A DNA stretch of 64,000 nt. Source: Pelagicoccus sp. SDUM812003 (GTDB lineage Bacteria > Verrucomicrobiota > Verrucomicrobiia > Opitutales > Opitutaceae). The notes beneath the pieces are model-generated. The model had not been told where the DNA came from and ran no database searches. It saw only the letters and a list, made by a program, of their open reading frames with translations. Positions 1 through 64,000 of the stretch are shown here, one piece after another. Position numbers and translations under genes: made by a program. The stretch covers positions 1 to 64,000 of the forward strand of contig NZ_JARXHY010000009.1 in NCBI RefSeq assembly GCF_031127815.1. Direction: 5' to 3'. How positions within the stretch are numbered: the first letter of the stretch is position 1; every line of letters starts with the position of its first letter.

Positions 1-510
1 TCGAGCCTCGCTAGAACTTCAATCGATCAGTCGTGATGCCGGATCGGTGTCCGAGCGGTCGGGTAAAGCCCCTTAGCGTGTTGATCGTGTTGCCGTTCTA
101 GCGATGTGTTCGAAACTGAATACGAACCTAGGATAAGAATTCGTGATATCAAGCCATTTCCTTATAAAGTTGTCTTTATTTCTCTTTCTAAGACTTTCTT
201 TACAAATCCGCCTCCAGACCGGCGGGGGTCGACCTGCGAAACTCGCCCGGTGGAAAGCCACGAAGCAGTCGAGCGGTCACAGATCCGCTGACGTTCGAGC
301 GAGCGAGACGGAGCCTTTCACACCGCCGCAAGCGCCCAAACCGAGGCGACCATGCGACCGCCCCGATCAGTCACGTCGGGGATGCGGTGGCGGACCGGCC
401 TTGGTTCGCTTTATGCTAGTCCGGTGGCGGCATGGGCGAGATCTGCGCATCCCACAAGCCTGCCCTCCTTCGAAACCACGACTCCAAATCCAACACCTGA
501 CCCGACCATC
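1..510. other. Non-coding or unresolved left edge
   Basis: I see no convincing gene here. The open frames on both strands have low-complexity, arginine- and proline-rich translations and no recognisable domain. The stretch at 150-205 is AT-rich compared with its surroundings. It may hold the promoter of the small Pmp3 gene that starts at 511, but I could not pick a clear -35/-10 pair. Confidence 0.4.
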
Positions 511-669
511 ATGGACCTTTTAAGAATCATCCTATCAATCATCCTCCCGCCCGTGGGCGTATTCCTCCAAGTCGGCATCGGCTTCCACTTCTGGCTGAAT
601 ATCCTGCTAACCATTCTCGGCTACATCCCGGGCATCGTGCACGCCGTCTACATCATCGCGAAGAAATAG
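511..669 (+). CDS. Pmp3/YqaE (UPF0057) family small membrane protein
   Basis: A 52-residue, very hydrophobic protein made of two membrane helices (about residues 3-24 and 27-50). It carries the family pattern ILPPVGVFLQVG in helix 1 and LLTILGYIPGIVHAVYII in helix 2. Family members are stress-induced plasma membrane proteolipids that limit ion leakage in salt or cold stress. The ATG at 511 is chosen because the open frame upstream of it has no family similarity and the protein begins MDLLRIIL, as relatives do. It stands alone and faces the 3' end of the UbiB gene. It is the first of many small membrane stress proteins in the window. Confidence 0.88.
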   Translation: MDLLRIILSIILPPVGVFLQVGIGFHFWLNILLTILGYIPGIVHAVYIIAKK

Positions 670-759
670 CGGCCGAGACGGTAGCCGCTCTCCCGCTGCT
701 TTTGCTGGCCAGTTTCCCCTCCGCCCGACGCAGCTCGCCGCTCGAGCCTAGGCAATGAA

Positions 760-789
760 GAAGGCGGCCCCTCCTCAAAGACCGCCTTC
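760..789. terminator. Possible terminator hairpin
   Basis: GAAGGCGG (760-767) pairs with CCGCCTTC (782-789) around a 14-base loop and is followed by AATTTG. It lies between the convergent ends of the Pmp3 and UbiB genes. There is no real T run, so it is weak as an intrinsic terminator. Confidence 0.35.
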
Positions 790-973
790 AATTTGTGGAC
801 CTCCCTCCTCAGAGGCTCTCCACAGAAATTCATCTCCTCATAAAACCGCCAGAACCGCGCCAACTTTTTCAGCGTCTGGAAAAAACCGGGAGCTTCCTTT
901 AGTACGCGAGGGGAATTTATCTTCGTATTTGATAATCCGATACGTATCCCCGCATCGGGAAGCTACCCGACGA

Positions 974-984
974 TGCATCGCGCA
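974..984. promoter_or_regulatory. TGC-N5-GCA palindrome (TGCATCGCGCA)
   Basis: One copy of the palindromic element that recurs in gaps of this window (see findings). This copy is not in front of an obvious start codon: it lies between the 3' ends of two convergent genes, so it may be chance or may mark an unseen transcript. Confidence 0.25.
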
Positions 985-1037
985 CCGTCGATCGTTGGTT
1001 TTGCATTGCTTCTCCTAAAATCGATGGCCCTGCGGCT

Positions 1038-2675
1038 TCACTCGTCGTGCCGAAGAATCGACAGGATGAAAAGCAGCCCGAAAAACCCCGACACGAGAAA
1101 GAGCAGCATCGGGAATCCCGGATACCCCCACACGGTGAAACTCGAATCGATATCCATCATCAAGGACGCGCCCACGATCAAGGCCCCGATGATAGCCCCC
1201 AAGGCGATACGATTTGCGATCTTCTGAAACCCTTGGATCAGAGCGGCCTCGTCCACGGCGTCGACATCGAGCCGCAGGCGGTTTTCAGAAAGTATCGCCA
1301 GCAAGTCGTTCAAACGCTGGGGCGACTTCGCCACGAGCTCCTTGAACTCCAGCAGCAAGGAAATGGCGCTGCCGCGCTTCAAGGTTTCGAAGGAACGCGA
1401 GCGAGCGATGCTGTTCAGATTCTTCGAAATGCAGTCGCGCGGATTGAAATCCATGGCGAGGCTTTGTCCGATCCGATCCAGATTCAGCAAGGTCTTGCCG
1501 AGCATGGAAATCTCGCGAGGGATCCGCAGCCCGTATTCGGCGCAGATGCGCATGACCTCCATCACCACCGAGCCAAATTGCAAGTGACGCACCGCGGCGT
1601 CGTGAGAGCGGCCCACCAGGTCGGCGATCTCGCTTAGAAAGGCGGACCTCGGCTGCGTGAGCTCCTTGGTATCCGACATGCGCAGCGCCACTTCGCCAAC
1701 GCGATCGCTATCGTTTTCGCTGATGGCGGTGAGCAAGCCGAAAAGATTGTCCTGCATGGACTCGCTCAAACGCCCCACCATGCCTAGGTCGATCAGAGCC
1801 GCCCGGTGGTCCGGCGTGATCAGCAGGTTTCCCGGATGCGGATCGGAGTGATAGAAGCCTTCGACCAGCACCTGATGGAGATAGGCCTTGAACAGTTCCT
1901 CCGCCAAGGACTCGCCTTCGAACTCGGTTTTGGACACTCCGGAAAGCTCGGTGACCTTCATGCCGTCGACGTACTCCATGGTGAGCACCTTGCGCGTGAA
2001 AAACCCTTCGATCGGCTGCGGAACGAACAGTTTCGAAAAACGCTCCAGCACGTTCTTCATCCTCCAGAGGTTCTGCGCTTCGCACTCGTAGTCGAGCTCC
2101 TCGATCAAGCTCCGGCGAAACTGCTCGATGATGCCGGAAAACCGATACTTCTTCCCCAGCTCTGTATGATCGTCGGCATAGTTGGCGATGGCCTCGAGCG
2201 CGTCCAAATCCGTCGAAATGCGATTCAACACGTTCGGTCGTTGAACTTTCACTACAACCTCGCGGCCGTCTCGCATCCGAGCCCGATGCACCTGCCCCAG
2301 CGACGCCGAAGCCACGGGCTGCTCGGAGAACCAGGAAAACGCCTTGCTGATGCGAACGCCCAACTGCTGCTCCACCACCTCCCGCACCGTGGCGAAGTCC
2401 ACCGGATCCACATTGTCCTGCAGCCGTTCCAGAGCAGTGATGAAACGCAACGGCATGAGGTCCCCTCGCGTCGAAAGCAGCTGACCGAGCTTCACGAAGG
2501 TCGGTCCCATCTTCTCCAGCGAATCGACAAACTCCTCCGGGTCGCCCCCTGACGCTTCATCGCAGTCCGCTTCGTTGGCGAAATTGGTCTGCTCCACGAT
2601 CGCCGGCTTGGCGTGGCGAACGAAGAGCCAGGCGATCTTTTTATACAAAACAAGGTGCTGAGGAAGGAGTTTCAT
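1038..2675 (-). CDS. ubiB: UbiB/ABC1/AarF family atypical kinase
   Basis: A 545-residue protein of the UbiB (ABC1, ADCK) family. These atypical kinases or ATPases support quinone biosynthesis at the inner membrane. Visible motifs in order are the signature KLGQ in FVKLGQLLSTRGDLMP (about 60), the alanine-rich nucleotide loop ASASLGQVHRA (about 125), VVKVQRP with the catalytic lysine, DPHPGNLL (about 283) and the metal-binding IDLGMVG (about 297). Two membrane helices close the protein (about 490-510 and 518-538), as in UbiB. It is a single gene transcribed leftwards, with no ubiquinone genes beside it. The specific pathway is therefore an inference; AarF/YqiK-like housekeeping kinases share the same fold. 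Confidence 0.9.
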   Translation of the reverse strand: MKLLPQHLVLYKKIAWLFVRHAKPAIVEQTNFANEADCDEASGGDPEEFVDSLEKMGPTFVKLGQLLSTRGDLMPLRFITALERLQDNVDPVDFATVREVVEQQLGVRISKAFSWFSEQPVASASLGQVHRARMRDGREVVVKVQRPNVLNRISTDLDALEAIANYADDHTELGKKYRFSGIIEQFRRSLIEELDYECEAQNLWRMKNVLERFSKLFVPQPIEGFFTRKVLTMEYVDGMKVTELSGVSKTEFEGESLAEELFKAYLHQVLVEGFYHSDPHPGNLLITPDHRAALIDLGMVGRLSESMQDNLFGLLTAISENDSDRVGEVALRMSDTKELTQPRSAFLSEIADLVGRSHDAAVRHLQFGSVVMEVMRICAEYGLRIPREISMLGKTLLNLDRIGQSLAMDFNPRDCISKNLNSIARSRSFETLKRGSAISLLLEFKELVAKSPQRLNDLLAILSENRLRLDVDAVDEAALIQGFQKIANRIALGAIIGALIVGASLMMDIDSSFTVWGYPGFPMLLFLVSGFFGLLFILSILRHDE

Positions 2676-3054
2676 GAATCAATCGTGCTGAAGGAAACGC
2701 GAGGTATCACTAGACCGCGCCTCCGAAATGTCGCCCCGAGCTCTTCACGAAACGGCTTCGAGACGACCGGGCGCGGCAGGGACTGCATCGTATTCGAACG
2801 TCAAGGATACCGACCCCATTTGCACGAACAGCGCCAACGCTTCTCCCGCCCTTCCAGTCCGTCGTGAGCGAACCGACATGCTTGCGCATTGCACCATCAA
2901 GCCTGCTGCGCTTGCGCTTTGCACGAACAGAACGGATCGATGCACTCCTTTCGTACCGACGCCCAACGGCTTGAGCCCCGGGGCGACACGCCAGCGTATC
3001 CCTCATGAGCGGCCCAAGTCCGCGCTCTGGCGCGAAAAATGAAGCCTATCGACC
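2676..3054. other. Gap with two tandem TGC-N5-GCA elements
   Basis: This lies between the UbiB start and the small membrane protein at 3055 and contains no credible gene. Its notable content is the pair of near-identical 15-mers beginning CTTGCGC at 2881 and 2911. It should also hold the leftward UbiB promoter. Confidence 0.45.
2883..2923 (+). promoter_or_regulatory. Tandem TGC-N5-GCA elements, 30 bp apart
   Basis: TGCGCATTGCA (2883-2893) and TGCGCTTTGCA (2913-2923) sit on a 30-base spacing, that is, near three helical turns and on the same DNA face. They are about 130-170 bases before the small membrane gene at 3055. The same element occurs as a pair with 31-base spacing before the lipoprotein gene at 16786. 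A dimeric regulator binding site is the inferred role. Confidence 0.45.
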
Positions 3055-3243
3055 ATGAGAACGATCCTAGAACTGCTCTTTCTGTTCGGACTTGTGTCGC
3101 TCGCCCTATTCGCGATCGGCATTTTCCTGCACAAGAAAACGCAGAAGCGAAACAGGTCCTCCCGTATCGATCGAAACGCGAAGGACCACCCGCGCAACCA
3201 CCACGACGGAGCCCCCAAGTACCAAAATCATAAAAGCGTCTGA
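3055..3243 (+). CDS. Small single-span membrane protein, unknown
   Basis: A 62-residue reading frame with one clear membrane helix (about residues 5-24, LELLFLFGLVSLALFAIGIF) followed by a basic, histidine-rich cytosolic tail. I do not recognise a family. In favour of a real gene are the helix and the tandem regulatory palindromes upstream. The other small membrane proteins of this window also fit the same style. Against it are the short length and the overlap with arginine-rich open frames in other registers. No clear ribosome site precedes ATG 3055. Confidence 0.45.
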   Translation: MRTILELLFLFGLVSLALFAIGIFLHKKTQKRNRSSRIDRNAKDHPRNHHDGAPKYQNHKSV

Positions 3244-3686
3244 CCCCGCCCGCGTCTCGCGACCGTGCCGGGCAGGCGCGAGTCGTAGTCCCGATCCCAC
3301 TACACCTTCCAAGTTGCGCTGCGCGACTCGGCGCCTATCGTCGGGTGCGCAACGCAACAGGAAACGGACGGCGAAACCTCTCGAAACGGCAAACCGCTCC
3401 GCTAAGGCGACTTCCTCTCGTCCGGAGGGCGGGTGGCGCGAATCTCGCAAAGGCTGTCGGATCGATCTTCAGCCACGTCGAGCCCAAGCAGCCCACTCGC
3501 TGCCAACTCTAGGTCTCGCTGCCGATGGCAGCTCACCGTTTCCACCTCATGGCACCAAAGCCCATCATTCATCGCCTCACCGCAACCGACGCGAACGCGG
3601 CCCGCGCAGCCATCGCATCGCCACCCAACCCAGGTCCCGACTCGCTCATCGCTCGAGCGTCTCCCGCACGGGGAAACTGATTCGGC
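3244..3686. other. Gap without recognisable gene
   Basis: About 440 bases before the AI-2E transporter gene. Open frames are present on both strands, but their translations are arginine/serine/proline-rich and match nothing I know. A TGC-N5-GCA palindrome (TGCGCAACGCA, 3346-3356) is present. Confidence 0.4.
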
Positions 3687-4787
3687 ATGCAAACCATAGC
3701 GTCAACGGAAAGGCCTGCCTCGCCGCCCAAGCCCGAAAGCAAACGCTTCTCGCTCCAGCCTAAGCTGCAGTTCATCGTATCCTCCATCATCATTCTGGCG
3801 ACGCTCTACATCGCCCGCGGGTTCCTGCTGCCCGTGTTCGCAGCCTTGCTGCTCAGCTACGCCCTCGTACCGGCGGTCCGTATCCTAGTCCGCATGAAGA
3901 TCCCGCGCGTCCTGGCCGCCCTGCTCGTGGTAGGCGCGAGCTTCCTGGCCACCCTCTACGCCATCATCGCGTTGACCGGCCCAGCCATCACTTGGCTGGA
4001 AAAGGCCCCCGAAAGCTTCGATAAGCTCGAGAGCATATCCAGCGTTCTCAAGCGGCCGGTGGAAAACGTGAACGCAGCCACGGAGCAGCTCAACAAGATG
4101 ACCAAATCGGACGGGGAAGGCAAGGAGCCGGTCCTCGTTCGTATCCAGGAAACGAATATCATCGACATCGTCCTCAGCCAGACCCCCATCGTGATCGGCG
4201 CCACCTTGTCCACGATGATCCTGCTCTTCTTCCTGCTGGCGTTCGGCAATCTCCTGCTCAAGCGCATCGTCGAAGCGTCTCCGGATCTCGCAGGAAAACG
4301 TCATTCGGTGGAGACGGCCCGAGTGGTGGAAGCGAACGTCTCGCGCTATCTGGTGACGGTGACCATCATCAATGCCACGCTCGGCTTCAGCGTGGGATTC
4401 GCCTTGTTTCTTCTCGAATTCGAGAGCCCAGTGCTCTGGGGCACCATCGCGGCATTGCTGAACTTCATCCCGTACTTGGGGGCCTTCGCCGGCGTAGGCC
4501 TGCTGGCCCTCGCCTCCCTCAGCACCCAACCGAACCTCGAACTCGCCCTGCTTCCTCCCAGCATCTACCTCGTTCTCACCGTCATCGAAGGCAACTTCCT
4601 CACACCGCTCATCTTAGGCAAGTCCTTCTCCATCAACCCGATTTTCATCATTCTGGTGCTGCTGTTTCTGGGCTGGCTCTGGGGCGTGCCGGGAGCGGTC
4701 ATGGCGGTGCCGATACTGGTCGCCGTGAAGTCCGCCGCCAATAGCTTCGAAAGCTCCCGGCCGCTCGCCATCATTCTCAGCAAATAA
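3687..4787 (+). CDS. AI-2E family (PerM/YdiK) transporter
   Basis: A 366-residue polytopic membrane protein of the AI-2E/PerM exporter family. About eight helices are visible: two hairpins near residues 30-95, a long soluble stretch (100-165), then the conserved C-terminal bundle. The family hallmark is the block LNFIPYLGAFAGVGLLALAS (about 253-272), and the tail has WLWGVPGAVMAVPILVAVK. Members export autoinducer-2 or act as Na+/H+ exchangers, so the substrate cannot be assigned. The first 25 residues are a soluble proline-rich leader. It is monocistronic, with unrelated neighbours. Confidence 0.88.
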   Translation: MQTIASTERPASPPKPESKRFSLQPKLQFIVSSIIILATLYIARGFLLPVFAALLLSYALVPAVRILVRMKIPRVLAALLVVGASFLATLYAIIALTGPAITWLEKAPESFDKLESISSVLKRPVENVNAATEQLNKMTKSDGEGKEPVLVRIQETNIIDIVLSQTPIVIGATLSTMILLFFLLAFGNLLLKRIVEASPDLAGKRHSVETARVVEANVSRYLVTVTIINATLGFSVGFALFLLEFESPVLWGTIAALLNFIPYLGAFAGVGLLALASLSTQPNLELALLPPSIYLVLTVIEGNFLTPLILGKSFSINPIFIILVLLFLGWLWGVPGAVMAVPILVAVKSAANSFESSRPLAIILSK

Positions 4788-4823
4788 GGGTTCCTTCCCA
4801 ACGCGTTCTGCAATCCAGGGCGA

Positions 4824-4834
4824 TGCTCTTTGCA
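4824..4834. promoter_or_regulatory. TGC-N5-GCA palindrome (TGCTCTTTGCA)
   Basis: This copy lies in the 265-base gap after the transporter gene, 219 bases before the start of the unknown protein at 5053. It has the same spacing class (160-230 bases) as the copies before several stress genes. Confidence 0.35.
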
Positions 4835-5052
4835 ATCCGTTTTCCTGAAAAAAACGAGGAACAAAAACCGTACCTCGGAAGCTGCAGAAGAGCTTGCCCA
4901 AACGCCTCTGGGAATTCGACGAAATCCATGGCCTCGCCACGCAGCTGGCGCGGATTTTGTAGAGACCGACGGGCTCATGCAACGAGTGTCGTCAATCCAA
5001 CTCAACCGACGGCCCATAAAACGAAAATCGCAAAACCCAGGAATCCAACTTC

Positions 5053-5469
5053 ATGAAGACAAACATCCGCCCTTTTCCGACCGACGAACGTCCCCGCGAA
5101 CTCGCGAACGAGTGGTCGCCACGGAGGTTTCCCACGCTCAAGTCGAGCTTCTCAGTCTGTCAGCGGATCAGCTTCATCTTGGAGAACATCCAGTCCGAGC
5201 AGTGGCTTCCGCTGGAACTCCGCTCCGCCATCAAGCGCGGGTGCAGCCGGGTGCTCGCCGCCCAACTCTCCGGCAAGCTCAACTGCGAGCGGGCACGCGT
5301 CCTGATCGAAGAGCTGGCGGCGGCCACCTACGCCTACGAGCACCTCACCTTGAGCTCAAGCGCCCTCTGCCAGATCCGCACCCTCGATCTCGAACTGAAC
5401 GATCGGCTCGGTCACAACCACCAGCAGGTTGACGATCAACCAAACCCGCTGCGAAGCCGAGCGGTCTGA
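5053..5469 (+). CDS. Hypothetical protein
   Basis: A 138-residue soluble, mostly helical protein that I do not recognise. There is no signal peptide or membrane helix. The middle (about 35-115) is leucine- and alanine-rich with good coding character, containing RVLIEELAAATYAYEHLTLS. The start ATG at 5053 has no strong ribosome site. It is followed by a strong terminator at 5525, which supports it as a real transcript end. A TGC-N5-GCA palindrome lies upstream. Confidence 0.6.
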   Translation: MKTNIRPFPTDERPRELANEWSPRRFPTLKSSFSVCQRISFILENIQSEQWLPLELRSAIKRGCSRVLAAQLSGKLNCERARVLIEELAAATYAYEHLTLSSSALCQIRTLDLELNDRLGHNHQQVDDQPNPLRSRAV

Positions 5470-5524
5470 GACCGGGCAAACACTTTCCGATACGATCGGG
5501 AAGAGGGACAAAACAAGGAGGAAA

Positions 5525-5549
5525 GGGGGGCGCGTCTTACGCGCCCCCC
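5525..5549. terminator. Strong hairpin terminator
   Basis: GGGGGGCGCGT (5525-5535) pairs perfectly with ACGCGCCCCCC (5539-5549) around the 3-base loop CTT, followed by GTTTCGCTT. It lies 55 bases after the stop at 5469. The stem is very stable but the T tract is short. Confidence 0.7.
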
Positions 5550-5771
5550 GTTTCGCTTGGGTCGCTAGGACGTCATGCTCCCTTCGTATCCAATCTCCGT
5601 ATACGTAAAGATCCACACCGCAGCGACAGCCCCTATGGCGCCGCGACAGAGAGGCGGTGGGCCGCATTCTGCATTCCGAAAGCTCGCAGGAGACGGTCTT
5701 CTGGCGCGATTTTTGTAGCGCAGTCCGGCATTATGGCGGACATCTTTGAAAACGGCGCAGCGAACAGATCG

Positions 5772-6119
5772 CTACGCCTCCAGGCGCTCGATCAGCAGCT
5801 TGGCGTTTCTGGCATTCGCCTTGAAGCCCCAGTCGAAGAGGTCGCCTACCACCGGAATGGTGCCAAGGACGAAATCCAGCCCTTGGTTCGCGATCAGACG
5901 GGCGTACACCCCACCTCCCAAACGGTACTTTCGGGCCAATCGAAGGTAGAAGGCGAGCGGGGCCATGCCGATCAGATCCCCCACTCCAGGTATCAAGCCG
6001 ATGATGCTATCCCAACCGATGCGCAGCGAAGTGCCCGGGATGGCGAACGCGGAATCGAAGAAGTGAGCGATGCGCTGCAGACGCTCGATTTCCTCCCGCT
6101 TGCTTTGCTGCTCATCCAT
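5772..6119 (-). CDS. DUF4112 membrane protein
   Basis: About 115 residues with the DUF4112 pattern. A charged helical N-terminus is followed by IIGLIPGVGDLIG and a second, related block LGTIPVVGDLFDWGFKANAR; the PGVGD/PVVGD pair is the family signature. The function is unknown; members are small membrane-associated proteins. The ATG at 6119 is preferred over the longer frame starting at 6170 because GAGGTG stands seven bases before it and the extra N-terminus has no similarity. It is divergent from the PLD gene with little space between them, so the two may share a promoter region. Confidence 0.85.
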   Translation of the reverse strand: MDEQQSKREEIERLQRIAHFFDSAFAIPGTSLRIGWDSIIGLIPGVGDLIGMAPLAFYLRLARKYRLGGGVYARLIANQGLDFVLGTIPVVGDLFDWGFKANARNAKLLIERLEA

Positions 6120-6172
6120 TCTCGTCACCTCAACCGTCTCCGCTGTTCCAGACCTGCTCATAACCACCACAA

Positions 6173-7411
6173 ATGCAGTTCGAGCGCCAAGCTTCGAACG
6201 ACACCACTCGCGCGCTCATGAAAACCGTCGAAGAAACCGAAATCAAACACGGCGCCCCGAAGTCCGAATTCCACCAGCTCCGCTACCTGGAACACACCAT
6301 CGGAGCGCCGTTCACCGATGGCAACCACATCAGCGTGCTCAAGAACGGAGACCAGATCTTCCCCGCCATGCTGGAGGCCATCGAAAACGCCCGCCGCTCC
6401 ATCCTCTTCGAAACCTACGTCTACTGGACCGGCGACGTCGCCAAGGAATTCTCCGAGCTGCTCGCCGCGAAAGCCAAGCAAGGCCTGCAGGTCAAGGTCC
6501 TGCTCGACGATCACGGCGCCTCGCGCATGAGCTCCGATCTTGTCGAAACCATGACCCAGTCAGGCGTGCATCTTCACTGGTTCCGTCCCATGAAGCTGCG
6601 ATTCTGGGACTACGACAAGCGCACGCACCGGAAGGTTCTGGTCTGCGACAACCAAGTCGGATTCACCGGTGGAGTCGGCATCGCCAAGGAATGGGAGGGT
6701 GACGCCCGCGACGCCTCGCAATGGCGCGAAACCCACTTTCGCATCGAAGGACCAGCGGTAGCCGGACTGTGCGGGGCGTTTTGGAACAACTGGATCGACA
6801 TCTCAGGCGAGCGTCTGCCGGATCGGGACACCTTTCCCCCAGCGGAGCCTGTCGGGCAAACTCGAGTCCAAGTGATCCGCTCCTCGCCCGCCACCCACCA
6901 AAGCGAGATGGAGCTGGTCTTCGAGTCTCTGATAGTGGTAGCCAAAAAGAAGCTCACCATCACCACCCCCTACTTCAATATCCGTTCTCCCAACATCGAA
7001 CTGCTCAAGAAGAAGGCCGCTCAGGGCGTATCCATCGAAATACTACTTCCCGGAGAGCATTTGGACAAGCGCTTCGAATACTTCGTCGCCGACGAATGCC
7101 TTGGCCCTCTAGCGGACGTCGAGGGAATCACCCTGCGTCGCTACCAGCGCTCCATGATCCACGCCAAGGTCATCCGCGTGGACGACGCCATCAGCTGCGT
7201 CGGCTCGCCAAACTTCAACCAGCGCTCCCGCAAGAAGGACTTCGAAATCGCCTTGGTCATCTTCGACCGCGAAATCGCTGGAACGCTCGACCAGCACTAC
7301 CAAGAGGACCTACTGCTCAGCGAACCGATCAATCCGCAGGACCTCCATTCGCCTCACATGGGAAAGAAGCTCTTCCAAAAACTGATAATGCTCTTCAAGG
7401 AGCAGCTCTAG
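6173..7411 (+). CDS. Phospholipase D-like / cardiolipin synthase family protein
   Basis: A 412-residue protein with two HKD motifs, the mark of the phospholipase D superfamily. They are HRKVLVCDNQVGFTGG (about 154) and IHAKVIRVDDAISCVGSPNF (about 328). The overall plan matches bacterial cardiolipin synthases of the ClsB type, which lack N-terminal membrane helices. Such enzymes condense phosphatidylglycerol, or phosphatidylglycerol with phosphatidylethanolamine, to cardiolipin. The exact substrate is inferred. The first in-frame ATG is 6173; ATG 6218 (MKTVEETE) is an equally plausible start and would leave more room for the divergent promoter. Confidence 0.87.
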   Translation: MQFERQASNDTTRALMKTVEETEIKHGAPKSEFHQLRYLEHTIGAPFTDGNHISVLKNGDQIFPAMLEAIENARRSILFETYVYWTGDVAKEFSELLAAKAKQGLQVKVLLDDHGASRMSSDLVETMTQSGVHLHWFRPMKLRFWDYDKRTHRKVLVCDNQVGFTGGVGIAKEWEGDARDASQWRETHFRIEGPAVAGLCGAFWNNWIDISGERLPDRDTFPPAEPVGQTRVQVIRSSPATHQSEMELVFESLIVVAKKKLTITTPYFNIRSPNIELLKKKAAQGVSIEILLPGEHLDKRFEYFVADECLGPLADVEGITLRRYQRSMIHAKVIRVDDAISCVGSPNFNQRSRKKDFEIALVIFDREIAGTLDQHYQEDLLLSEPINPQDLHSPHMGKKLFQKLIMLFKEQL

Positions 7412-7442
7412 AGCTGTCGCCACTGGCGAGAAAACCTCGGCC

Positions 7443-7718
7443 CTAGCCGCGCGGCTTGACCAAAGCGTCCAAGGATTCCGCTGCGTCCGCCAAGAAGAAG
7501 ATCAAACGGTCCGCAGCCCGCCCCCAGGACTCCTTGGAAAAGGCGAAGCGAGCAGAGCCGACGGCGCCGACGACCACAAAAACAGCCCCGGAAAAGCAAA
7601 GCCCTGCCTTGAGCAAGGGAAACGCGCCGAGCCGAAGAGCGAGCAGCAGCAGAGCGACGCCCAGCAGGCTGGTGCTGACACGACTGAGGAGACTTCGCTT
7701 GGCGGTGATGCTGGACAT
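7443..7718 (-). CDS. Small two-helix membrane protein, unknown
   Basis: A 91-residue protein with two membrane helices (about residues 13-32 and 36-56) and an amphipathic C-terminus (SWGRAADRLIFFLADAAESL). No family is recognised. It is convergent with the PLD gene (31-base gap) and divergent from the DUF883 cluster. Good hydrophobic patterning and a clean start and stop support it, but its role is unknown. Confidence 0.6.
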   Translation of the reverse strand: MSSITAKRSLLSRVSTSLLGVALLLLALRLGAFPLLKAGLCFSGAVFVVVGAVGSARFAFSKESWGRAADRLIFFLADAAESLDALVKPRG

Positions 7719-7799
7719 AGCCCCCCCATCGGCAGATGGGCAATGAAACTAAGCGAAGCGGCGCGTATTCGAACTTTGCTTACAATCCCCGAAGCGAGA

Positions 7800-7810
7800 T
7801 GCAAATTGCA
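7800..7810. promoter_or_regulatory. TGC-N5-GCA palindrome (TGCAAATTGCA)
   Basis: A perfect palindrome 189-199 bases before the DUF883 gene. It lies in a 280-base gap that must also contain the leftward promoter of the two-helix protein. It matches the recurring element of this window. Confidence 0.45.
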
Positions 7811-7998
7811 TATCGAACCTGTGCATTCGGGGCCACATGCAGTTGCCCGCCTGAGGCGGAGATGGAGGCAGGACCGCCTGAAGATTTTTATCCAACTGAT
7901 CTTCTGCGCCTTATGGGCACCTACCGGAAAACGGCATCAAGTCTGCAAACGTACCGTCACCCAATCCAAAACCCAGAAAAACCAATACAGTCACGACG

Positions 7999-8442
7999 AT
8001 GAACCAAAGCGCAGAGAACCTGACAGACACGGAACCCGAGCCTCACCAGCAGCAGGCGGAGCCTAGCAACGCGGACTGGATCGGCGAGCGAAAGCGGGAG
8101 TTTCGAGAGGTGTTCGAAAACAAATCCAGAGAGATCAGCAGACGCGTGCAAACGCAGGTCTCCGACCGGATGAGCCACTACGAATCCGCTCTGTCCAGGG
8201 CTTCCGAAAGCTTGAGCGAAAACGAAGAGAGGCAGCCTGCCGAGATCACCCGAGAGCTGGCCGAGCGCATCCATGAAGCGGCCGACTACGTGCGAAACTC
8301 CGAGCCTGAGGCGATTCTAGCCGACTCGGCAGACCGGGTTCGCAGCTCTCCGTTCATCGCCTTGGGAGCCGCCGCCGTTTGCGGTTTTCTGGCCGGACGC
8401 GTCATCGCCTCCGCCAAAGACGACGAACCCGCGAACGCCTGA
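7999..8442 (+). CDS. DUF883/YqjD-ElaB-like membrane-anchored protein
   Basis: A 147-residue protein. It has a long charged, glutamine- and glutamate-rich helical part (1-110, probably coiled coil) and a single C-terminal membrane helix in PFIALGAAAVCGFLAGRVIA (about 119-138). This is the architecture of YqjD/ElaB (DUF883), inner-membrane proteins that in E. coli bind ribosomes in stationary phase. It is the first gene of a three-gene set with a holin-fold (YqjE-like) and a DUF3618 (YqjK-like) protein, which strengthens the assignment. The role is inferred to be envelope or stationary-phase stress. Confidence 0.78.
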   Translation: MNQSAENLTDTEPEPHQQQAEPSNADWIGERKREFREVFENKSREISRRVQTQVSDRMSHYESALSRASESLSENEERQPAEITRELAERIHEAADYVRNSEPEAILADSADRVRSSPFIALGAAAVCGFLAGRVIASAKDDEPANA

Positions 8443-8468
8443 GCGCTCGCTCACACCCTCCATTTACC

Positions 8469-8915
8469 ATGATCGGTCAACAAGAACCTCGCAGCAGCCA
8501 CAAGCCACCCTTGGGGAGCCTGTTCAGTGATCTTCGAAACGAATTCGCCCACCTGCTCCGCTCCACCACGCAGCTTTTCCGTCAAGAGATGGAGGAGAAC
8601 GCGGAAAACGCGGCCGCAGGCTTTCGAGCCGCCCTGCTTGGATTTGGCGTTTGCAGCATGGGGGCTCTCTTCACCTTTCTGGGCATCGACCTTCTGGCGA
8701 TCTCGCTGCTCGCGCCGGAAGCGCTCAGCTACGAAACGGCCGCCTGGGTCTGCACCTTGAGCTTGGCCCTGCTGCTGTGGATCGCCGGAGCGATTCTGGC
8801 CAAGCGAAGCAAAAACAAGCTCTCGCCGGACCAGATCATCCCCAAGAAAACGCTCTCCACCATCGAGGAACATGCCGAGTGGATCGCCAACCAAGCGGAG
8901 GAAATCAGCAAATGA
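8469..8915 (+). CDS. Phage-holin-family / YqjE-like membrane protein
   Basis: A 148-residue protein with an amphipathic N-terminal helix (LFSDLRNEFAHLLRSTTQLF), two central membrane helices (about 60-80 and 92-114) and a charged tail. This is the putative Actinobacteriophage holin III/YqjE superfamily plan. It is unlikely to be a lysis protein here, because the family is common in chromosomal YqjD-YqjE operons. ATG 8469 is used; the longer frame from 8379 overlaps the previous gene and is arginine-rich. The stop overlaps the next start (ATGA). Confidence 0.8.
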   Translation: MIGQQEPRSSHKPPLGSLFSDLRNEFAHLLRSTTQLFRQEMEENAENAAAGFRAALLGFGVCSMGALFTFLGIDLLAISLLAPEALSYETAAWVCTLSLALLLWIAGAILAKRSKNKLSPDQIIPKKTLSTIEEHAEWIANQAEEISK

Positions 8916-9268
8916 TACAAGAGAATTTCGACCGGAGGGAGCGGTCCAGCGATCAGCTGCAGCGACAGATCACCGCGACGCGCGACCGCATGTCCCACAC
9001 CATCCACGAAATCGGAGAGGAGCTGAACCCGAGGCATCTGCTGGAGCACTACGTGGACGAGCACTCGGAGGCCTTGTTGGAAAGCTTGAACAAGCGCTGC
9101 TCCCAGTTCGCCCGCAAAGCCGCTCAGACGGTTAAGGAGAACCCGATCCCGACTCTGGCCATCCTGATCGGCGTGGCCCTTTTCGCCCGAGGCAGCAAGC
9201 AGGCGGACAAGCGCCGATCCCCAAGCCCAAATCAGTCCGCAGAGGAATCATCCCCCTCACCACTTTAA
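8912..9268 (+). CDS. DUF3618 family protein
   Basis: A 118-residue protein. The N-terminal part has the DUF3618 helix, with TRDRMSHTIHEIGEELNPRH, followed by one weak membrane helix (PTLAILIGVALFARG, about 82-96) and a charged tail. It starts inside the stop of the YqjE-like gene (ATGA overlap), so translation is coupled. Its function is unknown. The gene order DUF883-holin-like-DUF3618 is the classical YqjD-E-K arrangement. Confidence 0.82.
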   Translation: MIQENFDRRERSSDQLQRQITATRDRMSHTIHEIGEELNPRHLLEHYVDEHSEALLESLNKRCSQFARKAAQTVKENPIPTLAILIGVALFARGSKQADKRRSPSPNQSAEESSPSPL

Positions 9269-9305
9269 GAAAAGCCTGAAACAGACAACCGAAGCCAAAT
9301 CGATT

Positions 9306-9833
9306 ATGAGAGAAAGCAACACAAGCACAACCACCGCGGCGCAGGACGCGGGCGAAGAGCCTTGGCTCGAAAGCCACTCCTCCGCCTCAAAGCCTGGTCT
9401 CAAGGAAAGAGCTGGCGAGAAGCTAAGCGCCGCTCGCGACAAGGCGAGCGCCACTGCGAACGAATTCGCGGAGGGAGCCAAGCAGCGTTTGCATGACACC
9501 TCCGAAAACGCCAAGGCCCGCTACAGCCAAACGCGCGATCAAGTCGCTGCGAAGGCGGCGGAAACCAAGAAAGGCGTGCAGAGCTCCTTCGAGCGTCACC
9601 CACTCGCCTACATGGCAGGAGCCGTAGCCGCCGGGGTCGCCCTGGGCCTGGCTATCCCGCGAAGCCGAAAGGAACGATCCAAGATCGCCGAAACCGGACA
9701 GAAGCTTCGCTCAGCGGCCAGCCGGGCCAAAGACGAAGCCACTCGCGCGGCGCGATCAGCGGCGGACGCCGCCAGCGAACGCTTCGAAGAGGAAGTGAAA
9801 GATTCCGAGCCCGCCGCTCACGAAAAGGACTAG
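9306..9833 (+). CDS. Second DUF883/YtxH-like stress protein
   Basis: A 175-residue protein dominated by alanine, lysine and glutamate heptad-like segments (30-95 and 115-165), as in LEA-like or apolipoprotein-like proteins. One short membrane helix (AYMAGAVAAGVALGLAIP, about 101-118) interrupts them. This resembles DUF883 and YtxH-type proteins. It follows the three-gene set by 37 bases and ends just before a strong terminator, so it is the last gene of the operon. The role is inferred to be membrane or stationary-phase stress. Confidence 0.7.
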   Translation: MRESNTSTTTAAQDAGEEPWLESHSSASKPGLKERAGEKLSAARDKASATANEFAEGAKQRLHDTSENAKARYSQTRDQVAAKAAETKKGVQSSFERHPLAYMAGAVAAGVALGLAIPRSRKERSKIAETGQKLRSAASRAKDEATRAARSAADAASERFEEEVKDSEPAAHEKD

Positions 9834-9938
9834 ACGTCCGCATCGCAAGTAGCAGGGCATAAGGACCAAAATACGAACAAACGCATTTTCACCAATCAGG
9901 AGCCACATAGGGAGCCGTACCAGGCTTCCTGCCTAAAC

Positions 9939-9974
9939 GAAACGCATCCTCGCGAGGGTGCGTTTCTTTTTTTT
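9939..9974 (+). terminator. Intrinsic terminator of the DUF883 operon
   Basis: GAAACGCATCCTC (9939-9951) pairs with GAGGGTGCGTTTC (9954-9966) and runs into eight T residues. It is about 105 bases after the stop at 9833. The stem and U tract are textbook quality for rightward transcription. Confidence 0.93.
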
Positions 9975-10094
9975 GCCGGCGCCCGCCGTGCCGCGATCGC
10001 CCCGAAGCCGCACCGATGCGTTCGTTGCAGGACGTAACCACTTTTCCATGACAAGACGCCTTCGAAGTCATCCAGGCGTTTTGAAACGCGACGT

Positions 10095-11768
10095 CTAGTC
10101 GTCGTTCTTTTCCGCAAGCAGTTCCTGCTCGGACTTTATCGGCAGGTCGATGTAGAAGGAGCTTCCTCTGCCCAGCTCGCTCTGCACTCTGATCACGCCG
10201 CCGTGCAGCTGCACGAATTCCTTGGCAAGCGCCAGCCCCAGTCCGACGCCCGCCTTTCGATTGCCCGGCGCTTTCGCGTAGCGATTGAAAATGAGCTGCT
10301 GATGCTCCCTCGCGATGCCAGGGCCGTCGTCCGTAACGGACAATTGGATACAGTCGCCCTGCACGCGCCTAGCGCCCACCACGACCTCGCCATCGGTCTC
10401 CGAATACTTGATGGCGTTGGAGAGCAGGTTGTTCAGGGCGTAGTTGACGCGTTCTCGATCCACGAAAAGCTCCAGATCCGCGATATCCGCCTGGACTTCG
10501 CTCACGAGCTCCACCCCGCGCTTGCCAGCGTCGCGCGACATTTCGGCCACGGAGGTCTCGACCAGCTTGGACACCGAGACATGGGTGCGGCGCAGGCTGA
10601 ACTCGCCTTTGGAATAACGCTGCACGTCGAGCAGGTTGTTGAGCATGCGCAGCAGACGCTCGATCTCTGACTTGGCCGTCTCCGCCAGCTCCTGCTGGTC
10701 ATCGTTGAGCTCACCCAAGGTCTTGTCGAGCAGGAGCAGCACCGCCATGCGAATCGAGGTGACCGGCCCTTTGATCTCGTGGCTCACGGTGCCGATCAGG
10801 TCCGACTTCAGGTCGTCGATCAGCCTGAGATTGGTCACGTCGCGCAGCAGCAGCAGGGCCCCGCGAAATGCGTCTTCCGTGCCGAGCAGACTGATGATTC
10901 GCGGAAGAAAATAGCGATCCTCCCCGTTGACCTTCTCCTGCAGGACCGATTCACGCCCTTCGGGCAAGTAGTCCTTTCCCGTGCGGATCGCCTGCTCCAG
11001 CAAGGGCTCCAACCCGAAGGGGACCTGAGAGCCGCTCACTTCGGCCAAGGTCTTAGCCGGTCCGTTGCTATATTCAAATTTCCCATCCGGATCGTAGAGC
11101 ACGATGGAATCAGGCAAATTTTCGAGAATGGCGTGCAGCTTCTCCGCGGTGCGCCGTTGCTTGTCCTCGCTGCGACGCAGCTCCTCGTTGAAGCGCGAAA
11201 GCTCCCGCTTCTGCGTTTCGATCAGCTGCAGCGAAGCGAGCAGCTCGTGATTCTGGCGCTTGAGCTCGGCCATCGGGTCGAGCTCCCCGGTGTGCAGCAG
11301 CTCTTCGCGAATGCCGCTGGCGTCGATCAAGCTCAGGCGCTGCGCGGTGCGGGGCAAAGCCACATAGAGACGGATCAGTCCGCCCCTTCCCTTCACTTCC
11401 TCCACCTCAAGACGGCTGACCAAGCGACGGCTTTCCTTCAGCCCCAGCGAGCCCTCGCGCAGGCTGCGCGTCCTGCCATTGGTCTGAGCGCTGCCATCCT
11501 CTGCGGGATAGTCGCTGTGCACGCAAACCACCAGCTCCTGCGGTTCGCTTTCGATATCGATTTGGAACCGAATGGTTCCGCCTCGACAGACCTTCAGAGC
11601 GTTGCGGGTGAGTTCCGAAACCGCGGTAGCGAGCCGCGTCTGCGTCGCTTCGTCCAGACCAAGGCGTTCGCTGATGCGATACGCCACCCGGCGACTGGTG
11701 GCCAGGTCCTCCTCGCTTTCGATGATCGAGGAGACGATCGTATATCGGCTGGCAGTTGAAAAAGGCAT
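10095..11768 (-). CDS. PAS histidine kinase with N-terminal RsbW/RsbT-like ATPase domain
   Basis: A 557-residue kinase, the last gene of the stressosome operon. Domains in order: an RsbW/RsbT-like GHKL ATPase domain (1-135, AVSELTRNALKVCRGG), coiled coil (165-215), and PAS (215-305, LPDSIVLYDPDGKFEYSNG). A HisKA domain follows with GTVSHEIKGPVTSIRM (about 330), then a HATPase (430-545: N box NNLLSNAIKYS, DDGPGI, GVGLGLALAKEF). Having two GHKL domains in one kinase is unusual. It starts eight bases after the upstream gene. Its position suggests that it, rather than an anti-sigma factor, passes on the stressosome signal. A partner response regulator is not in the operon; the NtrC-type gene at 15039 is a candidate. 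Confidence 0.85.
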   Translation of the reverse strand: MPFSTASRYTIVSSIIESEEDLATSRRVAYRISERLGLDEATQTRLATAVSELTRNALKVCRGGTIRFQIDIESEPQELVVCVHSDYPAEDGSAQTNGRTRSLREGSLGLKESRRLVSRLEVEEVKGRGGLIRLYVALPRTAQRLSLIDASGIREELLHTGELDPMAELKRQNHELLASLQLIETQKRELSRFNEELRRSEDKQRRTAEKLHAILENLPDSIVLYDPDGKFEYSNGPAKTLAEVSGSQVPFGLEPLLEQAIRTGKDYLPEGRESVLQEKVNGEDRYFLPRIISLLGTEDAFRGALLLLRDVTNLRLIDDLKSDLIGTVSHEIKGPVTSIRMAVLLLLDKTLGELNDDQQELAETAKSEIERLLRMLNNLLDVQRYSKGEFSLRRTHVSVSKLVETSVAEMSRDAGKRGVELVSEVQADIADLELFVDRERVNYALNNLLSNAIKYSETDGEVVVGARRVQGDCIQLSVTDDGPGIAREHQQLIFNRYAKAPGNRKAGVGLGLALAKEFVQLHGGVIRVQSELGRGSSFYIDLPIKSEQELLAEKNDD

Positions 11769-11776
11769 TTCCGGTT

Positions 11777-12817
11777 TTAGAGCTCGGCCTCCCTGTCCGT
11801 TTGGCCGCGGGGAGCGAAGACCAGTATGGAACTGTCATCGCTCTGCTTCCTGAAATCAGACAACAGGACGCCCGCCGCGATCGAGCTTTCGCTGAACGCG
11901 AGCCCTGGATAGCTGTCCAAGAGCCATTTGCTGCCGATCCCATCGGAATGGAGGATGATCATGCTGTCTTTATTCCAATCAAATTCATAGCTGCTGACGG
12001 TACGCATCTGGTAGCCCACGATGCCGCTCGACGAGGTCATGGTGGACAGGGCTCCATTCGTGAACAGTCGTCCAAATATGTTGCCGACACCCGTGAAGCG
12101 AAGCCGTCCTCGGGACTCGTCTATCTCCGCCACTGCAGCAACTGCGCCGCGACTGCCCTTCAAGGCGTCGTTCAGGGAATACATGATCGATTCGCCAGCG
12201 AGATCGGCCACGGTCCCGAATCTCTCGACCGCCAGCCGGGCCGCCTTGGCCGCCTTGGTCCCGTGCCCTAAGCCGTCCACCAGCAGAAGCTTCCACACCC
12301 CCGAGCGCTTCTCCACCGCCCAAGCGTCGCCGCTATCGGCCTCCTCCGGCATGGGAATCGCGGTGGCGAACACGTTGCGGTATGAAACGTCTGGCGAGGC
12401 GGAACGCTTCATCGGGCCCCGTTTGCGGAAGCGCATGCTGACCACCAGCCCGCCCTTGGGCTTGGAATAGAGCTCGAAGCCGTCGGACTGCCGCTTCATG
12501 GCCCCCAGGCCGATTCCTTGCCCGTCGGCGGAGGAATAGCCGTCTTCCAGCGAACGGTCCAGATTGGAGATGCCCGGTCCACGGTCCCATAGCAGGACGG
12601 TTAGGCAGGGCTCTGCGAAGAGGCGGCTGGGCTGCGCCAGAAAAACGCCGCTGCCCGCATGACGCAAGACGTTGCTCACCGCCTCGGACACCGCGATGCC
12701 CACGCGCTCGCGGTCGACCTCGGAGAAACCCAAGGAGCGGGCCAAAGCCTTGGCTCGCCGACGGCATTGCGAGACGCGACTCTGATCATCGATTTCGATT
12801 CGCGTGGGCAGCATCAT
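11777..12817 (-). CDS. RsbW-like ATPase fused to SpoIIE/RsbX-like phosphatase
   Basis: A 346-residue two-domain protein. Residues 1-130 are an RsbT/RsbW-type GHKL ATPase (GIAVSEAVSNVLRHAG, WDRGPGISNLD, GQGIGLGAMKRQSDGF). Residues 150-340 are a PP2C/SpoIIE-type phosphatase (WKLLLVDGLGHGTKAAKAAR, LHSDGIGS), closest in plan to RsbX, which dephosphorylates RsbR and RsbS. The fusion of a kinase-fold domain with an RsbX-like phosphatase occurs in several non-Firmicute stressosome operons. Its start overlaps the RsbT stop by four bases. It is inferred to reset the stressosome. Confidence 0.85.
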   Translation of the reverse strand: MMLPTRIEIDDQSRVSQCRRRAKALARSLGFSEVDRERVGIAVSEAVSNVLRHAGSGVFLAQPSRLFAEPCLTVLLWDRGPGISNLDRSLEDGYSSADGQGIGLGAMKRQSDGFELYSKPKGGLVVSMRFRKRGPMKRSASPDVSYRNVFATAIPMPEEADSGDAWAVEKRSGVWKLLLVDGLGHGTKAAKAARLAVERFGTVADLAGESIMYSLNDALKGSRGAVAAVAEIDESRGRLRFTGVGNIFGRLFTNGALSTMTSSSGIVGYQMRTVSSYEFDWNKDSMIILHSDGIGSKWLLDSYPGLAFSESSIAAGVLLSDFRKQSDDSSILVFAPRGQTDREAEL

Positions 12818-13224
12818 CGCCAGTAGTCCATCACCACGGTTGTGCCTTTGCCAGCGTTCGATTCGATGGAAAACCGATTGCAGAGCGCTTTCGCTCCGCC
12901 CAAGCCCAGCCCCAGTCCCGAGCCGGTGCTGTAGCCCCGCGTCATCGCCAGCTCCACATCCTCGATGCCACGACCCTGATCCACGATCTGGATACGAAAG
13001 CCCGGCTTGTCCCCGCGATAGAGAACGCTGATGTGCAGAGAACCGCCACCGCCGTGGGTGACGCAGTTGCGGGCGATCTCACTCACCGCCGTCATGGCTC
13101 GGGTCTTTTCCACCGCGCTGAATCCTTGCCGCTGAGCCCATTGCGAAATCAAGACGCGAGCTTTGGCGACATCCGAATCCCTTCGCAATGGAATCGATTC
13201 GCGAAAGTTCTCCTCGCTAGTCAT
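12814..13224 (-). CDS. rsbT: RsbT-like serine/threonine kinase
   Basis: A 136-residue GHKL kinase matching RsbT in length and motifs: AVSEIARNCVTHGGGG (N box), VDQGRGIEDVELAM (G1) and GSGLGLGLGGAKALCN (G2). In the known system RsbT is held by the RsbR/RsbS complex and released when it phosphorylates them, then activates a downstream effector. It overlaps rsbS by eight bases and the next gene by four, so production is tightly coupled. Confidence 0.9.
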   Translation of the reverse strand: MTSEENFRESIPLRRDSDVAKARVLISQWAQRQGFSAVEKTRAMTAVSEIARNCVTHGGGGSLHISVLYRGDKPGFRIQIVDQGRGIEDVELAMTRGYSTGSGLGLGLGGAKALCNRFSIESNAGKGTTVVMDYWR

Positions 13225-13588
13225 CTCCTTTCTCGAGGTGGGCGCTCAGCAGCTCCATGCCACGCTCCAGATTCAGAGCCGTGTGGACCATGGGCAGCTC
13301 CAGACCCAGCTCCACCAAGGTCATGGCGACCGCCGGCCGCATGCCCACGACCACCGTTTCCGCATCCAGCACCTTGGCCATCGCTGCGATGTCCGAAATG
13401 ACCCGTCCCATGAACGTATCCACAACTTCGAGATTGGAAATGTCGATCAGCACGCCTCTGGAATGTCGGCGCGAGATCTCGTTCGAGAGGTCCTCCTGGA
13501 GCTGCAAGGCAGTGCGATCATGCACATCCACCTGAATGCTCACCAAGAGAAACTCGCCTAGCTTGAGAATCGGTATCTTGCTCTGCAT
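13217..13588 (-). CDS. rsbS: RsbS-like STAS-domain antagonist
   Basis: A 123-residue single STAS domain, the length of RsbS. The phosphorylatable serine lies in RGVLIDISNLEVVDTF, the same place as the RsbT target serine of Bacillus RsbS. ATG 13588 is used, which gives the usual N-terminus MQSKIPILKLGEFLLVS; the longer frame adds 59 residues without similarity. It sits 14 bases after rsbR and overlaps rsbT. With RsbR it should form the stressosome core. Confidence 0.92.
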   Translation of the reverse strand: MQSKIPILKLGEFLLVSIQVDVHDRTALQLQEDLSNEISRRHSRGVLIDISNLEVVDTFMGRVISDIAAMAKVLDAETVVVGMRPAVAMTLVELGLELPMVHTALNLERGMELLSAHLEKGDD

Positions 13589-13602
13589 GGCCTGGCCCGC
13601 GA

Positions 13603-14451
13603 CTAGCCGTTCGAAGAGGAGTTCTCGGCTACCTTCATGCCGAGCTGGGTCAGCGACTGGCGGAAGGCGCTCATCAGCGATCCCTTGGTCTGCATGCCGC
13701 CCAGATCGAGGCCGAGCTGCACGATGGTCTGCGCGATTTGCGGACGCACCCCGCTGATGTAACACTGGGCACCCATCAACTCTGCCGCCCGGACCGATTT
13801 CAGCAAATGCTGGGCAGTCTGGGTGTCCACAGCGGGCACGCCAGTGATGTCGATGATGGCGATCTTGGCCTCGTAGTCGACGATCGCCTGCAGGAGGGCC
13901 TCCATGACCGCCTGAGCTCGGGCGCTATCCAAGGTCCCGATCACCGGAAGAGCCAGGATGCCCGTCCAAAGCTCAACCACCGGAGTGGAAACCTCCAGCA
14001 GCTCCTCGCGCTGACGCTCGATGACGTCCTCGCGCTTTTCGATGAAAAGCTCCATGACGTAAAGGCCGAGCTTGTCCACGCAGGTCGTCACGCTCCACAG
14101 CTGCTCGAGAAGCTTGCTGCTGGACTTCTGCGAAAGCGCCCGCTCGAACAAAGCCTCCTTCAGCGACAGGACGAAGGTCGCCGTCTCCTTCGGCTTGAGC
14201 CCGCGCTGGCTGCGATACATGGCGACTTCCCGCAACATCATCAGGGTCTCGTCCCAGGCTTCGTCTTCGATCTCGCTCTTGCCGGAGGCCACCGCCTCGG
14301 CGAAGAGCTTCAGGAAGTCGTTGGACTGCGAAACGAGCTCGTCACGCGAGATGGCGTTCCTCCCGACGCCGCCTCCATTTTCCTGCAACGCTATCCATTT
14401 TTCGAGGATTCCAGACACGTCCTTCGAGAGCAATTCGGCAACTTGTTTCAT
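13603..14451 (-). CDS. rsbR: RsbR-like stressosome sensor (RsbRD-N + STAS)
   Basis: A 282-residue protein with an all-helical N-terminal sensor (about 1-150, SGILEKWIALQ at the start as in RsbRD-type domains) and a C-terminal STAS domain (165-275). The STAS part contains IAIIDITGVPAVDTQTAQHL, with threonines at the positions RsbT phosphorylates in RsbR. A clear ribosome site AAAGGAA precedes ATG 14451. It is the first gene of the leftward operon rsbR-rsbS-rsbT-phosphatase-kinase. The stimulus is unknown; the N-terminal domain is non-heme globin-like in relatives. Confidence 0.92.
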   Translation of the reverse strand: MKQVAELLSKDVSGILEKWIALQENGGGVGRNAISRDELVSQSNDFLKLFAEAVASGKSEIEDEAWDETLMMLREVAMYRSQRGLKPKETATFVLSLKEALFERALSQKSSSKLLEQLWSVTTCVDKLGLYVMELFIEKREDVIERQREELLEVSTPVVELWTGILALPVIGTLDSARAQAVMEALLQAIVDYEAKIAIIDITGVPAVDTQTAQHLLKSVRAAELMGAQCYISGVRPQIAQTIVQLGLDLGGMQTKGSLMSAFRQSLTQLGMKVAENSSSNG

Positions 14452-14550
14452 AAACGATTCCTTTACAAAGACCTAGCAAACCAAATGCATTTGTCCACCG
14501 GACATTGCCCAAAATCCGCGAAAACTTCGTTGCGCTTCGCCCTCATTGAC

Positions 14551-14561
14551 TGCATTTTGCA
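14551..14561. promoter_or_regulatory. TGC-N5-GCA palindrome (TGCATTTTGCA)
   Basis: A perfect copy in the divergent gap between the stressosome operon (start 14451) and the DUF1328 gene (start 14745). It could act on either; it is 184-194 bases from the latter and 100-110 from the former. Confidence 0.45.
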
Positions 14562-14744
14562 CCGGCCTGAATCCATCCCGCTTCGCCTGCCGGCACGCGA
14601 AGCGCTCCACCGCCAACCAGCCTGCCGAGGCCTAGCTCGCGAACCTCTCGCTCCCGATCAGGGAACCCTTTGCGGAGACGTTTGGCACGATACAAGCAAG
14701 GGACACTGACGAACTGTAACCTTAACTATCAACCAACTGAAACT

Positions 14745-14918
14745 ATGCTTTCCTGGACACTTACATTTCTCGTCGTGGCCCTGATCGCCGGCTTGCTCGG
14801 CTTCACAGGAATCGCCGGAGCGGCAGCAGGAGTCGCCAAGATTCTTTTTTTCATCTTTCTCGTGCTTCTCGTGGTTTCGGCCATCGCTGGCGCCGTGCGA
14901 GGAAGGACGCCCCGCTGA
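14745..14918 (+). CDS. DUF1328 (YtjA-like) small membrane protein
   Basis: A 57-residue protein with two membrane helices (about 4-22 and 30-50) and the family pattern [22 protein letters not shown], split here across the two helices. DUF1328/YtjA proteins are small inner-membrane proteins, often among stress-induced genes; no biochemical role is known. ATG 14745 matches the family start MLSWTL. It is divergent from rsbR and upstream of the NtrC-type regulator. Confidence 0.88.
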
Positions 14919-15038
14919 TCGTATCCAAAATAAATATACACTATCGGACGCCTGCTTCCTCTGGGAACCAGGCGCTTCCGCCGTTCGCTCCGACAGCTCC
15001 CCTAACAACCTGACCGACACCCTCCACTGCTACCATCG

Positions 15039-16454
15039 ATGAAAGTACTGATCGTAGACGACGAAGCCAACATCCACAAAACCACGTCAATCGCCTTGAA
15101 GGCCATGGGGCACGAGCCCTTCTCCGCCTACAGCGGGACCCAGACGATTCGCAAGCTCGATGAAAACCGCATCGACGTCGTCTTCCTCGATCTGCGACTC
15201 GGCTCGGAAGACGGATTGGAGGTATTCGACAAGATCCGAGCCAGCGGACACGACGTGCCAATCATCATCTTCACCGCCTACTCCTCGATATCCACCGCCA
15301 TCGAAGCCACCAAGAAGGGAGTCTTCGACTACGTGCTGAAGCCGTTCGTGCCGGAGCAAATCCGCCAAGCCCTGGAGCGCGTGCAAAAGAACATCTCCCT
15401 CGAGACCAAGGTCGTGGAGCTCGAGTCCCAAGTCAGCGGAGCGTCGCCTCCGGTGATCTTCGAGTCCGACCAGAAATCCATGCAGCACATCTACCGGCTG
15501 ACCGAACGGGCTGCCCCGTCCGACGCTACGGTGCTGCTCCTCGGACCGAGCGGAACGGGAAAAACGGTACTTGCGAAACGGATACACTTGCTCAGCGAAC
15601 GCGCCGAGAAGCCCTTCGTAGTGGTGCACTGCCCCAGCCTCTCCAAGGAACTTCTGGAGAGCGAACTGTTCGGCCACGTCAAAGGCGCCTTCACCGGGGC
15701 GGTCAAGGACACCTGGGGCAAGATCGAAGCCGCGGACGGAGGCACTCTCTTTCTGGACGAGATCGGCGACCTGCCTTTCGAGATCCAGGCCAAGCTGCTG
15801 CGCTTTCTGCAGGAGCGGCAATACGAGCGAGTGGGCGAAACCAAGACCCGCAAGGGCAACGTGCGCATCGTCGCCGCCACCAACAAGGACCTGCAGGCGG
15901 CCACTCGCGAGGGCGGTTTCCGCGAAGACCTCTTCTATCGACTGAACGTCATCTCCGTGGTGATGCCGTCCCTGGCTGAGCGCCCGGCCGACATCCCTGC
16001 CCTCGCCCAAAACTTCCTAGACTACCACGCCAAACAGCAGGGCCGCTCCGGATGCGCCTTTTCCGACGCGTGCCTGTCGGCCTTGAGGAACTACGAATGG
16101 CCCGGCAACCTGCGCGAGCTGCACAACGTGGTCGAACGCTGCCTGATCCTCTGCGACAACGGGAGCATCGAGGTCGACGACCTGCCGCCCGAGGTGCGCG
16201 CTGGATCCGCCAGCGGCGGGCCCACGTCTCGACTGACCATCGGAGGGGACTTCAAGCTCGAGGAAATCGAAGAAGCTCACATCAACGGGGTGCTGGCCAA
16301 CGCCAAGAGCTACCAGCAAGCGGCGGAGATCCTAGGCATCAACAAAACCACCCTCTACCGTAAGCGCAAACGCAAGCCATCGCTCGACCCCGAGCACGAC
16401 GGAGACCACGAGAGCGAGGTCGAAGAGCACGAAGAAGCCGCTTCGAGAGTCTGA
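15039..16454 (+). CDS. NtrC-family sigma54-dependent response regulator
   Basis: A 471-residue regulator. It has a receiver (1-120, phospho-acceptor Asp51 in FLDLRLG, LKPF lysine), an AAA+ domain (about 140-375) and a C-terminal Fis-type helix-turn-helix (AAEILGINKTTLYRKRKR, about 425). The AAA+ domain has Walker A GPSGTGKT and the sigma54 contact GAFTGA in HVKGAFTGAV. All residues needed to activate sigma54 promoters are present. The tail after the HTH is unusually acidic and histidine-rich. There is no cognate kinase next to it; the stressosome kinase at 10095 lies 3 kb away, and pairing them is inference. Confidence 0.92.
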   Translation: MKVLIVDDEANIHKTTSIALKAMGHEPFSAYSGTQTIRKLDENRIDVVFLDLRLGSEDGLEVFDKIRASGHDVPIIIFTAYSSISTAIEATKKGVFDYVLKPFVPEQIRQALERVQKNISLETKVVELESQVSGASPPVIFESDQKSMQHIYRLTERAAPSDATVLLLGPSGTGKTVLAKRIHLLSERAEKPFVVVHCPSLSKELLESELFGHVKGAFTGAVKDTWGKIEAADGGTLFLDEIGDLPFEIQAKLLRFLQERQYERVGETKTRKGNVRIVAATNKDLQAATREGGFREDLFYRLNVISVVMPSLAERPADIPALAQNFLDYHAKQQGRSGCAFSDACLSALRNYEWPGNLRELHNVVERCLILCDNGSIEVDDLPPEVRAGSASGGPTSRLTIGGDFKLEEIEEAHINGVLANAKSYQQAAEILGINKTTLYRKRKRKPSLDPEHDGDHESEVEEHEEAASRV

Positions 16455-16466
16455 CCGAAGCGGCTT
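16435..16466 (+). terminator. Terminator hairpin overlapping the NtrC-type stop codon
   Basis: AAGCCGCTTCG (16435-16445) pairs perfectly with CGAAGCGGCTT (16456-16466) around a 10-base loop that contains the stop codon. Only a short T run (TTT) follows. The stem therefore includes the last three codons of the gene. Confidence 0.65.
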
Positions 16467-16500
16467 TCCGTAAGCGTGTTTTCAACAGCGTCTTTTCAAC

Positions 16501-16535
16501 AAAAACGCCCCAAGCCGGACTTTCCGACTTGGGGC
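16501..16535 (-). terminator. Intrinsic terminator of the acidic lipoprotein gene
   Basis: GCCCCAAGCCGGA (16507-16519) pairs with TCCGACTTGGGGC (16523-16535) with one mismatch and a 3-base loop. On the minus strand it is followed by GTTTTTGTTG. It lies 36 bases after the lipoprotein stop at 16571, so it ends leftward transcription. Confidence 0.82.
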
Positions 16536-16570
16536 CGTTGCTTTTCAAGGCAGTACGCAAAAAGCGGGCG

Positions 16571-16786
16571 CTAGTTGGTAGCGTCCTTCACTTCGTCGAC
16601 AGCGTCTTCAGCGGTGTCCGCCGCTTCATCCATGGCGTCTCCCGTTTCGTCGGCTACGTCTTCGGCAGCATCTTCCGCTTCGTCCACTGCGTCGTCAAAA
16701 TCGTCTCCATCGCCGCAACCGGCGAAAAGAAAGGACAGGCAGAAAATTGAGAGAAAGGCTAGGCGCTTAAGGTGAGTTTTTAATTC
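16571..16786 (-). CDS. Small acidic repeat lipoprotein
   Basis: A 71-residue predicted lipoprotein. A basic N-terminus and hydrophobic segment end in a lipobox (LFAGC). The mature part is almost only Asp, Glu, Ala, Val and Thr in a repeating pattern (DAVDEAEDAAEDVADE and similar), which should form an acidic amphipathic helix or stay extended in the periplasm. ATG 16786 is chosen because GGAAAG stands upstream; a GTG at 16801 would add five residues. Its own terminator follows, and a pair of TGC-N5-GCA-like elements lies upstream. The function is unknown; it resembles small stress-induced entericidin-like lipoproteins in style only. Confidence 0.75.
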   Translation of the reverse strand, partial: ELKTHLKRLAFLSIFCLSFLFAGCGDGDDFDDAVDEAEDAAEDVADETGDAMDEAADTAEDAVDEVKDATN

Positions 16787-16861
16787 CATGCCTCTTTCCA
16801 CTACACGAATCGCGCCAATCGCGGCTCAAGGGGAGCGGAGGAAAAGATGGCAAAAGTTCGA

Positions 16862-16904
16862 TGCGTTTTGCATCATCCCACGCGGATTATGGTGCGTTTT
16901 GCCA
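16862..16904. promoter_or_regulatory. Pair of TGCGTTTTGC elements, 31 bp apart
   Basis: TGCGTTTTGCA (16862-16872) and TGCGTTTTGCC (16893-16903) are spaced 31 bases. They lie between the lipoprotein start (16786) and the end of the LuxR-type regulator (16908), so they serve the lipoprotein. The second copy misses the last palindromic base. The same tandem layout is seen at 2883-2923. Confidence 0.5.
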
Positions 16905-16907
16905 TTT

Positions 16908-17561
16908 TCAGTGGCCGCCTTGCTGGCTTTGCATGTCCTCCACTGAGAAATAGCCGTCCGAAAGGGCAGTCCTGATGGCATCGGTGCGACTGGTCACGCC
17001 AAGCTTCCTGTAGATGCTTTCCAGATGCGTCTTCACGGTGCCGACCTTCAAGTGCAGATCCTTAGCCACCGCCGCGTTCGACTTGCCCTTGGCGATCTCC
17101 ACCAGCACGTCCCGCTCCCTGGAACTGAGCTCCACGTAGATGTCGGGTTTGGCGATGTCCCGATACGGCCCCAGCAGGCCGGTCACCGGCCCTTCGCCAA
17201 GCGTGCGCACAGCTTGCACGATCTCCTCGCTGCGATCGGTCTTGGCGAAATAGGCCGAAGCCCCGAGCGCCGCGGCCTCGCGCACCAAAGTCGCCGGAGC
17301 GTATCCGGACAGGATCAAGGCTCGCGTCTCGAGCGAGCTTTGCGAAAGCCTCTGCAGGATATGGAAGCCTGAACGAGCCTCGCCCATCTTCAAATCCAGG
17401 ATGACCACATCCACCGGCTGCTCATGGAGCAGCTTCATGGCGGCTTCCTCCTCGCCAGCGGTCCACGCCAGCTGCAAGCCGTCGTCCTCCTCCAGATACG
17501 CGGCGAGCCCCTTCACCACGAACGGATGATCGTCAACAATACCGACCCTTATCGTCTTCAT
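16908..17561 (-). CDS. LuxR/NarL-type response regulator
   Basis: A 217-residue regulator. The receiver is at 1-120, with the acidic pair DD in GIVDDHP, acceptor Asp56 in VILDLKMG and AKTD at the lysine position. A LuxR-type helix-turn-helix is at 150-210 (LSSRERDVLVEIAKGKSNAA, VGTVKTHLESIYRKLGV). It is divergent from the kinase gene at 17617 with a gap of about 55 bases, and the pair probably forms a two-component system. A TGC-N5-GCA palindrome sits in that gap. Confidence 0.92.
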   Translation of the reverse strand: MKTIRVGIVDDHPFVVKGLAAYLEEDDGLQLAWTAGEEEAAMKLLHEQPVDVVILDLKMGEARSGFHILQRLSQSSLETRALILSGYAPATLVREAAALGASAYFAKTDRSEEIVQAVRTLGEGPVTGLLGPYRDIAKPDIYVELSSRERDVLVEIAKGKSNAAVAKDLHLKVGTVKTHLESIYRKLGVTSRTDAIRTALSDGYFSVEDMQSQQGGH

Positions 17562-17593
17562 GAAATTCTCCGTTCTTCACAGGCGCACCGGCA

Positions 17594-17604
17594 TGCATTG
17601 TGCA
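17594..17604. promoter_or_regulatory. TGC-N5-GCA palindrome (TGCATTGTGCA)
   Basis: This copy is in the very short divergent gap between the LuxR-type regulator start (17561) and the kinase start (17617). If the kinase began at the earlier in-frame ATG 17560 the site would lie inside the coding region. Confidence 0.4.
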
Positions 17605-17616
17605 ACTTTCAGGGGA

Positions 17617-18969
17617 ATGGATATAAAATCGACGAAGGAAAACGAGGAAAAACGCCATCTGCTCGCCGACCATTTGCGCCAGAACCGCTCCGATATCCTT
17701 CAGCGTTGGCAGAACCGAGCCCGCAGCGACCGAAGCCTGAACGTCGCCACAACGCTCTCGAGCAAGGAGTTTCTCGACCACATTCCCGACATCCTGGACG
17801 CCCTCGACACGCAGCTTCGAAACGCCGAGCTGGAAAACGCGTGCGACGCAGCCACGCGCCATCGCGAGGAGCTGGAGGCCCACGGACTGAGCCGCTGGCA
17901 GCAGGGCTTCACCATCGCCCAGGTGGTACGGGACTGGAACCACCTACGCTGCGCCATTCTGGACGAGCTCTCCCGAGCCGTGACCCTTCAGCCGGAATGG
18001 TCCGTCGAGCCCTTCGGAGCGGCCCTGCGCACCTTGGCCGACCTCATTTCGGAGGGCATCAACCTCAGCGTGGAGAAATACGAGCAGATCCGGCAGGACG
18101 AAGCGCGCAGCCACTCCCAGGATCTGGAAACGACCATCCAAGACCTGCGCCAACTGTGCGACTCCCAGAGCAAGCGCTACGCGGAAGCGAGCCACGATCT
18201 GGCGAGCCACCTGGGCATTCTCTCCAACATCGCCCGGATGGTAGCCCAAAACGGCCAGAGCTCGAACGGCGACTCCCTGAACGAACACCTCGCCGAGGGC
18301 TTCGAACGGGCCCTGAAAATCCTCGAGGACATTCGCTACCACAACAGCTTGGAGTCAGGAGAAAACGCGGCCTGCCCTGAAAACGTCGATGCCGCGAAGC
18401 TCATCGAAACCACTCTCTCGCCCTACGCGGTCGTGGCCGACTCGAAATCCATCAACCTGAAGGTCGACGGGCCGAGCGCCCTGGCGGTGGAGACCGACCC
18501 CGCCAAATTCAGCCGCATTTTGCAAAATCTGGTGCACAACGCCCTGAAATTCACCCGAGATGGAGACGTCTCCATACAGTGGGAGCTCCACCCAGCCGAA
18601 AAAGCCTGGTCGGTGAGCGTGCGCAACTCCGGACCCTTCGAGCCCTCGCGATCCGCCATCCCCATCGCGGAGCAGATGGAGCTCGCCTCGCGGGCGAACG
18701 AGCAAATCAACGGCTTCCATCGCCCAGACGACGCCGTCGACGACAGCCAGCCCCCGGACGCCGACTCCCTCGCCTCGTCGGATGGCGACTCAGCTCCCCT
18801 CTCCTACGCTGTCCAACGCGAGGGCATCGGGCTCTCCATCGCGAAACGCCTGACGAACCTGCTGCTCGGCCGCCTGGAGATCGAGAGCGACGACGAGAGC
18901 GTCACGGCCCGCGTGACCCTGCCCATGGCCTTCTCGGAAAGCAAAACGGATCTACGTATCCGTCGTTAG
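17617..18969 (+). CDS. Histidine kinase with RsbRD-like N-terminal sensor domain
   Basis: About 450 residues. Residues 1-135 form an all-helical domain like the N-terminus of RsbR/RsbRD (DILQRWQNRAR at the start, HGLSRWQQGFTIAQVVRDW in the middle). A coiled coil follows, then a dimerisation helix with a probable phospho-acceptor His in AEASHDLASHLGILS (about 195). The HATPase has FSRILQNLVHNALKFTRDGD and GIGLSIAKRLTNLLLGRL, with an acidic insert (DDAVDDSQPPDADSLASSDG) before the last motif. ATG 17617 is preferred; ATGs at 17560 and 17593 are in frame but would overlap the divergent start region. It pairs with the LuxR-type regulator. Confidence 0.82.
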   Translation: MDIKSTKENEEKRHLLADHLRQNRSDILQRWQNRARSDRSLNVATTLSSKEFLDHIPDILDALDTQLRNAELENACDAATRHREELEAHGLSRWQQGFTIAQVVRDWNHLRCAILDELSRAVTLQPEWSVEPFGAALRTLADLISEGINLSVEKYEQIRQDEARSHSQDLETTIQDLRQLCDSQSKRYAEASHDLASHLGILSNIARMVAQNGQSSNGDSLNEHLAEGFERALKILEDIRYHNSLESGENAACPENVDAAKLIETTLSPYAVVADSKSINLKVDGPSALAVETDPAKFSRILQNLVHNALKFTRDGDVSIQWELHPAEKAWSVSVRNSGPFEPSRSAIPIAEQMELASRANEQINGFHRPDDAVDDSQPPDADSLASSDGDSAPLSYAVQREGIGLSIAKRLTNLLLGRLEIESDDESVTARVTLPMAFSESKTDLRIRR

Positions 18970-19013
18970 GCATAGGCTAATTGAATTGATCCACATGGTG
19001 GGCGGGAACAAGC

Positions 19014-19024
19014 TGCATCTCGCA
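19014..19024. promoter_or_regulatory. TGC-N5-GCA palindrome (TGCATCTCGCA)
   Basis: This copy is in the 141-base gap before the single receiver gene at 19111, 87 bases from its start. Confidence 0.35.
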
Positions 19025-19110
19025 TCAGTCACAGTGCATTCCAACTCAAGACTGCTGCGAATTGTATCAGTAGGCTACGCTCCTCGTACCCGAATCCAAC
19101 CAAACTCACC

Positions 19111-19548
19111 ATGGGGCAAAATGAAACCATTTCCAAATCGAGCGCTGCAACCGTCAGTCTCGCCAAGAGATCCTGCAAGGTGCCGATCCTGCTCATCGAT
19201 GAAGAGCCTGCCATCCTCACCACCTTCCAGCTCGCGCTGCGCAAGAGCGGCTACGACGTGACCACCGAGAAATCGGGGGCCGCCGCCCTGGAGCTCGCCG
19301 CTACCCGTTCCTTCGAAGCGATCATCCTCGACTCCAAGCTCATGGACATGGACGGGGTGGAGTTCATCTCCCAGCTGCGAGCCCTGAAGGTGGACGCGCC
19401 CATACTCATGGTCAGCGCCTCCCCCGCGAAAAAAGCCCTCAAGCACTTTATCGATGACGATAGCGTCAACTACGTGGAGAAGCCGCTCGAACCGGATACC
19501 CTGCGCAACGCGGTGAAGAATCTGCTCGGCCAAGGCGTGCCAGCCTAA
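19111..19548 (+). CDS. Stand-alone receiver-domain protein
   Basis: A 145-residue single receiver domain with a 22-residue basic leader. The acidic cluster is IDEEPA, the acceptor is Asp74 in AIILDSKLMDMDG, and the conserved lysine is in VEKPLEP (about 124). The usual Thr/Ser switch residue is Ser in LMVSAS. There is no output domain, so it probably acts as a phosphate shuttle or by protein contact. It follows the RsbRD-type kinase by 141 bases and could be its second target. Confidence 0.9.
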   Translation: MGQNETISKSSAATVSLAKRSCKVPILLIDEEPAILTTFQLALRKSGYDVTTEKSGAAALELAATRSFEAIILDSKLMDMDGVEFISQLRALKVDAPILMVSASPAKKALKHFIDDDSVNYVEKPLEPDTLRNAVKNLLGQGVPA

Positions 19549-19608
19549 CGCCAGCTTCCCCACCTCAGACGACGAGGATGGCGCGCGAGCTGCATGCCCG
19601 ATGCCATC

Positions 19609-20106
19609 ATGAACTCAAACCAAGACCAGACTTTCACTCTCGACCTCTCCCTGATCCGTTTCGCCATCAACGCCGCTCGCAGCGCCCAAGCTGCCTACGG
19701 GCGGGCCTACTTCGAATGGCGCGACGAATCCAGCATCCAAATCGAAACCATCGCTCAGCTCCGCCTCTGCCACAGTCGCATGCAGCAGACGCTGGAAGCC
19801 CGCCTGATCGAGGCCGAGCAAAAGCTGCCTGAACCCGACGAGCAGACCGGACCCTTCGCCGACGATCCGCGTGCCACACTGTTCGGCATCGAACAGCAGC
19901 TGGCCTTCGACTACCTGAAGGAAAGCGATCTCAAGCTGGCGGACTTCTATCTGGAAAAGGCCAACGCACTGGGGCTAGGCAAATCGTACCTGGAAAACTG
20001 GATACAGGATATGGATAAAGCCCATCAACGCCTGGAGAAGCGCGCCGCTCCCCGAAAGGAAAAGCCATCCGACGACGGTCCCTCCCGGGTTGCGGCCTGC
20101 AGCTAG
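19609..20106 (+). CDS. Hypothetical helical protein
   Basis: About 165 residues, soluble, with no signal peptide. The predicted structure is long helices (residues 18-70 and 100-150), followed by a basic tail (KRAAPRKEKPS). Family unknown. Start could be ATG 19609 (MNSNQDQ) or 19594 (MPDAIMNSN); neither has a good ribosome site. It follows the lone receiver in the same direction by about 60 bases and may be co-transcribed with it. Confidence 0.65.
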   Translation: MNSNQDQTFTLDLSLIRFAINAARSAQAAYGRAYFEWRDESSIQIETIAQLRLCHSRMQQTLEARLIEAEQKLPEPDEQTGPFADDPRATLFGIEQQLAFDYLKESDLKLADFYLEKANALGLGKSYLENWIQDMDKAHQRLEKRAAPRKEKPSDDGPSRVAACS

Positions 20107-20209
20107 AGAGCGATTTAAGAAACCGTATCCATCGCGTCGCTACATCCCGTCGTGACGCGCCTCGCCGCACGCTGACACCGTCACTGGCCGAAGCGGTCGT
20201 GCAGGCTGC

Positions 20210-20220
20210 ATCGCGTTCGA
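20210..20220. promoter_or_regulatory. TGC-N5-GCA palindrome (TGCAGGCTGCA)
   Basis: This copy is in the 287-base gap before the DUF892 gene, 174-184 bases from its start. That distance is close to those seen for the DUF883, DUF1328 and HExxH-protein genes. Confidence 0.4.
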
Positions 20221-20393
20221 TTGCAATAGGGCACCGACGTCGCCGCTCACGGCACGGATCCACTGTCGTTTCCCGAGGGCGAAGCGCCGCCGCATGGGCT
20301 TTTCTCCGTTCCGGCGCGAGCTATGCAAAAGAAGGGAGTCGAAGCGGACGAACCGTACCGAAGAAGAGACAACCGAAACCAACTTAACCTGAT

Positions 20394-20882
20394 ATGGACA
20401 CGAAACTAAGAGAACTATTCATCGACCAGCTAAAGGATATGTACGATGCCGAGCATCGCATCCTGGAAGCTCTGCCCAGCAAAATCGAAGCGGCAGAGTC
20501 GGAAAACCTGAAGACCGGACTCGAGGAGCATTTGACCGAAACCAGAGCCCAGATCCAGCGCCTGGAGCGCATCTTCGAAATCATCGAGGTGGAGCCGGAG
20601 CGCAGCGCCTGCCAAGCCACCAAAGGCTTGATCAAGGAGGCCAAGGAACTGCTCGGCGACTTCGAAGGCAGCTCCGCCAACGACGCCGCTATCATCTGCG
20701 CCGCCCAAAAGGTGGAGCACTACGAAATCGCCACCTACGGCTGCCTCTGCAGCTGGTCGCAGCGCATGAAGCTCGACGAGGCCTACGAACTGCTGGAGAT
20801 GTCGCTCACCGAAGAGAAGCGAGCCAACGATCTGCTCAGCAAGGCCGCCATCACCGAGGCCAACGAAGCCGCAAACGTGTAA
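20394..20882 (+). CDS. DUF892/YciE-YciF ferritin-like protein
   Basis: A 162-residue four-helix protein of the DUF892 (YciF) family. The N-terminal pattern LFIDQLKDMYDAEHRILEAL and the later CAAQKVEHYEIATYGCLCSW carry the Glu and His residues of a di-iron ferritin-like centre. Family members are induced by osmotic and general stress in enterobacteria. It is monocistronic, with a strong terminator 26 bases after the stop and a TGC-N5-GCA element upstream. Confidence 0.9.
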   Translation: MDTKLRELFIDQLKDMYDAEHRILEALPSKIEAAESENLKTGLEEHLTETRAQIQRLERIFEIIEVEPERSACQATKGLIKEAKELLGDFEGSSANDAAIICAAQKVEHYEIATYGCLCSWSQRMKLDEAYELLEMSLTEEKRANDLLSKAAITEANEAANV

Positions 20883-20907
20883 CAGCGCTTTCCATACACC
20901 CTACAGC

Positions 20908-20943
20908 GACGCCTGCTTCCCCAAGCAGGCGTCTTTCTTTTTG
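20908..20943 (+). terminator. Intrinsic terminator after DUF892
   Basis: GACGCCTGCTT (20908-20918) pairs perfectly with AAGCAGGCGTC (20923-20933) around CCCC and runs into TTTCTTTTTGG. Strong for rightward transcription. A weaker relative with the same left arm (CGCCTGCTTCC) is found after DUF1328 at 14949-14974. Confidence 0.92.
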
Positions 20944-20969
20944 GAAAAAAGGAAACGCAGCCAGCGGGG

Positions 20970-21569
20970 CTAGTCCGACCACTTGATCACGCCGCAAGCC
21001 AAGCGCGGCCCGGCGTCGCCCGTAGGCTGAGAGCGCAGGTCGTCTTGGCCCGCGTGAACGATCACCGATTTTCCGATGATAGAGGATTCCCCGTCGAAAC
21101 TCAGCTCGCTGTCCACCCTCACGTACATGGCGCCACCGGATTCGGTAGTCTGCAGGTTTCCGAGATCGCCAACATGTCGCTTTTCATCGTCCGGACCACC
21201 ATGAGGATGACCGCCGGGGTTGAAATGGCCGCCTGCCGAGCTGGCGTCAGGAGCGGAGCAATCCCCGTTTTCATGGATGTGAAACCCGTGCTTGGAATCC
21301 ACGGTGAGGTTGCGCACGTCCGCGATGACGCGTATGCCATGGGCCTCCTCCACAAAGGTCACCTCGCCCTCGACCTCGCTGCCTTCGGTAGGCGAAAGCT
21401 GAGCCACCGCGATTCGGCGCTCCAGGTTGACGATCGAGGCGCTGACCTGCGGTTCGAGCGGCTTGTCTTCCTCCTCGCGCTGCACGCAGCCGAAACCGCT
21501 GAACAGGGCGAGGCTCAAGGCGCCGAGTGTGATGATGGACGACGGGATGGTTGGGCTTTGCTTTTTCAT
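20970..21569 (-). CDS. sodC: Cu/Zn superoxide dismutase, lipoprotein
   Basis: A 199-residue secreted enzyme that dismutates superoxide in the periplasm. The signal segment ends in a lipobox (FSGFGC), so it is probably membrane-anchored. Metal ligands are visible in HGFHIHENGDC, GGHFNPGGHPHG, HVGDLGN and VIVHAGQDD. The Cu/Zn signature GDAGPRLACGVI closes the protein with the disulfide cysteine. It is convergent with DUF892 (87-base gap). Confidence 0.93.
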   Translation of the reverse strand: MKKQSPTIPSSIITLGALSLALFSGFGCVQREEEDKPLEPQVSASIVNLERRIAVAQLSPTEGSEVEGEVTFVEEAHGIRVIADVRNLTVDSKHGFHIHENGDCSAPDASSAGGHFNPGGHPHGGPDDEKRHVGDLGNLQTTESGGAMYVRVDSELSFDGESSIIGKSVIVHAGQDDLRSQPTGDAGPRLACGVIKWSD

Positions 21570-21752
21570 AACAACTGAGTCGTTCGGTTCGGGTTTCGCC
21601 GCCTCCTCCGGCTCGCGAGACCCTTGGCGTTAGGGGTTTCAACCAGACAGCTGCAACATCCGCGCCGACCGCGTCCCCCGCAGCCCCCCCCCAACAGCAG
21701 TTCCCTGCTTCAGAGCAGAGCCTCTTCGGGCCCGAGCCAACGCGCCGTGGCA

Positions 21753-21763
21753 TGCGACCTGCA
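21753..21763. promoter_or_regulatory. TGC-N5-GCA palindrome (TGCGACCTGCA)
   Basis: This copy is 47 bases before the proposed GTG start of the potassium transporter. The centre is GC-rich, so it is a poorer match than the AT-centred copies. Confidence 0.25.
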
Positions 21764-21809
21764 AACCCGCAACCCCCAACCAAGCGGGCGTCAGCCCCTT
21801 CTCTCTTCC

Positions 21810-23549
21810 GTGAATCGCATAAAAACGATCGCCTCCCTTCTGCAAATCCTCGTCGGATTGGTTAGCGCCGCTCTCTGCTTCCGGCTAGCGGGCTGGAGCA
21901 ACGATCTCGCCGACCTGCCCGCCCATTTCAGCTGGGCTCTCTTTCTTGTGCTCGGCTCCACCTCTCTGGAGGCCCTGCGGGCCGTTCTCAGCGGAGATCC
22001 GCTGCGCTACCTCAAGCAGCGCAAGCTCAGGCTGACCCTGCTCGCCCTTTCGATCGGGGCCAGCATCGTGCCCGGGCTTGCCTCTGGATCCCTCAGCGAT
22101 CGAACCCTCATCGCGATCAGCTGCTCTTCCCTGCTAACCCTCGCGATCGTCAGCCTGGCGACCTTCACCCGCATCTCCAGCAGTCGCTGGTTCTCGCGCC
22201 AGCATCCTGGAGTGCTCGGCATCGCCTCGTTTGGCATGGCCATCCTCTTCGGAGCGATTCTGCTGCGCGGTCCGAACGCCTCAGCCACCCACCAGTCCAT
22301 TGACTGGCAGGACGCCTTCTTCACCAGCACCAGCGCCGTATGCGTCACCGGTCTCACCACTTTGGATACAGAGCACGATTTATCCCTCTTCGGAAAGATC
22401 GTCATCCTGGTCCTGATACAGCTGGGCGGCCTGGGAATCATGACCTGGGCCTACCTCATGGCGGTGGCGTTTGGCGAAAGGATATCCCTTCGCGATCAAG
22501 TCATCCTCCAGGACCTGCTCACCCACGATGCCATATCAGACCTGAAGCAACGGCTCGTGACGATTTTCGTCATCACTTTCGTTGTCGAACTGGCCGCTTC
22601 GATCGTGCTCTACCTCCAGTGGAGCGGCATAGGCGAGACGGCTAGCGAGGACGCCTTTCACGCCATCTTTCACGCCGTATCGGGCTACTGCAACGCCGGG
22701 TTCTCCTCCTTTTCTCTCAACCTCGCGGATCCCAGACTCGAGAGCAAGTCCGCTGCCACGGCGATCGTGGCCCTTCTCGTCATCCTGGGAGGCTTGGGCA
22801 CGCCGGTTTGGATCGAGCTCATCGCCAAGGCGAAAACCGCGCTGTACAACGCCGCCCGTTCCAGAGAATCGAAGAGCGAGCGACTGTTTTTCAGCCTCCA
22901 CACGCGACTAGCGCTCACCACCACCTTCGCTCTGCTCCTCCTCGGAGCTTTGGGACTGCAGCTAACCCGCTACGCTGAATTCGACGGCGAGGGACAGTCC
23001 TGGTTTCTCTCCTTTTTCGACTCGGTGACAGCCCGCACCGCAGGGTTCAACATCGCGCCCCTTTCCGAGTACTCGCATAGCAGCCTTTCGCTCCTGATGA
23101 TCCTCATGTTCATCGGCGGCTGTCCCGGCGGAACGGCTGGCGGCATAAAATGCACGACCTTCAGCATCGTATTGATAAATCTAAGACAAGTCATGCAATC
23201 GCGTTCCTCCACCGTCGTGTGGAAGCGAAACATCCCGCCTATGGTGACATCCCAGGCCCTAGCGATCATCACCATCGGCGGCTCCTGGATCATCCTTTCA
23301 TCAGTCATTATCGAGTGGATACATCCGGAGATCCCTTTCTTCGACACGCTCTTCGAAACCGTGAGCGCCTTAGGAACGGTAGGATTGAGTCGAGGCATCA
23401 CGCCCGAACTCTCGGCTGCGGCGAAGTGGATCATCATCGTCACCATGTTCGTGGGCCGCCTGGGCATCTTGTTCGTGATCTGCTCCCTTCTGCCGCCGCG
23501 CCCCGAGACGCGCGTTACCTATCCGGACGAATCTCCCTTGCTTTCCTAA
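21810..23549 (+). CDS. TrkH/KtrB-type potassium uptake membrane subunit
   Basis: About 579 residues from the GTG at 21810; the open frame continues upstream to 21624 but that part is proline/arginine-rich and unlikely. Four selectivity-filter segments are visible: SAVCVTGLTTLDTE, AVSGYCNAGFSSFS, TARTAGFNIAPLSEY and SALGTVGLSRGI, as in the four-fold repeat of TrkH/KtrB. GGCPGGTAGGIKCTTF is the typical block before the fourth unit. There are four to six additional N-terminal helices (to residue about 135). It is followed after 20 bases by its RCK regulatory subunit. The role is K+ uptake for osmotic and pH balance. Confidence 0.9.
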   Translation: MNRIKTIASLLQILVGLVSAALCFRLAGWSNDLADLPAHFSWALFLVLGSTSLEALRAVLSGDPLRYLKQRKLRLTLLALSIGASIVPGLASGSLSDRTLIAISCSSLLTLAIVSLATFTRISSSRWFSRQHPGVLGIASFGMAILFGAILLRGPNASATHQSIDWQDAFFTSTSAVCVTGLTTLDTEHDLSLFGKIVILVLIQLGGLGIMTWAYLMAVAFGERISLRDQVILQDLLTHDAISDLKQRLVTIFVITFVVELAASIVLYLQWSGIGETASEDAFHAIFHAVSGYCNAGFSSFSLNLADPRLESKSAATAIVALLVILGGLGTPVWIELIAKAKTALYNAARSRESKSERLFFSLHTRLALTTTFALLLLGALGLQLTRYAEFDGEGQSWFLSFFDSVTARTAGFNIAPLSEYSHSSLSLLMILMFIGGCPGGTAGGIKCTTFSIVLINLRQVMQSRSSTVVWKRNIPPMVTSQALAIITIGGSWIILSSVIIEWIHPEIPFFDTLFETVSALGTVGLSRGITPELSAAAKWIIIVTMFVGRLGILFVICSLLPPRPETRVTYPDESPLLS

Positions 23550-23569
23550 CCACCAACCCCGCAAACCAA

Positions 23570-24274
23570 ATGAAATTCTGCGTGATCGGCCTCGGACAAT
23601 TCGGCTCCTCGCTCGCCTGCGAGCTGTCCCGCCTGCAACACGACGTGCTGGCTATCGACAATCGCGACGCCCCGGTGGCGTCCATCAAAAAGAAGGTGTC
23701 AGTCGCCGCGGTGGCGGACGCTGCCGATATCGACGCCCTTCGCGAGGTGGGAGTTCATGAGGTCGATGCGGTGGCGATTTGCATCGGAGAAAGGTTCGAG
23801 GCGTCGCTTATGGCCACCTCGCACATGCAGGAGTTCGGCATCGAGAAGATCTACTGCCGCGTGGTGAACGACGTGCACGACCGCCTGGTCTCCCTGCTGG
23901 ACGTCACCGAAAAAGTGAGGCCGGAAGCGGAAGCGGCCCGCCAGTTCGCCAAGCGGCTGGGCATCGAACATGCCAAGCAACGGTTCAACTTGACCGGGGA
24001 CTTCGTAGTCCTCGAGGTCGAGGTGCCCAAGAAACTCATCGGAACCAGGCTCGCCGACGCTCGCTTGCGGGAGGACCACAAGCTCAACCTGGTGACGATC
24101 CGCTGCAATGGCGATGAAGACAAGGAGGAGGACAAGAACGACGAGGAGAGGGACGAGAGCGACGCTCGCGGAATTTGCGGCGTGCCGGACCCGGAGCAGC
24201 GCTTCGAGTCCGGCGACTATCTGGTGGTCTTCGGCCGGAAAAAGGACGTGGAGGCCTTCACCGACTCGGACTAG
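23570..24274 (+). CDS. TrkA/KtrA-type RCK regulatory subunit
   Basis: About 234 residues. The Rossmann RCK-N domain (FCVIGLGQFGSSLACEL, then AIDNR and HEVDAVAICIGERFEASLMA) binds nucleotides, and an RCK-C domain starts near 150 (FVVLEVEVPKKLIGTRLADA). RCK-C carries an extra, highly acidic insert between NLVTIRCNG and GICGVPDPEQ (about 180-205, runs of Asp/Glu/Lys/Asn) that I do not recall from characterised KtrA. ATG 23570 gives the canonical MKFCVIGLGQFG start. It is co-transcribed with the membrane subunit. Confidence 0.92.
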   Translation: MKFCVIGLGQFGSSLACELSRLQHDVLAIDNRDAPVASIKKKVSVAAVADAADIDALREVGVHEVDAVAICIGERFEASLMATSHMQEFGIEKIYCRVVNDVHDRLVSLLDVTEKVRPEAEAARQFAKRLGIEHAKQRFNLTGDFVVLEVEVPKKLIGTRLADARLREDHKLNLVTIRCNGDEDKEEDKNDEERDESDARGICGVPDPEQRFESGDYLVVFGRKKDVEAFTDSD

Positions 24275-24280
24275 TCGCCG

Positions 24281-24802
24281 TCAGGCGACCGCGTCCCTCT
24301 TGCGCTCCCGCTGCGTATCCAGATGCTCCACATCCTGTTCCACAGACTCGCGGCTTTCCTGCTCAGCGAAGGCTTTCACCCGATCACACAACGCGCGGCT
24401 TCTCGCCAATTGGCCGGCGAGAAAGGCGCCCCCTGCCGTGCCTGCCTTCGGGCCATGCTCGACCGCCTGCTGGTAGGTTTCCACGATTTCCTCTTCCTGC
24501 TGGCGGAGCAGGTCCAGCGGCGACTCCGAACCGTATATGGTGGCGGCCGCCAGAATCGCCGTGCGCGGACGATCCCAGCTCAGCTCCTGCGGTCGGGCTG
24601 CCCCGTCGATGGATTTCAAATACGCCATGAGCTGCTCGACTTGGGATCGGTGCCCTTCCCTGAGGGAAGCGTAATCCGGAGCGTCGCTCTCCTCTCCGAG
24701 CAGCTTATCCGCCAGCTCGTAAATCTCCACCGCCGCCAACTCGACTCGCAACAGATCGTTGCAGCTCGATTCCCCCACTTGATTTCGCTCCTTATTTTTC
24801 AT
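24281..24802 (-). CDS. PA2169/DUF2383-like four-helix protein
   Basis: A 173-residue helical protein. The N-terminal segment (LLRVELAAVEIYELADKLLG, about 18-37) and RQQEEEIVETYQQAVEHG resemble the ferritin-like four-helix proteins of the PA2169/DUF2383 group often found in stress clusters. Glu and His residues occur at helix positions that could bind metal, but this is not certain. GGGAGGAA precedes ATG 24802. It is convergent with the RCK gene, whose stop is only six bases away. Confidence 0.65.
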   Translation of the reverse strand: MKNKERNQVGESSCNDLLRVELAAVEIYELADKLLGEESDAPDYASLREGHRSQVEQLMAYLKSIDGAARPQELSWDRPRTAILAAATIYGSESPLDLLRQQEEEIVETYQQAVEHGPKAGTAGGAFLAGQLARSRALCDRVKAFAEQESRESVEQDVEHLDTQRERKRDAVA

Positions 24803-24865
24803 TTCCTCCCCACTCGCAAAAAGAGCGCCACAAAGGCATGACTATTCAGGAAACAGCCCACAACC

Positions 24866-25240
24866 ATGATTAGCGCCGCAAAAACGGACAAACCGCCGCC
24901 TCGTCCACTGCTGGTCTGGGATGGAGACTGCTCGTTTTGCAAACGCTGCGTGCAAAAATGGCGGGGCTGGGGCCGCCCTCGAGTCGACGATTGCCCCTAC
25001 CAGTCCGGGCACCTCCCACCTTCGCCGCTCAGCGAGAAGGAATTCTCACAGCGTATCTACCTCTTCGATACAGAAGGCGAAATCCATTCCGGAGCAGCAG
25101 CGGCGTTTCGCTCTCTTTCCCATACGCGGATTGGGTTTCTCGATCGCTGGTATCGCCGCTTCGCCTGGTTCGCCACCATTAGCGAATGGTGCTACGCCTT
25201 CGTTGCTCGGCACCGAAACGTCTTTTCGAAAATCGTCTAG
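24866..25240 (+). CDS. DCC-family thiol-disulfide protein (DUF393)
   Basis: A 124-residue thioredoxin-fold protein with the DCC signature at residues 18-25 (WDGDCSFCKRCV: D-x-x-C-x-x-C). It has a middle IYLFDTEGEIHSGAAAAFRSL and a C-terminal aromatic membrane-associated stretch (DRWYRRFAWFATI). The family is presumed to be oxidoreductase-like; substrate unknown. Its last four bases overlap the stop of the convergent RND transporter. Confidence 0.85.
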   Translation: MISAAKTDKPPPRPLLVWDGDCSFCKRCVQKWRGWGRPRVDDCPYQSGHLPPSPLSEKEFSQRIYLFDTEGEIHSGAAAAFRSLSHTRIGFLDRWYRRFAWFATISEWCYAFVARHRNVFSKIV

Positions 25241-28200
25241 CCAGCGCCTGGGCGTTGGGCTGCAAAACGCTGCCTCCCGTCCTCCAAGATGCAGTAGAGG
25301 GCCGGCACGATCACGAGAGCGATCACGGTGACGAACAGCACTCCAAATCCAAGACTCAACGCCATCGGGATGAGAAACCGCGCCTGCAGAGAGGTTTCGA
25401 AGATCATGGGAGCCAGGCCGAAAAAGGTGGTCAAGGAGGTCAGCAACACCGGGCGAAACCGTCGTATGGCCCCGTCGATCACGTATTCATTTTCCTGATT
25501 CGAGCCCTCGCCATCATCGCGACGAGCTCTTTTGCCTTCGTTTATGGTGGCGATCAGCACCAGCGAATCGTTTACCACCACACCGGCCAGAGCCACCAGC
25601 CCGAACATGCTCACCAAGCTGAGATCGAAGCCCATCAGCAGATGCCCCGCTAACGCTCCAAGAAAGCCGAAGGGGATAGCCAGAAGGATCAGCAGCGGCT
25701 GGGCATAGCTACGGAAGATCACCGCCATGAGGCTGTACATCGCGAGCAAGGCGAGCAGCATATTGTTTCCCAACGAGCCGAGAGCCTCCTGCCGGTCCTG
25801 CTGCTCGCCTGAAAGCTCGAAGCCCAGACCGCTGTATCGCTCCTGCAGCTCCGGAAGAACCTCCCTGCGAACCGACTGAGTGACCTTGCCAGCAGACGTC
25901 ACCGTTCTATCGATACTGCCCGTCACCTGCACCGCTCGGCGACCTTGCTCGCGCTCCACGCTGGTGTATGAAGTGCTAAACTGGATACGGGCCGCCTCTT
26001 CGATCGGGATTTCTCCACCTCCCGGCGTTCGCACGATCAGTCCATACATATCGCTCAAAACGCGTTGTTCGCTCTCCGGGCGCCGCACGTAAACGCGCAG
26101 CTCATCCTTGCCCCTCTGCGTGCGAACCGCTTCCACGCCGAAAAAGGCCCCGCGAATCTGCCGAGCCAAATCGATCTCCGTCACGCCCAAGGCCCGGGCC
26201 TCCGGCCGCAATCGCAGTTCGACCTGCGGCTTGCCCTGCTCGAAACCGTTGTCCACCTCGGAGACGCCTTCGAATTCGGCCAACCGCCGTCCCAAGGACC
26301 GGGCTGCCTCCTCCAAGATCTCCAGATTCTCATGAGCCAGTTCGAAGCTGAGGTCCGAACCGGCGGACGGACCGGCGCTGTAGGTGAACGCTAGCCGGTC
26401 CACCCCAGCGATCTCGCCGATCTCCTCCCGCCACCGCCGAGTGATCTCCGCTGCCGACGCCTCCCGTTCTCCCGCGGGAATAAGCTGCACCGAAACCGCC
26501 GCCAAGTTCCCGCCGACTTCCACCTGGCCACCCATAGGGCCGCTCGTAGCGCTCGAGCCACTACCGATCTCAGTGAAGACGCCTCTCACAAAACCGCCTT
26601 CCTCCTCGCTATCGCCAAGCTTGCGAATGGCGTCCGTCACGAGCTGGGCCGCCCGTTCGGTCTCCTGCACCGGCGCCCCCACCGGCAGCTCTATGCGCGC
26701 GGTGATCAGATCCGACTCGATCTCCGGCAGGAAACGAAATGCGATCCGACCGCCAGCGACATACCCGACCGCCAGGATCAGGATCGCGAAACTGACCGCT
26801 ACCGCCGCATAGCGCCAGCGCAGCACCCATTCGATGAAGGGGCGATAGTGGGCCTCGACCTTGGACTCGAACCAATCGGAAAACGCCTGCTGCCGCTTGG
26901 CCAAAGCCTGCAGCCAGCCCTGCCCCTTCTCGTCTTTCACGTGGGCCAAATGGGCCGGGAGAATCAAGAGCGACTCTACCAAGGAAAGAATCAGAATCGG
27001 TATGACGATCAAAGGGATGACCCGAAAGAACTTACCGGTGAGCCCCGGAACGAGCAGCAACGGCACAAACGCCACGATGGTTGTCACCACTGCGAACACC
27101 ACCGGTATCATCACCTCCCGCGTCCCGCGCAACGCCGCTTGACGCGGCTCCAGGCCTTCCTGCTGCCTCGCGAACGTCGCCTCCCCCACCACGATCGCGT
27201 CATCCACCACGATACCGAGAACGAGAATGAAAGCGAACAGCGATAACATGTTTATGGATACATCAAGCATCGGCATGAACACGAACACGCCTAGAAACGA
27301 AACCGGCAAGCCGATGGTCACCCAAAAGGCCAGGCGAGGCTGCAGAAACAGCCCCAGAATCAGCAAGACAAGGAAGGCCCCTAGGCGACCGTTTTCCACC
27401 AATAGGTCGATGCGATCCGCAAAGATCTCCGACGAATCGTTCCAGATGTCCATCTTCACCGTATCCGGCCACTCCTTACGAAGCGTATCCATCAGCTCGA
27501 GCGCCGCTTGAGAGGTTTCGATCGGCGTGCGTTCCGAGGTGCGATAGACCTTCAATTGAACCGCGGGCTGGCCGTTGAAGAGCGCGGACTGGTCCGTGTC
27601 TTCGAACCCGTCCACGATGCTGGCGATCTCGCCTAGGGTCACCCATGACCCATCCGGGCGTGCCACCACCGCCAGGTTTTCGAAGTCAGCCCTCTCGTCC
27701 CGGCGCTCCTTGATGCGCAGAAGGTAGTCGCCCGACGGCGTTTCCAGGCTACCCGCTGGCAGCTCCACCGAGCCTCGTCCCACGATCGCCGCCAAGCGAT
27801 CGAAGGTCAGCCCGTACTCGCGCAGCGTGGCCTGATCCACCTCGATGCTCACCTCGGGATCCGGCAGCCCCGCGAGCTCGACCTGGGCCACTCGGCTGTC
27901 GCGCAGCAGCTGTCGTCTCGCTTCCAGCGCCAACCGACGCAGGGTCTTGCGATCGAGCTCGCCGTAAAACACCAGCGAAAGCACCTGCCTTCGATTGCTC
28001 GGCGTGCTGATCACTGGCTCCTCCGCATCCTCGGGGAACGAAGTGATGCGGTTCACCGCGCTTTCGATATCGCTGCGGGCCCGATTGAGGTCGGTTCCTT
28101 GGTACAGCTCCGCCATCACCGTCGCCATTCCCTCGCGCGAAACCGAGCTCAGCTCCTTCACGCCTTCGGTGCCGCGAATCGCTTCTTCTACCGCCAGGAC

Positions 28201-28407
28201 GATGCCTTCCTCCACCTCCTGAGGCGTGGCTCCTGGATACGGCACCGAAACGGAAACGAAGTTCAAGGTCGCCTCCGGAAACACTTCCTGGCGAATCCGC
28301 GGCAGGGAAAGCACCCCGCCCACCAGCAGAAACGCCATGAGCAAATTGGCCGCTACCGTATTGTCGACCATCCAGCCGACGACTCCTCTACGTTCCTTCT
28401 CCATCAT
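25237..28407 (-). CDS. RND efflux transporter, inner-membrane pump
   Basis: A 1056-residue AcrB-like proton-driven pump. TM1 (VAANLLMAFLLVGGVLSLPR), two large periplasmic loops and the twelve-helix plan are visible. The paired aspartates of the proton relay are in GIVVDDAIVVGEATFARQ (about 400), which fits the drug/hydrophobe (HAE) class rather than the metal class. It is the last gene of the leftward operon TolC-like lipoprotein, adaptor, pump, and overlaps the adaptor gene by 20 bases. The substrate is unknown; a proposed start two codons apart (MM) makes no difference. Confidence 0.93.
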   Translation of the reverse strand: MMEKERRGVVGWMVDNTVAANLLMAFLLVGGVLSLPRIRQEVFPEATLNFVSVSVPYPGATPQEVEEGIVLAVEEAIRGTEGVKELSSVSREGMATVMAELYQGTDLNRARSDIESAVNRITSFPEDAEEPVISTPSNRRQVLSLVFYGELDRKTLRRLALEARRQLLRDSRVAQVELAGLPDPEVSIEVDQATLREYGLTFDRLAAIVGRGSVELPAGSLETPSGDYLLRIKERRDERADFENLAVVARPDGSWVTLGEIASIVDGFEDTDQSALFNGQPAVQLKVYRTSERTPIETSQAALELMDTLRKEWPDTVKMDIWNDSSEIFADRIDLLVENGRLGAFLVLLILGLFLQPRLAFWVTIGLPVSFLGVFVFMPMLDVSINMLSLFAFILVLGIVVDDAIVVGEATFARQQEGLEPRQAALRGTREVMIPVVFAVVTTIVAFVPLLLVPGLTGKFFRVIPLIVIPILILSLVESLLILPAHLAHVKDEKGQGWLQALAKRQQAFSDWFESKVEAHYRPFIEWVLRWRYAAVAVSFAILILAVGYVAGGRIAFRFLPEIESDLITARIELPVGAPVQETERAAQLVTDAIRKLGDSEEEGGFVRGVFTEIGSGSSATSGPMGGQVEVGGNLAAVSVQLIPAGEREASAAEITRRWREEIGEIAGVDRLAFTYSAGPSAGSDLSFELAHENLEILEEAARSLGRRLAEFEGVSEVDNGFEQGKPQVELRLRPEARALGVTEIDLARQIRGAFFGVEAVRTQRGKDELRVYVRRPESEQRVLSDMYGLIVRTPGGGEIPIEEAARIQFSTSYTSVEREQGRRAVQVTGSIDRTVTSAGKVTQSVRREVLPELQERYSGLGFELSGEQQDRQEALGSLGNNMLLALLAMYSLMAVIFRSYAQPLLILLAIPFGFLGALAGHLLMGFDLSLVSMFGLVALAGVVVNDSLVLIATINEGKRARRDDGEGSNQENEYVIDGAIRRFRPVLLTSLTTFFGLAPMIFETSLQARFLIPMALSLGFGVLFVTVIALVIVPALYCILEDGRQRFAAQRPGAG

Positions 28408-29602
28408 CCAGCTTCAAGGCCATACCTTCGATCGGGTTCGCAATCAGACTGGTCACCACTCGATCTCCCGTTTGCAAACCGTCGCTCACATAGGTCTTGT
28501 CCACACCGCGCAAAAACACCTTCGGCTCGCGAATCTCCAAGACGTTGCGCTCGTTCATCACAAAAACCCGCCCCTCGTCCTGCAAGGCCCAGTCGGGCAA
28601 GGCGACCAGCTGGCGCTCGTGCGAAACCGGTATTCGTATCTCCACAAACGCTCCGAACAACATGGAAAGCGCCTCCTCCCCCGACGTTTCGTCACCACCC
28701 TCTGAATACGCTCTTCCTAATGGATCTCGAACCTCCAGGATGAGGCGAGCCATGCGCCCCGCCGGATCAAGCGTTCCAGCAAGTCGGAGAACGACCGCCT
28801 GTCGTCGAGCCACCTCGGAACCATGTCGATACAAGGCCTCGCCGGTGGATCCCGCTTGCCCATTCCAGCCCGGCACTCGCAAATGCTGCAGCTGAGAAAC
28901 CGCCACCCGGGCCTCCACGAGCCCGCGTCGCGTTCCGAGCAAGGTAGCCACCGGCGACCCTGGATTGAGCGACTGCCCAACCTCCACCATCTCCTCCTCC
29001 ACGATGCAGTCGAACGGCGCCCGCATCCGCGTGCGCTCGAGGTTTAGTCGCGCCTTCGCTACCGCAGCCTCCGCTCGCATGGCCGCGGCTTGAGCGCGAT
29101 TGAGCTGTGGCTCGCGCAAAACCAAGGAGGTCTTCAGCTCCGACTCCGATAGCGTGTCCCGCTCCCGATAGAACTCCAGCTCCTCGCGAGCGATCGATTG
29201 ACGTCCCCGCTCCAACTCCAGCTGGGCGATCGCCTCGGCCAACTGAGCTTCGGCCTGCTGCAGGGTAGCGCGGTAGTCAGCCGCCTCCAGCCGAACCAGC
29301 TCCTCACCTTCATCGATCAATCCGCCCACCTCCAACTTCTCGTTCACCCAGACCACTTCGCCACCGACCTGAGCCGGCAGGCGCAGGCGGCGGGCGGGGC
29401 GCAGCGTTCCCCTAAAGGAAAGCTCCGGCGTCATGGGCTTGGCCTCCACCTCCAGAACCTCCACCAAGGTCTTGCGTTCTTCGGGTTCGCTTCGCTGAGC
29501 GTCCTCTTTGCTGACGATCAGCCAAAAGGCAAAAAGTATTGCGACTCCCAATACACAAATGCTGATCGCGACCTGGGCGATCCGCCTTCCCTTCCTCTTC
29601 AT
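28388..29602 (-). CDS. RND periplasmic adaptor (membrane fusion protein)
   Basis: A 404-residue adaptor. It has an N-terminal signal anchor (RIAQVAISICVLGVAILFAFWLI, split here for length: helix about 8-30). A beta-barrel/lipoyl part follows (LRLPAQVGGEVVWV at about 75, THMRAPFDCIVEEEMVEVGQ region at about 190), with a helical hairpin between them (115-185) and a C-terminal barrel. This is the HlyD/AcrA plan. It overlaps both neighbours, so the three pump parts are translationally coupled. Confidence 0.9.
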   Translation of the reverse strand: MKRKGRRIAQVAISICVLGVAILFAFWLIVSKEDAQRSEPEERKTLVEVLEVEAKPMTPELSFRGTLRPARRLRLPAQVGGEVVWVNEKLEVGGLIDEGEELVRLEAADYRATLQQAEAQLAEAIAQLELERGRQSIAREELEFYRERDTLSESELKTSLVLREPQLNRAQAAAMRAEAAVAKARLNLERTRMRAPFDCIVEEEMVEVGQSLNPGSPVATLLGTRRGLVEARVAVSQLQHLRVPGWNGQAGSTGEALYRHGSEVARRQAVVLRLAGTLDPAGRMARLILEVRDPLGRAYSEGGDETSGEEALSMLFGAFVEIRIPVSHERQLVALPDWALQDEGRVFVMNERNVLEIREPKVFLRGVDKTYVSDGLQTGDRVVTSLIANPIEGMALKLDDGEGT

Positions 29603-31077
29603 GCGTTACCTCCTTCTTCGCGGTCGCTCTCCAGCGGGTCCATGGACTCCGGCCATGCTCCGCCAAGGGCCCGACATAGCTGCACGTGCAAGGCCAACAG
29701 CTGACGCTTCGCCGTCAGCAAACCGAGCTGCGCCTGATGCAGCGTTCGCTCTGTATCCAAAACTTGTATATAAGGCACCTCCCCTCCGGAAAACGCGATT
29801 TCGGCGAGACGAGCCGCTTCCTGGGCCGACTCCACCTGACGTTCCACCCATTGCAAAGCAGCCAATTGGGCTTCGTATTGGGCTGCCGTGGTGGCAACCT
29901 CGCCGAAGGCCGACAGGAGAGCGCTGTGAAAATCTGCATAGCGCTCGCGCGCCACAGACCGCTGCAGGGCGACGCTCGCGCGTTCCCGCCCACCATCGAA
30001 AATCTCCTCGCTCAGGCTTGCCGCAACTCGCCAAAACAGATCATCGAACAGGTCTTCCCATTCCATCGACTCGCCAAAAAGGCTGCCACGCAGCCGGAGC
30101 GCCGGGAAGCGCTCCGCCAATGCGGAGGCCAGCCGTCGCTCTTCCGCCTGGAAACCTGCCAACGCCGCTGCAAGGTCAGGACGACGATAGACGAACTCCG
30201 AAGGCAGCCCCGCCTCCGGAACCGAGGGCAAGCTCGGAAAGGCCGCATCCTCCACCGTGACCGCATTCTTCTGAGGGGGCTCGCCAACGAGAATGGACAG
30301 CTGGGCAAGCGCCGCAACGCCTTGGGCCTCGGCCCGCTCCAAGCGTTCTTGCACCGCAGCAACCTGCTGATCCTGCAAGCTCACGTTGAGAGCCGAGCCC
30401 ATGCCGTTCGACAAACGCTTTTCCGCCAGAGCCAACTGGTCCTTGGACAACGCCAGTTGCTGCTTCAGCAAGGCGATTCGCTGACGGGCAAGCTTCACGT
30501 CCAGCCAGGCCTCGGTCACGTTCGCCACCAGCGTCATGCTGACAGCTCGAGCCGATTCCGCAGCGCTCTCTTCGGCCAGACGCGCCGCTTGCTCCTGACT
30601 CGACAAACGACTCCACAAGTCGACTTCGTACGAAGCCGCTAAACTCGCTCGATACGTATCGATTTCCTCGATACCTTGTCCGGCGTTGGAAACACCAGCT
30701 CGAAGAGGCGCTTTCTGACGGCTTGCCTCGATCGAAGCTTCCACCGTCGGCCAGAAGGCGGAGCCAGCCTGATCGGCCCGAGCTCGCGCTTGCTCCAGTC
30801 GCTCTCGAGCCGCAGCCAGTGAGGGGTTGCCCCGCAAAGCCTTTCGCGCCAGCGCCTTCAGCTCCTCGTTCCGGAAAAACGAGAACCACGCCTGTCGCTG
30901 CTCCCAACGTATCAATTTTCCGTCGACTCCCATCGTTTCCGGCAGTTCAGACAGGGGCTGCCTGTCCAAGCGCGGGTCCGACGCGCATCCGCACAGAACC
31001 AGCAAGAAAGGCTGCAAAACGCACCAAGCACGCCAAACGAACTTGCGATTCGCACTATCTATCCGAGCCACCTCCAT
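29599..31077 (-). CDS. TolC-like outer-membrane efflux lipoprotein (NodT family)
   Basis: A 492-residue outer-membrane factor. The signal segment ends in the lipobox VLCGC (about 30). Two internally repeated OEP units follow, rich in long alanine/glutamate/glutamine helices (LAAARERLEQARARADQAGS and LVANVTEAWLDVKLARQRIA). It is the first gene of the pump operon; its stop overlaps the adaptor start by four bases. The promoter should lie in the 207 bases before 31285, divergent from the CFI-box gene. Confidence 0.9.
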   Translation of the reverse strand: MEVARIDSANRKFVWRAWCVLQPFLLVLCGCASDPRLDRQPLSELPETMGVDGKLIRWEQRQAWFSFFRNEELKALARKALRGNPSLAAARERLEQARARADQAGSAFWPTVEASIEASRQKAPLRAGVSNAGQGIEEIDTYRASLAASYEVDLWSRLSSQEQAARLAEESAAESARAVSMTLVANVTEAWLDVKLARQRIALLKQQLALSKDQLALAEKRLSNGMGSALNVSLQDQQVAAVQERLERAEAQGVAALAQLSILVGEPPQKNAVTVEDAAFPSLPSVPEAGLPSEFVYRRPDLAAALAGFQAEERRLASALAERFPALRLRGSLFGESMEWEDLFDDLFWRVAASLSEEIFDGGRERASVALQRSVARERYADFHSALLSAFGEVATTAAQYEAQLAALQWVERQVESAQEAARLAEIAFSGGEVPYIQVLDTERTLHQAQLGLLTAKRQLLALHVQLCRALGGAWPESMDPLESDREEGGNA

Positions 31078-31284
31078 GGACCGCTAATATGCGCAAGTCA
31101 CGCGCCAGCCGATTCGCAGAAGGATGGGAATCGCATTCGGGAATGCACGGCGAGTACAGGCTAGAAGCGCTAGAACTCGACATTTATCCATGTATTCTAA
31201 TTCCCGATACCTTTCCTACCTGCTGCCCAAACGCCGCTCCGATGCAACAACGCCCTTGGCGCCAATCGTGCAGAGCCCTCCCTT

Positions 31285-31713
31285 ATGACAGGACCAGAAA
31301 AGAATGTGCAAACACCTGCACCTTGCGAAAACTGCAACGGTACCGGAAAAGCTCCCGCCGATGGCACCGCCCCGACCAGCCAGACGCCGGCCGCTAGCTA
31401 CGCGCACGGGGTTTGCCCCGTTTGCGGGGGAAGCGGCAAGCAGCCTGACTCGACCATTCACAGCGATTCGAAAAACAAGAACTGCTTCGTGGCGACTGTG
31501 GCTTTCGAAAGCATCGACGCCCCGGAGGTGCGCACCTTGAGGCGATTCAGGGACACCCACCTGCTCCCACATCGAACGGGCCGCGCCTTCGTCCGCGGCT
31601 ACTACCGGTTCGGCCCCTACCTCGCAGGTATGGTGGGCGGCAGCCGATCTCTAAAAAAGGCTACGAGGGCTCTGCTGTCCCGTCTCTGCCGACGCATCGA
31701 ACCCCACCTCTGA
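31285..31713 (+). CDS. CxxCxGxG zinc-finger protein with CFI-box C-terminus
   Basis: A 142-residue protein. Two DnaJ-like motifs, CENCNGTGKAP (about 14) and CPVCGGSGKQP (about 44), are placed to bind one zinc. The C-terminal 70 residues fit the CFI-box domain: CFVATVAFESIDAPEVRTLR, then RFRDTHLLPHRTGRAF and YYRFGPYLAGMV. CFI-box tails occur on many otherwise unrelated bacterial proteins and their role is unsettled. There is no signal peptide. It is divergent from the efflux operon and monocistronic. Confidence 0.8.
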   Translation: MTGPEKNVQTPAPCENCNGTGKAPADGTAPTSQTPAASYAHGVCPVCGGSGKQPDSTIHSDSKNKNCFVATVAFESIDAPEVRTLRRFRDTHLLPHRTGRAFVRGYYRFGPYLAGMVGGSRSLKKATRALLSRLCRRIEPHL

Positions 31714-31994
31714 GGGCTAGCGTACCGCCTCAACATTTCCTCCTCGGCTCGCCACATGGCGTATTCAGATTTCTAGGTTGAGTTTCCCTGACGCCCCAAC
31801 CCCCTTCCGCAAACAACGCCGCAAACTGCAATCGCCTCAGGTGCATTTCGCTTTCCTCTTCGGTAAGCTCGTGGCTGGCGCTCGCCCCCTAAGACGCCTG
31901 CGGTACCCGAGCGGAGAGCACCGCGCCTCTCCGGCGCTCAACTAGCTGATGAAAGCGGAAGCCTCTATCGAAAGCCTAAAACCCAGGGACAGCC

Positions 31995-32441
31995 ATGAAT
32001 AGACTAGAACGAAATGTGAAACGAATCGCAATGCCCGTAACCATCACCGGGGCGCTTGCCATCGCCGCCATCTTGGTCTTCCAGCTCTTCTTCACCGACG
32101 AATCCAGCACGAGCGCGGTCAACGCGGACTATTACGAAACGCCGCGAAGCGAAGCGAACGAATCCGAACCAAGTCAGGAGATGATCGAAACGGAGGTGAC
32201 CGCGCTGAACACCGCCTTGGCAAATCTGCAAACGGTCGCCCAGACGAAGCGAAATCTGGATACATCGGATGAACAACAGGCGCAGTTCGAAGATCTGGAA
32301 GAAAAGGCGGTGCAGAAGATAGAAAGGCTAAGCGACGCCACCGTCTCCAATTTTCAACGACGGCGCGACGAAGCCTACGACGTGTTGCAGAGCTACGCCA
32401 ACGCCCTGGGCAGAGAAATAGAAACGCCGACCGATGGCTAA
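31995..32441 (+). CDS. Membrane-anchored coiled-coil protein, unknown
   Basis: A 148-residue protein with a basic N-terminus, one membrane helix (VTITGALAIAAILVFQLFF, about 15-33), an acidic Ser/Glu-rich linker (34-60) and a long helical C-terminal part (62-140). The topology is N-in with the helical part in the periplasm. Family unknown. Upstream, at 31821-31853, there are imperfect copies of the TGC-N5-GCA element (GCAAACTGCA and TGCATTTCGC). The 281-base gap before the gene holds no other gene. Confidence 0.65.
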   Translation: MNRLERNVKRIAMPVTITGALAIAAILVFQLFFTDESSTSAVNADYYETPRSEANESEPSQEMIETEVTALNTALANLQTVAQTKRNLDTSDEQQAQFEDLEEKAVQKIERLSDATVSNFQRRRDEAYDVLQSYANALGREIETPTDG

Positions 32442-32517
32442 CGCGTTCGCATCCAGCACAACGACCTAGCTGGCTCCTTCCGCATCGCGAGAGGCGCTTT
32501 TCCAGACTGATAACCGG

Positions 32518-32862
32518 TCACGCGTCACCCTTGTCTTGAGACTCGTTTCGATTCAGGGTTTGAGCAGCGCCCTTCGCCTCCGAGGGATGGTTCCGCTCAG
32601 CCTGAAGATCGCGAACATCCTTATCGCCTCGCTCCAGCAATGCGGCGTTGGAGCTCAACTCGCGGGCGGCGTTCTCGTAGTCCAGACGCTCCGGCGAACC
32701 CGAACGCCCTTCCACCGCGGCCAACTCCAAGGCCCGCTCCGCGATGAGGGACTTGTCCGGCTCAGCCAGACCGTCTCCCTGAATTTCAACAACCTCGCCG
32801 TCTCCCATCTCGATGTGAAGCGGCTCTGTCGTTTCGTTTTTCTGCGCGCGGTTTTGATTCAT
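32518..32862 (-). CDS. Hypothetical hydrophilic protein, possibly DUF2934-related
   Basis: A 114-residue charged, glutamine- and asparagine-rich protein. Residues 38-70 (KSLIAERALELAAVEGRSGS followed by DYENAARELS) recall the short DUF2934 motif, in which an Ala-rich helix is followed by a Gly turn and a tryptophan/tyrosine helix. This similarity is weak. AAGGAG stands six bases before ATG 32862, supporting translation. It is small and may be a stress-related or antitoxin-like product; no partner is visible. Confidence 0.55.
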   Translation of the reverse strand: MNQNRAQKNETTEPLHIEMGDGEVVEIQGDGLAEPDKSLIAERALELAAVEGRSGSPERLDYENAARELSSNAALLERGDKDVRDLQAERNHPSEAKGAAQTLNRNESQDKGDA

Positions 32863-33081
32863 TTCATTCTCCTTCTGCGGTTGATTCCTTCGTGATGGCG
32901 GCCTCTCACTACGAGTTCCGTATTCGTTTTTCTAACACGCAACCGGCCCAAACCCGAGACAATCGAAGACAGGCCTCACGCGTCGGAGCCACCGTTCGCA
33001 TTCACTTTTGCTTATTCCGCGCCAGACCCCGCTCGAGACCCGTGCACGGAACAACCCTTAAGGCGATGCGATGACACCACT

Positions 33082-33092
33082 TGCTGAACGCA
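33082..33092. promoter_or_regulatory. TGC-N5-GCA palindrome (TGCTGAACGCA)
   Basis: This copy lies 49 bases before the ATG at 33141 of the small receiver gene. If the gene instead starts at the in-frame TTG 33081 the element would be inside it. Confidence 0.3.
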
Positions 33093-33140
33093 CTCTCAAT
33101 ACTCGTTGACAGTCTTCAGCCACTGCAATGGGATGAGGGG

Positions 33141-33554
33141 ATGGCGATAGCGAAATCTCATTCGACAGACCCTGCGGATTTTCCTTCGAAAAAGGGGAAG
33201 CGCGTCCTTATCGTCGAAGACGACGCTAGCCTGAGTCGACTTCTGGCCATCACATTCAAACTGAAGTTTCCTCATCACAGTTTACGGGTCACTCATTCCG
33301 GAAAGGAAACGCTTGAGGCGATTCGTGAACAGAAGCCTGACATCCTTATGGTCGACATTGGCCTTCCGGATATGAGCGGACTCGAGCTGGCCAGGAAATG
33401 CCGCGAACTTCCTGGCATGTCGGACGTCCAGCTCTACTCCCTATCCGGTCGCGGAGAGCCGAAAGACTTTCTCGCCAGCAAACGAGCCGGCTTCAAGGGA
33501 CACCTCGTCAAGCCCGTCGACATGGAGGTGCTCGACAAATTTTTCCGCGACTAG
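33141..33554 (+). CDS. Stand-alone receiver-domain protein
   Basis: A 137-residue single receiver domain. The acidic pair is in VLIVEDDASLSRL, the acceptor is Asp72 in LMVDIGLPDMSG, and the conserved lysine is in HLVKPVD. There is no output domain. ATG 33141 is preferred to the TTG at 33081. It ends 160 bases from, and is convergent with, the giant CheB/CheR kinase, which ends in its own receiver. A functional link between them is possible but inferred from position only. Confidence 0.88.
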   Translation: MAIAKSHSTDPADFPSKKGKRVLIVEDDASLSRLLAITFKLKFPHHSLRVTHSGKETLEAIREQKPDILMVDIGLPDMSGLELARKCRELPGMSDVQLYSLSGRGEPKDFLASKRAGFKGHLVKPVDMEVLDKFFRD

Positions 33555-33652
33555 CGGTCGCTTCACTCGATCGCTCGCAGCATCCCATCGCGCTTCGCGC
33601 AGCCTGACCTCAGACGACGAACAAAAGCGATGGAGCTTTGGACCTGATCCTC

Positions 33653-33670
33653 GTATCCATTTCCGGATAC
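33653..33670. repeat. Inverted pair of GTATCC words
   Basis: GTATCC (33653-33658) and GGATAC (33665-33670) face each other across ATTTCC in the gap between two convergent genes. This is the only place where two copies of the dispersed word form a hairpin. It resembles the way uptake-sequence pairs are used as terminators in Neisseria, but the stem is only six base pairs. Confidence 0.45.
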
Positions 33671-33715
33671 ATCCGTCCCCTCCCGTCAGCCGAGCGCTCG
33701 CCCTACCGAATACCG

Positions 33716-36700
33716 CTATCCGGATCGCTTTTTCGCCGCGATGGCCAGCACTTCTTCCAAGTGTTCCACGGTGGCAGGTTTCGTGAGGTGGCAGTCGAAT
33801 CCCGAGGACTGCGCGGCGGCCTTGTCCGACTGCCGACCCAATCCTGAATGAGCGACCAGACAGACCTTGCTCGACCATTTTTGCTGACGCAGCTCACGAG
33901 CCGCCTGGTGCCCGTTCATCTTGGGCATATCGATGTCCATGACGATGACATCGGGTTTGAAACGCGGAGCCAGGAGCAAGGCGCTCTTGCCATCGCCCGC
34001 CGTTCGCACCTCGTGCCCCTTGAGGCTCAGCAAGGTGGACATAGTCTTCAAGGCTGCTTCGTTGTCGTCGACGATCAGGATCTTAAACGGTTTCGAGTTT
34101 TCGGACCGGCCAGGGGACCGATTCTTCTCCAAGCCCGCTTCCGTCTTTCGCTCCACAATGGGCAAGGATACGGTGAAGACCGATCCCTTGTTGCGGCCCG
34201 GGCTATCGACTTCGATGGTGCCGCCGTGCTTTTCCACCAGTCCTTTCACCAGGGTCAAGCCGATGCCCAGTCCGGCGGTCTTTCCCTCGGAGCCCTCTTC
34301 GACTTGAGCGAACATGTCGAAGATCTTTTCCTTGGCTTGCCGACTCAGCCCCACTCCGTTGTCCTTGACCCGGATCTTGACGGACTTGCCGCCGCGGGCG
34401 CTGACCGCGACTTCGATTTCGCCTGCGTCTCGGGTGAACTTCGCCGCATTGGTCAAGAGATTGGACACCACCTGGCACATGCGTCCTGGATCCGCCATTA
34501 CATAAACCGGCTTCTTGGGCAGCGTCACTTTCAAGGAATGCTTCTTCTCTTGGAACAGGTGAAAGGTCGAGTCGGTGGCTTCGCTGATGACCTCGGAGAT
34601 GGAGGTCAGCTTCATCTGCAGATTCAATTTGTCCCGCTCGTAGCGGGCCACGTCGAGCAGGTCGTTCACCAGATTGGTCAACTGCCCCACCTGCCGCTCC
34701 ATGATGCCATGGGTCTCGCTCACCAAATCCTCGTCTCCCTTGGCCAGCTTCATCACGTTCAAGCCGCTCGAGAGCACCGCCATGGGGTTGCGCAGCTCAT
34801 GGGCCAGAACCGCCAAAAACTCGTCCTTTCTGCGGTCCGCCCGCCTCAGCTTCTCCTCAGTCTCCTTCTGAACGGATATGTCCTGAACGGTGCCCACCAT
34901 GCGCACCGCTTCGCCTCGCTCGAAAAACACCTCGCCCGTGGCCGCGATCCATCGGGTCTTCCTGTCCTTCCGGTTCACCACTCGGTACTCCACCTCCAGG
35001 TGTCCGCCCGTATCCGGATCCAGAGCCGCTTTCACGCAGGCGTTGGTGCGCTCGCGATCATCGGGATGAAGCCCTGCTTCGAAGGTCTGGTAGGTTATCT
35101 CCTCGTCGCGATCGATCCCCCAAAGCTCGCGGACGCGATCATCCCATTTGACGTGATTCGATTTGATATCATAAACGTGGATACCGATGCGGGCAGCGTC
35201 TCGAGCGATGCGAAGCCGCTCTTCGCTCTCCCGCACCACGTTTTCCGCTTCCTTGAGCTCGGACATGTCCAGCAGCATACCGATAACGCGAGCCGGGGCT
35301 CCGTCCTCCCGGCGTTCGACCGCCTTGAAGCTCGCATGTATCCAGATCCAGCGCCCGCTCGCGTGTCGCATGCGCGTTTCGAGCACCAGACGATCGTCGG
35401 TACCTAAGAGGAAATTGGCGTAGGCTTTTTCCGTCGTATCCAGATTTTCAGGATGCACTCGATTCCGGATCCATTCCAGTATGCCTAAGGAACTAGGGAT
35501 ATCGTCAAGCTCGTAGCCGAGCATCCGGGCGACCTGCGGACTCAAGATGGGGGAGCTATCCAGCGGCACGTTGTGCTCCACGACCCCACCCGTGGTGGCG
35601 TCCCACGCCAGTTCCAGACGCTCGTTGCTTTGACGCAGAGCGTCTTCCGAGCGCTTTCGGGAGCTCACGTCCTGCACGACGCAATTCACGCCTACGATCT
35701 CACCGCCGGAACGAAATGGATAGTAGTTCGCTAGATAATCTCCCTTTTGGCCCGCAGCGGAAGAGATGCTCAGCTCCATACCGATAACCGGTTCGCCGCC
35801 CTCCAGTATGCGTTTCAAGATCGGCACCAGCGTTTCCGCCATCTCCGGCAGGATTTCCTCCACGGACCTGCCGATGTGCTCGTCGACGCTGCGACCGTTG
35901 ATGCGAGCGAGCAGATCGTTGATCCGGACGAACCTGAGGTCTGTATCCAGCAAACAAAGACCCACCGGAGCGCTTTCGTAGATGGAGTCGATTTCAGTCA
36001 GGCGGCGCGTCAGCCGATCTCTGGTCTGATAGCGTTCGATCGCTTCCCAGAGGATGTTGGCTAGCGCCTGCACGAAATAGGCGTCATCGAGAGAATACTG
36101 GCCCGATTCCTTGGAATGGGTGGCGAGGATGCCCCATGGGTTATCCAGCTTTCCGATCACCACGCTGATGCCACTCTTCACACCATGGCTCGTAAGCAGC
36201 TCCGGTCCACGGAACCGCTTCTCGGTCTCCAAATTGTCCACAAGGACAGGCGCGTTGGTCTGCAGGGTGTAGCCAGCCTGAGAGGAAACGCCTGTATCCA
36301 CTTTTGCCTTACCAACGAGTCCCATTCGCCACCCGATCCCTTCCTTGAGCAGGAGTTTGTCCTCGTTGGGGCGATACTGGAGGATCTTCACGAAGTCCCC
36401 ATTCAAGGCGTCCTTCAATCCCTCTACGGTCAGTTTGAACAGCTCGTTGCGAGAAGAGCCAGCAAGGGCGGCCTTGCCGATCTGAGCCACCACCGCGGCC
36501 TGGCGCTCGCGGCGCTCCAAGAGAGACAACGACTCGCGCAACCGCGTGATGTTGGTATAGGTCACCACCACGCCATCGATCTTGTTGTCGCTGGTGCGAT
36601 ACGGGAGGATGCGGCGGATGAAACAGTTCCTTCGCTCCTCGACCGGCACCTGCGGCTCCGGGTTCGGTCCGGAGACCACTCCCGAGGCCTCATCTCGAAG

Positions 36701-39232
36701 CGTCACGTAGACCTCGCGCTCGATGGGCATCAGTTTTTCGAGCACCTCTCGTGCGTCGGAATAGAGATTGGCGTCGTCGAAACTGGAAGCGAGATCGCTG
36801 ACAGGCCGACCGATATCCGTCTCGATCACGTGCAGCAGATTCGAGGTCACCGGGGTGTAGCGCCGTATCCGGAAGTTCGTATCCAGAAACAAGGTCGCGA
36901 TCTCCGTGCTGCTGAGCAGGTTCGACAGGTCGTTGTTCGCGTCCTCGAGCTGCTGGATCTTGTCCTCAAGCTGATTGTTGACCGTGCTCAGCTCTTCGTT
37001 GAGCGACTGCAGTTCCTCGCGCGAGGTTTCGAACTCCTCGTTGGTGGACTGCAGCTCCTCGTTCATCGACATCACCTCCTCGTTGGAGGCCTTCAGCTCT
37101 TCGTTGGAGGTCTCGAACTCCTCGACGCTGCGCTGCAAGTCCTCGCGCACGGCCTGAAGCTCGCGTTCCAGTCGACGGCGGGCCAGCCGACCGTCGGAAC
37201 CGTCGCCCTCCCGCCGGGCTCCTTCGGCTTCCGAACCTTCGGCATCCCCGCCCGACTCCCCTTCCGCAAGCGACGATAGAGCCATGCCTCCGGGAGGCAG
37301 GGCGGCCATGGTATCGTGAAAGGCGATGATGTAGAGCTGTTCGCTCGCCTTGTCGGCCGGCACCGCCTCCACGCTAAAGCTCACACTGACCTGCTGGTCT
37401 CCTCGTCGCACCTTGGGCGCGACGTCGGCGATCATCTCGCTCTTTTGCAGGGCCCGAGCGATGCCCCGACGCAGGCTGCTGCGAAGCCCTTCGGCGCAGA
37501 TCGACATGAGATTGCGCGTCGGCTCGCCGCTCGGAAACTCGAAATAGTCCTTCACCGGACCTTGCTGGTACTGAATATCGAAATTTCGGTCGACCACCAC
37601 GCACGCGGGAGCGAAGCGCTCGAGCAGCAGCTTTTTCGATCGTTCAACCGGTGAAACAGGGCCGGAGCCAAGGTTAGGCGTACTCTCTTCCTTCATCGTA
37701 TTGACGTTGCCGGATACCGGCGTGCGCAAGGCCCCCAGATCGATCGAGCCCTTCTTTCTAAAAATCCGCCACTGCTTGGAAACCTCATCGAAGAGCCTCG
37801 CCTCCCGACCCAGCGATTCGCTCTGCCCAAGGAAGAGGTAGCGATCCTTGTTCAGGGCGAAATGAAACATGCGGAAGAGCCGCTGCTGAACGTGCGGTTC
37901 CAGATAGATCAAGAGGTTGCGACAGCTTACCAGGTCCAGCTTCGAGAACGGCGGATCCGCGATGACATTCTGCGAAGCGAACACCATGGATTCGCGCAGG
38001 CGCTTGTTGACCAGGTAGCGGCCGTCCTCCGTCTTCGAAAAATGCTTTTCCAAGCGCTTGCTCGGCACATCGTCGCCGATGCTAGCCGGATACACCGCCT
38101 GACGGGCCTTCGCTATCGCGTCCTCGTCCAAATCGGTGCCAAAGAGCTGCAGGGTCAGGCTCTTGCCCTGCCGCTCGAACTCATCGAAAAACGCGATGCC
38201 CAGGCTGTACGCTTCCTCGCCAGTGGCGCAGCCTGGCACCCAGACTCGGACCGTGGAGTGGTCCCGCTTTTCCTGAACGATTCGGGCCACCACCTCGCTC
38301 TCCAGGGCCTTCCACGACTCCGGCTCTCGGAAAAAGGCGGTGACGCTGATCAGCAGATCGCGAAACAACTGCCTCATTTCCTCACGATCCTCTTGGAGTA
38401 GCTTCAGGTAGTCCTCCACCCTTCGCAGCTGATGAAGCCCCATCCTGCGCTGGATCCGGCGAATGAGGGTGCCCTGCTTGTAGCAGCGAAAGTCGTAGTC
38501 CGTATGGGCCTTGAGCAAACTGACGATCGACTTGTAGTCGTCGGCGCTGCCCTGGAAGTCCTCCGACCCCTTCTCTCGTCCTTCGACGTAGGGGTGGCGC
38601 ACGTACTGGGCGATGACATCCGGCATCTTGCTGATCGGCAGCTCGTAATCGACCAAGCCGGTGGCGATGGCGCTTCGCGGCATGCCGTCGTACTCCGCTG
38701 TCTTGGGGTCCTGCACCATGATCATGCCGCCATGAGCCTTGATCTCCCTCAGTCCCCTAGCGCCGTCTCCCCCCGTGCCGGAGAGCACCACTCCGACCGC
38801 CAGCTCCCGCCGCTGCTCCGCCAAGGAGCGAAAGAAATGGTCGATCGGCATGCGGATCCCGCGACGCTTCACCGGCTGCTCCAGAAACAGCCCGCCATCC
38901 CGCATGGATAAAAACCTGTTTGGCGGGATCATGTACACGCGATCCGGCTCGATCGTCATGGCGTGCTCGGCAGGCACTACTGGCATCTTGGTGGACTTCG
39001 ACAACAAGTCCGCCATCATGCTCTCGTGATTCGGGTCCAGGTGCTGGATCAATACGAACGCCATGCCCGTGTCGCTCGGAAGAGCCTCTAGAAACTGCTT
39101 GAAAGCGCTCAACCCGCCCGCGGACGCCCCGACGCCGACCACCACGCACTGGGACTCGGGCCTAGCTGGAGCGCTGCCCGGCGCTCGCTTGGCGACAGAG
39201 CTGCTGCTGCGGACTTTTTCGCTGGAGGTCAT
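33716..39232 (-). CDS. CheB-CheR-PAS/GAF hybrid histidine kinase with receiver
   Basis: About 1838 residues. Order: CheB methylesterase (28-215; VVGVGASAGGLSAFKQF, IQHLDPNHESM, SGTGGDGARGL for Ser/His/Asp). CheR methyltransferase (235-490; VWVPGCATGEEAYSLGI). A glutamate-rich coiled coil (about 660-760, repeated EELQS/NEE units), and PAS (765-880, NFRIRRYTPVTSNLLHVIET). GAF (950-1090), three PAS domains (1095-1455), HisKA (AVLAHELRNPMAVLSSGLN, about 1475) and HATPase (LLTNAAKFT, DNGVGLS, GLGIGLTLVKGL). Last, a receiver (1710-1830; MDIDMPKMNG). ATG 39232 is used; the codon before it is TTG. There are no other che genes nearby, so it is probably a general sensor rather than part of chemotaxis. 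Confidence 0.93.
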   Translation of the reverse strand: MTSSEKVRSSSSVAKRAPGSAPARPESQCVVVGVGASAGGLSAFKQFLEALPSDTGMAFVLIQHLDPNHESMMADLLSKSTKMPVVPAEHAMTIEPDRVYMIPPNRFLSMRDGGLFLEQPVKRRGIRMPIDHFFRSLAEQRRELAVGVVLSGTGGDGARGLREIKAHGGMIMVQDPKTAEYDGMPRSAIATGLVDYELPISKMPDVIAQYVRHPYVEGREKGSEDFQGSADDYKSIVSLLKAHTDYDFRCYKQGTLIRRIQRRMGLHQLRRVEDYLKLLQEDREEMRQLFRDLLISVTAFFREPESWKALESEVVARIVQEKRDHSTVRVWVPGCATGEEAYSLGIAFFDEFERQGKSLTLQLFGTDLDEDAIAKARQAVYPASIGDDVPSKRLEKHFSKTEDGRYLVNKRLRESMVFASQNVIADPPFSKLDLVSCRNLLIYLEPHVQQRLFRMFHFALNKDRYLFLGQSESLGREARLFDEVSKQWRIFRKKGSIDLGALRTPVSGNVNTMKEESTPNLGSGPVSPVERSKKLLLERFAPACVVVDRNFDIQYQQGPVKDYFEFPSGEPTRNLMSICAEGLRSSLRRGIARALQKSEMIADVAPKVRRGDQQVSVSFSVEAVPADKASEQLYIIAFHDTMAALPPGGMALSSLAEGESGGDAEGSEAEGARREGDGSDGRLARRRLERELQAVREDLQRSVEEFETSNEELKASNEEVMSMNEELQSTNEEFETSREELQSLNEELSTVNNQLEDKIQQLEDANNDLSNLLSSTEIATLFLDTNFRIRRYTPVTSNLLHVIETDIGRPVSDLASSFDDANLYSDAREVLEKLMPIEREVYVTLRDEASGVVSGPNPEPQVPVEERRNCFIRRILPYRTSDNKIDGVVVTYTNITRLRESLSLLERRERQAAVVAQIGKAALAGSSRNELFKLTVEGLKDALNGDFVKILQYRPNEDKLLLKEGIGWRMGLVGKAKVDTGVSSQAGYTLQTNAPVLVDNLETEKRFRGPELLTSHGVKSGISVVIGKLDNPWGILATHSKESGQYSLDDAYFVQALANILWEAIERYQTRDRLTRRLTEIDSIYESAPVGLCLLDTDLRFVRINDLLARINGRSVDEHIGRSVEEILPEMAETLVPILKRILEGGEPVIGMELSISSAAGQKGDYLANYYPFRSGGEIVGVNCVVQDVSSRKRSEDALRQSNERLELAWDATTGGVVEHNVPLDSSPILSPQVARMLGYELDDIPSSLGILEWIRNRVHPENLDTTEKAYANFLLGTDDRLVLETRMRHASGRWIWIHASFKAVERREDGAPARVIGMLLDMSELKEAENVVRESEERLRIARDAARIGIHVYDIKSNHVKWDDRVRELWGIDRDEEITYQTFEAGLHPDDRERTNACVKAALDPDTGGHLEVEYRVVNRKDRKTRWIAATGEVFFERGEAVRMVGTVQDISVQKETEEKLRRADRRKDEFLAVLAHELRNPMAVLSSGLNVMKLAKGDEDLVSETHGIMERQVGQLTNLVNDLLDVARYERDKLNLQMKLTSISEVISEATDSTFHLFQEKKHSLKVTLPKKPVYVMADPGRMCQVVSNLLTNAAKFTRDAGEIEVAVSARGGKSVKIRVKDNGVGLSRQAKEKIFDMFAQVEEGSEGKTAGLGIGLTLVKGLVEKHGGTIEVDSPGRNKGSVFTVSLPIVERKTEAGLEKNRSPGRSENSKPFKILIVDDNEAALKTMSTLLSLKGHEVRTAGDGKSALLLAPRFKPDVIVMDIDMPKMNGHQAARELRQQKWSSKVCLVAHSGLGRQSDKAAAQSSGFDCHLTKPATVEHLEEVLAIAAKKRSG

Positions 39233-39532
39233 CAAGAGGTGGCAATCAGGAGCGACTCCATTCCTGAGCTGTACAAAGAGAAGGCAGGCACGGTCGCGAG
39301 CGGAAGTTCTAGCGACTCATATGCGAACCGTTTTGCGCCCTTTAGCTCCGCCGGTCAATGATATCATTTGCGGAGGCCTGCGGAGCGACGGAGAGCGCCA
39401 TTTCAAAAGCTGTTTCAGAAGACGTTGCTATCCTTAGAGTTAGAAAAAGAAGCCGCAAACGCCCCCAAAAACCACGCTCGTAGTATAAACCCGAATACAG
39501 GATCCCTTGGCAGCTCGGCGCGACTGCGACGG

Positions 39533-40018
39533 TCACTCGTCGCCCTGCTTGGTCTTCCTCTCCACCCAGCCCTCGAAACGGTTGAGCACCGTCAGGATAA
39601 ACAGCGTCGCCAAGGTCAACAGACAGGCGAAGACCCAAAGTTCCAAGGCGGTGGCGATCCCGATCGCTCCGCAAAACAGCAGCGAAGCCGCGGTGGTCAA
39701 TCCGCGCACCTTCATCTTGCTCTGCTTCTGAATGATGGTGCCCGCTCCCAGAAACGCGATACCCGTCACGACTGCCCCGATGATGCGAAACGGATCGGCG
39801 TCCACGGTATCGCTCAGCCCCTCGGATTGATAGAATCGCACCACGTACTCGCCCAACCTGACCAGCAATGCGGATGCCCCCGCCACCACCATGTGGGTGC
39901 GGAATCCCGCCGGCCGGTCGCTCAAGTCGCGCTCGAAGCCGATGACGCCACCTAAGACCATCGCTCCCACCACCTTGGCGAAGAGCGCGAACTGATCCAT
40001 CAATGCAGTCTGTTCCAT
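39533..40018 (-). CDS. MgtC/SapB family membrane protein
   Basis: A 161-residue membrane protein with four helices and the MgtC signature: VLGGVIGFERDLSDRPAGFR (about 18-37), GIAFLGAGTIIQKQ and VRGLTTAASLLFCGAIGIAT. MgtC proteins support growth at low Mg2+ and modulate ATP synthase in pathogens; in free-living bacteria the role is less clear. ATG 40018 is chosen because AAAGGCGA stands upstream and relatives begin near this point; the frame open to 40078 adds 20 residues. Confidence 0.9.
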   Translation of the reverse strand: MEQTALMDQFALFAKVVGAMVLGGVIGFERDLSDRPAGFRTHMVVAGASALLVRLGEYVVRFYQSEGLSDTVDADPFRIIGAVVTGIAFLGAGTIIQKQSKMKVRGLTTAASLLFCGAIGIATALELWVFACLLTLATLFILTVLNRFEGWVERKTKQGDE

Positions 40019-40382
40019 TCGATCGCCTTTCGCAGACGCTATGCCTTGACCGGGAGGTCTGCGTATCCCCAGGACCAATACGGATGGCGGGATCGTCTCG
40101 CACGCGTCGAGATTCCGGCCTGATTTCGTTCAGCGCGTTCCATGCCTTTGACCCCGCAATTGCTGCGCCAGCGTCGCTCGAGGCGTCACTCGGCCGTCAC
40201 AAGCGATCCCGCGAGTTGCGTTTCGCAACTCGACCGTTCATTGCCCGCGAAACGGAGAGGCGAAACGCACCTTCCGCTCAGGTCCCAACGCTAATAGTCT
40301 TTCAAAAGCTGGACGGCGCTCGGACACCCTCTGTTTTCGATTCCGTTAGTCGCCGCTTCCCCTTGAATCCATTTACCGAAGC
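40019..40382. other. Divergent gap with a 21-base palindrome
   Basis: The gap between the mgtC-like gene and the HExxH protein gene. No credible gene is present. The main feature is the palindrome at 40212-40232. Confidence 0.45.
40212..40232. promoter_or_regulatory. Extended TGC-N5-GCA palindrome
   Basis: CGAGTTGCG (40212-40220) is the exact inverse of CGCAACTCG (40224-40232) around TTT. The core TGCGTTTCGCA is the same element as at other stress genes, here with the longest arms in the window. It lies 150-170 bases before the secreted HExxH protein. It has no T run, so it is more likely a binding site than a terminator. Confidence 0.55.
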
Positions 40383-41390
40383 ATGCGATTCCAATTGTCA
40401 AAAGGTAAACAGATCCCCGCCTCCTCGCCCAGGTCTCTTCTGGCCGCGGCGGTCGCATCGCTTCTGATCTTCGCCGCTTCGTCCGGTCGCAGCGATCCAG
40501 ACGCCGCCGCTGCCGCGTCCTGCAGAGCCCTCCAGAGCGACGAGTCCATCAGCCCATTCGCAGGCTACCGCGAGCGCATCGAGGCCCTTCGCAAGGGAGC
40601 ATCGGAGCGCGGCTCGATTCGTTACACTGAAGTGCTGCGCTCCATTTATGAGGACGAGATGGACGAGTTGCTCGCGCAAAAACTGCGGTGGCAAACCCAG
40701 CATAGCGACGCCTTTCTCTTCTACTCGGACTACCGCAGCATCGACGAGGCCGTCGCTCTCTCAGTTTTCCAATCCAAGCGCAACCCACGGCTAGGCAGCA
40801 CCCTAGTGGGCCGATACGAAGCCAATTCCAACACGATCGAGATCGCCCACGACGCCAGCGCGTTCGTGGTCATTCACGAATCCGGCCACACCCTGCAGCG
40901 CCAATGCCTGATTCACGATCCGCATGACTCCCGCCAAACGCATGGCGCCTCCGCCGAGAGTCATCAGCTCACATCCCTCTTCCAAAAGACCGCCAGCTCC
41001 AAGCGCGACCAGCTGCGCCTGCGCTACCTCGCCGCCCAGGAAGAGCTGGAAGTCAGGCTGCAGGACCTCAATCGCTTCTACGCCAACTGCACGGATGGTC
41101 GCCCCATCGCCAGCCCAATCGAAGCCTTGCAAGCCCTCGACTTGCTCGGACTCAAGCTGGACCAAGAAACCGTCCACGCCGCCCTGCAAGGCACCGACTG
41201 GGAGCAAGAGCCTGGCGAGATCGAAACCTTGCTCGCAGCCGACTCGCCCTATTCGAAGTCGCAGCTGAAAAGCGCTTTCGAAGACGCATGCGAACTGCTT
41301 CTGCTGCAAAAGCTGGTCCTGCGTCACCAGCCGGAGGCCTGGACGCTGACGCTGCGCAAGCTGCTTTTCGAAGCCCCTGGCCACCTTTAG
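40383..41390 (+). CDS. Secreted putative zinc metallopeptidase (HExxH), unknown family
   Basis: A 335-residue protein with a signal peptide (hydrophobic AAAVASLLIFAASSG, about 20-34). A candidate zincin motif FVVIHESGHTLQRQC is at about 160-174 (HESGH fits HExxH), after a conserved-looking strand NTIEIAHDASA. I could not identify the third zinc ligand with confidence; a glutamate in AAQEELEVRLQDLNRF about 60 residues later is a candidate. The C-terminal 150 residues are helical. I do not recognise a peptidase family, so activity is inferred from the motif only. The extended palindrome at 40212 lies upstream. Confidence 0.7.
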   Translation: MRFQLSKGKQIPASSPRSLLAAAVASLLIFAASSGRSDPDAAAAASCRALQSDESISPFAGYRERIEALRKGASERGSIRYTEVLRSIYEDEMDELLAQKLRWQTQHSDAFLFYSDYRSIDEAVALSVFQSKRNPRLGSTLVGRYEANSNTIEIAHDASAFVVIHESGHTLQRQCLIHDPHDSRQTHGASAESHQLTSLFQKTASSKRDQLRLRYLAAQEELEVRLQDLNRFYANCTDGRPIASPIEALQALDLLGLKLDQETVHAALQGTDWEQEPGEIETLLAADSPYSKSQLKSAFEDACELLLLQKLVLRHQPEAWTLTLRKLLFEAPGHL

Positions 41391-41733
41391 CCCACGGTTC
41401 CGGCAAGGACCCGTTGGCGCTTGCTGCCTGCCCTGCTGCACGCGATCCCAAGCTCCGCTTTCGAAAGCCGGAAGCCCTCGCCCTTACGCATTGCGTTTTT
41501 CATACGAAATCGATTCCTAGGAGCGAAATGCACCTGACGAAATGCGCCACGTAGTGGAATTTTCGGTACAGAGATAACGAGTGCGCCCTCGGAGAAAGCG
41601 GCGACGCGACAGGCTAGTCGGCAAAGCTACCATTTGGCGCAGCTCTAGCAAACCGTTGGCTGATATCCGAAACGGAGGTCCAACAAATTCACATGATCAA
41701 CCTCCTTCGATAAACCTATTCAATCAACACCAT
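41391..41733. other. Upstream region of the PRC-barrel/BON gene
   Basis: No gene is seen in these 343 bases. They include TTGCGTTTTTCA (41491-41502, one base off the TGC-N5-GCA element). They also include two direct copies of GAAATGC (41525-41531 and 41539-41545), 14 bases apart. These are plausible regulatory sites for the following gene. Confidence 0.4.
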
Positions 41734-42513
41734 ATGAAATACCCACATATCATTACGTCCACTGCTCTCGCCATCGCTCTCGTCACGACCGCTGGACACG
41801 CCGGAAAGGACAAGCACAAGGATGAAATGCACGACAGCATCACCGGCAAGATGAAGCGCGTGACCCAGGAAAGCCTTGACCAGCAATTCACCGCCCAGGA
41901 CCTGATCGGAAAGTCGATCTACGACAGCCAAGGAGAGAAAATCGGCAGCGTGACCGACTTCTCGCTGCCGAGCCATGCATCGTTCCAGAAGATGCAAAAC
42001 TCCCAGCAACACAGCGACAAGAGCCAGAAGGACGACTGGACCCAGCACTTGCCAAGCCTCGGAGAGGAAACCACGGTATTCATTTCCGTCGGCGGGCTGC
42101 TAGGCGTAGGCGACGATATCGTAGCGGTTCCCGCAAGCGCCATATCCTTCGACAGCCTGGAGGAACGCTTCACCCTACCGACCAGCAAGGAACAGGTCGT
42201 AGCTCTAGCGGAACAGGAGCCTTACGACGAAAACCTAGCGGATAACTCCGAGTATTCAGACAGTAGATACAGCGCCAAGCAGTCCTTCGACAGCGACATC
42301 GACGCGATCCGCCAGGCTTTCAACCAATCGCAAAGCGAAGACAACGAACTGGCCAACCTGAGCCTGGAAACCGATGGAGATAAACTCATCCTCAGCGGCC
42401 AGGTTTCCTCCGCGACCACCAAGCGTCGCGCCGAAAGCATCGCCCGCGAACACACCGACATGTCGATCGAAAACTCGATTCGCGTTTCTGATAAGAAATC
42501 CGGTCAATACTAA
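41734..42513 (+). CDS. Secreted PRC-barrel plus BON domain protein
   Basis: A 259-residue protein with a signal peptide (ALAIALVTTAGHAG, cut near residue 23). A PRC-barrel-like domain follows (about 50-150: LIGKSIYDSQGEKIGSVTDF, VFISVGGLLGVGDDIVAVPA), then a C-terminal BON domain (180-255: LETDGDKLILSGQVSS, AESIAREHTD). BON domains in OsmY-like proteins bind membranes and are osmotic-stress induced. Periplasmic location and an osmotic or envelope role are inferred. ATG 41734 is used. A hairpin terminator follows at 42549. Confidence 0.85.
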   Translation: MKYPHIITSTALAIALVTTAGHAGKDKHKDEMHDSITGKMKRVTQESLDQQFTAQDLIGKSIYDSQGEKIGSVTDFSLPSHASFQKMQNSQQHSDKSQKDDWTQHLPSLGEETTVFISVGGLLGVGDDIVAVPASAISFDSLEERFTLPTSKEQVVALAEQEPYDENLADNSEYSDSRYSAKQSFDSDIDAIRQAFNQSQSEDNELANLSLETDGDKLILSGQVSSATTKRRAESIAREHTDMSIENSIRVSDKKSGQY

Positions 42514-42548
42514 TCCCATCGCCCAACGCATTTTGGGTCACTAAACCT

Positions 42549-42578
42549 GGCTAGCCTCCTCCGTGGGGGCTAGCCTTT
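42549..42578 (+). terminator. Hairpin terminator after the PRC-barrel/BON gene
   Basis: GGCTAGCC (42549-42556) pairs with GGCTAGCC (42568-42575), extended by three further pairs, loop TCCGT, then TTT. It is 35 bases after the stop. Moderate quality because of the short T run. Confidence 0.65.
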
Positions 42579-42605
42579 AAGGCGTGCGATCGCGACGCCT
42601 CGCAA

Positions 42606-43180
42606 TCACGTCCTCACGCACGTCACGAGAGAACGGATACGCAGCCACGCCCCGAGAGCCGCGAATGCCGATGCCAGCAAATCGGCGATCCATGAAACGG
42701 AATCGCTGTAGAAGATGGCGATCACCAGATTGGCTCCGGCATCGTCTACAATTGCCAGCGCCAAGAGGAAATCCCGCAAGCGCTTGGGCAGCCCTGATCC
42801 AACCAACGCCAGCAGCACCAGCGCGAAAGCGATATCCGTAGCCATGGGAATCCCCGAACCGCTCAGGCCTTCCCCTCCCATTGGCATGGCGATGGCAAAA
42901 ACGACGCCGACCGGCTACCAGCATTCCGAACAAGACCGCCCCAAAGGAGCTGAGGCCTGCTTCTACGAGGAGAGCTGGCCCTGCACGAACTCTTTTTTCA
43001 GTTCCAAGGCGGCCACGAAGAAAAACAAGGCCATCAGAGCATCGTTCACCCATTCGCGCAAGGCCCGCTCGAAGTGGAAACCGCCTAACAAGACGCTAGC
43101 GGTCTCGCCACCCGGCGAGCGGGTTCGCCCCCCCCTCCACAACCGCGAGCTCCGCCTCGTTTCGATTTGGCATTCTCTCA
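42606..43180 (-). pseudogene. nhaA: Decayed nhaA Na+/H+ antiporter
   Basis: Pieces of NhaA are readable in three different frames of the minus strand. They are ANPLAGW (near 43100), LLGGFHFERALREWVNDALM and ALFFFVAALELKKEFV (43050-42965), then a stop. A shifted [11 protein letters not shown] comes next, then [20 protein letters not shown] and [20 protein letters not shown] (42850-42700), which keeps the double Asp of the ion site. The first membrane helix and the C-terminal half of NhaA (about 200 residues) are missing. At least two frameshifts and a stop mean no functional antiporter can be made. It is flanked by intact genes, so decay seems local. Confidence 0.85.
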
Positions 43181-43389
43181 GACATGCGCCCTGCTCCCAT
43201 CTTTCGCTCAAGCGATCCCTCGCATCGCGACGAAGCGCATAGCGTCCCCTGACGCTACAAGCGCTGGACCAACACCGATACGCCCGGGCGAATGCCACAC
43301 GATCGACCGAGTGACAGCTTGCCGAATCTCGCACAATCGATACGCTGCTCGAGACGTCTTCCTCATAGTCGTCAAACCGCCTGTCGCCT

Positions 43390-46002
43390 GTGTCACCTGG
43401 ATTTCGATCAAGCCGCCTACGCCACGCCGCCACCCTCGCGCTGCTCTTCGCCCTCGCGCTCGTCTCGACGCGTCCAGTCATGGCGGTGGACTTCGACGCT
43501 CCGCCTCCCAACCTCGACACAGCCCGAAAGCTCTACGAGTCGGGAAACTACCAGCAAGCCATCGACTACGCCACCAACGGGCAGGAGCTCGACCCATGGA
43601 TTTCGACCTGGGAGGTCATCAAGTCCCGTTCCTTGCTGGCCCTCGGACGCTACGAAGACGCCTACCGTAGTCTGAGCGCTTTCGTCGACGACCGACAGTA
43701 CGAGCTGCTGCCACGCCTGCTCCTGCGAGAGGCCTGTCTCTATACCGCTCGCTACGAAGAGGCTCGCAGCCAGTACGACGCCCTCGGCTTTCTGGTAAAC
43801 GAATACTCGCGCCGCTACGGCTACAACCCTGAGGACATCGTATCCGTAGGCCGCATCGCCGAACTGTACGAGGTGGAGCCGAAGATCGTTCTGGAAAGCT
43901 TCTACCGTCGCGCCCAGGAGCTGCGCACCGCTCCCGCCTCCGCCTTCCTCGCCGCGGGAGATCTGGCTCTGGACAAACACGACTACCAGCTCGCCTCGAA
44001 GACCTTTCAGCAAGGGCTCGAGTCCTTTCCCGAAAATCCCGACCTGTGGCACGGCCTGGCTGAGTCATTTCGAGAGGACGACCGCAGCAAGCTCGCAGAA
44101 TACGCCAGCCGAGCTCTGGAGATCAACCCCAAGCACACTGCCACGCTCTGCCTGCTGGCGGAAAACCACATCGCCGCCGAGTCTTACCCAGCCGCCGAGA
44201 CCTTGCTCGACATGGCCTTGCAGACCAACCCGCTCTCGCCCCATGCCCTTTCGCTCAAAGCTTCCATCGCCTACATAAAAAACGACAACGCGCGGGGCGA
44301 CGAGCTGCGGGCCGCGGCCCTCTCCACCTGGACCAGCAATCCCTCCGTCGACTACCAGATCGGCCTCCAGCTCTCGCGCAAATACCGATTCGAAGACGCC
44401 GCCACTTCCCAGCGCATCGCCCTCTCGCTGGACGAAACCTTCACCCCCGCTCGCATCCAGCTCGCTCAGGATCTGCTCCGGCTCGCCCGTAACGAGGAGG
44501 CCTGGAAGCATGCCGAGCGCGTGTATCGAGAAGATCCATACAACATAGCCGCCTACAATCTCGTCACCTTGGAGGAACGTCTCTCGCAGTTCGCCACGCT
44601 GGAGTCGGAGCGCTTTCTGGTGCGCATGAGCTCCACCGAGGCTCCCATCTACGGGCAACGCGTCTTGAACCTGCTCGAAAACGCCTACGCCACCTTGTCG
44701 GAGCGCTACGGTATCGAGCTCCCGCTGAAAACCACCGTCGAGATCTATCCCAATCCTGCCGACTTCGAAACCCGCACCTTCGGCATGCCTGGCACGCCAG
44801 GCTTTCTCGGCGTCTGCTTCGGACCGGTTTTCACCATAAACAGCCCTGCCAGCCGGGCCAACAACTGGGAGGCGGTGCTCTACCACGAGTTTTGCCACAG
44901 CATCACCCTTACCCTTAGCCAAAACCGCATGCCCCGCTGGCTCTCGGAGGGCATCTCCGTCTACGAGGAGCGATTGGCCAATCCCGCTTGGGGCCAGCGC
45001 ATGAGCGCCAACTACCGAGACCGCATCCTCAGCGGCGCCATGCAGACCATCGGCGACATGAGCTCCGCTTTCCTCAAAGCCGAAGACGGAGAGGACATCC
45101 AGTTCGCCTACTTCCAATCCTACCTCGTAGTCGATTTCCTAATACGGGAGCATGGCATGGAAGCGATGCGAGGCCTCCTGGCTGATCTCGGGGAAGGGGT
45201 GGAGGTCAATCAGGCCATCGCCAAGCGCTTCGCTCCGCTGCCCCAACTCGACGAGGCCTTCGCCTCCTTCGCCCAGGAGCAAGCCCGCCAGCTAGCCGGC
45301 GACTATCGATTCAGTCCGCCTGACTCGCCCTTCGCTTCGGCGCTGCTGCTACTGCAACCGAAAAAGGACTATCGCCTCGCCCTGCAAGACGGTCGGGCCT
45401 TGCTCGAGCAGGGAAACTGGGAACAAGCCGTCGCGGCCCTGGAGCCTCTCGTCGCCGAAGCCGGCTACCTGCCAGGCGAGGAAAACGCCCACTGGCCGCT
45501 CGCTCGCGCCTACCGCGAACTGGGCCAGGAGCAAAAGGAGATCGAGACCCTGCGAGCGATCACCCGTCACGAGGCAGGGCGCCTTGGCCCGGTGGAGCGC
45601 CTGCTGGAGCTTTCCCTTTCGCGACAGGACTCTGAAAGCGCGTTCAAATGGGCCAACGCCTGGATCGCCATCAACCCCATGGCGGAAACGCCGTGGCGGG
45701 CGCTGCTGCGGTCCGCGATCGACAACGAACGCTCCGACTACGCGGCCGAAGCGGCTCGCTCGCTCATCGCCCTCAACCCCCCAGACAAACCTTCGCTGCA
45801 CTACCAGCTGGCGGAACTGCTGCAGACCAGCGACGCCCCTGCGGCCAAACGTCACGTGATGCTCGCCCTGCAGGACGCACCCCGCTTCCAAAAGGCATAC
45901 CTTCTGCTCGACAAGCTGCAAAAGGCCATCGCCGCCGAAAACCGGCAAACGCAAACCGATCCCCTGAACGCTCTCGATCTTGACAACAACTTCTTCCAGT
46001 AG
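43390..46002 (+). CDS. Secreted TPR protein with peptidase-MA-like gluzincin domain
   Basis: An 870-residue exported protein starting at a GTG, which is needed to keep the signal peptide (ATLALLFALALVSTRPVMA, cut near residue 32). Residues about 45-390 and 640-860 are tetratricopeptide-like repeats (LDTARKLYESGNYQQAIDYA; LDMALQTNPLSPHALSLKAS). The central part (about 400-560) is a peptidase MA/gluzincin domain with YHEFCHSITL (HExxH, about 499) and RWLSEGISVYEE supplying the third ligand Glu. It opens the 14 kb operon and overlaps the DUF4159 gene. The role is inferred to be in periplasmic protein processing or assembly. Confidence 0.87.
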   Translation: MSPGFRSSRLRHAATLALLFALALVSTRPVMAVDFDAPPPNLDTARKLYESGNYQQAIDYATNGQELDPWISTWEVIKSRSLLALGRYEDAYRSLSAFVDDRQYELLPRLLLREACLYTARYEEARSQYDALGFLVNEYSRRYGYNPEDIVSVGRIAELYEVEPKIVLESFYRRAQELRTAPASAFLAAGDLALDKHDYQLASKTFQQGLESFPENPDLWHGLAESFREDDRSKLAEYASRALEINPKHTATLCLLAENHIAAESYPAAETLLDMALQTNPLSPHALSLKASIAYIKNDNARGDELRAAALSTWTSNPSVDYQIGLQLSRKYRFEDAATSQRIALSLDETFTPARIQLAQDLLRLARNEEAWKHAERVYREDPYNIAAYNLVTLEERLSQFATLESERFLVRMSSTEAPIYGQRVLNLLENAYATLSERYGIELPLKTTVEIYPNPADFETRTFGMPGTPGFLGVCFGPVFTINSPASRANNWEAVLYHEFCHSITLTLSQNRMPRWLSEGISVYEERLANPAWGQRMSANYRDRILSGAMQTIGDMSSAFLKAEDGEDIQFAYFQSYLVVDFLIREHGMEAMRGLLADLGEGVEVNQAIAKRFAPLPQLDEAFASFAQEQARQLAGDYRFSPPDSPFASALLLLQPKKDYRLALQDGRALLEQGNWEQAVAALEPLVAEAGYLPGEENAHWPLARAYRELGQEQKEIETLRAITRHEAGRLGPVERLLELSLSRQDSESAFKWANAWIAINPMAETPWRALLRSAIDNERSDYAAEAARSLIALNPPDKPSLHYQLAELLQTSDAPAAKRHVMLALQDAPRFQKAYLLLDKLQKAIAAENRQTQTDPLNALDLDNNFFQ

Positions 46003-46852
46003 AACGCCTCGCTCGCCGGACGTGTATCCGTTTTTCCATGCCATGCTGGTCTTGGCTACGGTCCTTATCGCCGGGCTCGCGGCTCCAGACGCCAAAGCTC
46101 AGCTGAGCGATCGAGCCGGCGTGCCGGAATGGGAGGTACCCACCCAGTTCAAGCACGACGTCTTCACCTTCGCCCGAGTGCGCTACGACTCCTTCGACGG
46201 TGGCGGCGGCTGGGGACGGCGCGGCGGCCGCTGGTCCACCGACTACCCGGACGCCGAGCTCAACCTCGCCTACCGACTGCAGCAGATGACTTCTCTGAAG
46301 GTGAACCCCGACTCCGCGGTGGTTCGCCTGGACGAAGACGATCTCGCCGACTACCCCTTTCTCTACATGGTCGAGCCGGGCAGGCTGATCTTTCGCGAAA
46401 GCGAAGTGACTGCCCTGCGGGACTACTTGCTCAATGGCGGATTTCTCATGGTGGACGACTTCTGGGGCGATTCCGAATGGGAGAATCTAAGCTACGAGCT
46501 CGGGCGCGTGTTCCCCGATCGCGAGATTCACGATCTCCCCCTGGAGCATCCGATCTTCCATATCGTCTTCGACCTGAAAGAGAAACCGCAGGTCCCGAGC
46601 ATCTACCACGCCCGATCCTACGAAGGCACCGGCATCACTTGGGAGACCGACAAAGGGCCGGGAGCGGAACATGTGCACTACCGGGCGATCTATGACGACA
46701 ACGGACGCATGTGCGTCATCATTTGCCACAATACCGATCTCGGCGACGGCTGGGAACGCGAGGGCGAATCCGAATGGTACTTTCACGAATTCGCCGAAAA
46801 GAAGGCCTACCCGATGGGCATCAATATCATCGTCTACGCCATGACCCACTAG
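45980..46852 (+). CDS. DUF4159 exported protein
   Basis: About 290 residues with a signal peptide (FHAMLVLATVLIAGLAAPDA, then KAQ). The domain is DUF4159: FTFARVRYDSF near the start, ADYPFLYMVEPGRLIFRESE, YLLNGGFLMVDDFWGD and later VIICHNTDLGDGWE. DUF4159 is a GATase1-like fold found next to MoxR/DUF58/BatA genes in planctomycetes, verrucomicrobia and other phyla; the function is unknown. The start is uncertain: TTG 45980 gives a basic N-region, while GTG 46022 and ATG 46043 are alternatives. It overlaps the preceding gene if 45980 is right. Confidence 0.85.
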   Translation: MTTTSSSRTPRSPDVYPFFHAMLVLATVLIAGLAAPDAKAQLSDRAGVPEWEVPTQFKHDVFTFARVRYDSFDGGGGWGRRGGRWSTDYPDAELNLAYRLQQMTSLKVNPDSAVVRLDEDDLADYPFLYMVEPGRLIFRESEVTALRDYLLNGGFLMVDDFWGDSEWENLSYELGRVFPDREIHDLPLEHPIFHIVFDLKEKPQVPSIYHARSYEGTGITWETDKGPGAEHVHYRAIYDDNGRMCVIICHNTDLGDGWEREGESEWYFHEFAEKKAYPMGINIIVYAMTH

Positions 46853-46884
46853 CCGTCCGACCCAACAAAATACGCATCCATTTC

Positions 46885-47874
46885 ATGAATACTACCGACG
46901 AACCTATCGACTCCCAATCCGCGCTCTTCGAGAAGCTCCAGAACGGTCGCCTGAAACTCGAAGCCGAGCTCTCCAAAGTGATCGTCGGACAAAAGGAAGT
47001 CACCCGCCAATTGCTCATCGCCTTGCTCTCCGGCGGGCACTGCATCGTGACCGGCGCCCCGGGTCTCGCTAAGACGCTGCTGGTGAAGTCCATCTCCCAA
47101 GTCTTCCAGCTGAACTTCCAGCGCATCCAGTTCACCCCCGACCTCATGCCGGCAGACATCACCGGCACGGAAATCCTCACCGACACCCCGACCGGACGGC
47201 AGATGACTTTCGTCCGCGGTCCAGTATTCACAAACCTGTTACTAGCCGACGAAATCAACCGCACGCCCCCGAAAACCCAATCCGCCTTGCTGGAGGCCAT
47301 GCAGGAGCACCAGGTGACAGCTGCCGGAGCGCGACACACCTTGCAGGAGCCTTTTTTCGTGCTGGCCACCCAGAACCCAGTGGAAATGGAGGGCACCTAT
47401 CCGCTACCTGAAGCTCAGCTCGACCGCTTTCTCTTCAACGTGCTCATCGACTACCTGCCAGAGGAAGACGAAATCGAAGTGGTCCGCCGCACCACCGCAG
47501 GCCCGAGCCAACGCATCGAACCGGTCTTCACCGCTCAGGAAATCATCGCCATGCAGGCGCTGGTGCGAGAGGTCCCGATCAGCAGCGACGTCATCCAATA
47601 CGCCGTGCAGCTCGTGGCCCGCACCCGCCCTGAATCGGAAAGCGCTCCGGACTACATTCGCAAATACGTGCAATGGGGCGCTGGCACCCGCGCCGCTCAA
47701 GCTCTCGTGCTCGCCTCCAAAGCCCTCGCCCTGTGGGAGGGCAAGGCCTACGCGAGCAAGGAACAGATCAAATCGCTGGCGAAACCTGTACTGCGTCACC
47801 GGATACTGCTCAACTACCGAGCGGAAGCCGAGTCCACCTCAGTGGAGCAGATCATCGAAAAACTGGTAGAATAG
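46885..47874 (+). CDS. MoxR family AAA+ ATPase
   Basis: A 329-residue AAA+ ATPase. Walker A GAPGLAKTLLVKS (about 58), Walker B LLLADEINRTPPKTQSALLE (about 115), sensor 1 LATQNPVEMEGTYPLPEAQL and the C-terminal lid are all intact. MoxR proteins act as chaperones that insert metals or assemble complexes with VWA partners, here the DUF58 and BatA-like proteins that follow. ATG 46885 is the start; the frame upstream is unrelated. Confidence 0.95.
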   Translation: MNTTDEPIDSQSALFEKLQNGRLKLEAELSKVIVGQKEVTRQLLIALLSGGHCIVTGAPGLAKTLLVKSISQVFQLNFQRIQFTPDLMPADITGTEILTDTPTGRQMTFVRGPVFTNLLLADEINRTPPKTQSALLEAMQEHQVTAAGARHTLQEPFFVLATQNPVEMEGTYPLPEAQLDRFLFNVLIDYLPEEDEIEVVRRTTAGPSQRIEPVFTAQEIIAMQALVREVPISSDVIQYAVQLVARTRPESESAPDYIRKYVQWGAGTRAAQALVLASKALALWEGKAYASKEQIKSLAKPVLRHRILLNYRAEAESTSVEQIIEKLVE

Positions 47875-47893
47875 ATAACACGCCCCCAACGCC

Positions 47894-48799
47894 GTGCCAA
47901 GCAACCCGTACAGCCCTACGACGTCCGTCGATCCCGAAGCCTTGCTCGCCATACGCGATCTGGAACTGCGGGCCCGAATCGTTGTGGAAGGCATCTGGGC
48001 AGGCTTGCATCGCAGCCCCTATCACGGCTTTTCCGTCGAGTTTTCCGAGTACCGCCAGTACAGTCCGGGAGACGATCTACGCTACCTCGACTGGAAGATT
48101 CTCGCTCGAACGGATCGCGAATACCTCAAGGTTTTCGAAGACGAGACGAACCTGCGTTGCCTCATCCTCGCCGACGCCAGCAAATCGATGGAGTTTGGTT
48201 CCGGTTCGTATTCTAAATTCGACTACGCTCGCACCATAGCGGCTACGCTATCCTACTTTCTCTCCAAACAGCGAGACGTAGTCGGCATCGCACGGTTCGA
48301 CAGCGCCATCACCGACTACCAGGAGCCCAAATGGCGCCCGGGTCACCTGAAACGGCTTTTCGCCTTGCTGGAGCGCCCCGCGGAAGGACAGGCCACCGAC
48401 TTGAAGGCGGCGCTCGAAGCCACGCTTCGACTCGCCCGCCGCCGCTCGCTTGTGATCCTGATTTCGGACTTTCTCAGCGATCCGCATGAATGGAGCTCGG
48501 AGCTGGCCTACCTACGCTCCATGGGACACGACGTGCGTGGGCTTCAGGTGCTCGATCCCGCAGAGGTCAACCTTCACTACGGCAAGGCCGCCTATTGGAA
48601 CGACGTGGAAACGGGAGAGCTTCGCTACGTCGATCCCGATTCCGCTCGCGACGACTACACCAAGCGGTTTTCGGAACGGCAGCGGCAAGTCGGATCCGCC
48701 TTCGCCTCAGCTGGAGCTCGCCTGCAAACCATCACCACCGACCAGCCCCTGGACCTGGCTTTGGTCGATTTCGTGAGGGAGCTTAGGAAAACGCGATGA
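47894..48799 (+). CDS. DUF58 protein (VWA-like)
   Basis: A 301-residue protein beginning at GTG 47894. The DUF58 signature is GFSVEFSEYRQYSPGDDLRY, followed by LDWKILARTDREYLKVFEDE. It contains a VWA-type metal-site motif ILADASKSMEFG (D-x-S-x-S, about 98). DUF58 proteins are the usual partners of MoxR ATPases. It follows moxR by 19 bases and overlaps the next gene by four. Presumed cytosolic or peripheral at the membrane. Confidence 0.92.
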   Translation: MPSNPYSPTTSVDPEALLAIRDLELRARIVVEGIWAGLHRSPYHGFSVEFSEYRQYSPGDDLRYLDWKILARTDREYLKVFEDETNLRCLILADASKSMEFGSGSYSKFDYARTIAATLSYFLSKQRDVVGIARFDSAITDYQEPKWRPGHLKRLFALLERPAEGQATDLKAALEATLRLARRRSLVILISDFLSDPHEWSSELAYLRSMGHDVRGLQVLDPAEVNLHYGKAAYWNDVETGELRYVDPDSARDDYTKRFSERQRQVGSAFASAGARLQTITTDQPLDLALVDFVRELRKTR

Positions 48800-50826
48800 G
48801 CTTCCTCGCCCCACTCTTTCTCGCCGGCTTGGCGTTGATCGCCGGACCGATCCTCTTTCACCTGATTCGACAGGCGCCGCGCAACCGCATCCCCTTCAGC
48901 TCCACCGAGCTGCTCGACCACAGTCAACCGAAGACTGAGAGTCGTCGACGTATCCAGAATCCCCTTCTCCTTATCATTCGCTGCCTAGTCGTCGCATTGC
49001 TCGCCTTGGCCTTCGCCCGACCGTTCTTCCCTGAACAATCTCTTTCTTCGGCCTCCTTCACCCCCTCGATCGATCGCGTGCTTCTCATCGACATGAGCGC
49101 CAGCATGCAGCGTCCCGGCGTGAGCGACAGTCTTGAGGAATCGGTCAGAGAAATCCTCTCCGCCGCTGCGCCCCAGTCGCGTATCAGCATATTCGGTTTC
49201 TCGGATACCGTCACTCCGATCGTAACAGCCGAGCAGTGGCAGAACTGGCCGATCGATCAGCGAACGCAGCTCGCCTTGCAGCGTATCGCCGCTACACCCG
49301 TCACCGATTTCCCGACACGACTCGACTTGGCCATCGAACACGGATTGGACGAGCTGGCCCGATTGGGCGAGCAAACAGAAGAAAAACGAATCGCCGAACT
49401 CATCGCGCTTTCCGATTTCGCCAAAGGCTCCTCATTCAGCGGCCTTGCCGGTCTGGACTGGCCTAACGAAACCTTTCTCAAGCGTATCCAGGTAGCCCCG
49501 ACGCCACCGCCAGTCAACGCCAGCCTTAGCTGGGCTGGCTGGGAGTGGAACGCCGAGCAACAGCTATTTGCGGAATTAAGACTTTCCCTCGACTCTCCTC
49601 CGGAGAAACCGCTCGACCTCTCAGTGCAAGCCTTCCATGCGATCGAGGCGCAACCTTTGAGCCAGCCCGTCACGGCAGTTCTCGCCGCGGGCAAGGGATT
49701 CGTCCCGATTTCCATTCCTCTAGCCACCGGCTCGGACGAGCTACCGATTCGCTTCGAGCTGTCCGGCGACGAGGTAGCGTTCGACAACCAACTCTATCGC
49801 GCTCCCAGGTTTATTCCCACTGTCACGATCGCCCTTCTGAGCGACGCCCAACTCGCCGACCCCCAACAAGCTCCCTACTTCATCGAAAAGGCGCTCAAGG
49901 GTATCGACAATCCTAGGACAAGACTTCTTCCGGTCGACTCGTTCTCGACAGACGCTGACCTGACAATTGTCGACAAGCCGCTCGACAGGCAAAGCCTTCA
50001 GCGCCTTCGGAGCGAAGCGCAAACGGGTGGAACCGCCTTCCTGATCGTATCCGATTCGAGCAAGGAAGACACCTTGCGAGCCCTTTTCGACGATCGCCAA
50101 TGGCAGATTGACGAAACGCTCGACCAAGACCTTCGCATCGGAGAGATCGACTTCGAACATCCGCTTTTCGAGCCCTTCGCCGATCCTCGCTTCAGCAATT
50201 TCGCCAACATCAACACCTGGAAAGCCCCTCGTATCCAGTTTCCTGATTCTCCTGACATACGAAAGCTCGCCTCCTACGACAATGGCTCCCCTCTCCTGCT
50301 AGAAGCGAAGCTGGGCGGCGGAACGGTGTTCGTATGGGCAGGCGACTGGTCGCCTCGCTCCTCCCAGTGGGCCCTCTCCAGCAAGTTCGTTCCGTTCCTG
50401 TACCAGCTTTGCCTCCAGTCAATCGGCGGTCCTCCGCCCGCCAACAACCTCTATCTCGATCGCGCTCTGCTCGCTCAGCAGTCTATCCGAGCGGACCAGC
50501 TGCCCATCACCCGAGCCGGGATGTATCAGGTCGAAGGCCGCGGAAACGCCCCCTGGCTCGCCCTGCAGGTCGATGCCAGCGAAAGCTCCCTTCACCCCAT
50601 CGACGAGGATGAATGGGATAGATTGGGTCTACCAGAATACGATCCAAGCCGAATCAGCCAAGTCGCCCAGTCGATCGCCGCTGCCAGCAGTCGCGAGAGC
50701 TCGCAACAGCTAGAAGAAAGGCAGGCCGTTTGGAAGTGGACCCTATGGCTCGTCATCCTCCTCCTGCTCAGCGAAAGCTTGCTGGCGACCAAACCAGCTA
50801 GGACGAAAGGAGAACAGGCAGCGTAA
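48796..50826 (+). CDS. BatA/VWA-type membrane protein
   Basis: A 676-residue protein. The N-terminus is of the BatA type (FLAPLFLAGLALIAGPILFH; FSSTELLDHSQPKTESRRR), with two membrane helices (about 5-24 and 55-75). A VWA domain follows at about 90-250 with the MIDAS start LLIDMSASMQRPG. The middle is a beta-rich/GATase-like region and the last 20 residues form a third helix (WTLWLVILLLLSESLLAT). Topology leaves the VWA part outside the cytosol. It overlaps both neighbours in the operon. Confidence 0.88.
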   Translation: MSFLAPLFLAGLALIAGPILFHLIRQAPRNRIPFSSTELLDHSQPKTESRRRIQNPLLLIIRCLVVALLALAFARPFFPEQSLSSASFTPSIDRVLLIDMSASMQRPGVSDSLEESVREILSAAAPQSRISIFGFSDTVTPIVTAEQWQNWPIDQRTQLALQRIAATPVTDFPTRLDLAIEHGLDELARLGEQTEEKRIAELIALSDFAKGSSFSGLAGLDWPNETFLKRIQVAPTPPPVNASLSWAGWEWNAEQQLFAELRLSLDSPPEKPLDLSVQAFHAIEAQPLSQPVTAVLAAGKGFVPISIPLATGSDELPIRFELSGDEVAFDNQLYRAPRFIPTVTIALLSDAQLADPQQAPYFIEKALKGIDNPRTRLLPVDSFSTDADLTIVDKPLDRQSLQRLRSEAQTGGTAFLIVSDSSKEDTLRALFDDRQWQIDETLDQDLRIGEIDFEHPLFEPFADPRFSNFANINTWKAPRIQFPDSPDIRKLASYDNGSPLLLEAKLGGGTVFVWAGDWSPRSSQWALSSKFVPFLYQLCLQSIGGPPPANNLYLDRALLAQQSIRADQLPITRAGMYQVEGRGNAPWLALQVDASESSLHPIDEDEWDRLGLPEYDPSRISQVAQSIAAASSRESSQQLEERQAVWKWTLWLVILLLLSESLLATKPARTKGEQAA

Positions 50827-53800
50827 TGGATCGTCAACTACACCCCATCAAAAAAGGGCTCACGCCGCGTTTGCGCATTCTTTTGGATCCCGTAGCGCGG
50901 CGCCTCATCGCGCGCGACTGCCAGCGCAGTCGGACACGACTGTTCCTTTTCGCAGGCTTGCTCGCCTTGCCGCTGTTAGCCTTAGCGGCGCTGTACCCAC
51001 AGTGGGCTTCCTTGCTCCTAGTCTCCATGGCCCTCGGCGGCATCGCTCTCATCATTCTTTCATGGCTCAAAGAGCGTTCAGTCGACTACGACTACCTCGC
51101 CGCAGCCAGAGCGATCGAAAAGGAGCATCCCGAACTCAACCAGGCCCTCATCACTGCCGTGGAGAGCGAGCTTTCAGGTAAATCATCATTCCTTGGTCGC
51201 CGCGTTGTGGAGGACGCCTTAGCCCATCCGAGTCGGAAAAACTGGGCGGAAGCGGCCACCCGATCCGAAACCCGTTCGCGTATCCAGTATTCCAGTGCGC
51301 TAGCATCTTTCTTCGTCCTGATGCTCGCCGCATACTACATCGCCCAGCAGGAGACCGCCCTCACCCCTGGACAGCCTGGGATCGACCTCGCCGATCGGAC
51401 CCTGACCGTCGAACCTGGGAATACCGAAATTGAACGCGGCTCCTCGCAAGTCGTTATCGCCCGCTTCACTGGTTCCCCTCCTGACGAAGCCTTTATCGAG
51501 TTCTCCCCCTCGCCCAACAGCAGCGATTCCTCCGCCAAGATGGTCAAAAGCCTGTCCGACCCAGTTTTCGCATTCACCTTGAGCTCAGTCGAGCAGTCCA
51601 CCGAGTACCGGATACGCTATGGAGAGCAGACCAGCCAGACCTACTCGCTCTCCGTTTACGACCTTCCTCAGCTGACCAAAGCGGACGCCTCGCTCTCCTT
51701 TCCTGAATACACCGGATGGCCCGATCGAGACGTTCCCGATACGCTTCGCGTTTCCGCGATCGAGGGTACCCAGCTTCAATACCGTTTCAATACTAACAAG
51801 CCCGTGGCGAGCGCCGTTCTGGAAGACGAGACCGGCGAACGCTTTCCGCTCCTGCCAAGCAACGAAGCATCTACTCAATTCGTATACGAAAAGAAAATAC
51901 AAAGCAGCCTGCGCTTCACACTGCATCTCGATGATCTAGACGGCAGGAGCAATGCTTTGCCGCCTCGCATCCAGATCCAAGCCATCGCCAATCAACGGCC
52001 CACGCTACGAGTGGATACTCCACGCGGCGATCAACGGTACTCTCCCATCGAAGAGATCGTCTTCTCCGGCGAGGCGAGCGACGACTTCGGGCTGCTCGAC
52101 TACGGAATCGGTCTGGTTTATTCCAGCGATCGCCCGATTGAAACCTCACTGCAGAAGGAAAGCGAAGCAGAAGAAAACGCGCTTAGCGCCCAGCTCCGTC
52201 ATCAAGTCGCTCTCGAGCGGAAATCTCTCCAGCCCAGAGACTCATTCAGTTGGTACCTCTGGGCCAAGGATTTCGGTCCCGACGGCGAGATTCGGCACAC
52301 CACGGGAGATCTCTACTTCGCGGACATTCGCCCCTTCGACGAAATCTTTCGCGAGCAGGATCCCGGAGGTGGCGGACAGGGGGGCATGGGCGGCCAAGGG
52401 ATGGAATTGATCGAGAAGCAGCGGCAAATCACGATATCTCTGTTCCGTATCAAAAATACTGAGACACCGCCAGAGAGCAGGATAGAGGACCTGGTGACGC
52501 TGCAGCATTCCCAGCTCGAGGCCTACAGCGAACTCCAGCAAATGCACCAGATGTTAGAAAACCCGAGCGACAAGCAAATCGCCTCCGACGCCCTCCGCTT
52601 CATGGAAGGAGTCGAGCTGAGCTTGACTCAGGCCATCGATGACTCGACCGACCAGCCTCTTCCCGCCGCTTGGTCCGACGCCCAATCAGCCTACCAGGAG
52701 CTGATCAAGCTGAACGATTCCGAGTTCAATGTCGCTCGTTCTCAGAACCAGTCCGGCGGAGGCGGCTCAGCTTCCCGCAGTCAGCGGCAGATCGACGAGC
52801 TCGACTTTCGAAATGAGGAAAACCGCTACGAAACCGCCACCCAGGCTCAGTCGCTCGCTTCTCCCGAAGAGCGACAGAATCTCGAACTGATCGCCAAACT
52901 CAACGAGCTTTCGCGACGCCAAGGCGACCTCAACGAGCGTATCCAAGAAATGCAGGCCGCTATCGCCAACGCGACTACAGAAGAGGAGCGACGAGAAGCG
53001 GAACGGGAGCTCAAGCGTCTCGAAGAGGAGCAGCGCCAGTTGGTGCAAAACGCGGACGAAGCGATACAGCAGGCCGCCAATCGCCAAGGCGCAAGGCAGG
53101 CTCGCGAGCAACTGCAGGAAGCGAGAGAGCGCATGCAGCAGTCTGCGGAGGACCTTCAGCAAGGCGACGTCTCACAAGCGCTCGCCGCCGGTAGCCGCGC
53201 GGAAGAGACGCTGGAACGGAGCAAGGAGGACATGAGAAACCGAAGCTCCAGCGCCTTCTCCGAAGCGATGCGCGAGGCCCGCCGCCAAGCTCGCGAACTG
53301 GCAGAGCAACAACAGGAACTGCAACAGCAGGTGAGCGATTTCGAGGCCGAGTTCTCTCGGCGTCTCGACGATTCCGAACAGCGCGACGAGCTGGCGAATC
53401 GCATCGACAAGCAATCCGACCGAGTGGAAGCCTTTCTGGAAGAAATGCGCCAGGTCGCCGAAGGGGCTGAATTCGCCGAACCCATGCTCTATCGCGAGCT
53501 GTATCAGGTTCTTCGCGACAGCAACGGAGCCGAGTTCGAGGAACGCTACACTCAAAGCGAGCAACTGCTTCGACAAGGATTTCTCCAGAACGCAAATCGC
53601 GAGCAGCAAGGACTCGCCGAAGATCTGGAGCGCTTGAGCGATCGCGTATCCCAAGCGGCGGAAAGCGTGCTCGGCGACGAGAGTTCGGAGCTAGCCTTCG
53701 CAGAAGAGGAGATCGAATCGCTGCAGCAGCAGCTTGATTCGGAACGCCAGTCTTCAGAAGGCCAAGCCCGATCCCAGGAATCCTCCAGTCCAACCGCCTC

Positions 53801-54212
53801 TGGAGGGCAAAATGGCAACCAATCCATTGAGGACCGCATTCGCAGCGCTCTTTCGGAAATTGGAAACCGCAACCAAGGTCCGCTGACTGGCAGCGGCTAT
53901 GAGGACTGGATCGATCGTTTGAGCACCGTAGAGGCCTTGATCGACGATCCTATCGCTAGAGCTCGCATCGAGGAAGCGCGCGAGCGCGCAGAGGACGCTC
54001 GCAGAGACTTCAAGCGTCACGGCGAGCTCCCCCAGTGGGAAATGATTCAAGACGAGATCGCCGCTCCCTTGAACGATGTAAGCGTGTGGTTGCGTTCCGA
54101 GTTGAACCGTATTGAAAACCCGGATGCGCTCCAACCGATCGACTCGGACCCAGTTCCGGAAACCTACGAAGCCTTCGTTCGCCGCTATTACGAATCACTT
54201 GGCGAGCAATGA
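50826..54212 (+). CDS. DUF4175 giant membrane/coiled-coil protein
   Basis: An 1128-residue protein. Three N-terminal membrane helices (about 37-55, 60-78, 155-175) are followed by an extracytoplasmic beta-rich region (190-500) of the DUF4175 kind. It carries LTKADASLSFPEYTGWPDRD and a glycine-rich GGGGQGGMGGQGMELIEK. From about 560 to 1030 it is almost entirely coiled coil, very rich in Glu, Gln, Arg and Ala (EERREAERELKRLEEEQRQL), before a short helical tail. It could span or tether across the periplasm. Its first base is the last base of the preceding stop (TAATG). Confidence 0.85.
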   Translation: MDRQLHPIKKGLTPRLRILLDPVARRLIARDCQRSRTRLFLFAGLLALPLLALAALYPQWASLLLVSMALGGIALIILSWLKERSVDYDYLAAARAIEKEHPELNQALITAVESELSGKSSFLGRRVVEDALAHPSRKNWAEAATRSETRSRIQYSSALASFFVLMLAAYYIAQQETALTPGQPGIDLADRTLTVEPGNTEIERGSSQVVIARFTGSPPDEAFIEFSPSPNSSDSSAKMVKSLSDPVFAFTLSSVEQSTEYRIRYGEQTSQTYSLSVYDLPQLTKADASLSFPEYTGWPDRDVPDTLRVSAIEGTQLQYRFNTNKPVASAVLEDETGERFPLLPSNEASTQFVYEKKIQSSLRFTLHLDDLDGRSNALPPRIQIQAIANQRPTLRVDTPRGDQRYSPIEEIVFSGEASDDFGLLDYGIGLVYSSDRPIETSLQKESEAEENALSAQLRHQVALERKSLQPRDSFSWYLWAKDFGPDGEIRHTTGDLYFADIRPFDEIFREQDPGGGGQGGMGGQGMELIEKQRQITISLFRIKNTETPPESRIEDLVTLQHSQLEAYSELQQMHQMLENPSDKQIASDALRFMEGVELSLTQAIDDSTDQPLPAAWSDAQSAYQELIKLNDSEFNVARSQNQSGGGGSASRSQRQIDELDFRNEENRYETATQAQSLASPEERQNLELIAKLNELSRRQGDLNERIQEMQAAIANATTEEERREAERELKRLEEEQRQLVQNADEAIQQAANRQGARQAREQLQEARERMQQSAEDLQQGDVSQALAAGSRAEETLERSKEDMRNRSSSAFSEAMREARRQARELAEQQQELQQQVSDFEAEFSRRLDDSEQRDELANRIDKQSDRVEAFLEEMRQVAEGAEFAEPMLYRELYQVLRDSNGAEFEERYTQSEQLLRQGFLQNANREQQGLAEDLERLSDRVSQAAESVLGDESSELAFAEEEIESLQQQLDSERQSSEGQARSQESSSPTASGGQNGNQSIEDRIRSALSEIGNRNQGPLTGSGYEDWIDRLSTVEALIDDPIARARIEEARERAEDARRDFKRHGELPQWEMIQDEIAAPLNDVSVWLRSELNRIENPDALQPIDSDPVPETYEAFVRRYYESLGEQ

Positions 54213-54221
54213 CCTGCTGAT

Positions 54222-56573
54222 ATGATTTTCCCAAACAACACGCCCTGGATCCTGGTCGCAATACTTGCCGCTGCGCTGATCTTCCTGTCCTGGCGTTCCT
54301 GGAGAGGCAGCTCTCAAAGAAGCGCCGCAGCGATCGCGCTGCGATCCGCAGGCATTTTGCTGCTGGCTCTGGCGCTCCTAAACCCGCAACGGGTATTCGA
54401 ACGTCCCATACAAGGTCAGAACATTATCGCATTGCTCGCCGACGACAGCCTAGGCATGCGAATCAAGGATCCCGGAGAGCTCCTGGATCGGGGCGAGAGG
54501 ATGAGACAGGCCCTGCATGGTCGCTCCTCCGGATGGTTGACCGATCTGGAAGAGGACTACCAAGTTCGTAGCTATCGATTTTCGAAATCGCTTCAACGCA
54601 TTTCCAGCTACGATTCGCTCGCATTCGAAGGCCAAAGCAGCAAGATCTCCTCCGCCCTGAGCAGCGTCCAGCAACGTCTCGACGAGCGACCCCTCGCCGC
54701 GATCGCCCTTCTCACCGACGGCAATGCCACCGACCAGCCGCTCAGCGATAGCCAGCTCGCCGAGCTGCCTCCCATATTCCCAGTGCTGATAGGCGAAGCC
54801 ACGTCAGTACCAGACCTTTCAATACAGAGGGCTGAATTGAACGTCTCGGCATTCGGCGACGCTCCTCTCAGCTTGGAGGCCAAGTTCCGCCTGCAAGGCC
54901 TTGGCCCCTCCAAAGTGAAGACCACCCTCTCCCAAATCACGCCTACCACCATGAGGCGCGATCTTCCCATCGAAGAGAGGACCCTCACCTTCGAAGACGA
55001 ACAGCAGGAGATGATACAGCGCTCGCAATGGCAAGGCAGCGGAGGTGGCATGCAGTTCTTTGAGCTCCGCGCCGAACTCGCTACCGAAGATGGTCTAGCC
55101 ACACCCTCCGAAGCCACCCTAACCAACAACCGGCGTCTGCTGGTAGCGGACCGAGGTAAGGATCGCTATCGACTGCTCTACGTGACCGGTAGACCGAACT
55201 GGGAATACAAGTTTATGAATCGCGCCTTGAGCGAAGATCCTCAGCTGGAAATGGTCGGCCTGCTACGAGTGGCGAGCAAGGAGCCTCAGTTCGAATTCAA
55301 AGGACGGGCAGGCGAAAACAGCAACTCCCTCTACCGCGGCTTCGGCCGCGAAGACGAGAACGAGCGCTACGACGAGGCGGTGCTCATTCGCATGAATACG
55401 CGAGATAAGGATGAGCTCTTCGGAGGCTTTCCCAATACCGCGCAAGAACTTTTTGAATACGACGCGCTCCTCCTCGACGATATCGAAGCGGACTTCTTCA
55501 CCTTCAATCAACTCGCCCTGATCCGAGACTTCGTTCGCCAAAGGGGAGGCGGACTCATGATGCTCGGAGGTGTGAACAGCTACGAGGACGGCGGCTACCA
55601 TGACTCCCCGCTCGCCCAGCTTCTGCCCTATTACCCCACTCCATCCGCCTCCGACGAAACCACGGATCGGCAGGTCGCGTGGGACCTAACGCGAGATGGC
55701 TGGGTCGAGCCATGGATGCGCATCCACGATCTGGAGACAGTGGAGCAGCAGCGCATCAGCCAGATGCCTCTCCTGCGCGTTTACAATGTTTTCGGAAAAC
55801 CGAAACCCGGCTCGCGGCAACTGGCTGTGCTCGAGGAAGCGGACGGCATGGAACGGCCCGCTCTCCTGGTTCGAAACTTCGGATCGGGTCGCGTGGCAAG
55901 TCTGGCGGTGGGCGACTTGTGGCGTTGGGGCATGCAGGACGCGGCGTCTCAAGCGGATCTGGCCCAGTTCTGGCGTCAGGTCTCCCGATGGCTGGTGAAG
56001 GACAATCTCAGCCGGTTCAGCCTCTCGGCAACCGTTTCCGAATCTGGAGAAACCAGCCTCCGAGCCCGTGCCCTCGACCCCGAATTTCTTCCTTTGCGCT
56101 CCAGCCGCGCCCTAGCGACCGTCACCCGAATCGCATCCGCCTCCGATCGCTCGCAAACCAGCGAAACGCTGCTCCAGGTCGACATGGCGACTGTATCCGA
56201 CAGTCCAGGACAATTTACGTTAGACCTACCAGCGCTCGAGGATGGAATCTACCATGCAAGCGTCGAAGTCCTCGATGGCAGCGGAGCCATTCTCGGAGAA
56301 GCGGAAACCGGCTGGGCGCTGGATGCTCTATCGGCGGAATTCGCTTCCTTGTCACCAAATCGCAACTACCTGGAGAGAATCGCACGCGCTACAGGAGGAG
56401 AGGTGCTCGAGCTTTCGGAACTGCCGGAGCTGGGGGCGCAGATTCGATCCCAGCCTGCTCCCGCCACCGAGACCCTGCTCAAGCCGATCTGGCACAACAA
56501 CCTATTCTACCTCGCGGCGCTCGCGGCGTTTCTAGGCGAATGGCTCATGCGAAGAAAGAGAGGTTTGGCGTGA
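54222..56573 (+). CDS. VWA/GATase1-like membrane protein
   Basis: A 783-residue protein with two N-terminal membrane helices (about 8-25 and 40-57), a VWA-like region (IIALLADDSLGMRIKDPGEL) and a GATase1-like domain in the middle. That domain has YDALLLDDIEADFFTFNQLA, FVRQRGGGLMMLGGVNSYED and GGYHDSPLAQLLPYYP; the usual Cys is replaced by Gly/Val, so no amidotransferase chemistry is expected. A C-terminal helix (FYLAALAAFLGEWLMRRKR) closes it. It is co-transcribed and overlaps the pseudo-caspase gene by four bases. Confidence 0.86.
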   Translation: MIFPNNTPWILVAILAAALIFLSWRSWRGSSQRSAAAIALRSAGILLLALALLNPQRVFERPIQGQNIIALLADDSLGMRIKDPGELLDRGERMRQALHGRSSGWLTDLEEDYQVRSYRFSKSLQRISSYDSLAFEGQSSKISSALSSVQQRLDERPLAAIALLTDGNATDQPLSDSQLAELPPIFPVLIGEATSVPDLSIQRAELNVSAFGDAPLSLEAKFRLQGLGPSKVKTTLSQITPTTMRRDLPIEERTLTFEDEQQEMIQRSQWQGSGGGMQFFELRAELATEDGLATPSEATLTNNRRLLVADRGKDRYRLLYVTGRPNWEYKFMNRALSEDPQLEMVGLLRVASKEPQFEFKGRAGENSNSLYRGFGREDENERYDEAVLIRMNTRDKDELFGGFPNTAQELFEYDALLLDDIEADFFTFNQLALIRDFVRQRGGGLMMLGGVNSYEDGGYHDSPLAQLLPYYPTPSASDETTDRQVAWDLTRDGWVEPWMRIHDLETVEQQRISQMPLLRVYNVFGKPKPGSRQLAVLEEADGMERPALLVRNFGSGRVASLAVGDLWRWGMQDAASQADLAQFWRQVSRWLVKDNLSRFSLSATVSESGETSLRARALDPEFLPLRSSRALATVTRIASASDRSQTSETLLQVDMATVSDSPGQFTLDLPALEDGIYHASVEVLDGSGAILGEAETGWALDALSAEFASLSPNRNYLERIARATGGEVLELSELPELGAQIRSQPAPATETLLKPIWHNNLFYLAALAAFLGEWLMRRKRGLA

Positions 56574-57529
56574 TTTCTCCAGTGAGATTCCTTTTCGCAA
56601 TAGCGACTGCCTGGTCCATGTTGACGAGTAGCCTGCCCGCTCAGACCCTACTGCTGATTCAGGGAGCGGCTGGCGAGGAGAGCTTTCGCGAAGGTTTCGA
56701 TCGAGCCGCAGACACTTGGGTCGAACTGGCGGAGCAAGCGGATCTGCAGACCAAGCGTATCCAACAAACGGAGCAAGGCATCGAACCTGCGGACCAAGTC
56801 GTTTCCTGGATCGCAGAGCAGCCAGAGGATTCCGAACTCTGGATCGTATACATTGGCCACGGTACGCATTCCTCGACCGCGACCAAACTCAACTTGGTAG
56901 GGAAGGACCTGAGCGTCCAGGACATCGCGGCCGCGCTGAGAGCCCATACCGGCAACTTGATCTTTATTCACGGCGGCTCGGCGAGCGCCCCCTTCATCCC
57001 CGCGTTATCGGGCGAAAAGCGGGTTATCATCACCGCGACCCGAAGCGGATCCGAGCAGAACTACGCCCGATTCGGCGAATACTTCGCTCAAGCCCTGGCG
57101 AGCGATCAAAGCGATCTGGACAGGGACGGGAGCGTCTCGCTACTTGAAGCCTATCTCAGCGCGTCGCAAGCCGTTGATTCCTATTACTTCGAAGCCGGAC
57201 GCCTCGCCACGGAACACGCTTTGATAGATGACAATGGGGATGGGAGAGGAAGCCAGGCAGAGCTATTCGACGGCTTGCGCGCAGCACAGGGCGTCGATAT
57301 CGCCCGAGCTGATGGACGACTCGCTCGCCGCGTTTCCCTGAAGCCGCCTGATGAGAGTATCCAGCTAACAAGCGCGCAGCGCGAACTGAGGAACAAACTA
57401 GAGCTCCAACTGGAACAACTGCAAGGAGACCGCGATTCGATGAGCGACGCGGAGTATTTTCGCGAGCTGGAGGCAATCCTCAGCGAACTCTCCGTGCTGT
57501 ACCTCCCGAGCGAAGCCGAAGACTCCTAG
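56570..57529 (+). CDS. Secreted caspase-like protein without catalytic cysteine
   Basis: A 319-residue protein from GTG 56570 (GTGA overlap). A signal peptide (VRFLFAIATAWSMLTSSLPA) precedes a caspase-fold domain. The catalytic-His strand is present as LWIVYIGHGTHSS (about 90-100). The second strand, which normally ends in D-x-C-x-S-G, here reads NLIFIHGGSASAPFIPALSG (about 128-147) with no cysteine. The following VIITATRSGSEQNYARFGEY is typical of the family. An EF-hand-like DLDRDGSVSLLEAY comes next (about 184). It is the last gene of the operon. Proteolytic activity is not expected; a structural or substrate-binding role is inferred. Confidence 0.8.
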   Translation: MISPVRFLFAIATAWSMLTSSLPAQTLLLIQGAAGEESFREGFDRAADTWVELAEQADLQTKRIQQTEQGIEPADQVVSWIAEQPEDSELWIVYIGHGTHSSTATKLNLVGKDLSVQDIAAALRAHTGNLIFIHGGSASAPFIPALSGEKRVIITATRSGSEQNYARFGEYFAQALASDQSDLDRDGSVSLLEAYLSASQAVDSYYFEAGRLATEHALIDDNGDGRGSQAELFDGLRAAQGVDIARADGRLARRVSLKPPDESIQLTSAQRELRNKLELQLEQLQGDRDSMSDAEYFRELEAILSELSVLYLPSEAEDS

Positions 57530-57563
57530 CCGCATTTTCGCTTTCTAAGGACGGCTCAGGATA

Positions 57564-57600
57564 AAAGGCGTGGCAGCCGATATCCGCCACGCCTTTCCTA
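57564..57600. terminator. Bidirectional terminator hairpin
   Basis: AAAGGCGTGGC (57564-57574) pairs perfectly with GCCACGCCTTT (57586-57596) around an 11-base loop. It separates the end of the 14 kb operon (57529) from the convergent Ric gene (57632). T residues at both ends allow use from both sides. Confidence 0.8.
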
Positions 57601-57631
57601 TTCCGTCAGGCTCCTCCCCAAAGGCTCGTCA

Positions 57632-58354
57632 TCACCTTCTCAACCTTTCGAGGACAGCTGGAAACAATTCCGCGTTCTCCAGATTGGCATGACGCCTAAG
57701 GTCCTCCTCGAATTCCTCCAATCCGGAAAACAGAGCCCGGTAGGTGTTGCATGCATGCTCGGGCGCTTGATAGTCGTCACTCAACGTTTTGATGCGAGCC
57801 ATGGCCTCGCCCGCTACATCGAAATTCCATCGCATAGCGCTGAGCAGCTCGTCCGCATGCGCTGGCTCGAGCGTCAGCAACGGATCGGCCAGTCGATGTA
57901 TTTGGGGGAAGATTTCAAGCTCCTCCTTGGCGAGCTGCTTAAGGAGTTCGAACGAGAGGTCATCGAAGGTATCAAGGATTTCCACAAGCCGTGGTTCCCT
58001 TTCCCCATGAACCGTAGCGACTCGCTTCGCCATGGCCAGCAGACGTGGCGTTTCCTCGCGAAAACGATCATGATACGTATTCACAATATAGTGACATAGA
58101 TCCGAAAGTCGCATTGTGGCAGGACTCACCTCCTCCAGCGTCTCCGCCTCCATCTCTCCCTCAAGCAAAACAACCAAGTCATCAACCTGAAGCCCTTTGC
58201 TTTCACACGCTTCGCGCAAGGTTCTCTTTCCTTGGCAACAAAAGTCGATCCGATGCTTCTGGAAGATCCTAGAACGCCCAGGGCGCTCCGCCACGAGGTC
58301 TCCGATGGGACGATTCTCGAAACCTGCGTTTCTAAACGATATGTTATTCTCCAT
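57632..58354 (-). CDS. ric: Ric/YtfE/ScdA iron-sulfur cluster repair di-iron protein
   Basis: A 240-residue protein. The N-terminal DUF542 domain has IFQKHRIDFCCQGKRTLREA with Cys39-Cys40. A hemerythrin-like part (80-240) has ligands in CHYIVNTYHDRFREETPRLL, KEELEIFPQIHRL and HANLENAELFPA. Ric restores iron centres damaged by nitric oxide. ATG 58354 fits the family start; AAAGGAG lies directly before it. It follows the NO reductase gene by 34 bases, and the two probably form a NO-response operon. Confidence 0.9.
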   Translation of the reverse strand: MENNISFRNAGFENRPIGDLVAERPGRSRIFQKHRIDFCCQGKRTLREACESKGLQVDDLVVLLEGEMEAETLEEVSPATMRLSDLCHYIVNTYHDRFREETPRLLAMAKRVATVHGEREPRLVEILDTFDDLSFELLKQLAKEELEIFPQIHRLADPLLTLEPAHADELLSAMRWNFDVAGEAMARIKTLSDDYQAPEHACNTYRALFSGLEEFEEDLRRHANLENAELFPAVLERLRR

Positions 58355-58388
58355 CTCCTTTGTATTCTGTATTCTGTTACACGTTCTA

Positions 58389-60773
58389 TCACACCAAAGC
58401 ATGCTCCGACTCCGGACTGGCAGACCCAGGTCTGACTCGTCCACCGGCCTTACCCCCAAGTTCGAGCTCCGATCCTCCCTTCGCTAGCTTGAAGACGTGC
58501 AGGACGAAGGCTCCCACGCCTACCGCGAAGAGGATATCTCCCACGGTTCTAAGCCAACGCAGCGCCTCCATGGTATCGCTCTGCATGAATTCGGCGGATC
58601 TCGCGTACCACATGCCCTGCTCCAGGCTCGCCCAGACCTGCCAAAGACCGATCGGCAGCAGGGATAGCAGGACCATGGCGGTCAGACCCGCGTTCAATCC
58701 CCAGAACGATACCCAGATCAGTCGATCGTTCTCAACGGCGTTTGGACGCAGGCCCTTCAAGCAGAACAGAACTAGTCCGATGCCGAGCATGCCGTAAACT
58801 CCGAAGAGCGCCGTGTGACCATGCACTGCCGTCGTATTCAATCCTTGCATATAGTAGAGCGCGATGGGTGGATTGATCAAAAATCCGAATATGCCCGCTC
58901 CCACCAGGTTCCAGAAAGCAACCGATACGAAGAAGTAGATCGGCCACTTGTATTCCTTCACCCATGACGCGGATCTCGAGAGTTTCAGATTTTCAACCGC
59001 TTCGAATCCGATCAGTACCAATGGAGCGACCTCCAGAGCGCTGAATACCGAACCGAGAGCCAGTATGGATGTCGGCGTTCCGGAAAAATAGATGTGGTGA
59101 AACGTGCCGATGATTCCGCCGAAGAGAAAGATAGTGGTCGAAGCCAGGGCGGCCTTGGTCGCGAAGACGCTTCCTATCAGTTTCAAGCGAGTGAAGAGAA
59201 ATGCGATCACCACGGTGGCGAACACTTCGAAGAAACCCTCTACCCAAAGATGGACCACCCACCAGCGCCAGTACTCAGCCAACGCTAGATGCGTATCCTT
59301 CCCCCACATCAAACCAGCTCCGTAGAACAAGGCGATCGCAGTCGAGGCTACCAGAAAGAGAGCGATCAGGTGACGGTTCTCGCTCGGCTTGCGCAAAGCA
59401 GGCCAAATCGCCCTCACCATCAATCCAAGCCACAGAAACAGCCCAACAAACAGGAAGATCTGCCAGAATCGGCCAAGATCCACGTATTCATAACCTTGAT
59501 GCCCAAACCAGAAATTCGTTTCCAAACCAATCGTCTGACGCGTTCCAAGCCACTCCCCGAAGAGGGAGCCAAACACGATCACTACCAAACAGACAAAGAG
59601 CAGATCGACGCCGATACGCTGAAACTTCGGTTCGTATCCAGAAACCGCTGGCCCAAGAAAGAGACCGGTAGCCAGCCAAGCGGTTGCGATCCAGAAAATG
59701 CCAAGCTGCGTATGCCAAGTCCGAGTGACGGAGTACGGAATCCAGTCCGCGAGCGGAAATCCGAAAAAGCCATCGCCTTCTACCCCGTAGTGCGCGGTGA
59801 GAATGCCCATCGCTATCTGCAGCAGAAGCAGCAACCCTACGACCGCAAAGTACTTGTAGGTTGCCCGCATCGATGCAGTGATCGTCAAAGTCAGCTTGGG
59901 AGCGGACCCGGGAGCCCTGTGCTCCTCCTCTTTCGATGCGGCGATCCTCCAAGCCAAAATCGCGATGCCGACCAGCAGGAGAATCACGCTAATGATAGAC
60001 CAAAGCACCACGCCCGAACTTGGGGCATTGCCGATGGCATCCTCCGCTGGCCAATTGTTGGTATAGGAAATCGCAGACTTGCTATCCCAAAGATTTCCTT
60101 CTCGATATTCATCGCGAACCGTGGTGGTGGCCCAGGTGGTCCAGAAGAAGAAAGCGTTCAACTGATGCTGGCGCTGTTCGTCCTTGATGGTATTTCGGGC
60201 GATCGCGTAGTAGTCCCTCAACTCCACAGGATCGTATCCTCCATCCGAATACGGCTCGACCGCTGAGGCGAACGCGGTATCGTCTCCGAATATCGCCGCG
60301 TAGTAGGCCGAAAGAGATTTAATAACCTCCGCCCTCTCCTCGGAAACGTTCAACGCTCCGCTTTCCGAATCATAGGTGTTGCGTCTCATTTGCTCCTTGA
60401 CCAGCCGATCCAACCTCAGTCGATCCAAATCGCTCAGCTCGGCGTAGGGTTTGCTCGTTTCTCGCTCGGACAGTCGATCGCGCAGCATGAGCAGCTCCCG
60501 ATGCGCCCAATCCGCATTCCAGTCCGGAGCGACATAGGAACCGTGTCCCCAGATGCTCCCGACTTCCTGTCCACCGATCGACTGCCAGACATTCTGTCCG
60601 GTCCTGATATCCTCTCCAGTGAACAAGGTCTCCCCGCTCTCCGACCGCACGCGTTCCGGTATCGGAGGAGCCTTTCGGTAGATTTCCAGCCCATAGTAAC
60701 CAAGCGTCGCGAAGGACGCCACGATCACTGCGGACAAAGCCAGCCAGTAGTTCGCATATTTGAATCTAAGCAT
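58389..60773 (-). CDS. norZ: Quinol-dependent nitric oxide reductase (qNOR)
   Basis: A 794-residue heme-copper-type enzyme that reduces NO to N2O with electrons from quinol. It has the fused N-terminal qNOR domain (TGQNVWQSIGGQEVGSIWGH, about 60-80) and about fourteen membrane helices. Helix patterns with heme and FeB ligands are EYWRWWVVHLWVEGFFEVFA, GTFHHIYFSGTP and AVHGHTALFGVYGMLG; the glutamate VEGFFE is conserved. The C-terminus is charged. A 26-base palindrome lies 20 bases before its start. It is detoxifying rather than respiratory in this context, since no nitrite reductase is visible. Confidence 0.93.
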   Translation of the reverse strand: MLRFKYANYWLALSAVIVASFATLGYYGLEIYRKAPPIPERVRSESGETLFTGEDIRTGQNVWQSIGGQEVGSIWGHGSYVAPDWNADWAHRELLMLRDRLSERETSKPYAELSDLDRLRLDRLVKEQMRRNTYDSESGALNVSEERAEVIKSLSAYYAAIFGDDTAFASAVEPYSDGGYDPVELRDYYAIARNTIKDEQRQHQLNAFFFWTTWATTTVRDEYREGNLWDSKSAISYTNNWPAEDAIGNAPSSGVVLWSIISVILLLVGIAILAWRIAASKEEEHRAPGSAPKLTLTITASMRATYKYFAVVGLLLLLQIAMGILTAHYGVEGDGFFGFPLADWIPYSVTRTWHTQLGIFWIATAWLATGLFLGPAVSGYEPKFQRIGVDLLFVCLVVIVFGSLFGEWLGTRQTIGLETNFWFGHQGYEYVDLGRFWQIFLFVGLFLWLGLMVRAIWPALRKPSENRHLIALFLVASTAIALFYGAGLMWGKDTHLALAEYWRWWVVHLWVEGFFEVFATVVIAFLFTRLKLIGSVFATKAALASTTIFLFGGIIGTFHHIYFSGTPTSILALGSVFSALEVAPLVLIGFEAVENLKLSRSASWVKEYKWPIYFFVSVAFWNLVGAGIFGFLINPPIALYYMQGLNTTAVHGHTALFGVYGMLGIGLVLFCLKGLRPNAVENDRLIWVSFWGLNAGLTAMVLLSLLPIGLWQVWASLEQGMWYARSAEFMQSDTMEALRWLRTVGDILFAVGVGAFVLHVFKLAKGGSELELGGKAGGRVRPGSASPESEHALV

Positions 60774-61179
60774 CGGATTGTTCCCCTGTTTTTAAATTGG
60801 ATAGGACCATCCAATTTACGACAATGCATCCAAACTGGGTAACTGGATGTCAACGTCCATTTTAGGTTTTTTATCAAACGCCAAGCGTGGCCCTTCTATA
60901 AGCCAGCGTCGGTGGCGACACCCTTCGTCCGATCCGCTGACGACACCGCCGCGCTCGTCGGGTGGTTCTTCAGCGACCTGATCGGGCTCGCCAGGCATGA
61001 CGGGGACGCGTTTCGTCTCCCGCTAGGATGGGATACAATTTCCCCTGATACATTCTCTCTAGCAGCAATCCGCAGCGCTCGGTTTTCGTGGTAACCAGTC
61101 GACGTATGAAATCGGCAAAGGCGAAAACGCCCGCGCAATCCACGTGTTTCGTATCCACAATTCTTACACACCTATCAAA
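60774..61179. other. Divergent intergenic region between qNOR and the beta-barrel gene
   Basis: About 400 bases with no convincing gene. It includes the palindromic operator at 60793-60818. The word GGATG/CATCC recurs next to it (60820-60855). Confidence 0.45.
60793..60818 (-). promoter_or_regulatory. Palindromic operator in front of the NO reductase gene
   Basis: TAAATTGGAT (60793-60802) is the exact inverse of ATCCAATTTA (60809-60818) across AGGACC. It lies 20-45 bases before the qNOR start codon, where a repressor would block or an activator would stimulate transcription. It is not the FNR/DNR consensus (TTGAT-N4-ATCAA) nor the E. coli NsrR site. The regulator is unknown and none is encoded next to it. 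Confidence 0.75.
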
Positions 61180-61755
61180 ATGAAAAGAATCCAAACCCTA
61201 TTTTTCGCGGGACTCGCATCTCTCACCTTCGCTGCGGGCGCCTCTGGCGACAGCCTACTGGGTCAGCGCTACGTTGGCCTGAGCATCGGAAGCGATTTCG
61301 ATTTCGACGAGGCCTCGTACGGCATCGAGTTCAACTCGAATCTCCATCGAGGCTTAGACCTCGGCCTCGATCTGGCGAGCTCCGACGACGGCGACAGGAT
61401 CATGGCCACCCTCGACCTTACCTTCTACCGCGACCTGACCGGCGGGCAGCGAAGCTTTGCCTACTTCAGCCCGATCGCTGGCTACGTGGACCTCGACTAC
61501 CCATCCCTTTTCGAGGATTCGAACAGCTTTCTCTACGGAGCGAAAGTCGGCATCGAGCATCAACTCACCGATAGGACCAATCTCGACCTTTCTACCGCCT
61601 ATATCGATACGGACGAACTCGGCGACCTCGGCGTGACTTTCGGGGTCGAAATCAACCGCTGGCTGACCGACTCCATCAACGCCGGAGTCGAGATTTCGTA
61701 CAATAGCGAGGCGGAAGACGAAGCCATCAGCCTCTTCGGGCGCTGGCGCTTCTGA
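61180..61755 (+). CDS. Small outer-membrane beta-barrel protein
   Basis: A 191-residue protein with a signal peptide (TLFFAGLASLTFAAGASG, cut near 23). The mature part has alternating strands typical of an eight-stranded barrel (RYVGLSIGSDFDF, GLDLGLDLASS, FAYFSPIAGYVDLDY) and ends in Phe (LFGRWRF), the outer-membrane insertion signal. No family is assigned with certainty; it resembles OmpA-like or OmpW-like small barrels. ATG 61180 is used. A strong terminator follows. Confidence 0.82.
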   Translation: MKRIQTLFFAGLASLTFAAGASGDSLLGQRYVGLSIGSDFDFDEASYGIEFNSNLHRGLDLGLDLASSDDGDRIMATLDLTFYRDLTGGQRSFAYFSPIAGYVDLDYPSLFEDSNSFLYGAKVGIEHQLTDRTNLDLSTAYIDTDELGDLGVTFGVEINRWLTDSINAGVEISYNSEAEDEAISLFGRWRF

Positions 61756-61792
61756 TCAGTCCGAAAACGCTTTTCCACAACAAACAGTCCTC

Positions 61793-61825
61793 AGCCCCGA
61801 AGTTCGCTTCGGGGCTTTTTCATTT
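61793..61825. terminator. Intrinsic terminator, loop TTCG
   Basis: AGCCCCGAAG (61793-61802) pairs perfectly with CTTCGGGGCT (61807-61816) around the stable UUCG tetraloop, followed by TTTTCATTTC. The stop codon of the convergent TfoX-N gene lies at its right edge (61820-61822), so it can serve both genes. Confidence 0.88.
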
Positions 61826-62146
61826 CCCTGGCAGTGCGCCCACGAACCGTTCAGCGAAGGCGATCCAGCCGCTCAGCGCCGGCCCGTCGACCGCTTTCGC
61901 ATCCACCTCGATGAATCCCCCCATCTTGCGGCCAGTTCTATTCATCGACCGCGCTTCCGGACGCCTCAAGGCCTCCGCCTCGAGCTCCTTGCCCACTCTA
62001 AACATGTACCAGTCATCGGCTGTTCCGCAGAGCATGTTTCCGTTCAGGAAGAAACAAACCCCGCCAAACATCTTGCGTTCGCTCACACCCGATCGATCCA
62101 GCAGCTGCTGCCTCAAACCTTCCGCCAACGCTTCGCTGTACGCCAT
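61820..62146 (-). CDS. TfoX N-terminal domain protein
   Basis: A 108-residue protein matching the TfoX-N/Sxy fold: RKMFGGVCFFLNGNMLCGTA (about 25-44), WYMFRVGKELEAEAL and a terminal GWIAFAERFVGALPGK. The TfoX C-terminal domain of the true competence activators is absent. Short N-domain-only members are widespread and mostly uncharacterised, so a role in DNA uptake cannot be assumed. Its stop lies inside the terminator. Confidence 0.88.
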   Translation of the reverse strand: MAYSEALAEGLRQQLLDRSGVSERKMFGGVCFFLNGNMLCGTADDWYMFRVGKELEAEALRRPEARSMNRTGRKMGGFIEVDAKAVDGPALSGWIAFAERFVGALPGK

Positions 62147-62170
62147 GTCAGAACGGTTTCCGCCCTCGGA

Positions 62171-62587
62171 CTATTCGCTAAACGACTGCACCTCGCCGTC
62201 CTGGAACCAAACCGTGCGCTTGATGCGGTGATCGCCACCCACAGAAGTTCCCACACTACCGCTGACGCCGCTTCGTCCGCCCCAGCCGCCCACGCCGACG
62301 CCAATGCCGATGCGAGGCGACTTCTTTTCCCAAACCCAAAGCGTGCCCTCGCCGTCGGCCCGAACTTCACGCGTCACGTAGTCCGGATCGCCCCAGGCCA
62401 TGCGCACCTGCTCTTCGGTAAACCCGAGGTCGATCTCCCCCTTGCGAATCATCTCCTGCCGCTCCTCCGGCCAGGAATCGAAATCGCGCATCCCCTCATC
62501 GATCCGTTGCGCCAGATTGGGTCCCGCGCAGGACGTCGCAAGCAACGCCAGCGGCAACAAACCGATTTTTCTCCAAGCTCTCTTCAT
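62171..62587 (-). CDS. Lipoprotein, unknown
   Basis: A 138-residue predicted lipoprotein. ATG 62587 with GGGAGGA six bases upstream starts MKRAWRKIGLLPLALLATSC, ending in the lipobox. The mature protein includes FTEEQVRMAWGDPDYVTREV, reminiscent of SmpA/OmlA-like or DUF2845-like outer-membrane lipoproteins. It also has a glycine-rich stretch (IGIGVGVGGWGGRSGVSGSV) and a final beta segment. I cannot name the family. Monocistronic. Confidence 0.72.
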   Translation of the reverse strand: MKRAWRKIGLLPLALLATSCAGPNLAQRIDEGMRDFDSWPEERQEMIRKGEIDLGFTEEQVRMAWGDPDYVTREVRADGEGTLWVWEKKSPRIGIGVGVGGWGGRSGVSGSVGTSVGGDHRIKRTVWFQDGEVQSFSE

Positions 62588-62786
62588 AGCGTCCTCCCGT
62601 TTTGACGAAAATAACAGACCGTCCCTAGCTAAAGGGCCCTTTCCCACCGACACAAGCGCGCCTTGATTGTTTCCCCTCCATCGAGTCGGAATCGCCTATC
62701 GACACCCGCCGCCAAAGCCCAATTTCCGCTCCTCGCGGAAAAAAAGGTCGCATTTCCATCCGGCAGTCCTACAAAGAAGGGAATTA

Positions 62787-62804
62787 AGATTTAACCTTAA
62801 ATCT
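62787..62804 (+). promoter_or_regulatory. Palindromic operator before the GH97 gene
   Basis: AGATTTAA-CC-TTAAATCT is a perfect palindrome ending 25 bases before the ATG of the GH97 gene. Its AT-richness contrasts with the surroundings. Likely a binding site for a sugar-responsive repressor; no regulator is seen in the window. Confidence 0.6.
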
Positions 62805-62829
62805 CAACCCCGTTAGACTCGTCCTACCC

Positions 62830-64000
62830 ATGTACAAGACACTCTGCATCGCGGCTCTCTCAGCCCTACTGTTCGCCTGCGCGAAAGAGCCGTCGGCCTT
62901 CGCTCAGGCGGACCTTTCCGTGCGCTCGCCTGACGGCGAAAACGTCATTCGCTTCGAGCTGGAGCGTGGCCAGCCTAGCTATCAGGTCGATCGCGCCGGC
63001 TCGCCCGTCATCGAGCCCTCCGCGTTGGGCTTTCTCTTCAAAGGCGAAGATGCCCCGCTCGGCCCCTTCGAAATCGTTTCATCGGATAGCTCCAGCTTCG
63101 ACGAAACCTGGCAGCAGGTCTGGGGCGAGAAGCAGCACATCCGCAACCACTACAACCAGCTTAGCGTGACCTTGCAGGAAACCGCCAAGCCCCAGCGGCA
63201 GTTGACCCTGCAGTTCCGAGCCTTCGACGATGGCATCGCCTTCCGCTACCTTTTCCCCCAGCAGGGCGACTCCGACCTGGTGATCATGGACGAGCTCACC
63301 GAGTTCAAGCTGGCCGAGGACGGCACCGCATGGTGGATAGGCGCGTATCAGGAAAATCGCTACGAATACCTCACCACCGAGTCTCCCGTTTCCACCTTGG
63401 AGAAAGTCCATACCCCGCTCACCATAAAGAGCGATAGCGGCCTCTACCTCAGCTTTCACGAAGCCCGCTTGGTCGACTTCGCCAGCATGGTGCTGGAGCG
63501 CACCGACGACACCTCCCTAAAAGCCGACCTCGTCCCTTGGGCCGACGGCGACCGCGTGAAGACCGACGGCTCCTTCACCAGCCCCTGGCGCACGGTGCAG
63601 ATCGCGGAAAAGCCGGGCGACCTCATCACCTCCTACATGATCCTCAATCTAAACGATCCCAACGTCATCGAAGACACTTCCTGGATCGAGCCGCACAAGT
63701 ACCTCGGCATCTGGTGGGGCATGCACATCGGCAAATACACCTTCTGGGAAAGCGAAACCCACGGGGCTTCCACTAAAAACTCCCTCGAGCACATCGACTA
63801 CTGCAAGAAGCTCGGCATCGACCACCTGCTCATCGAAGGCTGGAACAAGGGATGGACTCCCGCCTGGTACGAAAACGCCATGCACATGTTCAGTTTCACC
63901 GAGGGCACCGACGACTTCGATTTGAAAACCGTAGCCGACTACGCCCGCGAAAACGGGGTCAAGATCATCGGCTACCACGAGACCGGCTCCAACATCGTTA
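62830..64000 (+). CDS. GH97 glycoside hydrolase (partial, runs off the window)
   Basis: The first 390 codons of a secreted enzyme. The N-terminus has a signal sequence (TLCIAALSALLFAC), which could be cut either at a lipobox or after AFA. The N-terminal beta-sandwich of GH97 follows (DLSVRSPDGENVIRFELERG near 30; FRAFDDGIAFRYLFPQ near 135). The barrel begins with SWIEPHKYLGIWWGMHIGKY (about 281-300) and HLLIEGWNKGWTPAWYENA. Family members are alpha-glucosidases or alpha-galactosidases; the catalytic residues lie beyond the window, so the class (inverting or retaining) cannot be read. A palindromic operator precedes it. Confidence 0.9.
   Translation, partial: MYKTLCIAALSALLFACAKEPSAFAQADLSVRSPDGENVIRFELERGQPSYQVDRAGSPVIEPSALGFLFKGEDAPLGPFEIVSSDSSSFDETWQQVWGEKQHIRNHYNQLSVTLQETAKPQRQLTLQFRAFDDGIAFRYLFPQQGDSDLVIMDELTEFKLAEDGTAWWIGAYQENRYEYLTTESPVSTLEKVHTPLTIKSDSGLYLSFHEARLVDFASMVLERTDDTSLKADLVPWADGDRVKTDGSFTSPWRTVQIAEKPGDLITSYMILNLNDPNVIEDTSWIEPHKYLGIWWGMHIGKYTFWESETHGASTKNSLEHIDYCKKLGIDHLLIEGWNKGWTPAWYENAMHMFSFTEGTDDFDLKTVADYARENGVKIIGYHETGSNIV

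Follow-up and report, generated by a model that had tools for sequence, protein, structure and literature searches.

All coordinates given here refer to the window, the 64,000-nucleotide stretch of contig NZ_JARXHY010000009.1 (assembly GCF_031127815.1) from the marine bacterium Pelagicoccus sp. SDUM812003. It carries on its plus strand a gene run in the order DUF4159, MoxR, DUF58, BatA, coil, GATase/VWA and C13L. As a preliminary description had stated, C13L is the last gene of this MoxR-type operon. The gene after it is encoded on the opposite strand. The genes and the features of C13L are as follows:

45980..46852, plus strand: DUF4159 protein (PF13709, by Pfam); start uncertain
46885..47874, plus strand: MoxR AAA ATPase (AAA_3, PF07726, by Pfam); start chosen as the ATG after the DUF4159 gene
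47894..48799, plus strand: DUF58 protein (PF01882, by Pfam)
48796..50826, plus strand: BatA-type protein with a VWA-like domain (PF07584; two_anch, TIGR02226)
50826..54212, plus strand: large coiled-coil-like membrane protein of 1128 residues (open reading frame, hydropathy and neighbor comparison)
54222..56573, plus strand: GATvWA, a membrane partner protein with a GATase1_like domain (PF07090) and, by motif, a VWA-like part (Pfam and co-occurrence)
56570..57529, plus strand: C13L, a predicted Cys-free clan-CD (legumain/caspase-like) pseudo-peptidase of 319 residues (open reading frame, predicted fold, profiles and family counts)
56570..56644, plus strand: probable signal peptide, C13L residues 1-25 (N-terminal helix at residues 4-18, low pLDDT after it)
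56855..56866, plus strand: GHGT, C13L residues 96-99, with the invariant His97 at the catalytic His position (His in 111/111)
56972..56995, plus strand: GGSASAPF, C13L residues 135-142, the nucleophile turn, with Ser137 best placed at the Cys column (profile comparisons and a MAFFT alignment; one comparison gives a gap)
57113..57148, plus strand: EF-hand-like loop 1, DLDRDGSVSLLE, C13L residues 182-193 (D182, D186, S190 and E193 invariant in 111 domains)
57227..57262, plus strand: EF-hand-like loop 2, DDNGDGRGSQAE, C13L residues 220-231 (D221, N222 and D224 invariant in 111 domains)

The C13L open frame runs uninterrupted from 56570, where its GTG start and the stop of the preceding GATvWA gene overlap, to 57529, and there is no Cys among all 319 residues of the product. 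The segments that the preliminary description had singled out are all found in the translation, NLIFIHGGSASAPFIPALSG at residues 129-148 and VIITATRSG at residues 152-160 in addition to GHGT. It had named one EF-hand-like calcium loop; that loop is present, but there are two of them, the second opening with DDNGDG (residues 220-225). Its claim that the protein is exported fared less clearly, in that the sequence, the N-terminal helix and the low model confidence after it suggest that C13L is probably exported, whereas a simple hydropathy scan returned no segment above its threshold. A terminator-scan tool found no terminator 3′ of the gene, and an inverted repeat was seen by eye at approximately 57565-57600. 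A second C13L match in the same genome (G000:C23) had an E-value of 0.476 and was taken as chance.

GATvWA, like C13L, has no Cys; class-I GATases need this residue. The BatA and DUF58 proteins carry DxSxS motifs and GATvWA has DDSLG, a type of motif that we take to be that of the MIDAS metal site. Read by the positive-inside rule, the hydropathy profiles would place the large domains of BatA and GATvWA on the periplasmic side. To our knowledge, the function of the membrane members of MoxR/VWA operons is poorly understood, and DUF4159 received no mention in the literature searched. PADLOC at an E-value of 0.01 gave no matches for six of the seven operon proteins and matched MoxR only, to DolB and mad8 with an unconvincing 18.0 and 15.3 bits.

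What kind of protein is C13L? It had no peptidase match in Pfam or NCBIfam, neither of which contains a model dedicated to its family, and against PF01650 (Peptidase C13) nothing was found at E-values up to 1, so that the gathering cut-off was not reached. Eleven of 81 aligned family members do match PF01650 at E ≤0.1, the best at 0.002. Searching PDB chains with the sequence produced no useful match, and a PDB profile search produced three chance-level matches only (E 0.73 upward). The AlphaFold2 model, built from an alignment of 81 relatives (mean pLDDT 86.6, pTM 0.83), has clan-CD topology, an α/β sandwich with central strand 89-95 leading into GHG and the next one, 130-134, into GGSAS. Legumains headed the VIA-align results for this model (4nol, Z 18.7, 2.6 Å over 191 residues), with metacaspase 4 (Z 17.6) and GPI transamidase (Z 15.6) lower, and Foldseek placed caspase-9 at the top of its list (E 9.7e-7, TM-score 0.43 by query length). 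Legumain and caspase topologies are described as identical in a passage of PMC4357240. We consider the caspase/legumain fold, proposed earlier as a caspase-like one, to be well supported by the model, and C13 rather than C14 to be favored as the nearest family by VIA-align and by the profile probabilities of 93.7 and 86.7 that are detailed below.

A scan of genome contigs yielded 116 relatives, of which 80 were kept; four loci (L035, L042, L044 and L084) were dropped as duplicates, and 11 remote rows were left out of the 95-row family table and tabulated apart. A match was detected in 27 of the 387 genomes of the Verrucomicrobiota sample (full length in 19) and in 31 of the 246 genomes of the Planctomycetota sample (full length in 17). 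These full-length relatives in two phyla are far above chance, the best of the genus having an E-value of 2.2e-113. Within the genus the gene occurs in seven of eight genomes (that of the window plus six encoding further proteins).

Conservation was counted over 111 full-length domains from Verrucomicrobiota and Planctomycetota, meaning those rows, from 141 distinct ones, that fill >90% of the model; the domain of the window itself is counted, as is one pair >98% identical, whereas the other six proteins of the genus (L232-L237) are not. His97, the conserved histidine of GHGT to which the preliminary description had drawn attention, is present in all 111. Gaps aside, full conservation extends to G35, W91, G96, N108, G111 and D113, to D182, D186, S190, E193, E215, D221, N222, D224, G249 and E278 in the two loops or the C-terminal region, and to Y311 at the model's end. 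The nucleophile turn is more variable: column 135 has Thr in 49 domains, Cys in 30, Gly in 25, Leu in 4, Ala in 2 and Ser in 1, column 137 has Ser in 99, Ala in 9, Glu in 2, Pro in 1 and Cys in none, and column 139 has Ser in 109 and Gly in 2. The 12 domains with Ala, Glu or Pro at column 137 keep all other invariant residues. All seven same-genus proteins read HGG[SA]AS and have no Cys in the domain, L235 being the one with Ala137. The Cys-less state is old, because column 137 is never Cys in the 111 full-length domains. Judged from these sequences, the absence of the Cys is genuine and of long standing, and Ser137, though frequent, can be dispensed with; the Cys of the catalytic column is lacking well beyond the single genome from which a pseudo-enzyme was proposed. 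A sequencing error or a recent pseudogene is ruled out by the open frame, the lack of Cys and the seven same-genus proteins, and an alternative alignment that supplies an active-site Cys is impossible for a protein that contains none.

Which column once held the nucleophile? The profile of the C13L family matched a set of six C13-like proteins that have the Cys and come from the same phylum (probability 93.7, E 1.9e-7) with Ser137 against their Cys, and a divergent, mainly operon-linked Planctomycetota group (probability 100, E 2.3e-39) with Ser137 against the Cys of L199. For that group in turn, Cys stood against Cys in alignments to the C13-like set (E 2.4e-10) as well as to a C14 set (E 1.6e-12). 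Direct comparison of the C13L family with nine C14 (PF00656) sequences (probability 86.7, E 4.3e-6) left the Cys facing a gap, and a C14 set of three sequences gave an uninformative probability of 2.4. MAFFT places the Cys of the remote canonical relatives L204, L209 and L210 in column 137 as well. Since four of the five informative profile comparisons agree, the nucleophile column is best placed at Ser137, which upholds the earlier suggestion of a Gly/Ser replacement as to the Ser, with the one gapped comparison standing against it. Compared with Peptidase C13 (PF01650), therefore, C13L keeps the catalytic His as H97 and has lost the catalytic Cys, at whose column Ser137 would stand. The likeness to C13 legumain comprises the best structural match, the His-bearing HG turn and the profile link; in contrast to legumain, which is a stand-alone protease, C13L is without the nucleophile Cys or a Pfam match and is probably an exported operon subunit.

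Cysteines do occur elsewhere in the family. Cys135, which precedes the Cys column by two residues, is carried by most Planctomycetota members and by three Verrucomicrobiota rows (L068, L098 and L103). The 30 domains that have it are mostly from Planctomycetota, and in 15 of the 30 it is the sole Cys of the matched domain, which means that a disulfide inside the domain is no explanation for those 15. Cys135 may have a thiol role in Planctomycetota. Among members with recognized Bat-type neighbors, Cys137 was found only in L199, L203 and L227, one small divergent clade in which a second Cys follows nine residues past Cys137, absent from the Ser137 sisters L198 and L201; the pair may perhaps form a disulfide. 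L199 passes the Pfam cut-offs for both C13 and C14, and no Pfam match was obtained for L198 and L203, which are related to it. In a tree of 32 chosen rows this clade is nested among Cys-less members, beside the pair L198/L201; it is still nested in a 35-row tree to which the remote Cys137-bearing L204, L209 and L210, left out of the smaller tree, were added; there the rows require three or more state changes, and the placement of the long, gappy L209 and L210 is uncertain. These trees favor, as the shorter if not settled account, a single later gain of Cys137 in the L199 clade over retention of the ancestral Cys. L204, L209 and L210 have the canonical C-x-S-G motif, and no Bat/MoxR neighbors were recognized at their loci (L238, L222 and L223), on contigs that in part restrict the view, L222 being a short one. 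That operon-linked members other than the L199 clade lack Cys137 and that these canonical relatives have no such neighbor recognized gives some support to the idea, put forward in the preliminary description, that the protein was recruited.

The association of C13L with GATvWA is close. A GATvWA homolog precedes the C13L gene on its own strand in 74 of 80 loci, or 74 of the 77 testable ones, since the contigs of L051, L077 and L093 begin at the C13L gene and are uninformative; it is truly absent upstream in L070, L089 and L094. The two open frames are ≤24 bases apart in 73 of the 74 loci, and 746 bases apart in L109. Full-length C13L and full-length GATvWA were found in identical sets of 19 of the 387 Verrucomicrobiota genomes (raw counts, with kinship ignored), and within the genus the same seven of eight genomes have both, and the eighth has neither. 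A further 25 of the 387 genomes have a GATvWA match (E ≤1e-20, mainly in the GATase half) without a full-length C13L; two of these (G229 and G238) have a remote C13L and a third (G221) has one found only by profile. Among the distant-GATvWA loci that were fetched (L165-L175), a remote C13L was present in L165 and L166, within a flank of approximately 1.5 kb. Divergent C13L genes take the corresponding place in divergent BatA-coil-GATvWA operons in L211, L212, L213 and L239, in L214 with no BatA in reach, and in L218 and L165 with DUF4159 in between. Short paralogs stand directly before MoxR-DUF58 in L217, L219, L220 and L221. Beside L215, L216, L222 and L238 no operon neighbors were recognized, and the sole neighbor match at L223 was a weak TPR on the other strand.

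Prokaryotic pseudo-caspases are already known, also beside MoxR-vWA pairs. Passages of PMC6426788 describe prokaryotic caspase-fold pseudo-orthocaspases in which the dyad is replaced, among other ways by a Ser at the place of the Cys, a feature common to them and C13L. The emphasis there is on Tyr-Ser and similar replacements in p20 proteins that are abundant in photosynthetic groups, whereas the C13L family combines an invariant His with a place in a MoxR operon of the Bat type; neither Verrucomicrobia nor Planctomycetes occurs as a term in the main text of that paper. For Planctomycetes metacaspases, a passage of PMC3501461 gives 64% conservation of Cys-His. According to parts of PMC7159879, approximately 70% of the caspase domains in effector position in MoxR-vWA ternary conflict systems are inactive, and its section 12 proposes that inactive domains joined to the vWA component act as dominant negatives or merely bind peptides. 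The MoxR and vWA context and inactive caspase domains are thus met there as well, but those domains are fused to vWA, whereas C13L is a separate conserved gene in a fixed operon with no convincing PADLOC match. In Bat/MoxR-VWA operons (PMC3557215, PMC5700661) a MoxR ATPase likewise adjoins VWA membrane proteins, and the opening lines of the abstracts of these papers name no caspase-fold subunit. No description of the C13L family was found in the literature searched. By that literature, Pfam, NCBIfam and PADLOC, what appears to be new is a Cys-less, probably exported C13-like family that ends a Bat-type MoxR operon in two phyla.

What, then, does C13L do? We think that its role is probably to hold on to proteins or to regulate them, and not to cleave them, and we put at about an even chance the specific explanation that it is an old, catalytically dead relative of C13/clan CD, fixed as a non-cutting binding subunit of a MoxR/Bat-type envelope complex. 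We infer its binding role as follows. The exported protein would sit in the periplasm alongside the large domains of BatA and GATvWA, where calcium or structural ions at the EF-hand-like loops may order the former substrate cleft, and that cleft, with His97, would bind, but not cleave, a peptide or a loop of a partner. The cytosolic MoxR/DUF58 pair could then drive the VWA proteins through the membrane, such that the ligand is loaded or released. Counting against a dead enzyme is the joint occurrence of Ser137 in 99 of 111 domains and His97 in all of them, which is also the pattern of a Ser hydrolase. Could C13L be a serine peptidase on a caspase fold, with His97 activating Ser137 in place of the Cys, much as the preliminary description had envisaged in asking about a Ser nucleophile? 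This same pattern and the alignment of Ser137 with the catalytic Cys in profiles speak for it, but Ser137 is replaced by Ala, Glu or Pro in 12 of 111 domains with the other invariant residues kept, and Ser-bearing metacaspase/orthocaspase variants are named among presumed pseudo-enzymes in a passage of PMC6426788. Because Ala replaces Ser137 even within the genus, in one of seven proteins (L235), a catalytic Ser is unlikely as the shared function of the family, although it is possible in single members, and we regard a serine peptidase as quite improbable.

A pure scaffold, in which the caspase fold and Ca-like loops only join neighboring proteins and the cleft is vestigial, would fit the variable nucleophile turn and the ten invariant residues listed above for the loops and the C-terminal part. 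A vestigial cleft would need none of Gly96, His97, Asn108, Gly111 and Asp113, which are invariant in the 111 domains and lie at the former active-site His or shortly beyond it, and we find this reading unlikely. It may also be asked whether part of the family still consists of cysteine enzymes, using a thiol at column 135 (many Planctomycetota) or 137 (L199, L203 and L227) that was lost in lines such as that of C13L. The 30 Cys135 domains, half of them with no other Cys, the Pfam scores of L199 and the Cys137 of L204, L209 and L210 would agree with this. However, column 135 is two residues before the Cys column, and the nesting of the operon-linked Cys137 clade in Cys-less ones, together with its second Cys nine residues on, suggests a late gain; we hold such enzymes to be quite improbable.

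Returning to a dead C13 relative as a binding subunit, a bolder version, which we judge unlikely, is that C13L is a calcium-gated, non-cutting periplasmic receptor whose legumain-like cleft captures a specific peptide and passes it to MoxR-powered VWA proteins. If that were true, two dead enzymes, C13L and a Cys-free GATase-like domain, would have given rise to a cross-membrane chaperone or sensing machine. A conserved pseudo-peptidase that is tied to a single type of operon across two phyla offers a concrete handle on the MoxR/VWA machine, and hints at extracytoplasmic handling of peptides or protein tails by this machine. The natural variants, with Ser, Ala, Glu, Pro or Cys at column 137 and Cys at column 135, could serve to separate binding from catalysis.

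Viral structures also resemble C13L, the best with an E-value of 6.4e-7 and ten at ≤0.001, and these are mostly caspase-like and from large viruses.

The gene directly upstream of C13L, the Cys-free caspase/legumain-fold protein, encodes GATvWA (54222-56573, + strand), a membrane protein that bears a GATase1_like domain (PF07090) and that contains no cysteine anywhere in its sequence. Because GATvWA is, like C13L, devoid of cysteine, two adjacent genes of this operon both seem to code for dead enzymes. Downstream of C13L lie the following genes, named by eye, which are apparently unrelated:

57632-60773, - strand (opposite to C13L): one gene resembling hemerythrin and one resembling nitric-oxide reductase

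At four loci (L217, L219, L220 and L221) a second, shorter Cys-less paralogue immediately precedes MoxR-DUF58, and the fold has therefore been linked to MoxR operons at least twice. In the remote relatives L022, L023, L025, L026, L028 and L031, the open frames are 785-894 aa long and begin with the caspase-like domain, and the part that follows it, which has a GDCKDKA motif, resembles by eye a transglutaminase-type core.

The genome to which the window belongs gave no Peptidase_C14 match at E 0.001. True Peptidase_C14 domains occur in runs of 3-4 adjoining open frames, each of ~1120-1340 aa, in four related genomes (G389:C11, G393:C8, G396:C154 and G088:C1, as genome:contig), two of which belong to the window's genus.
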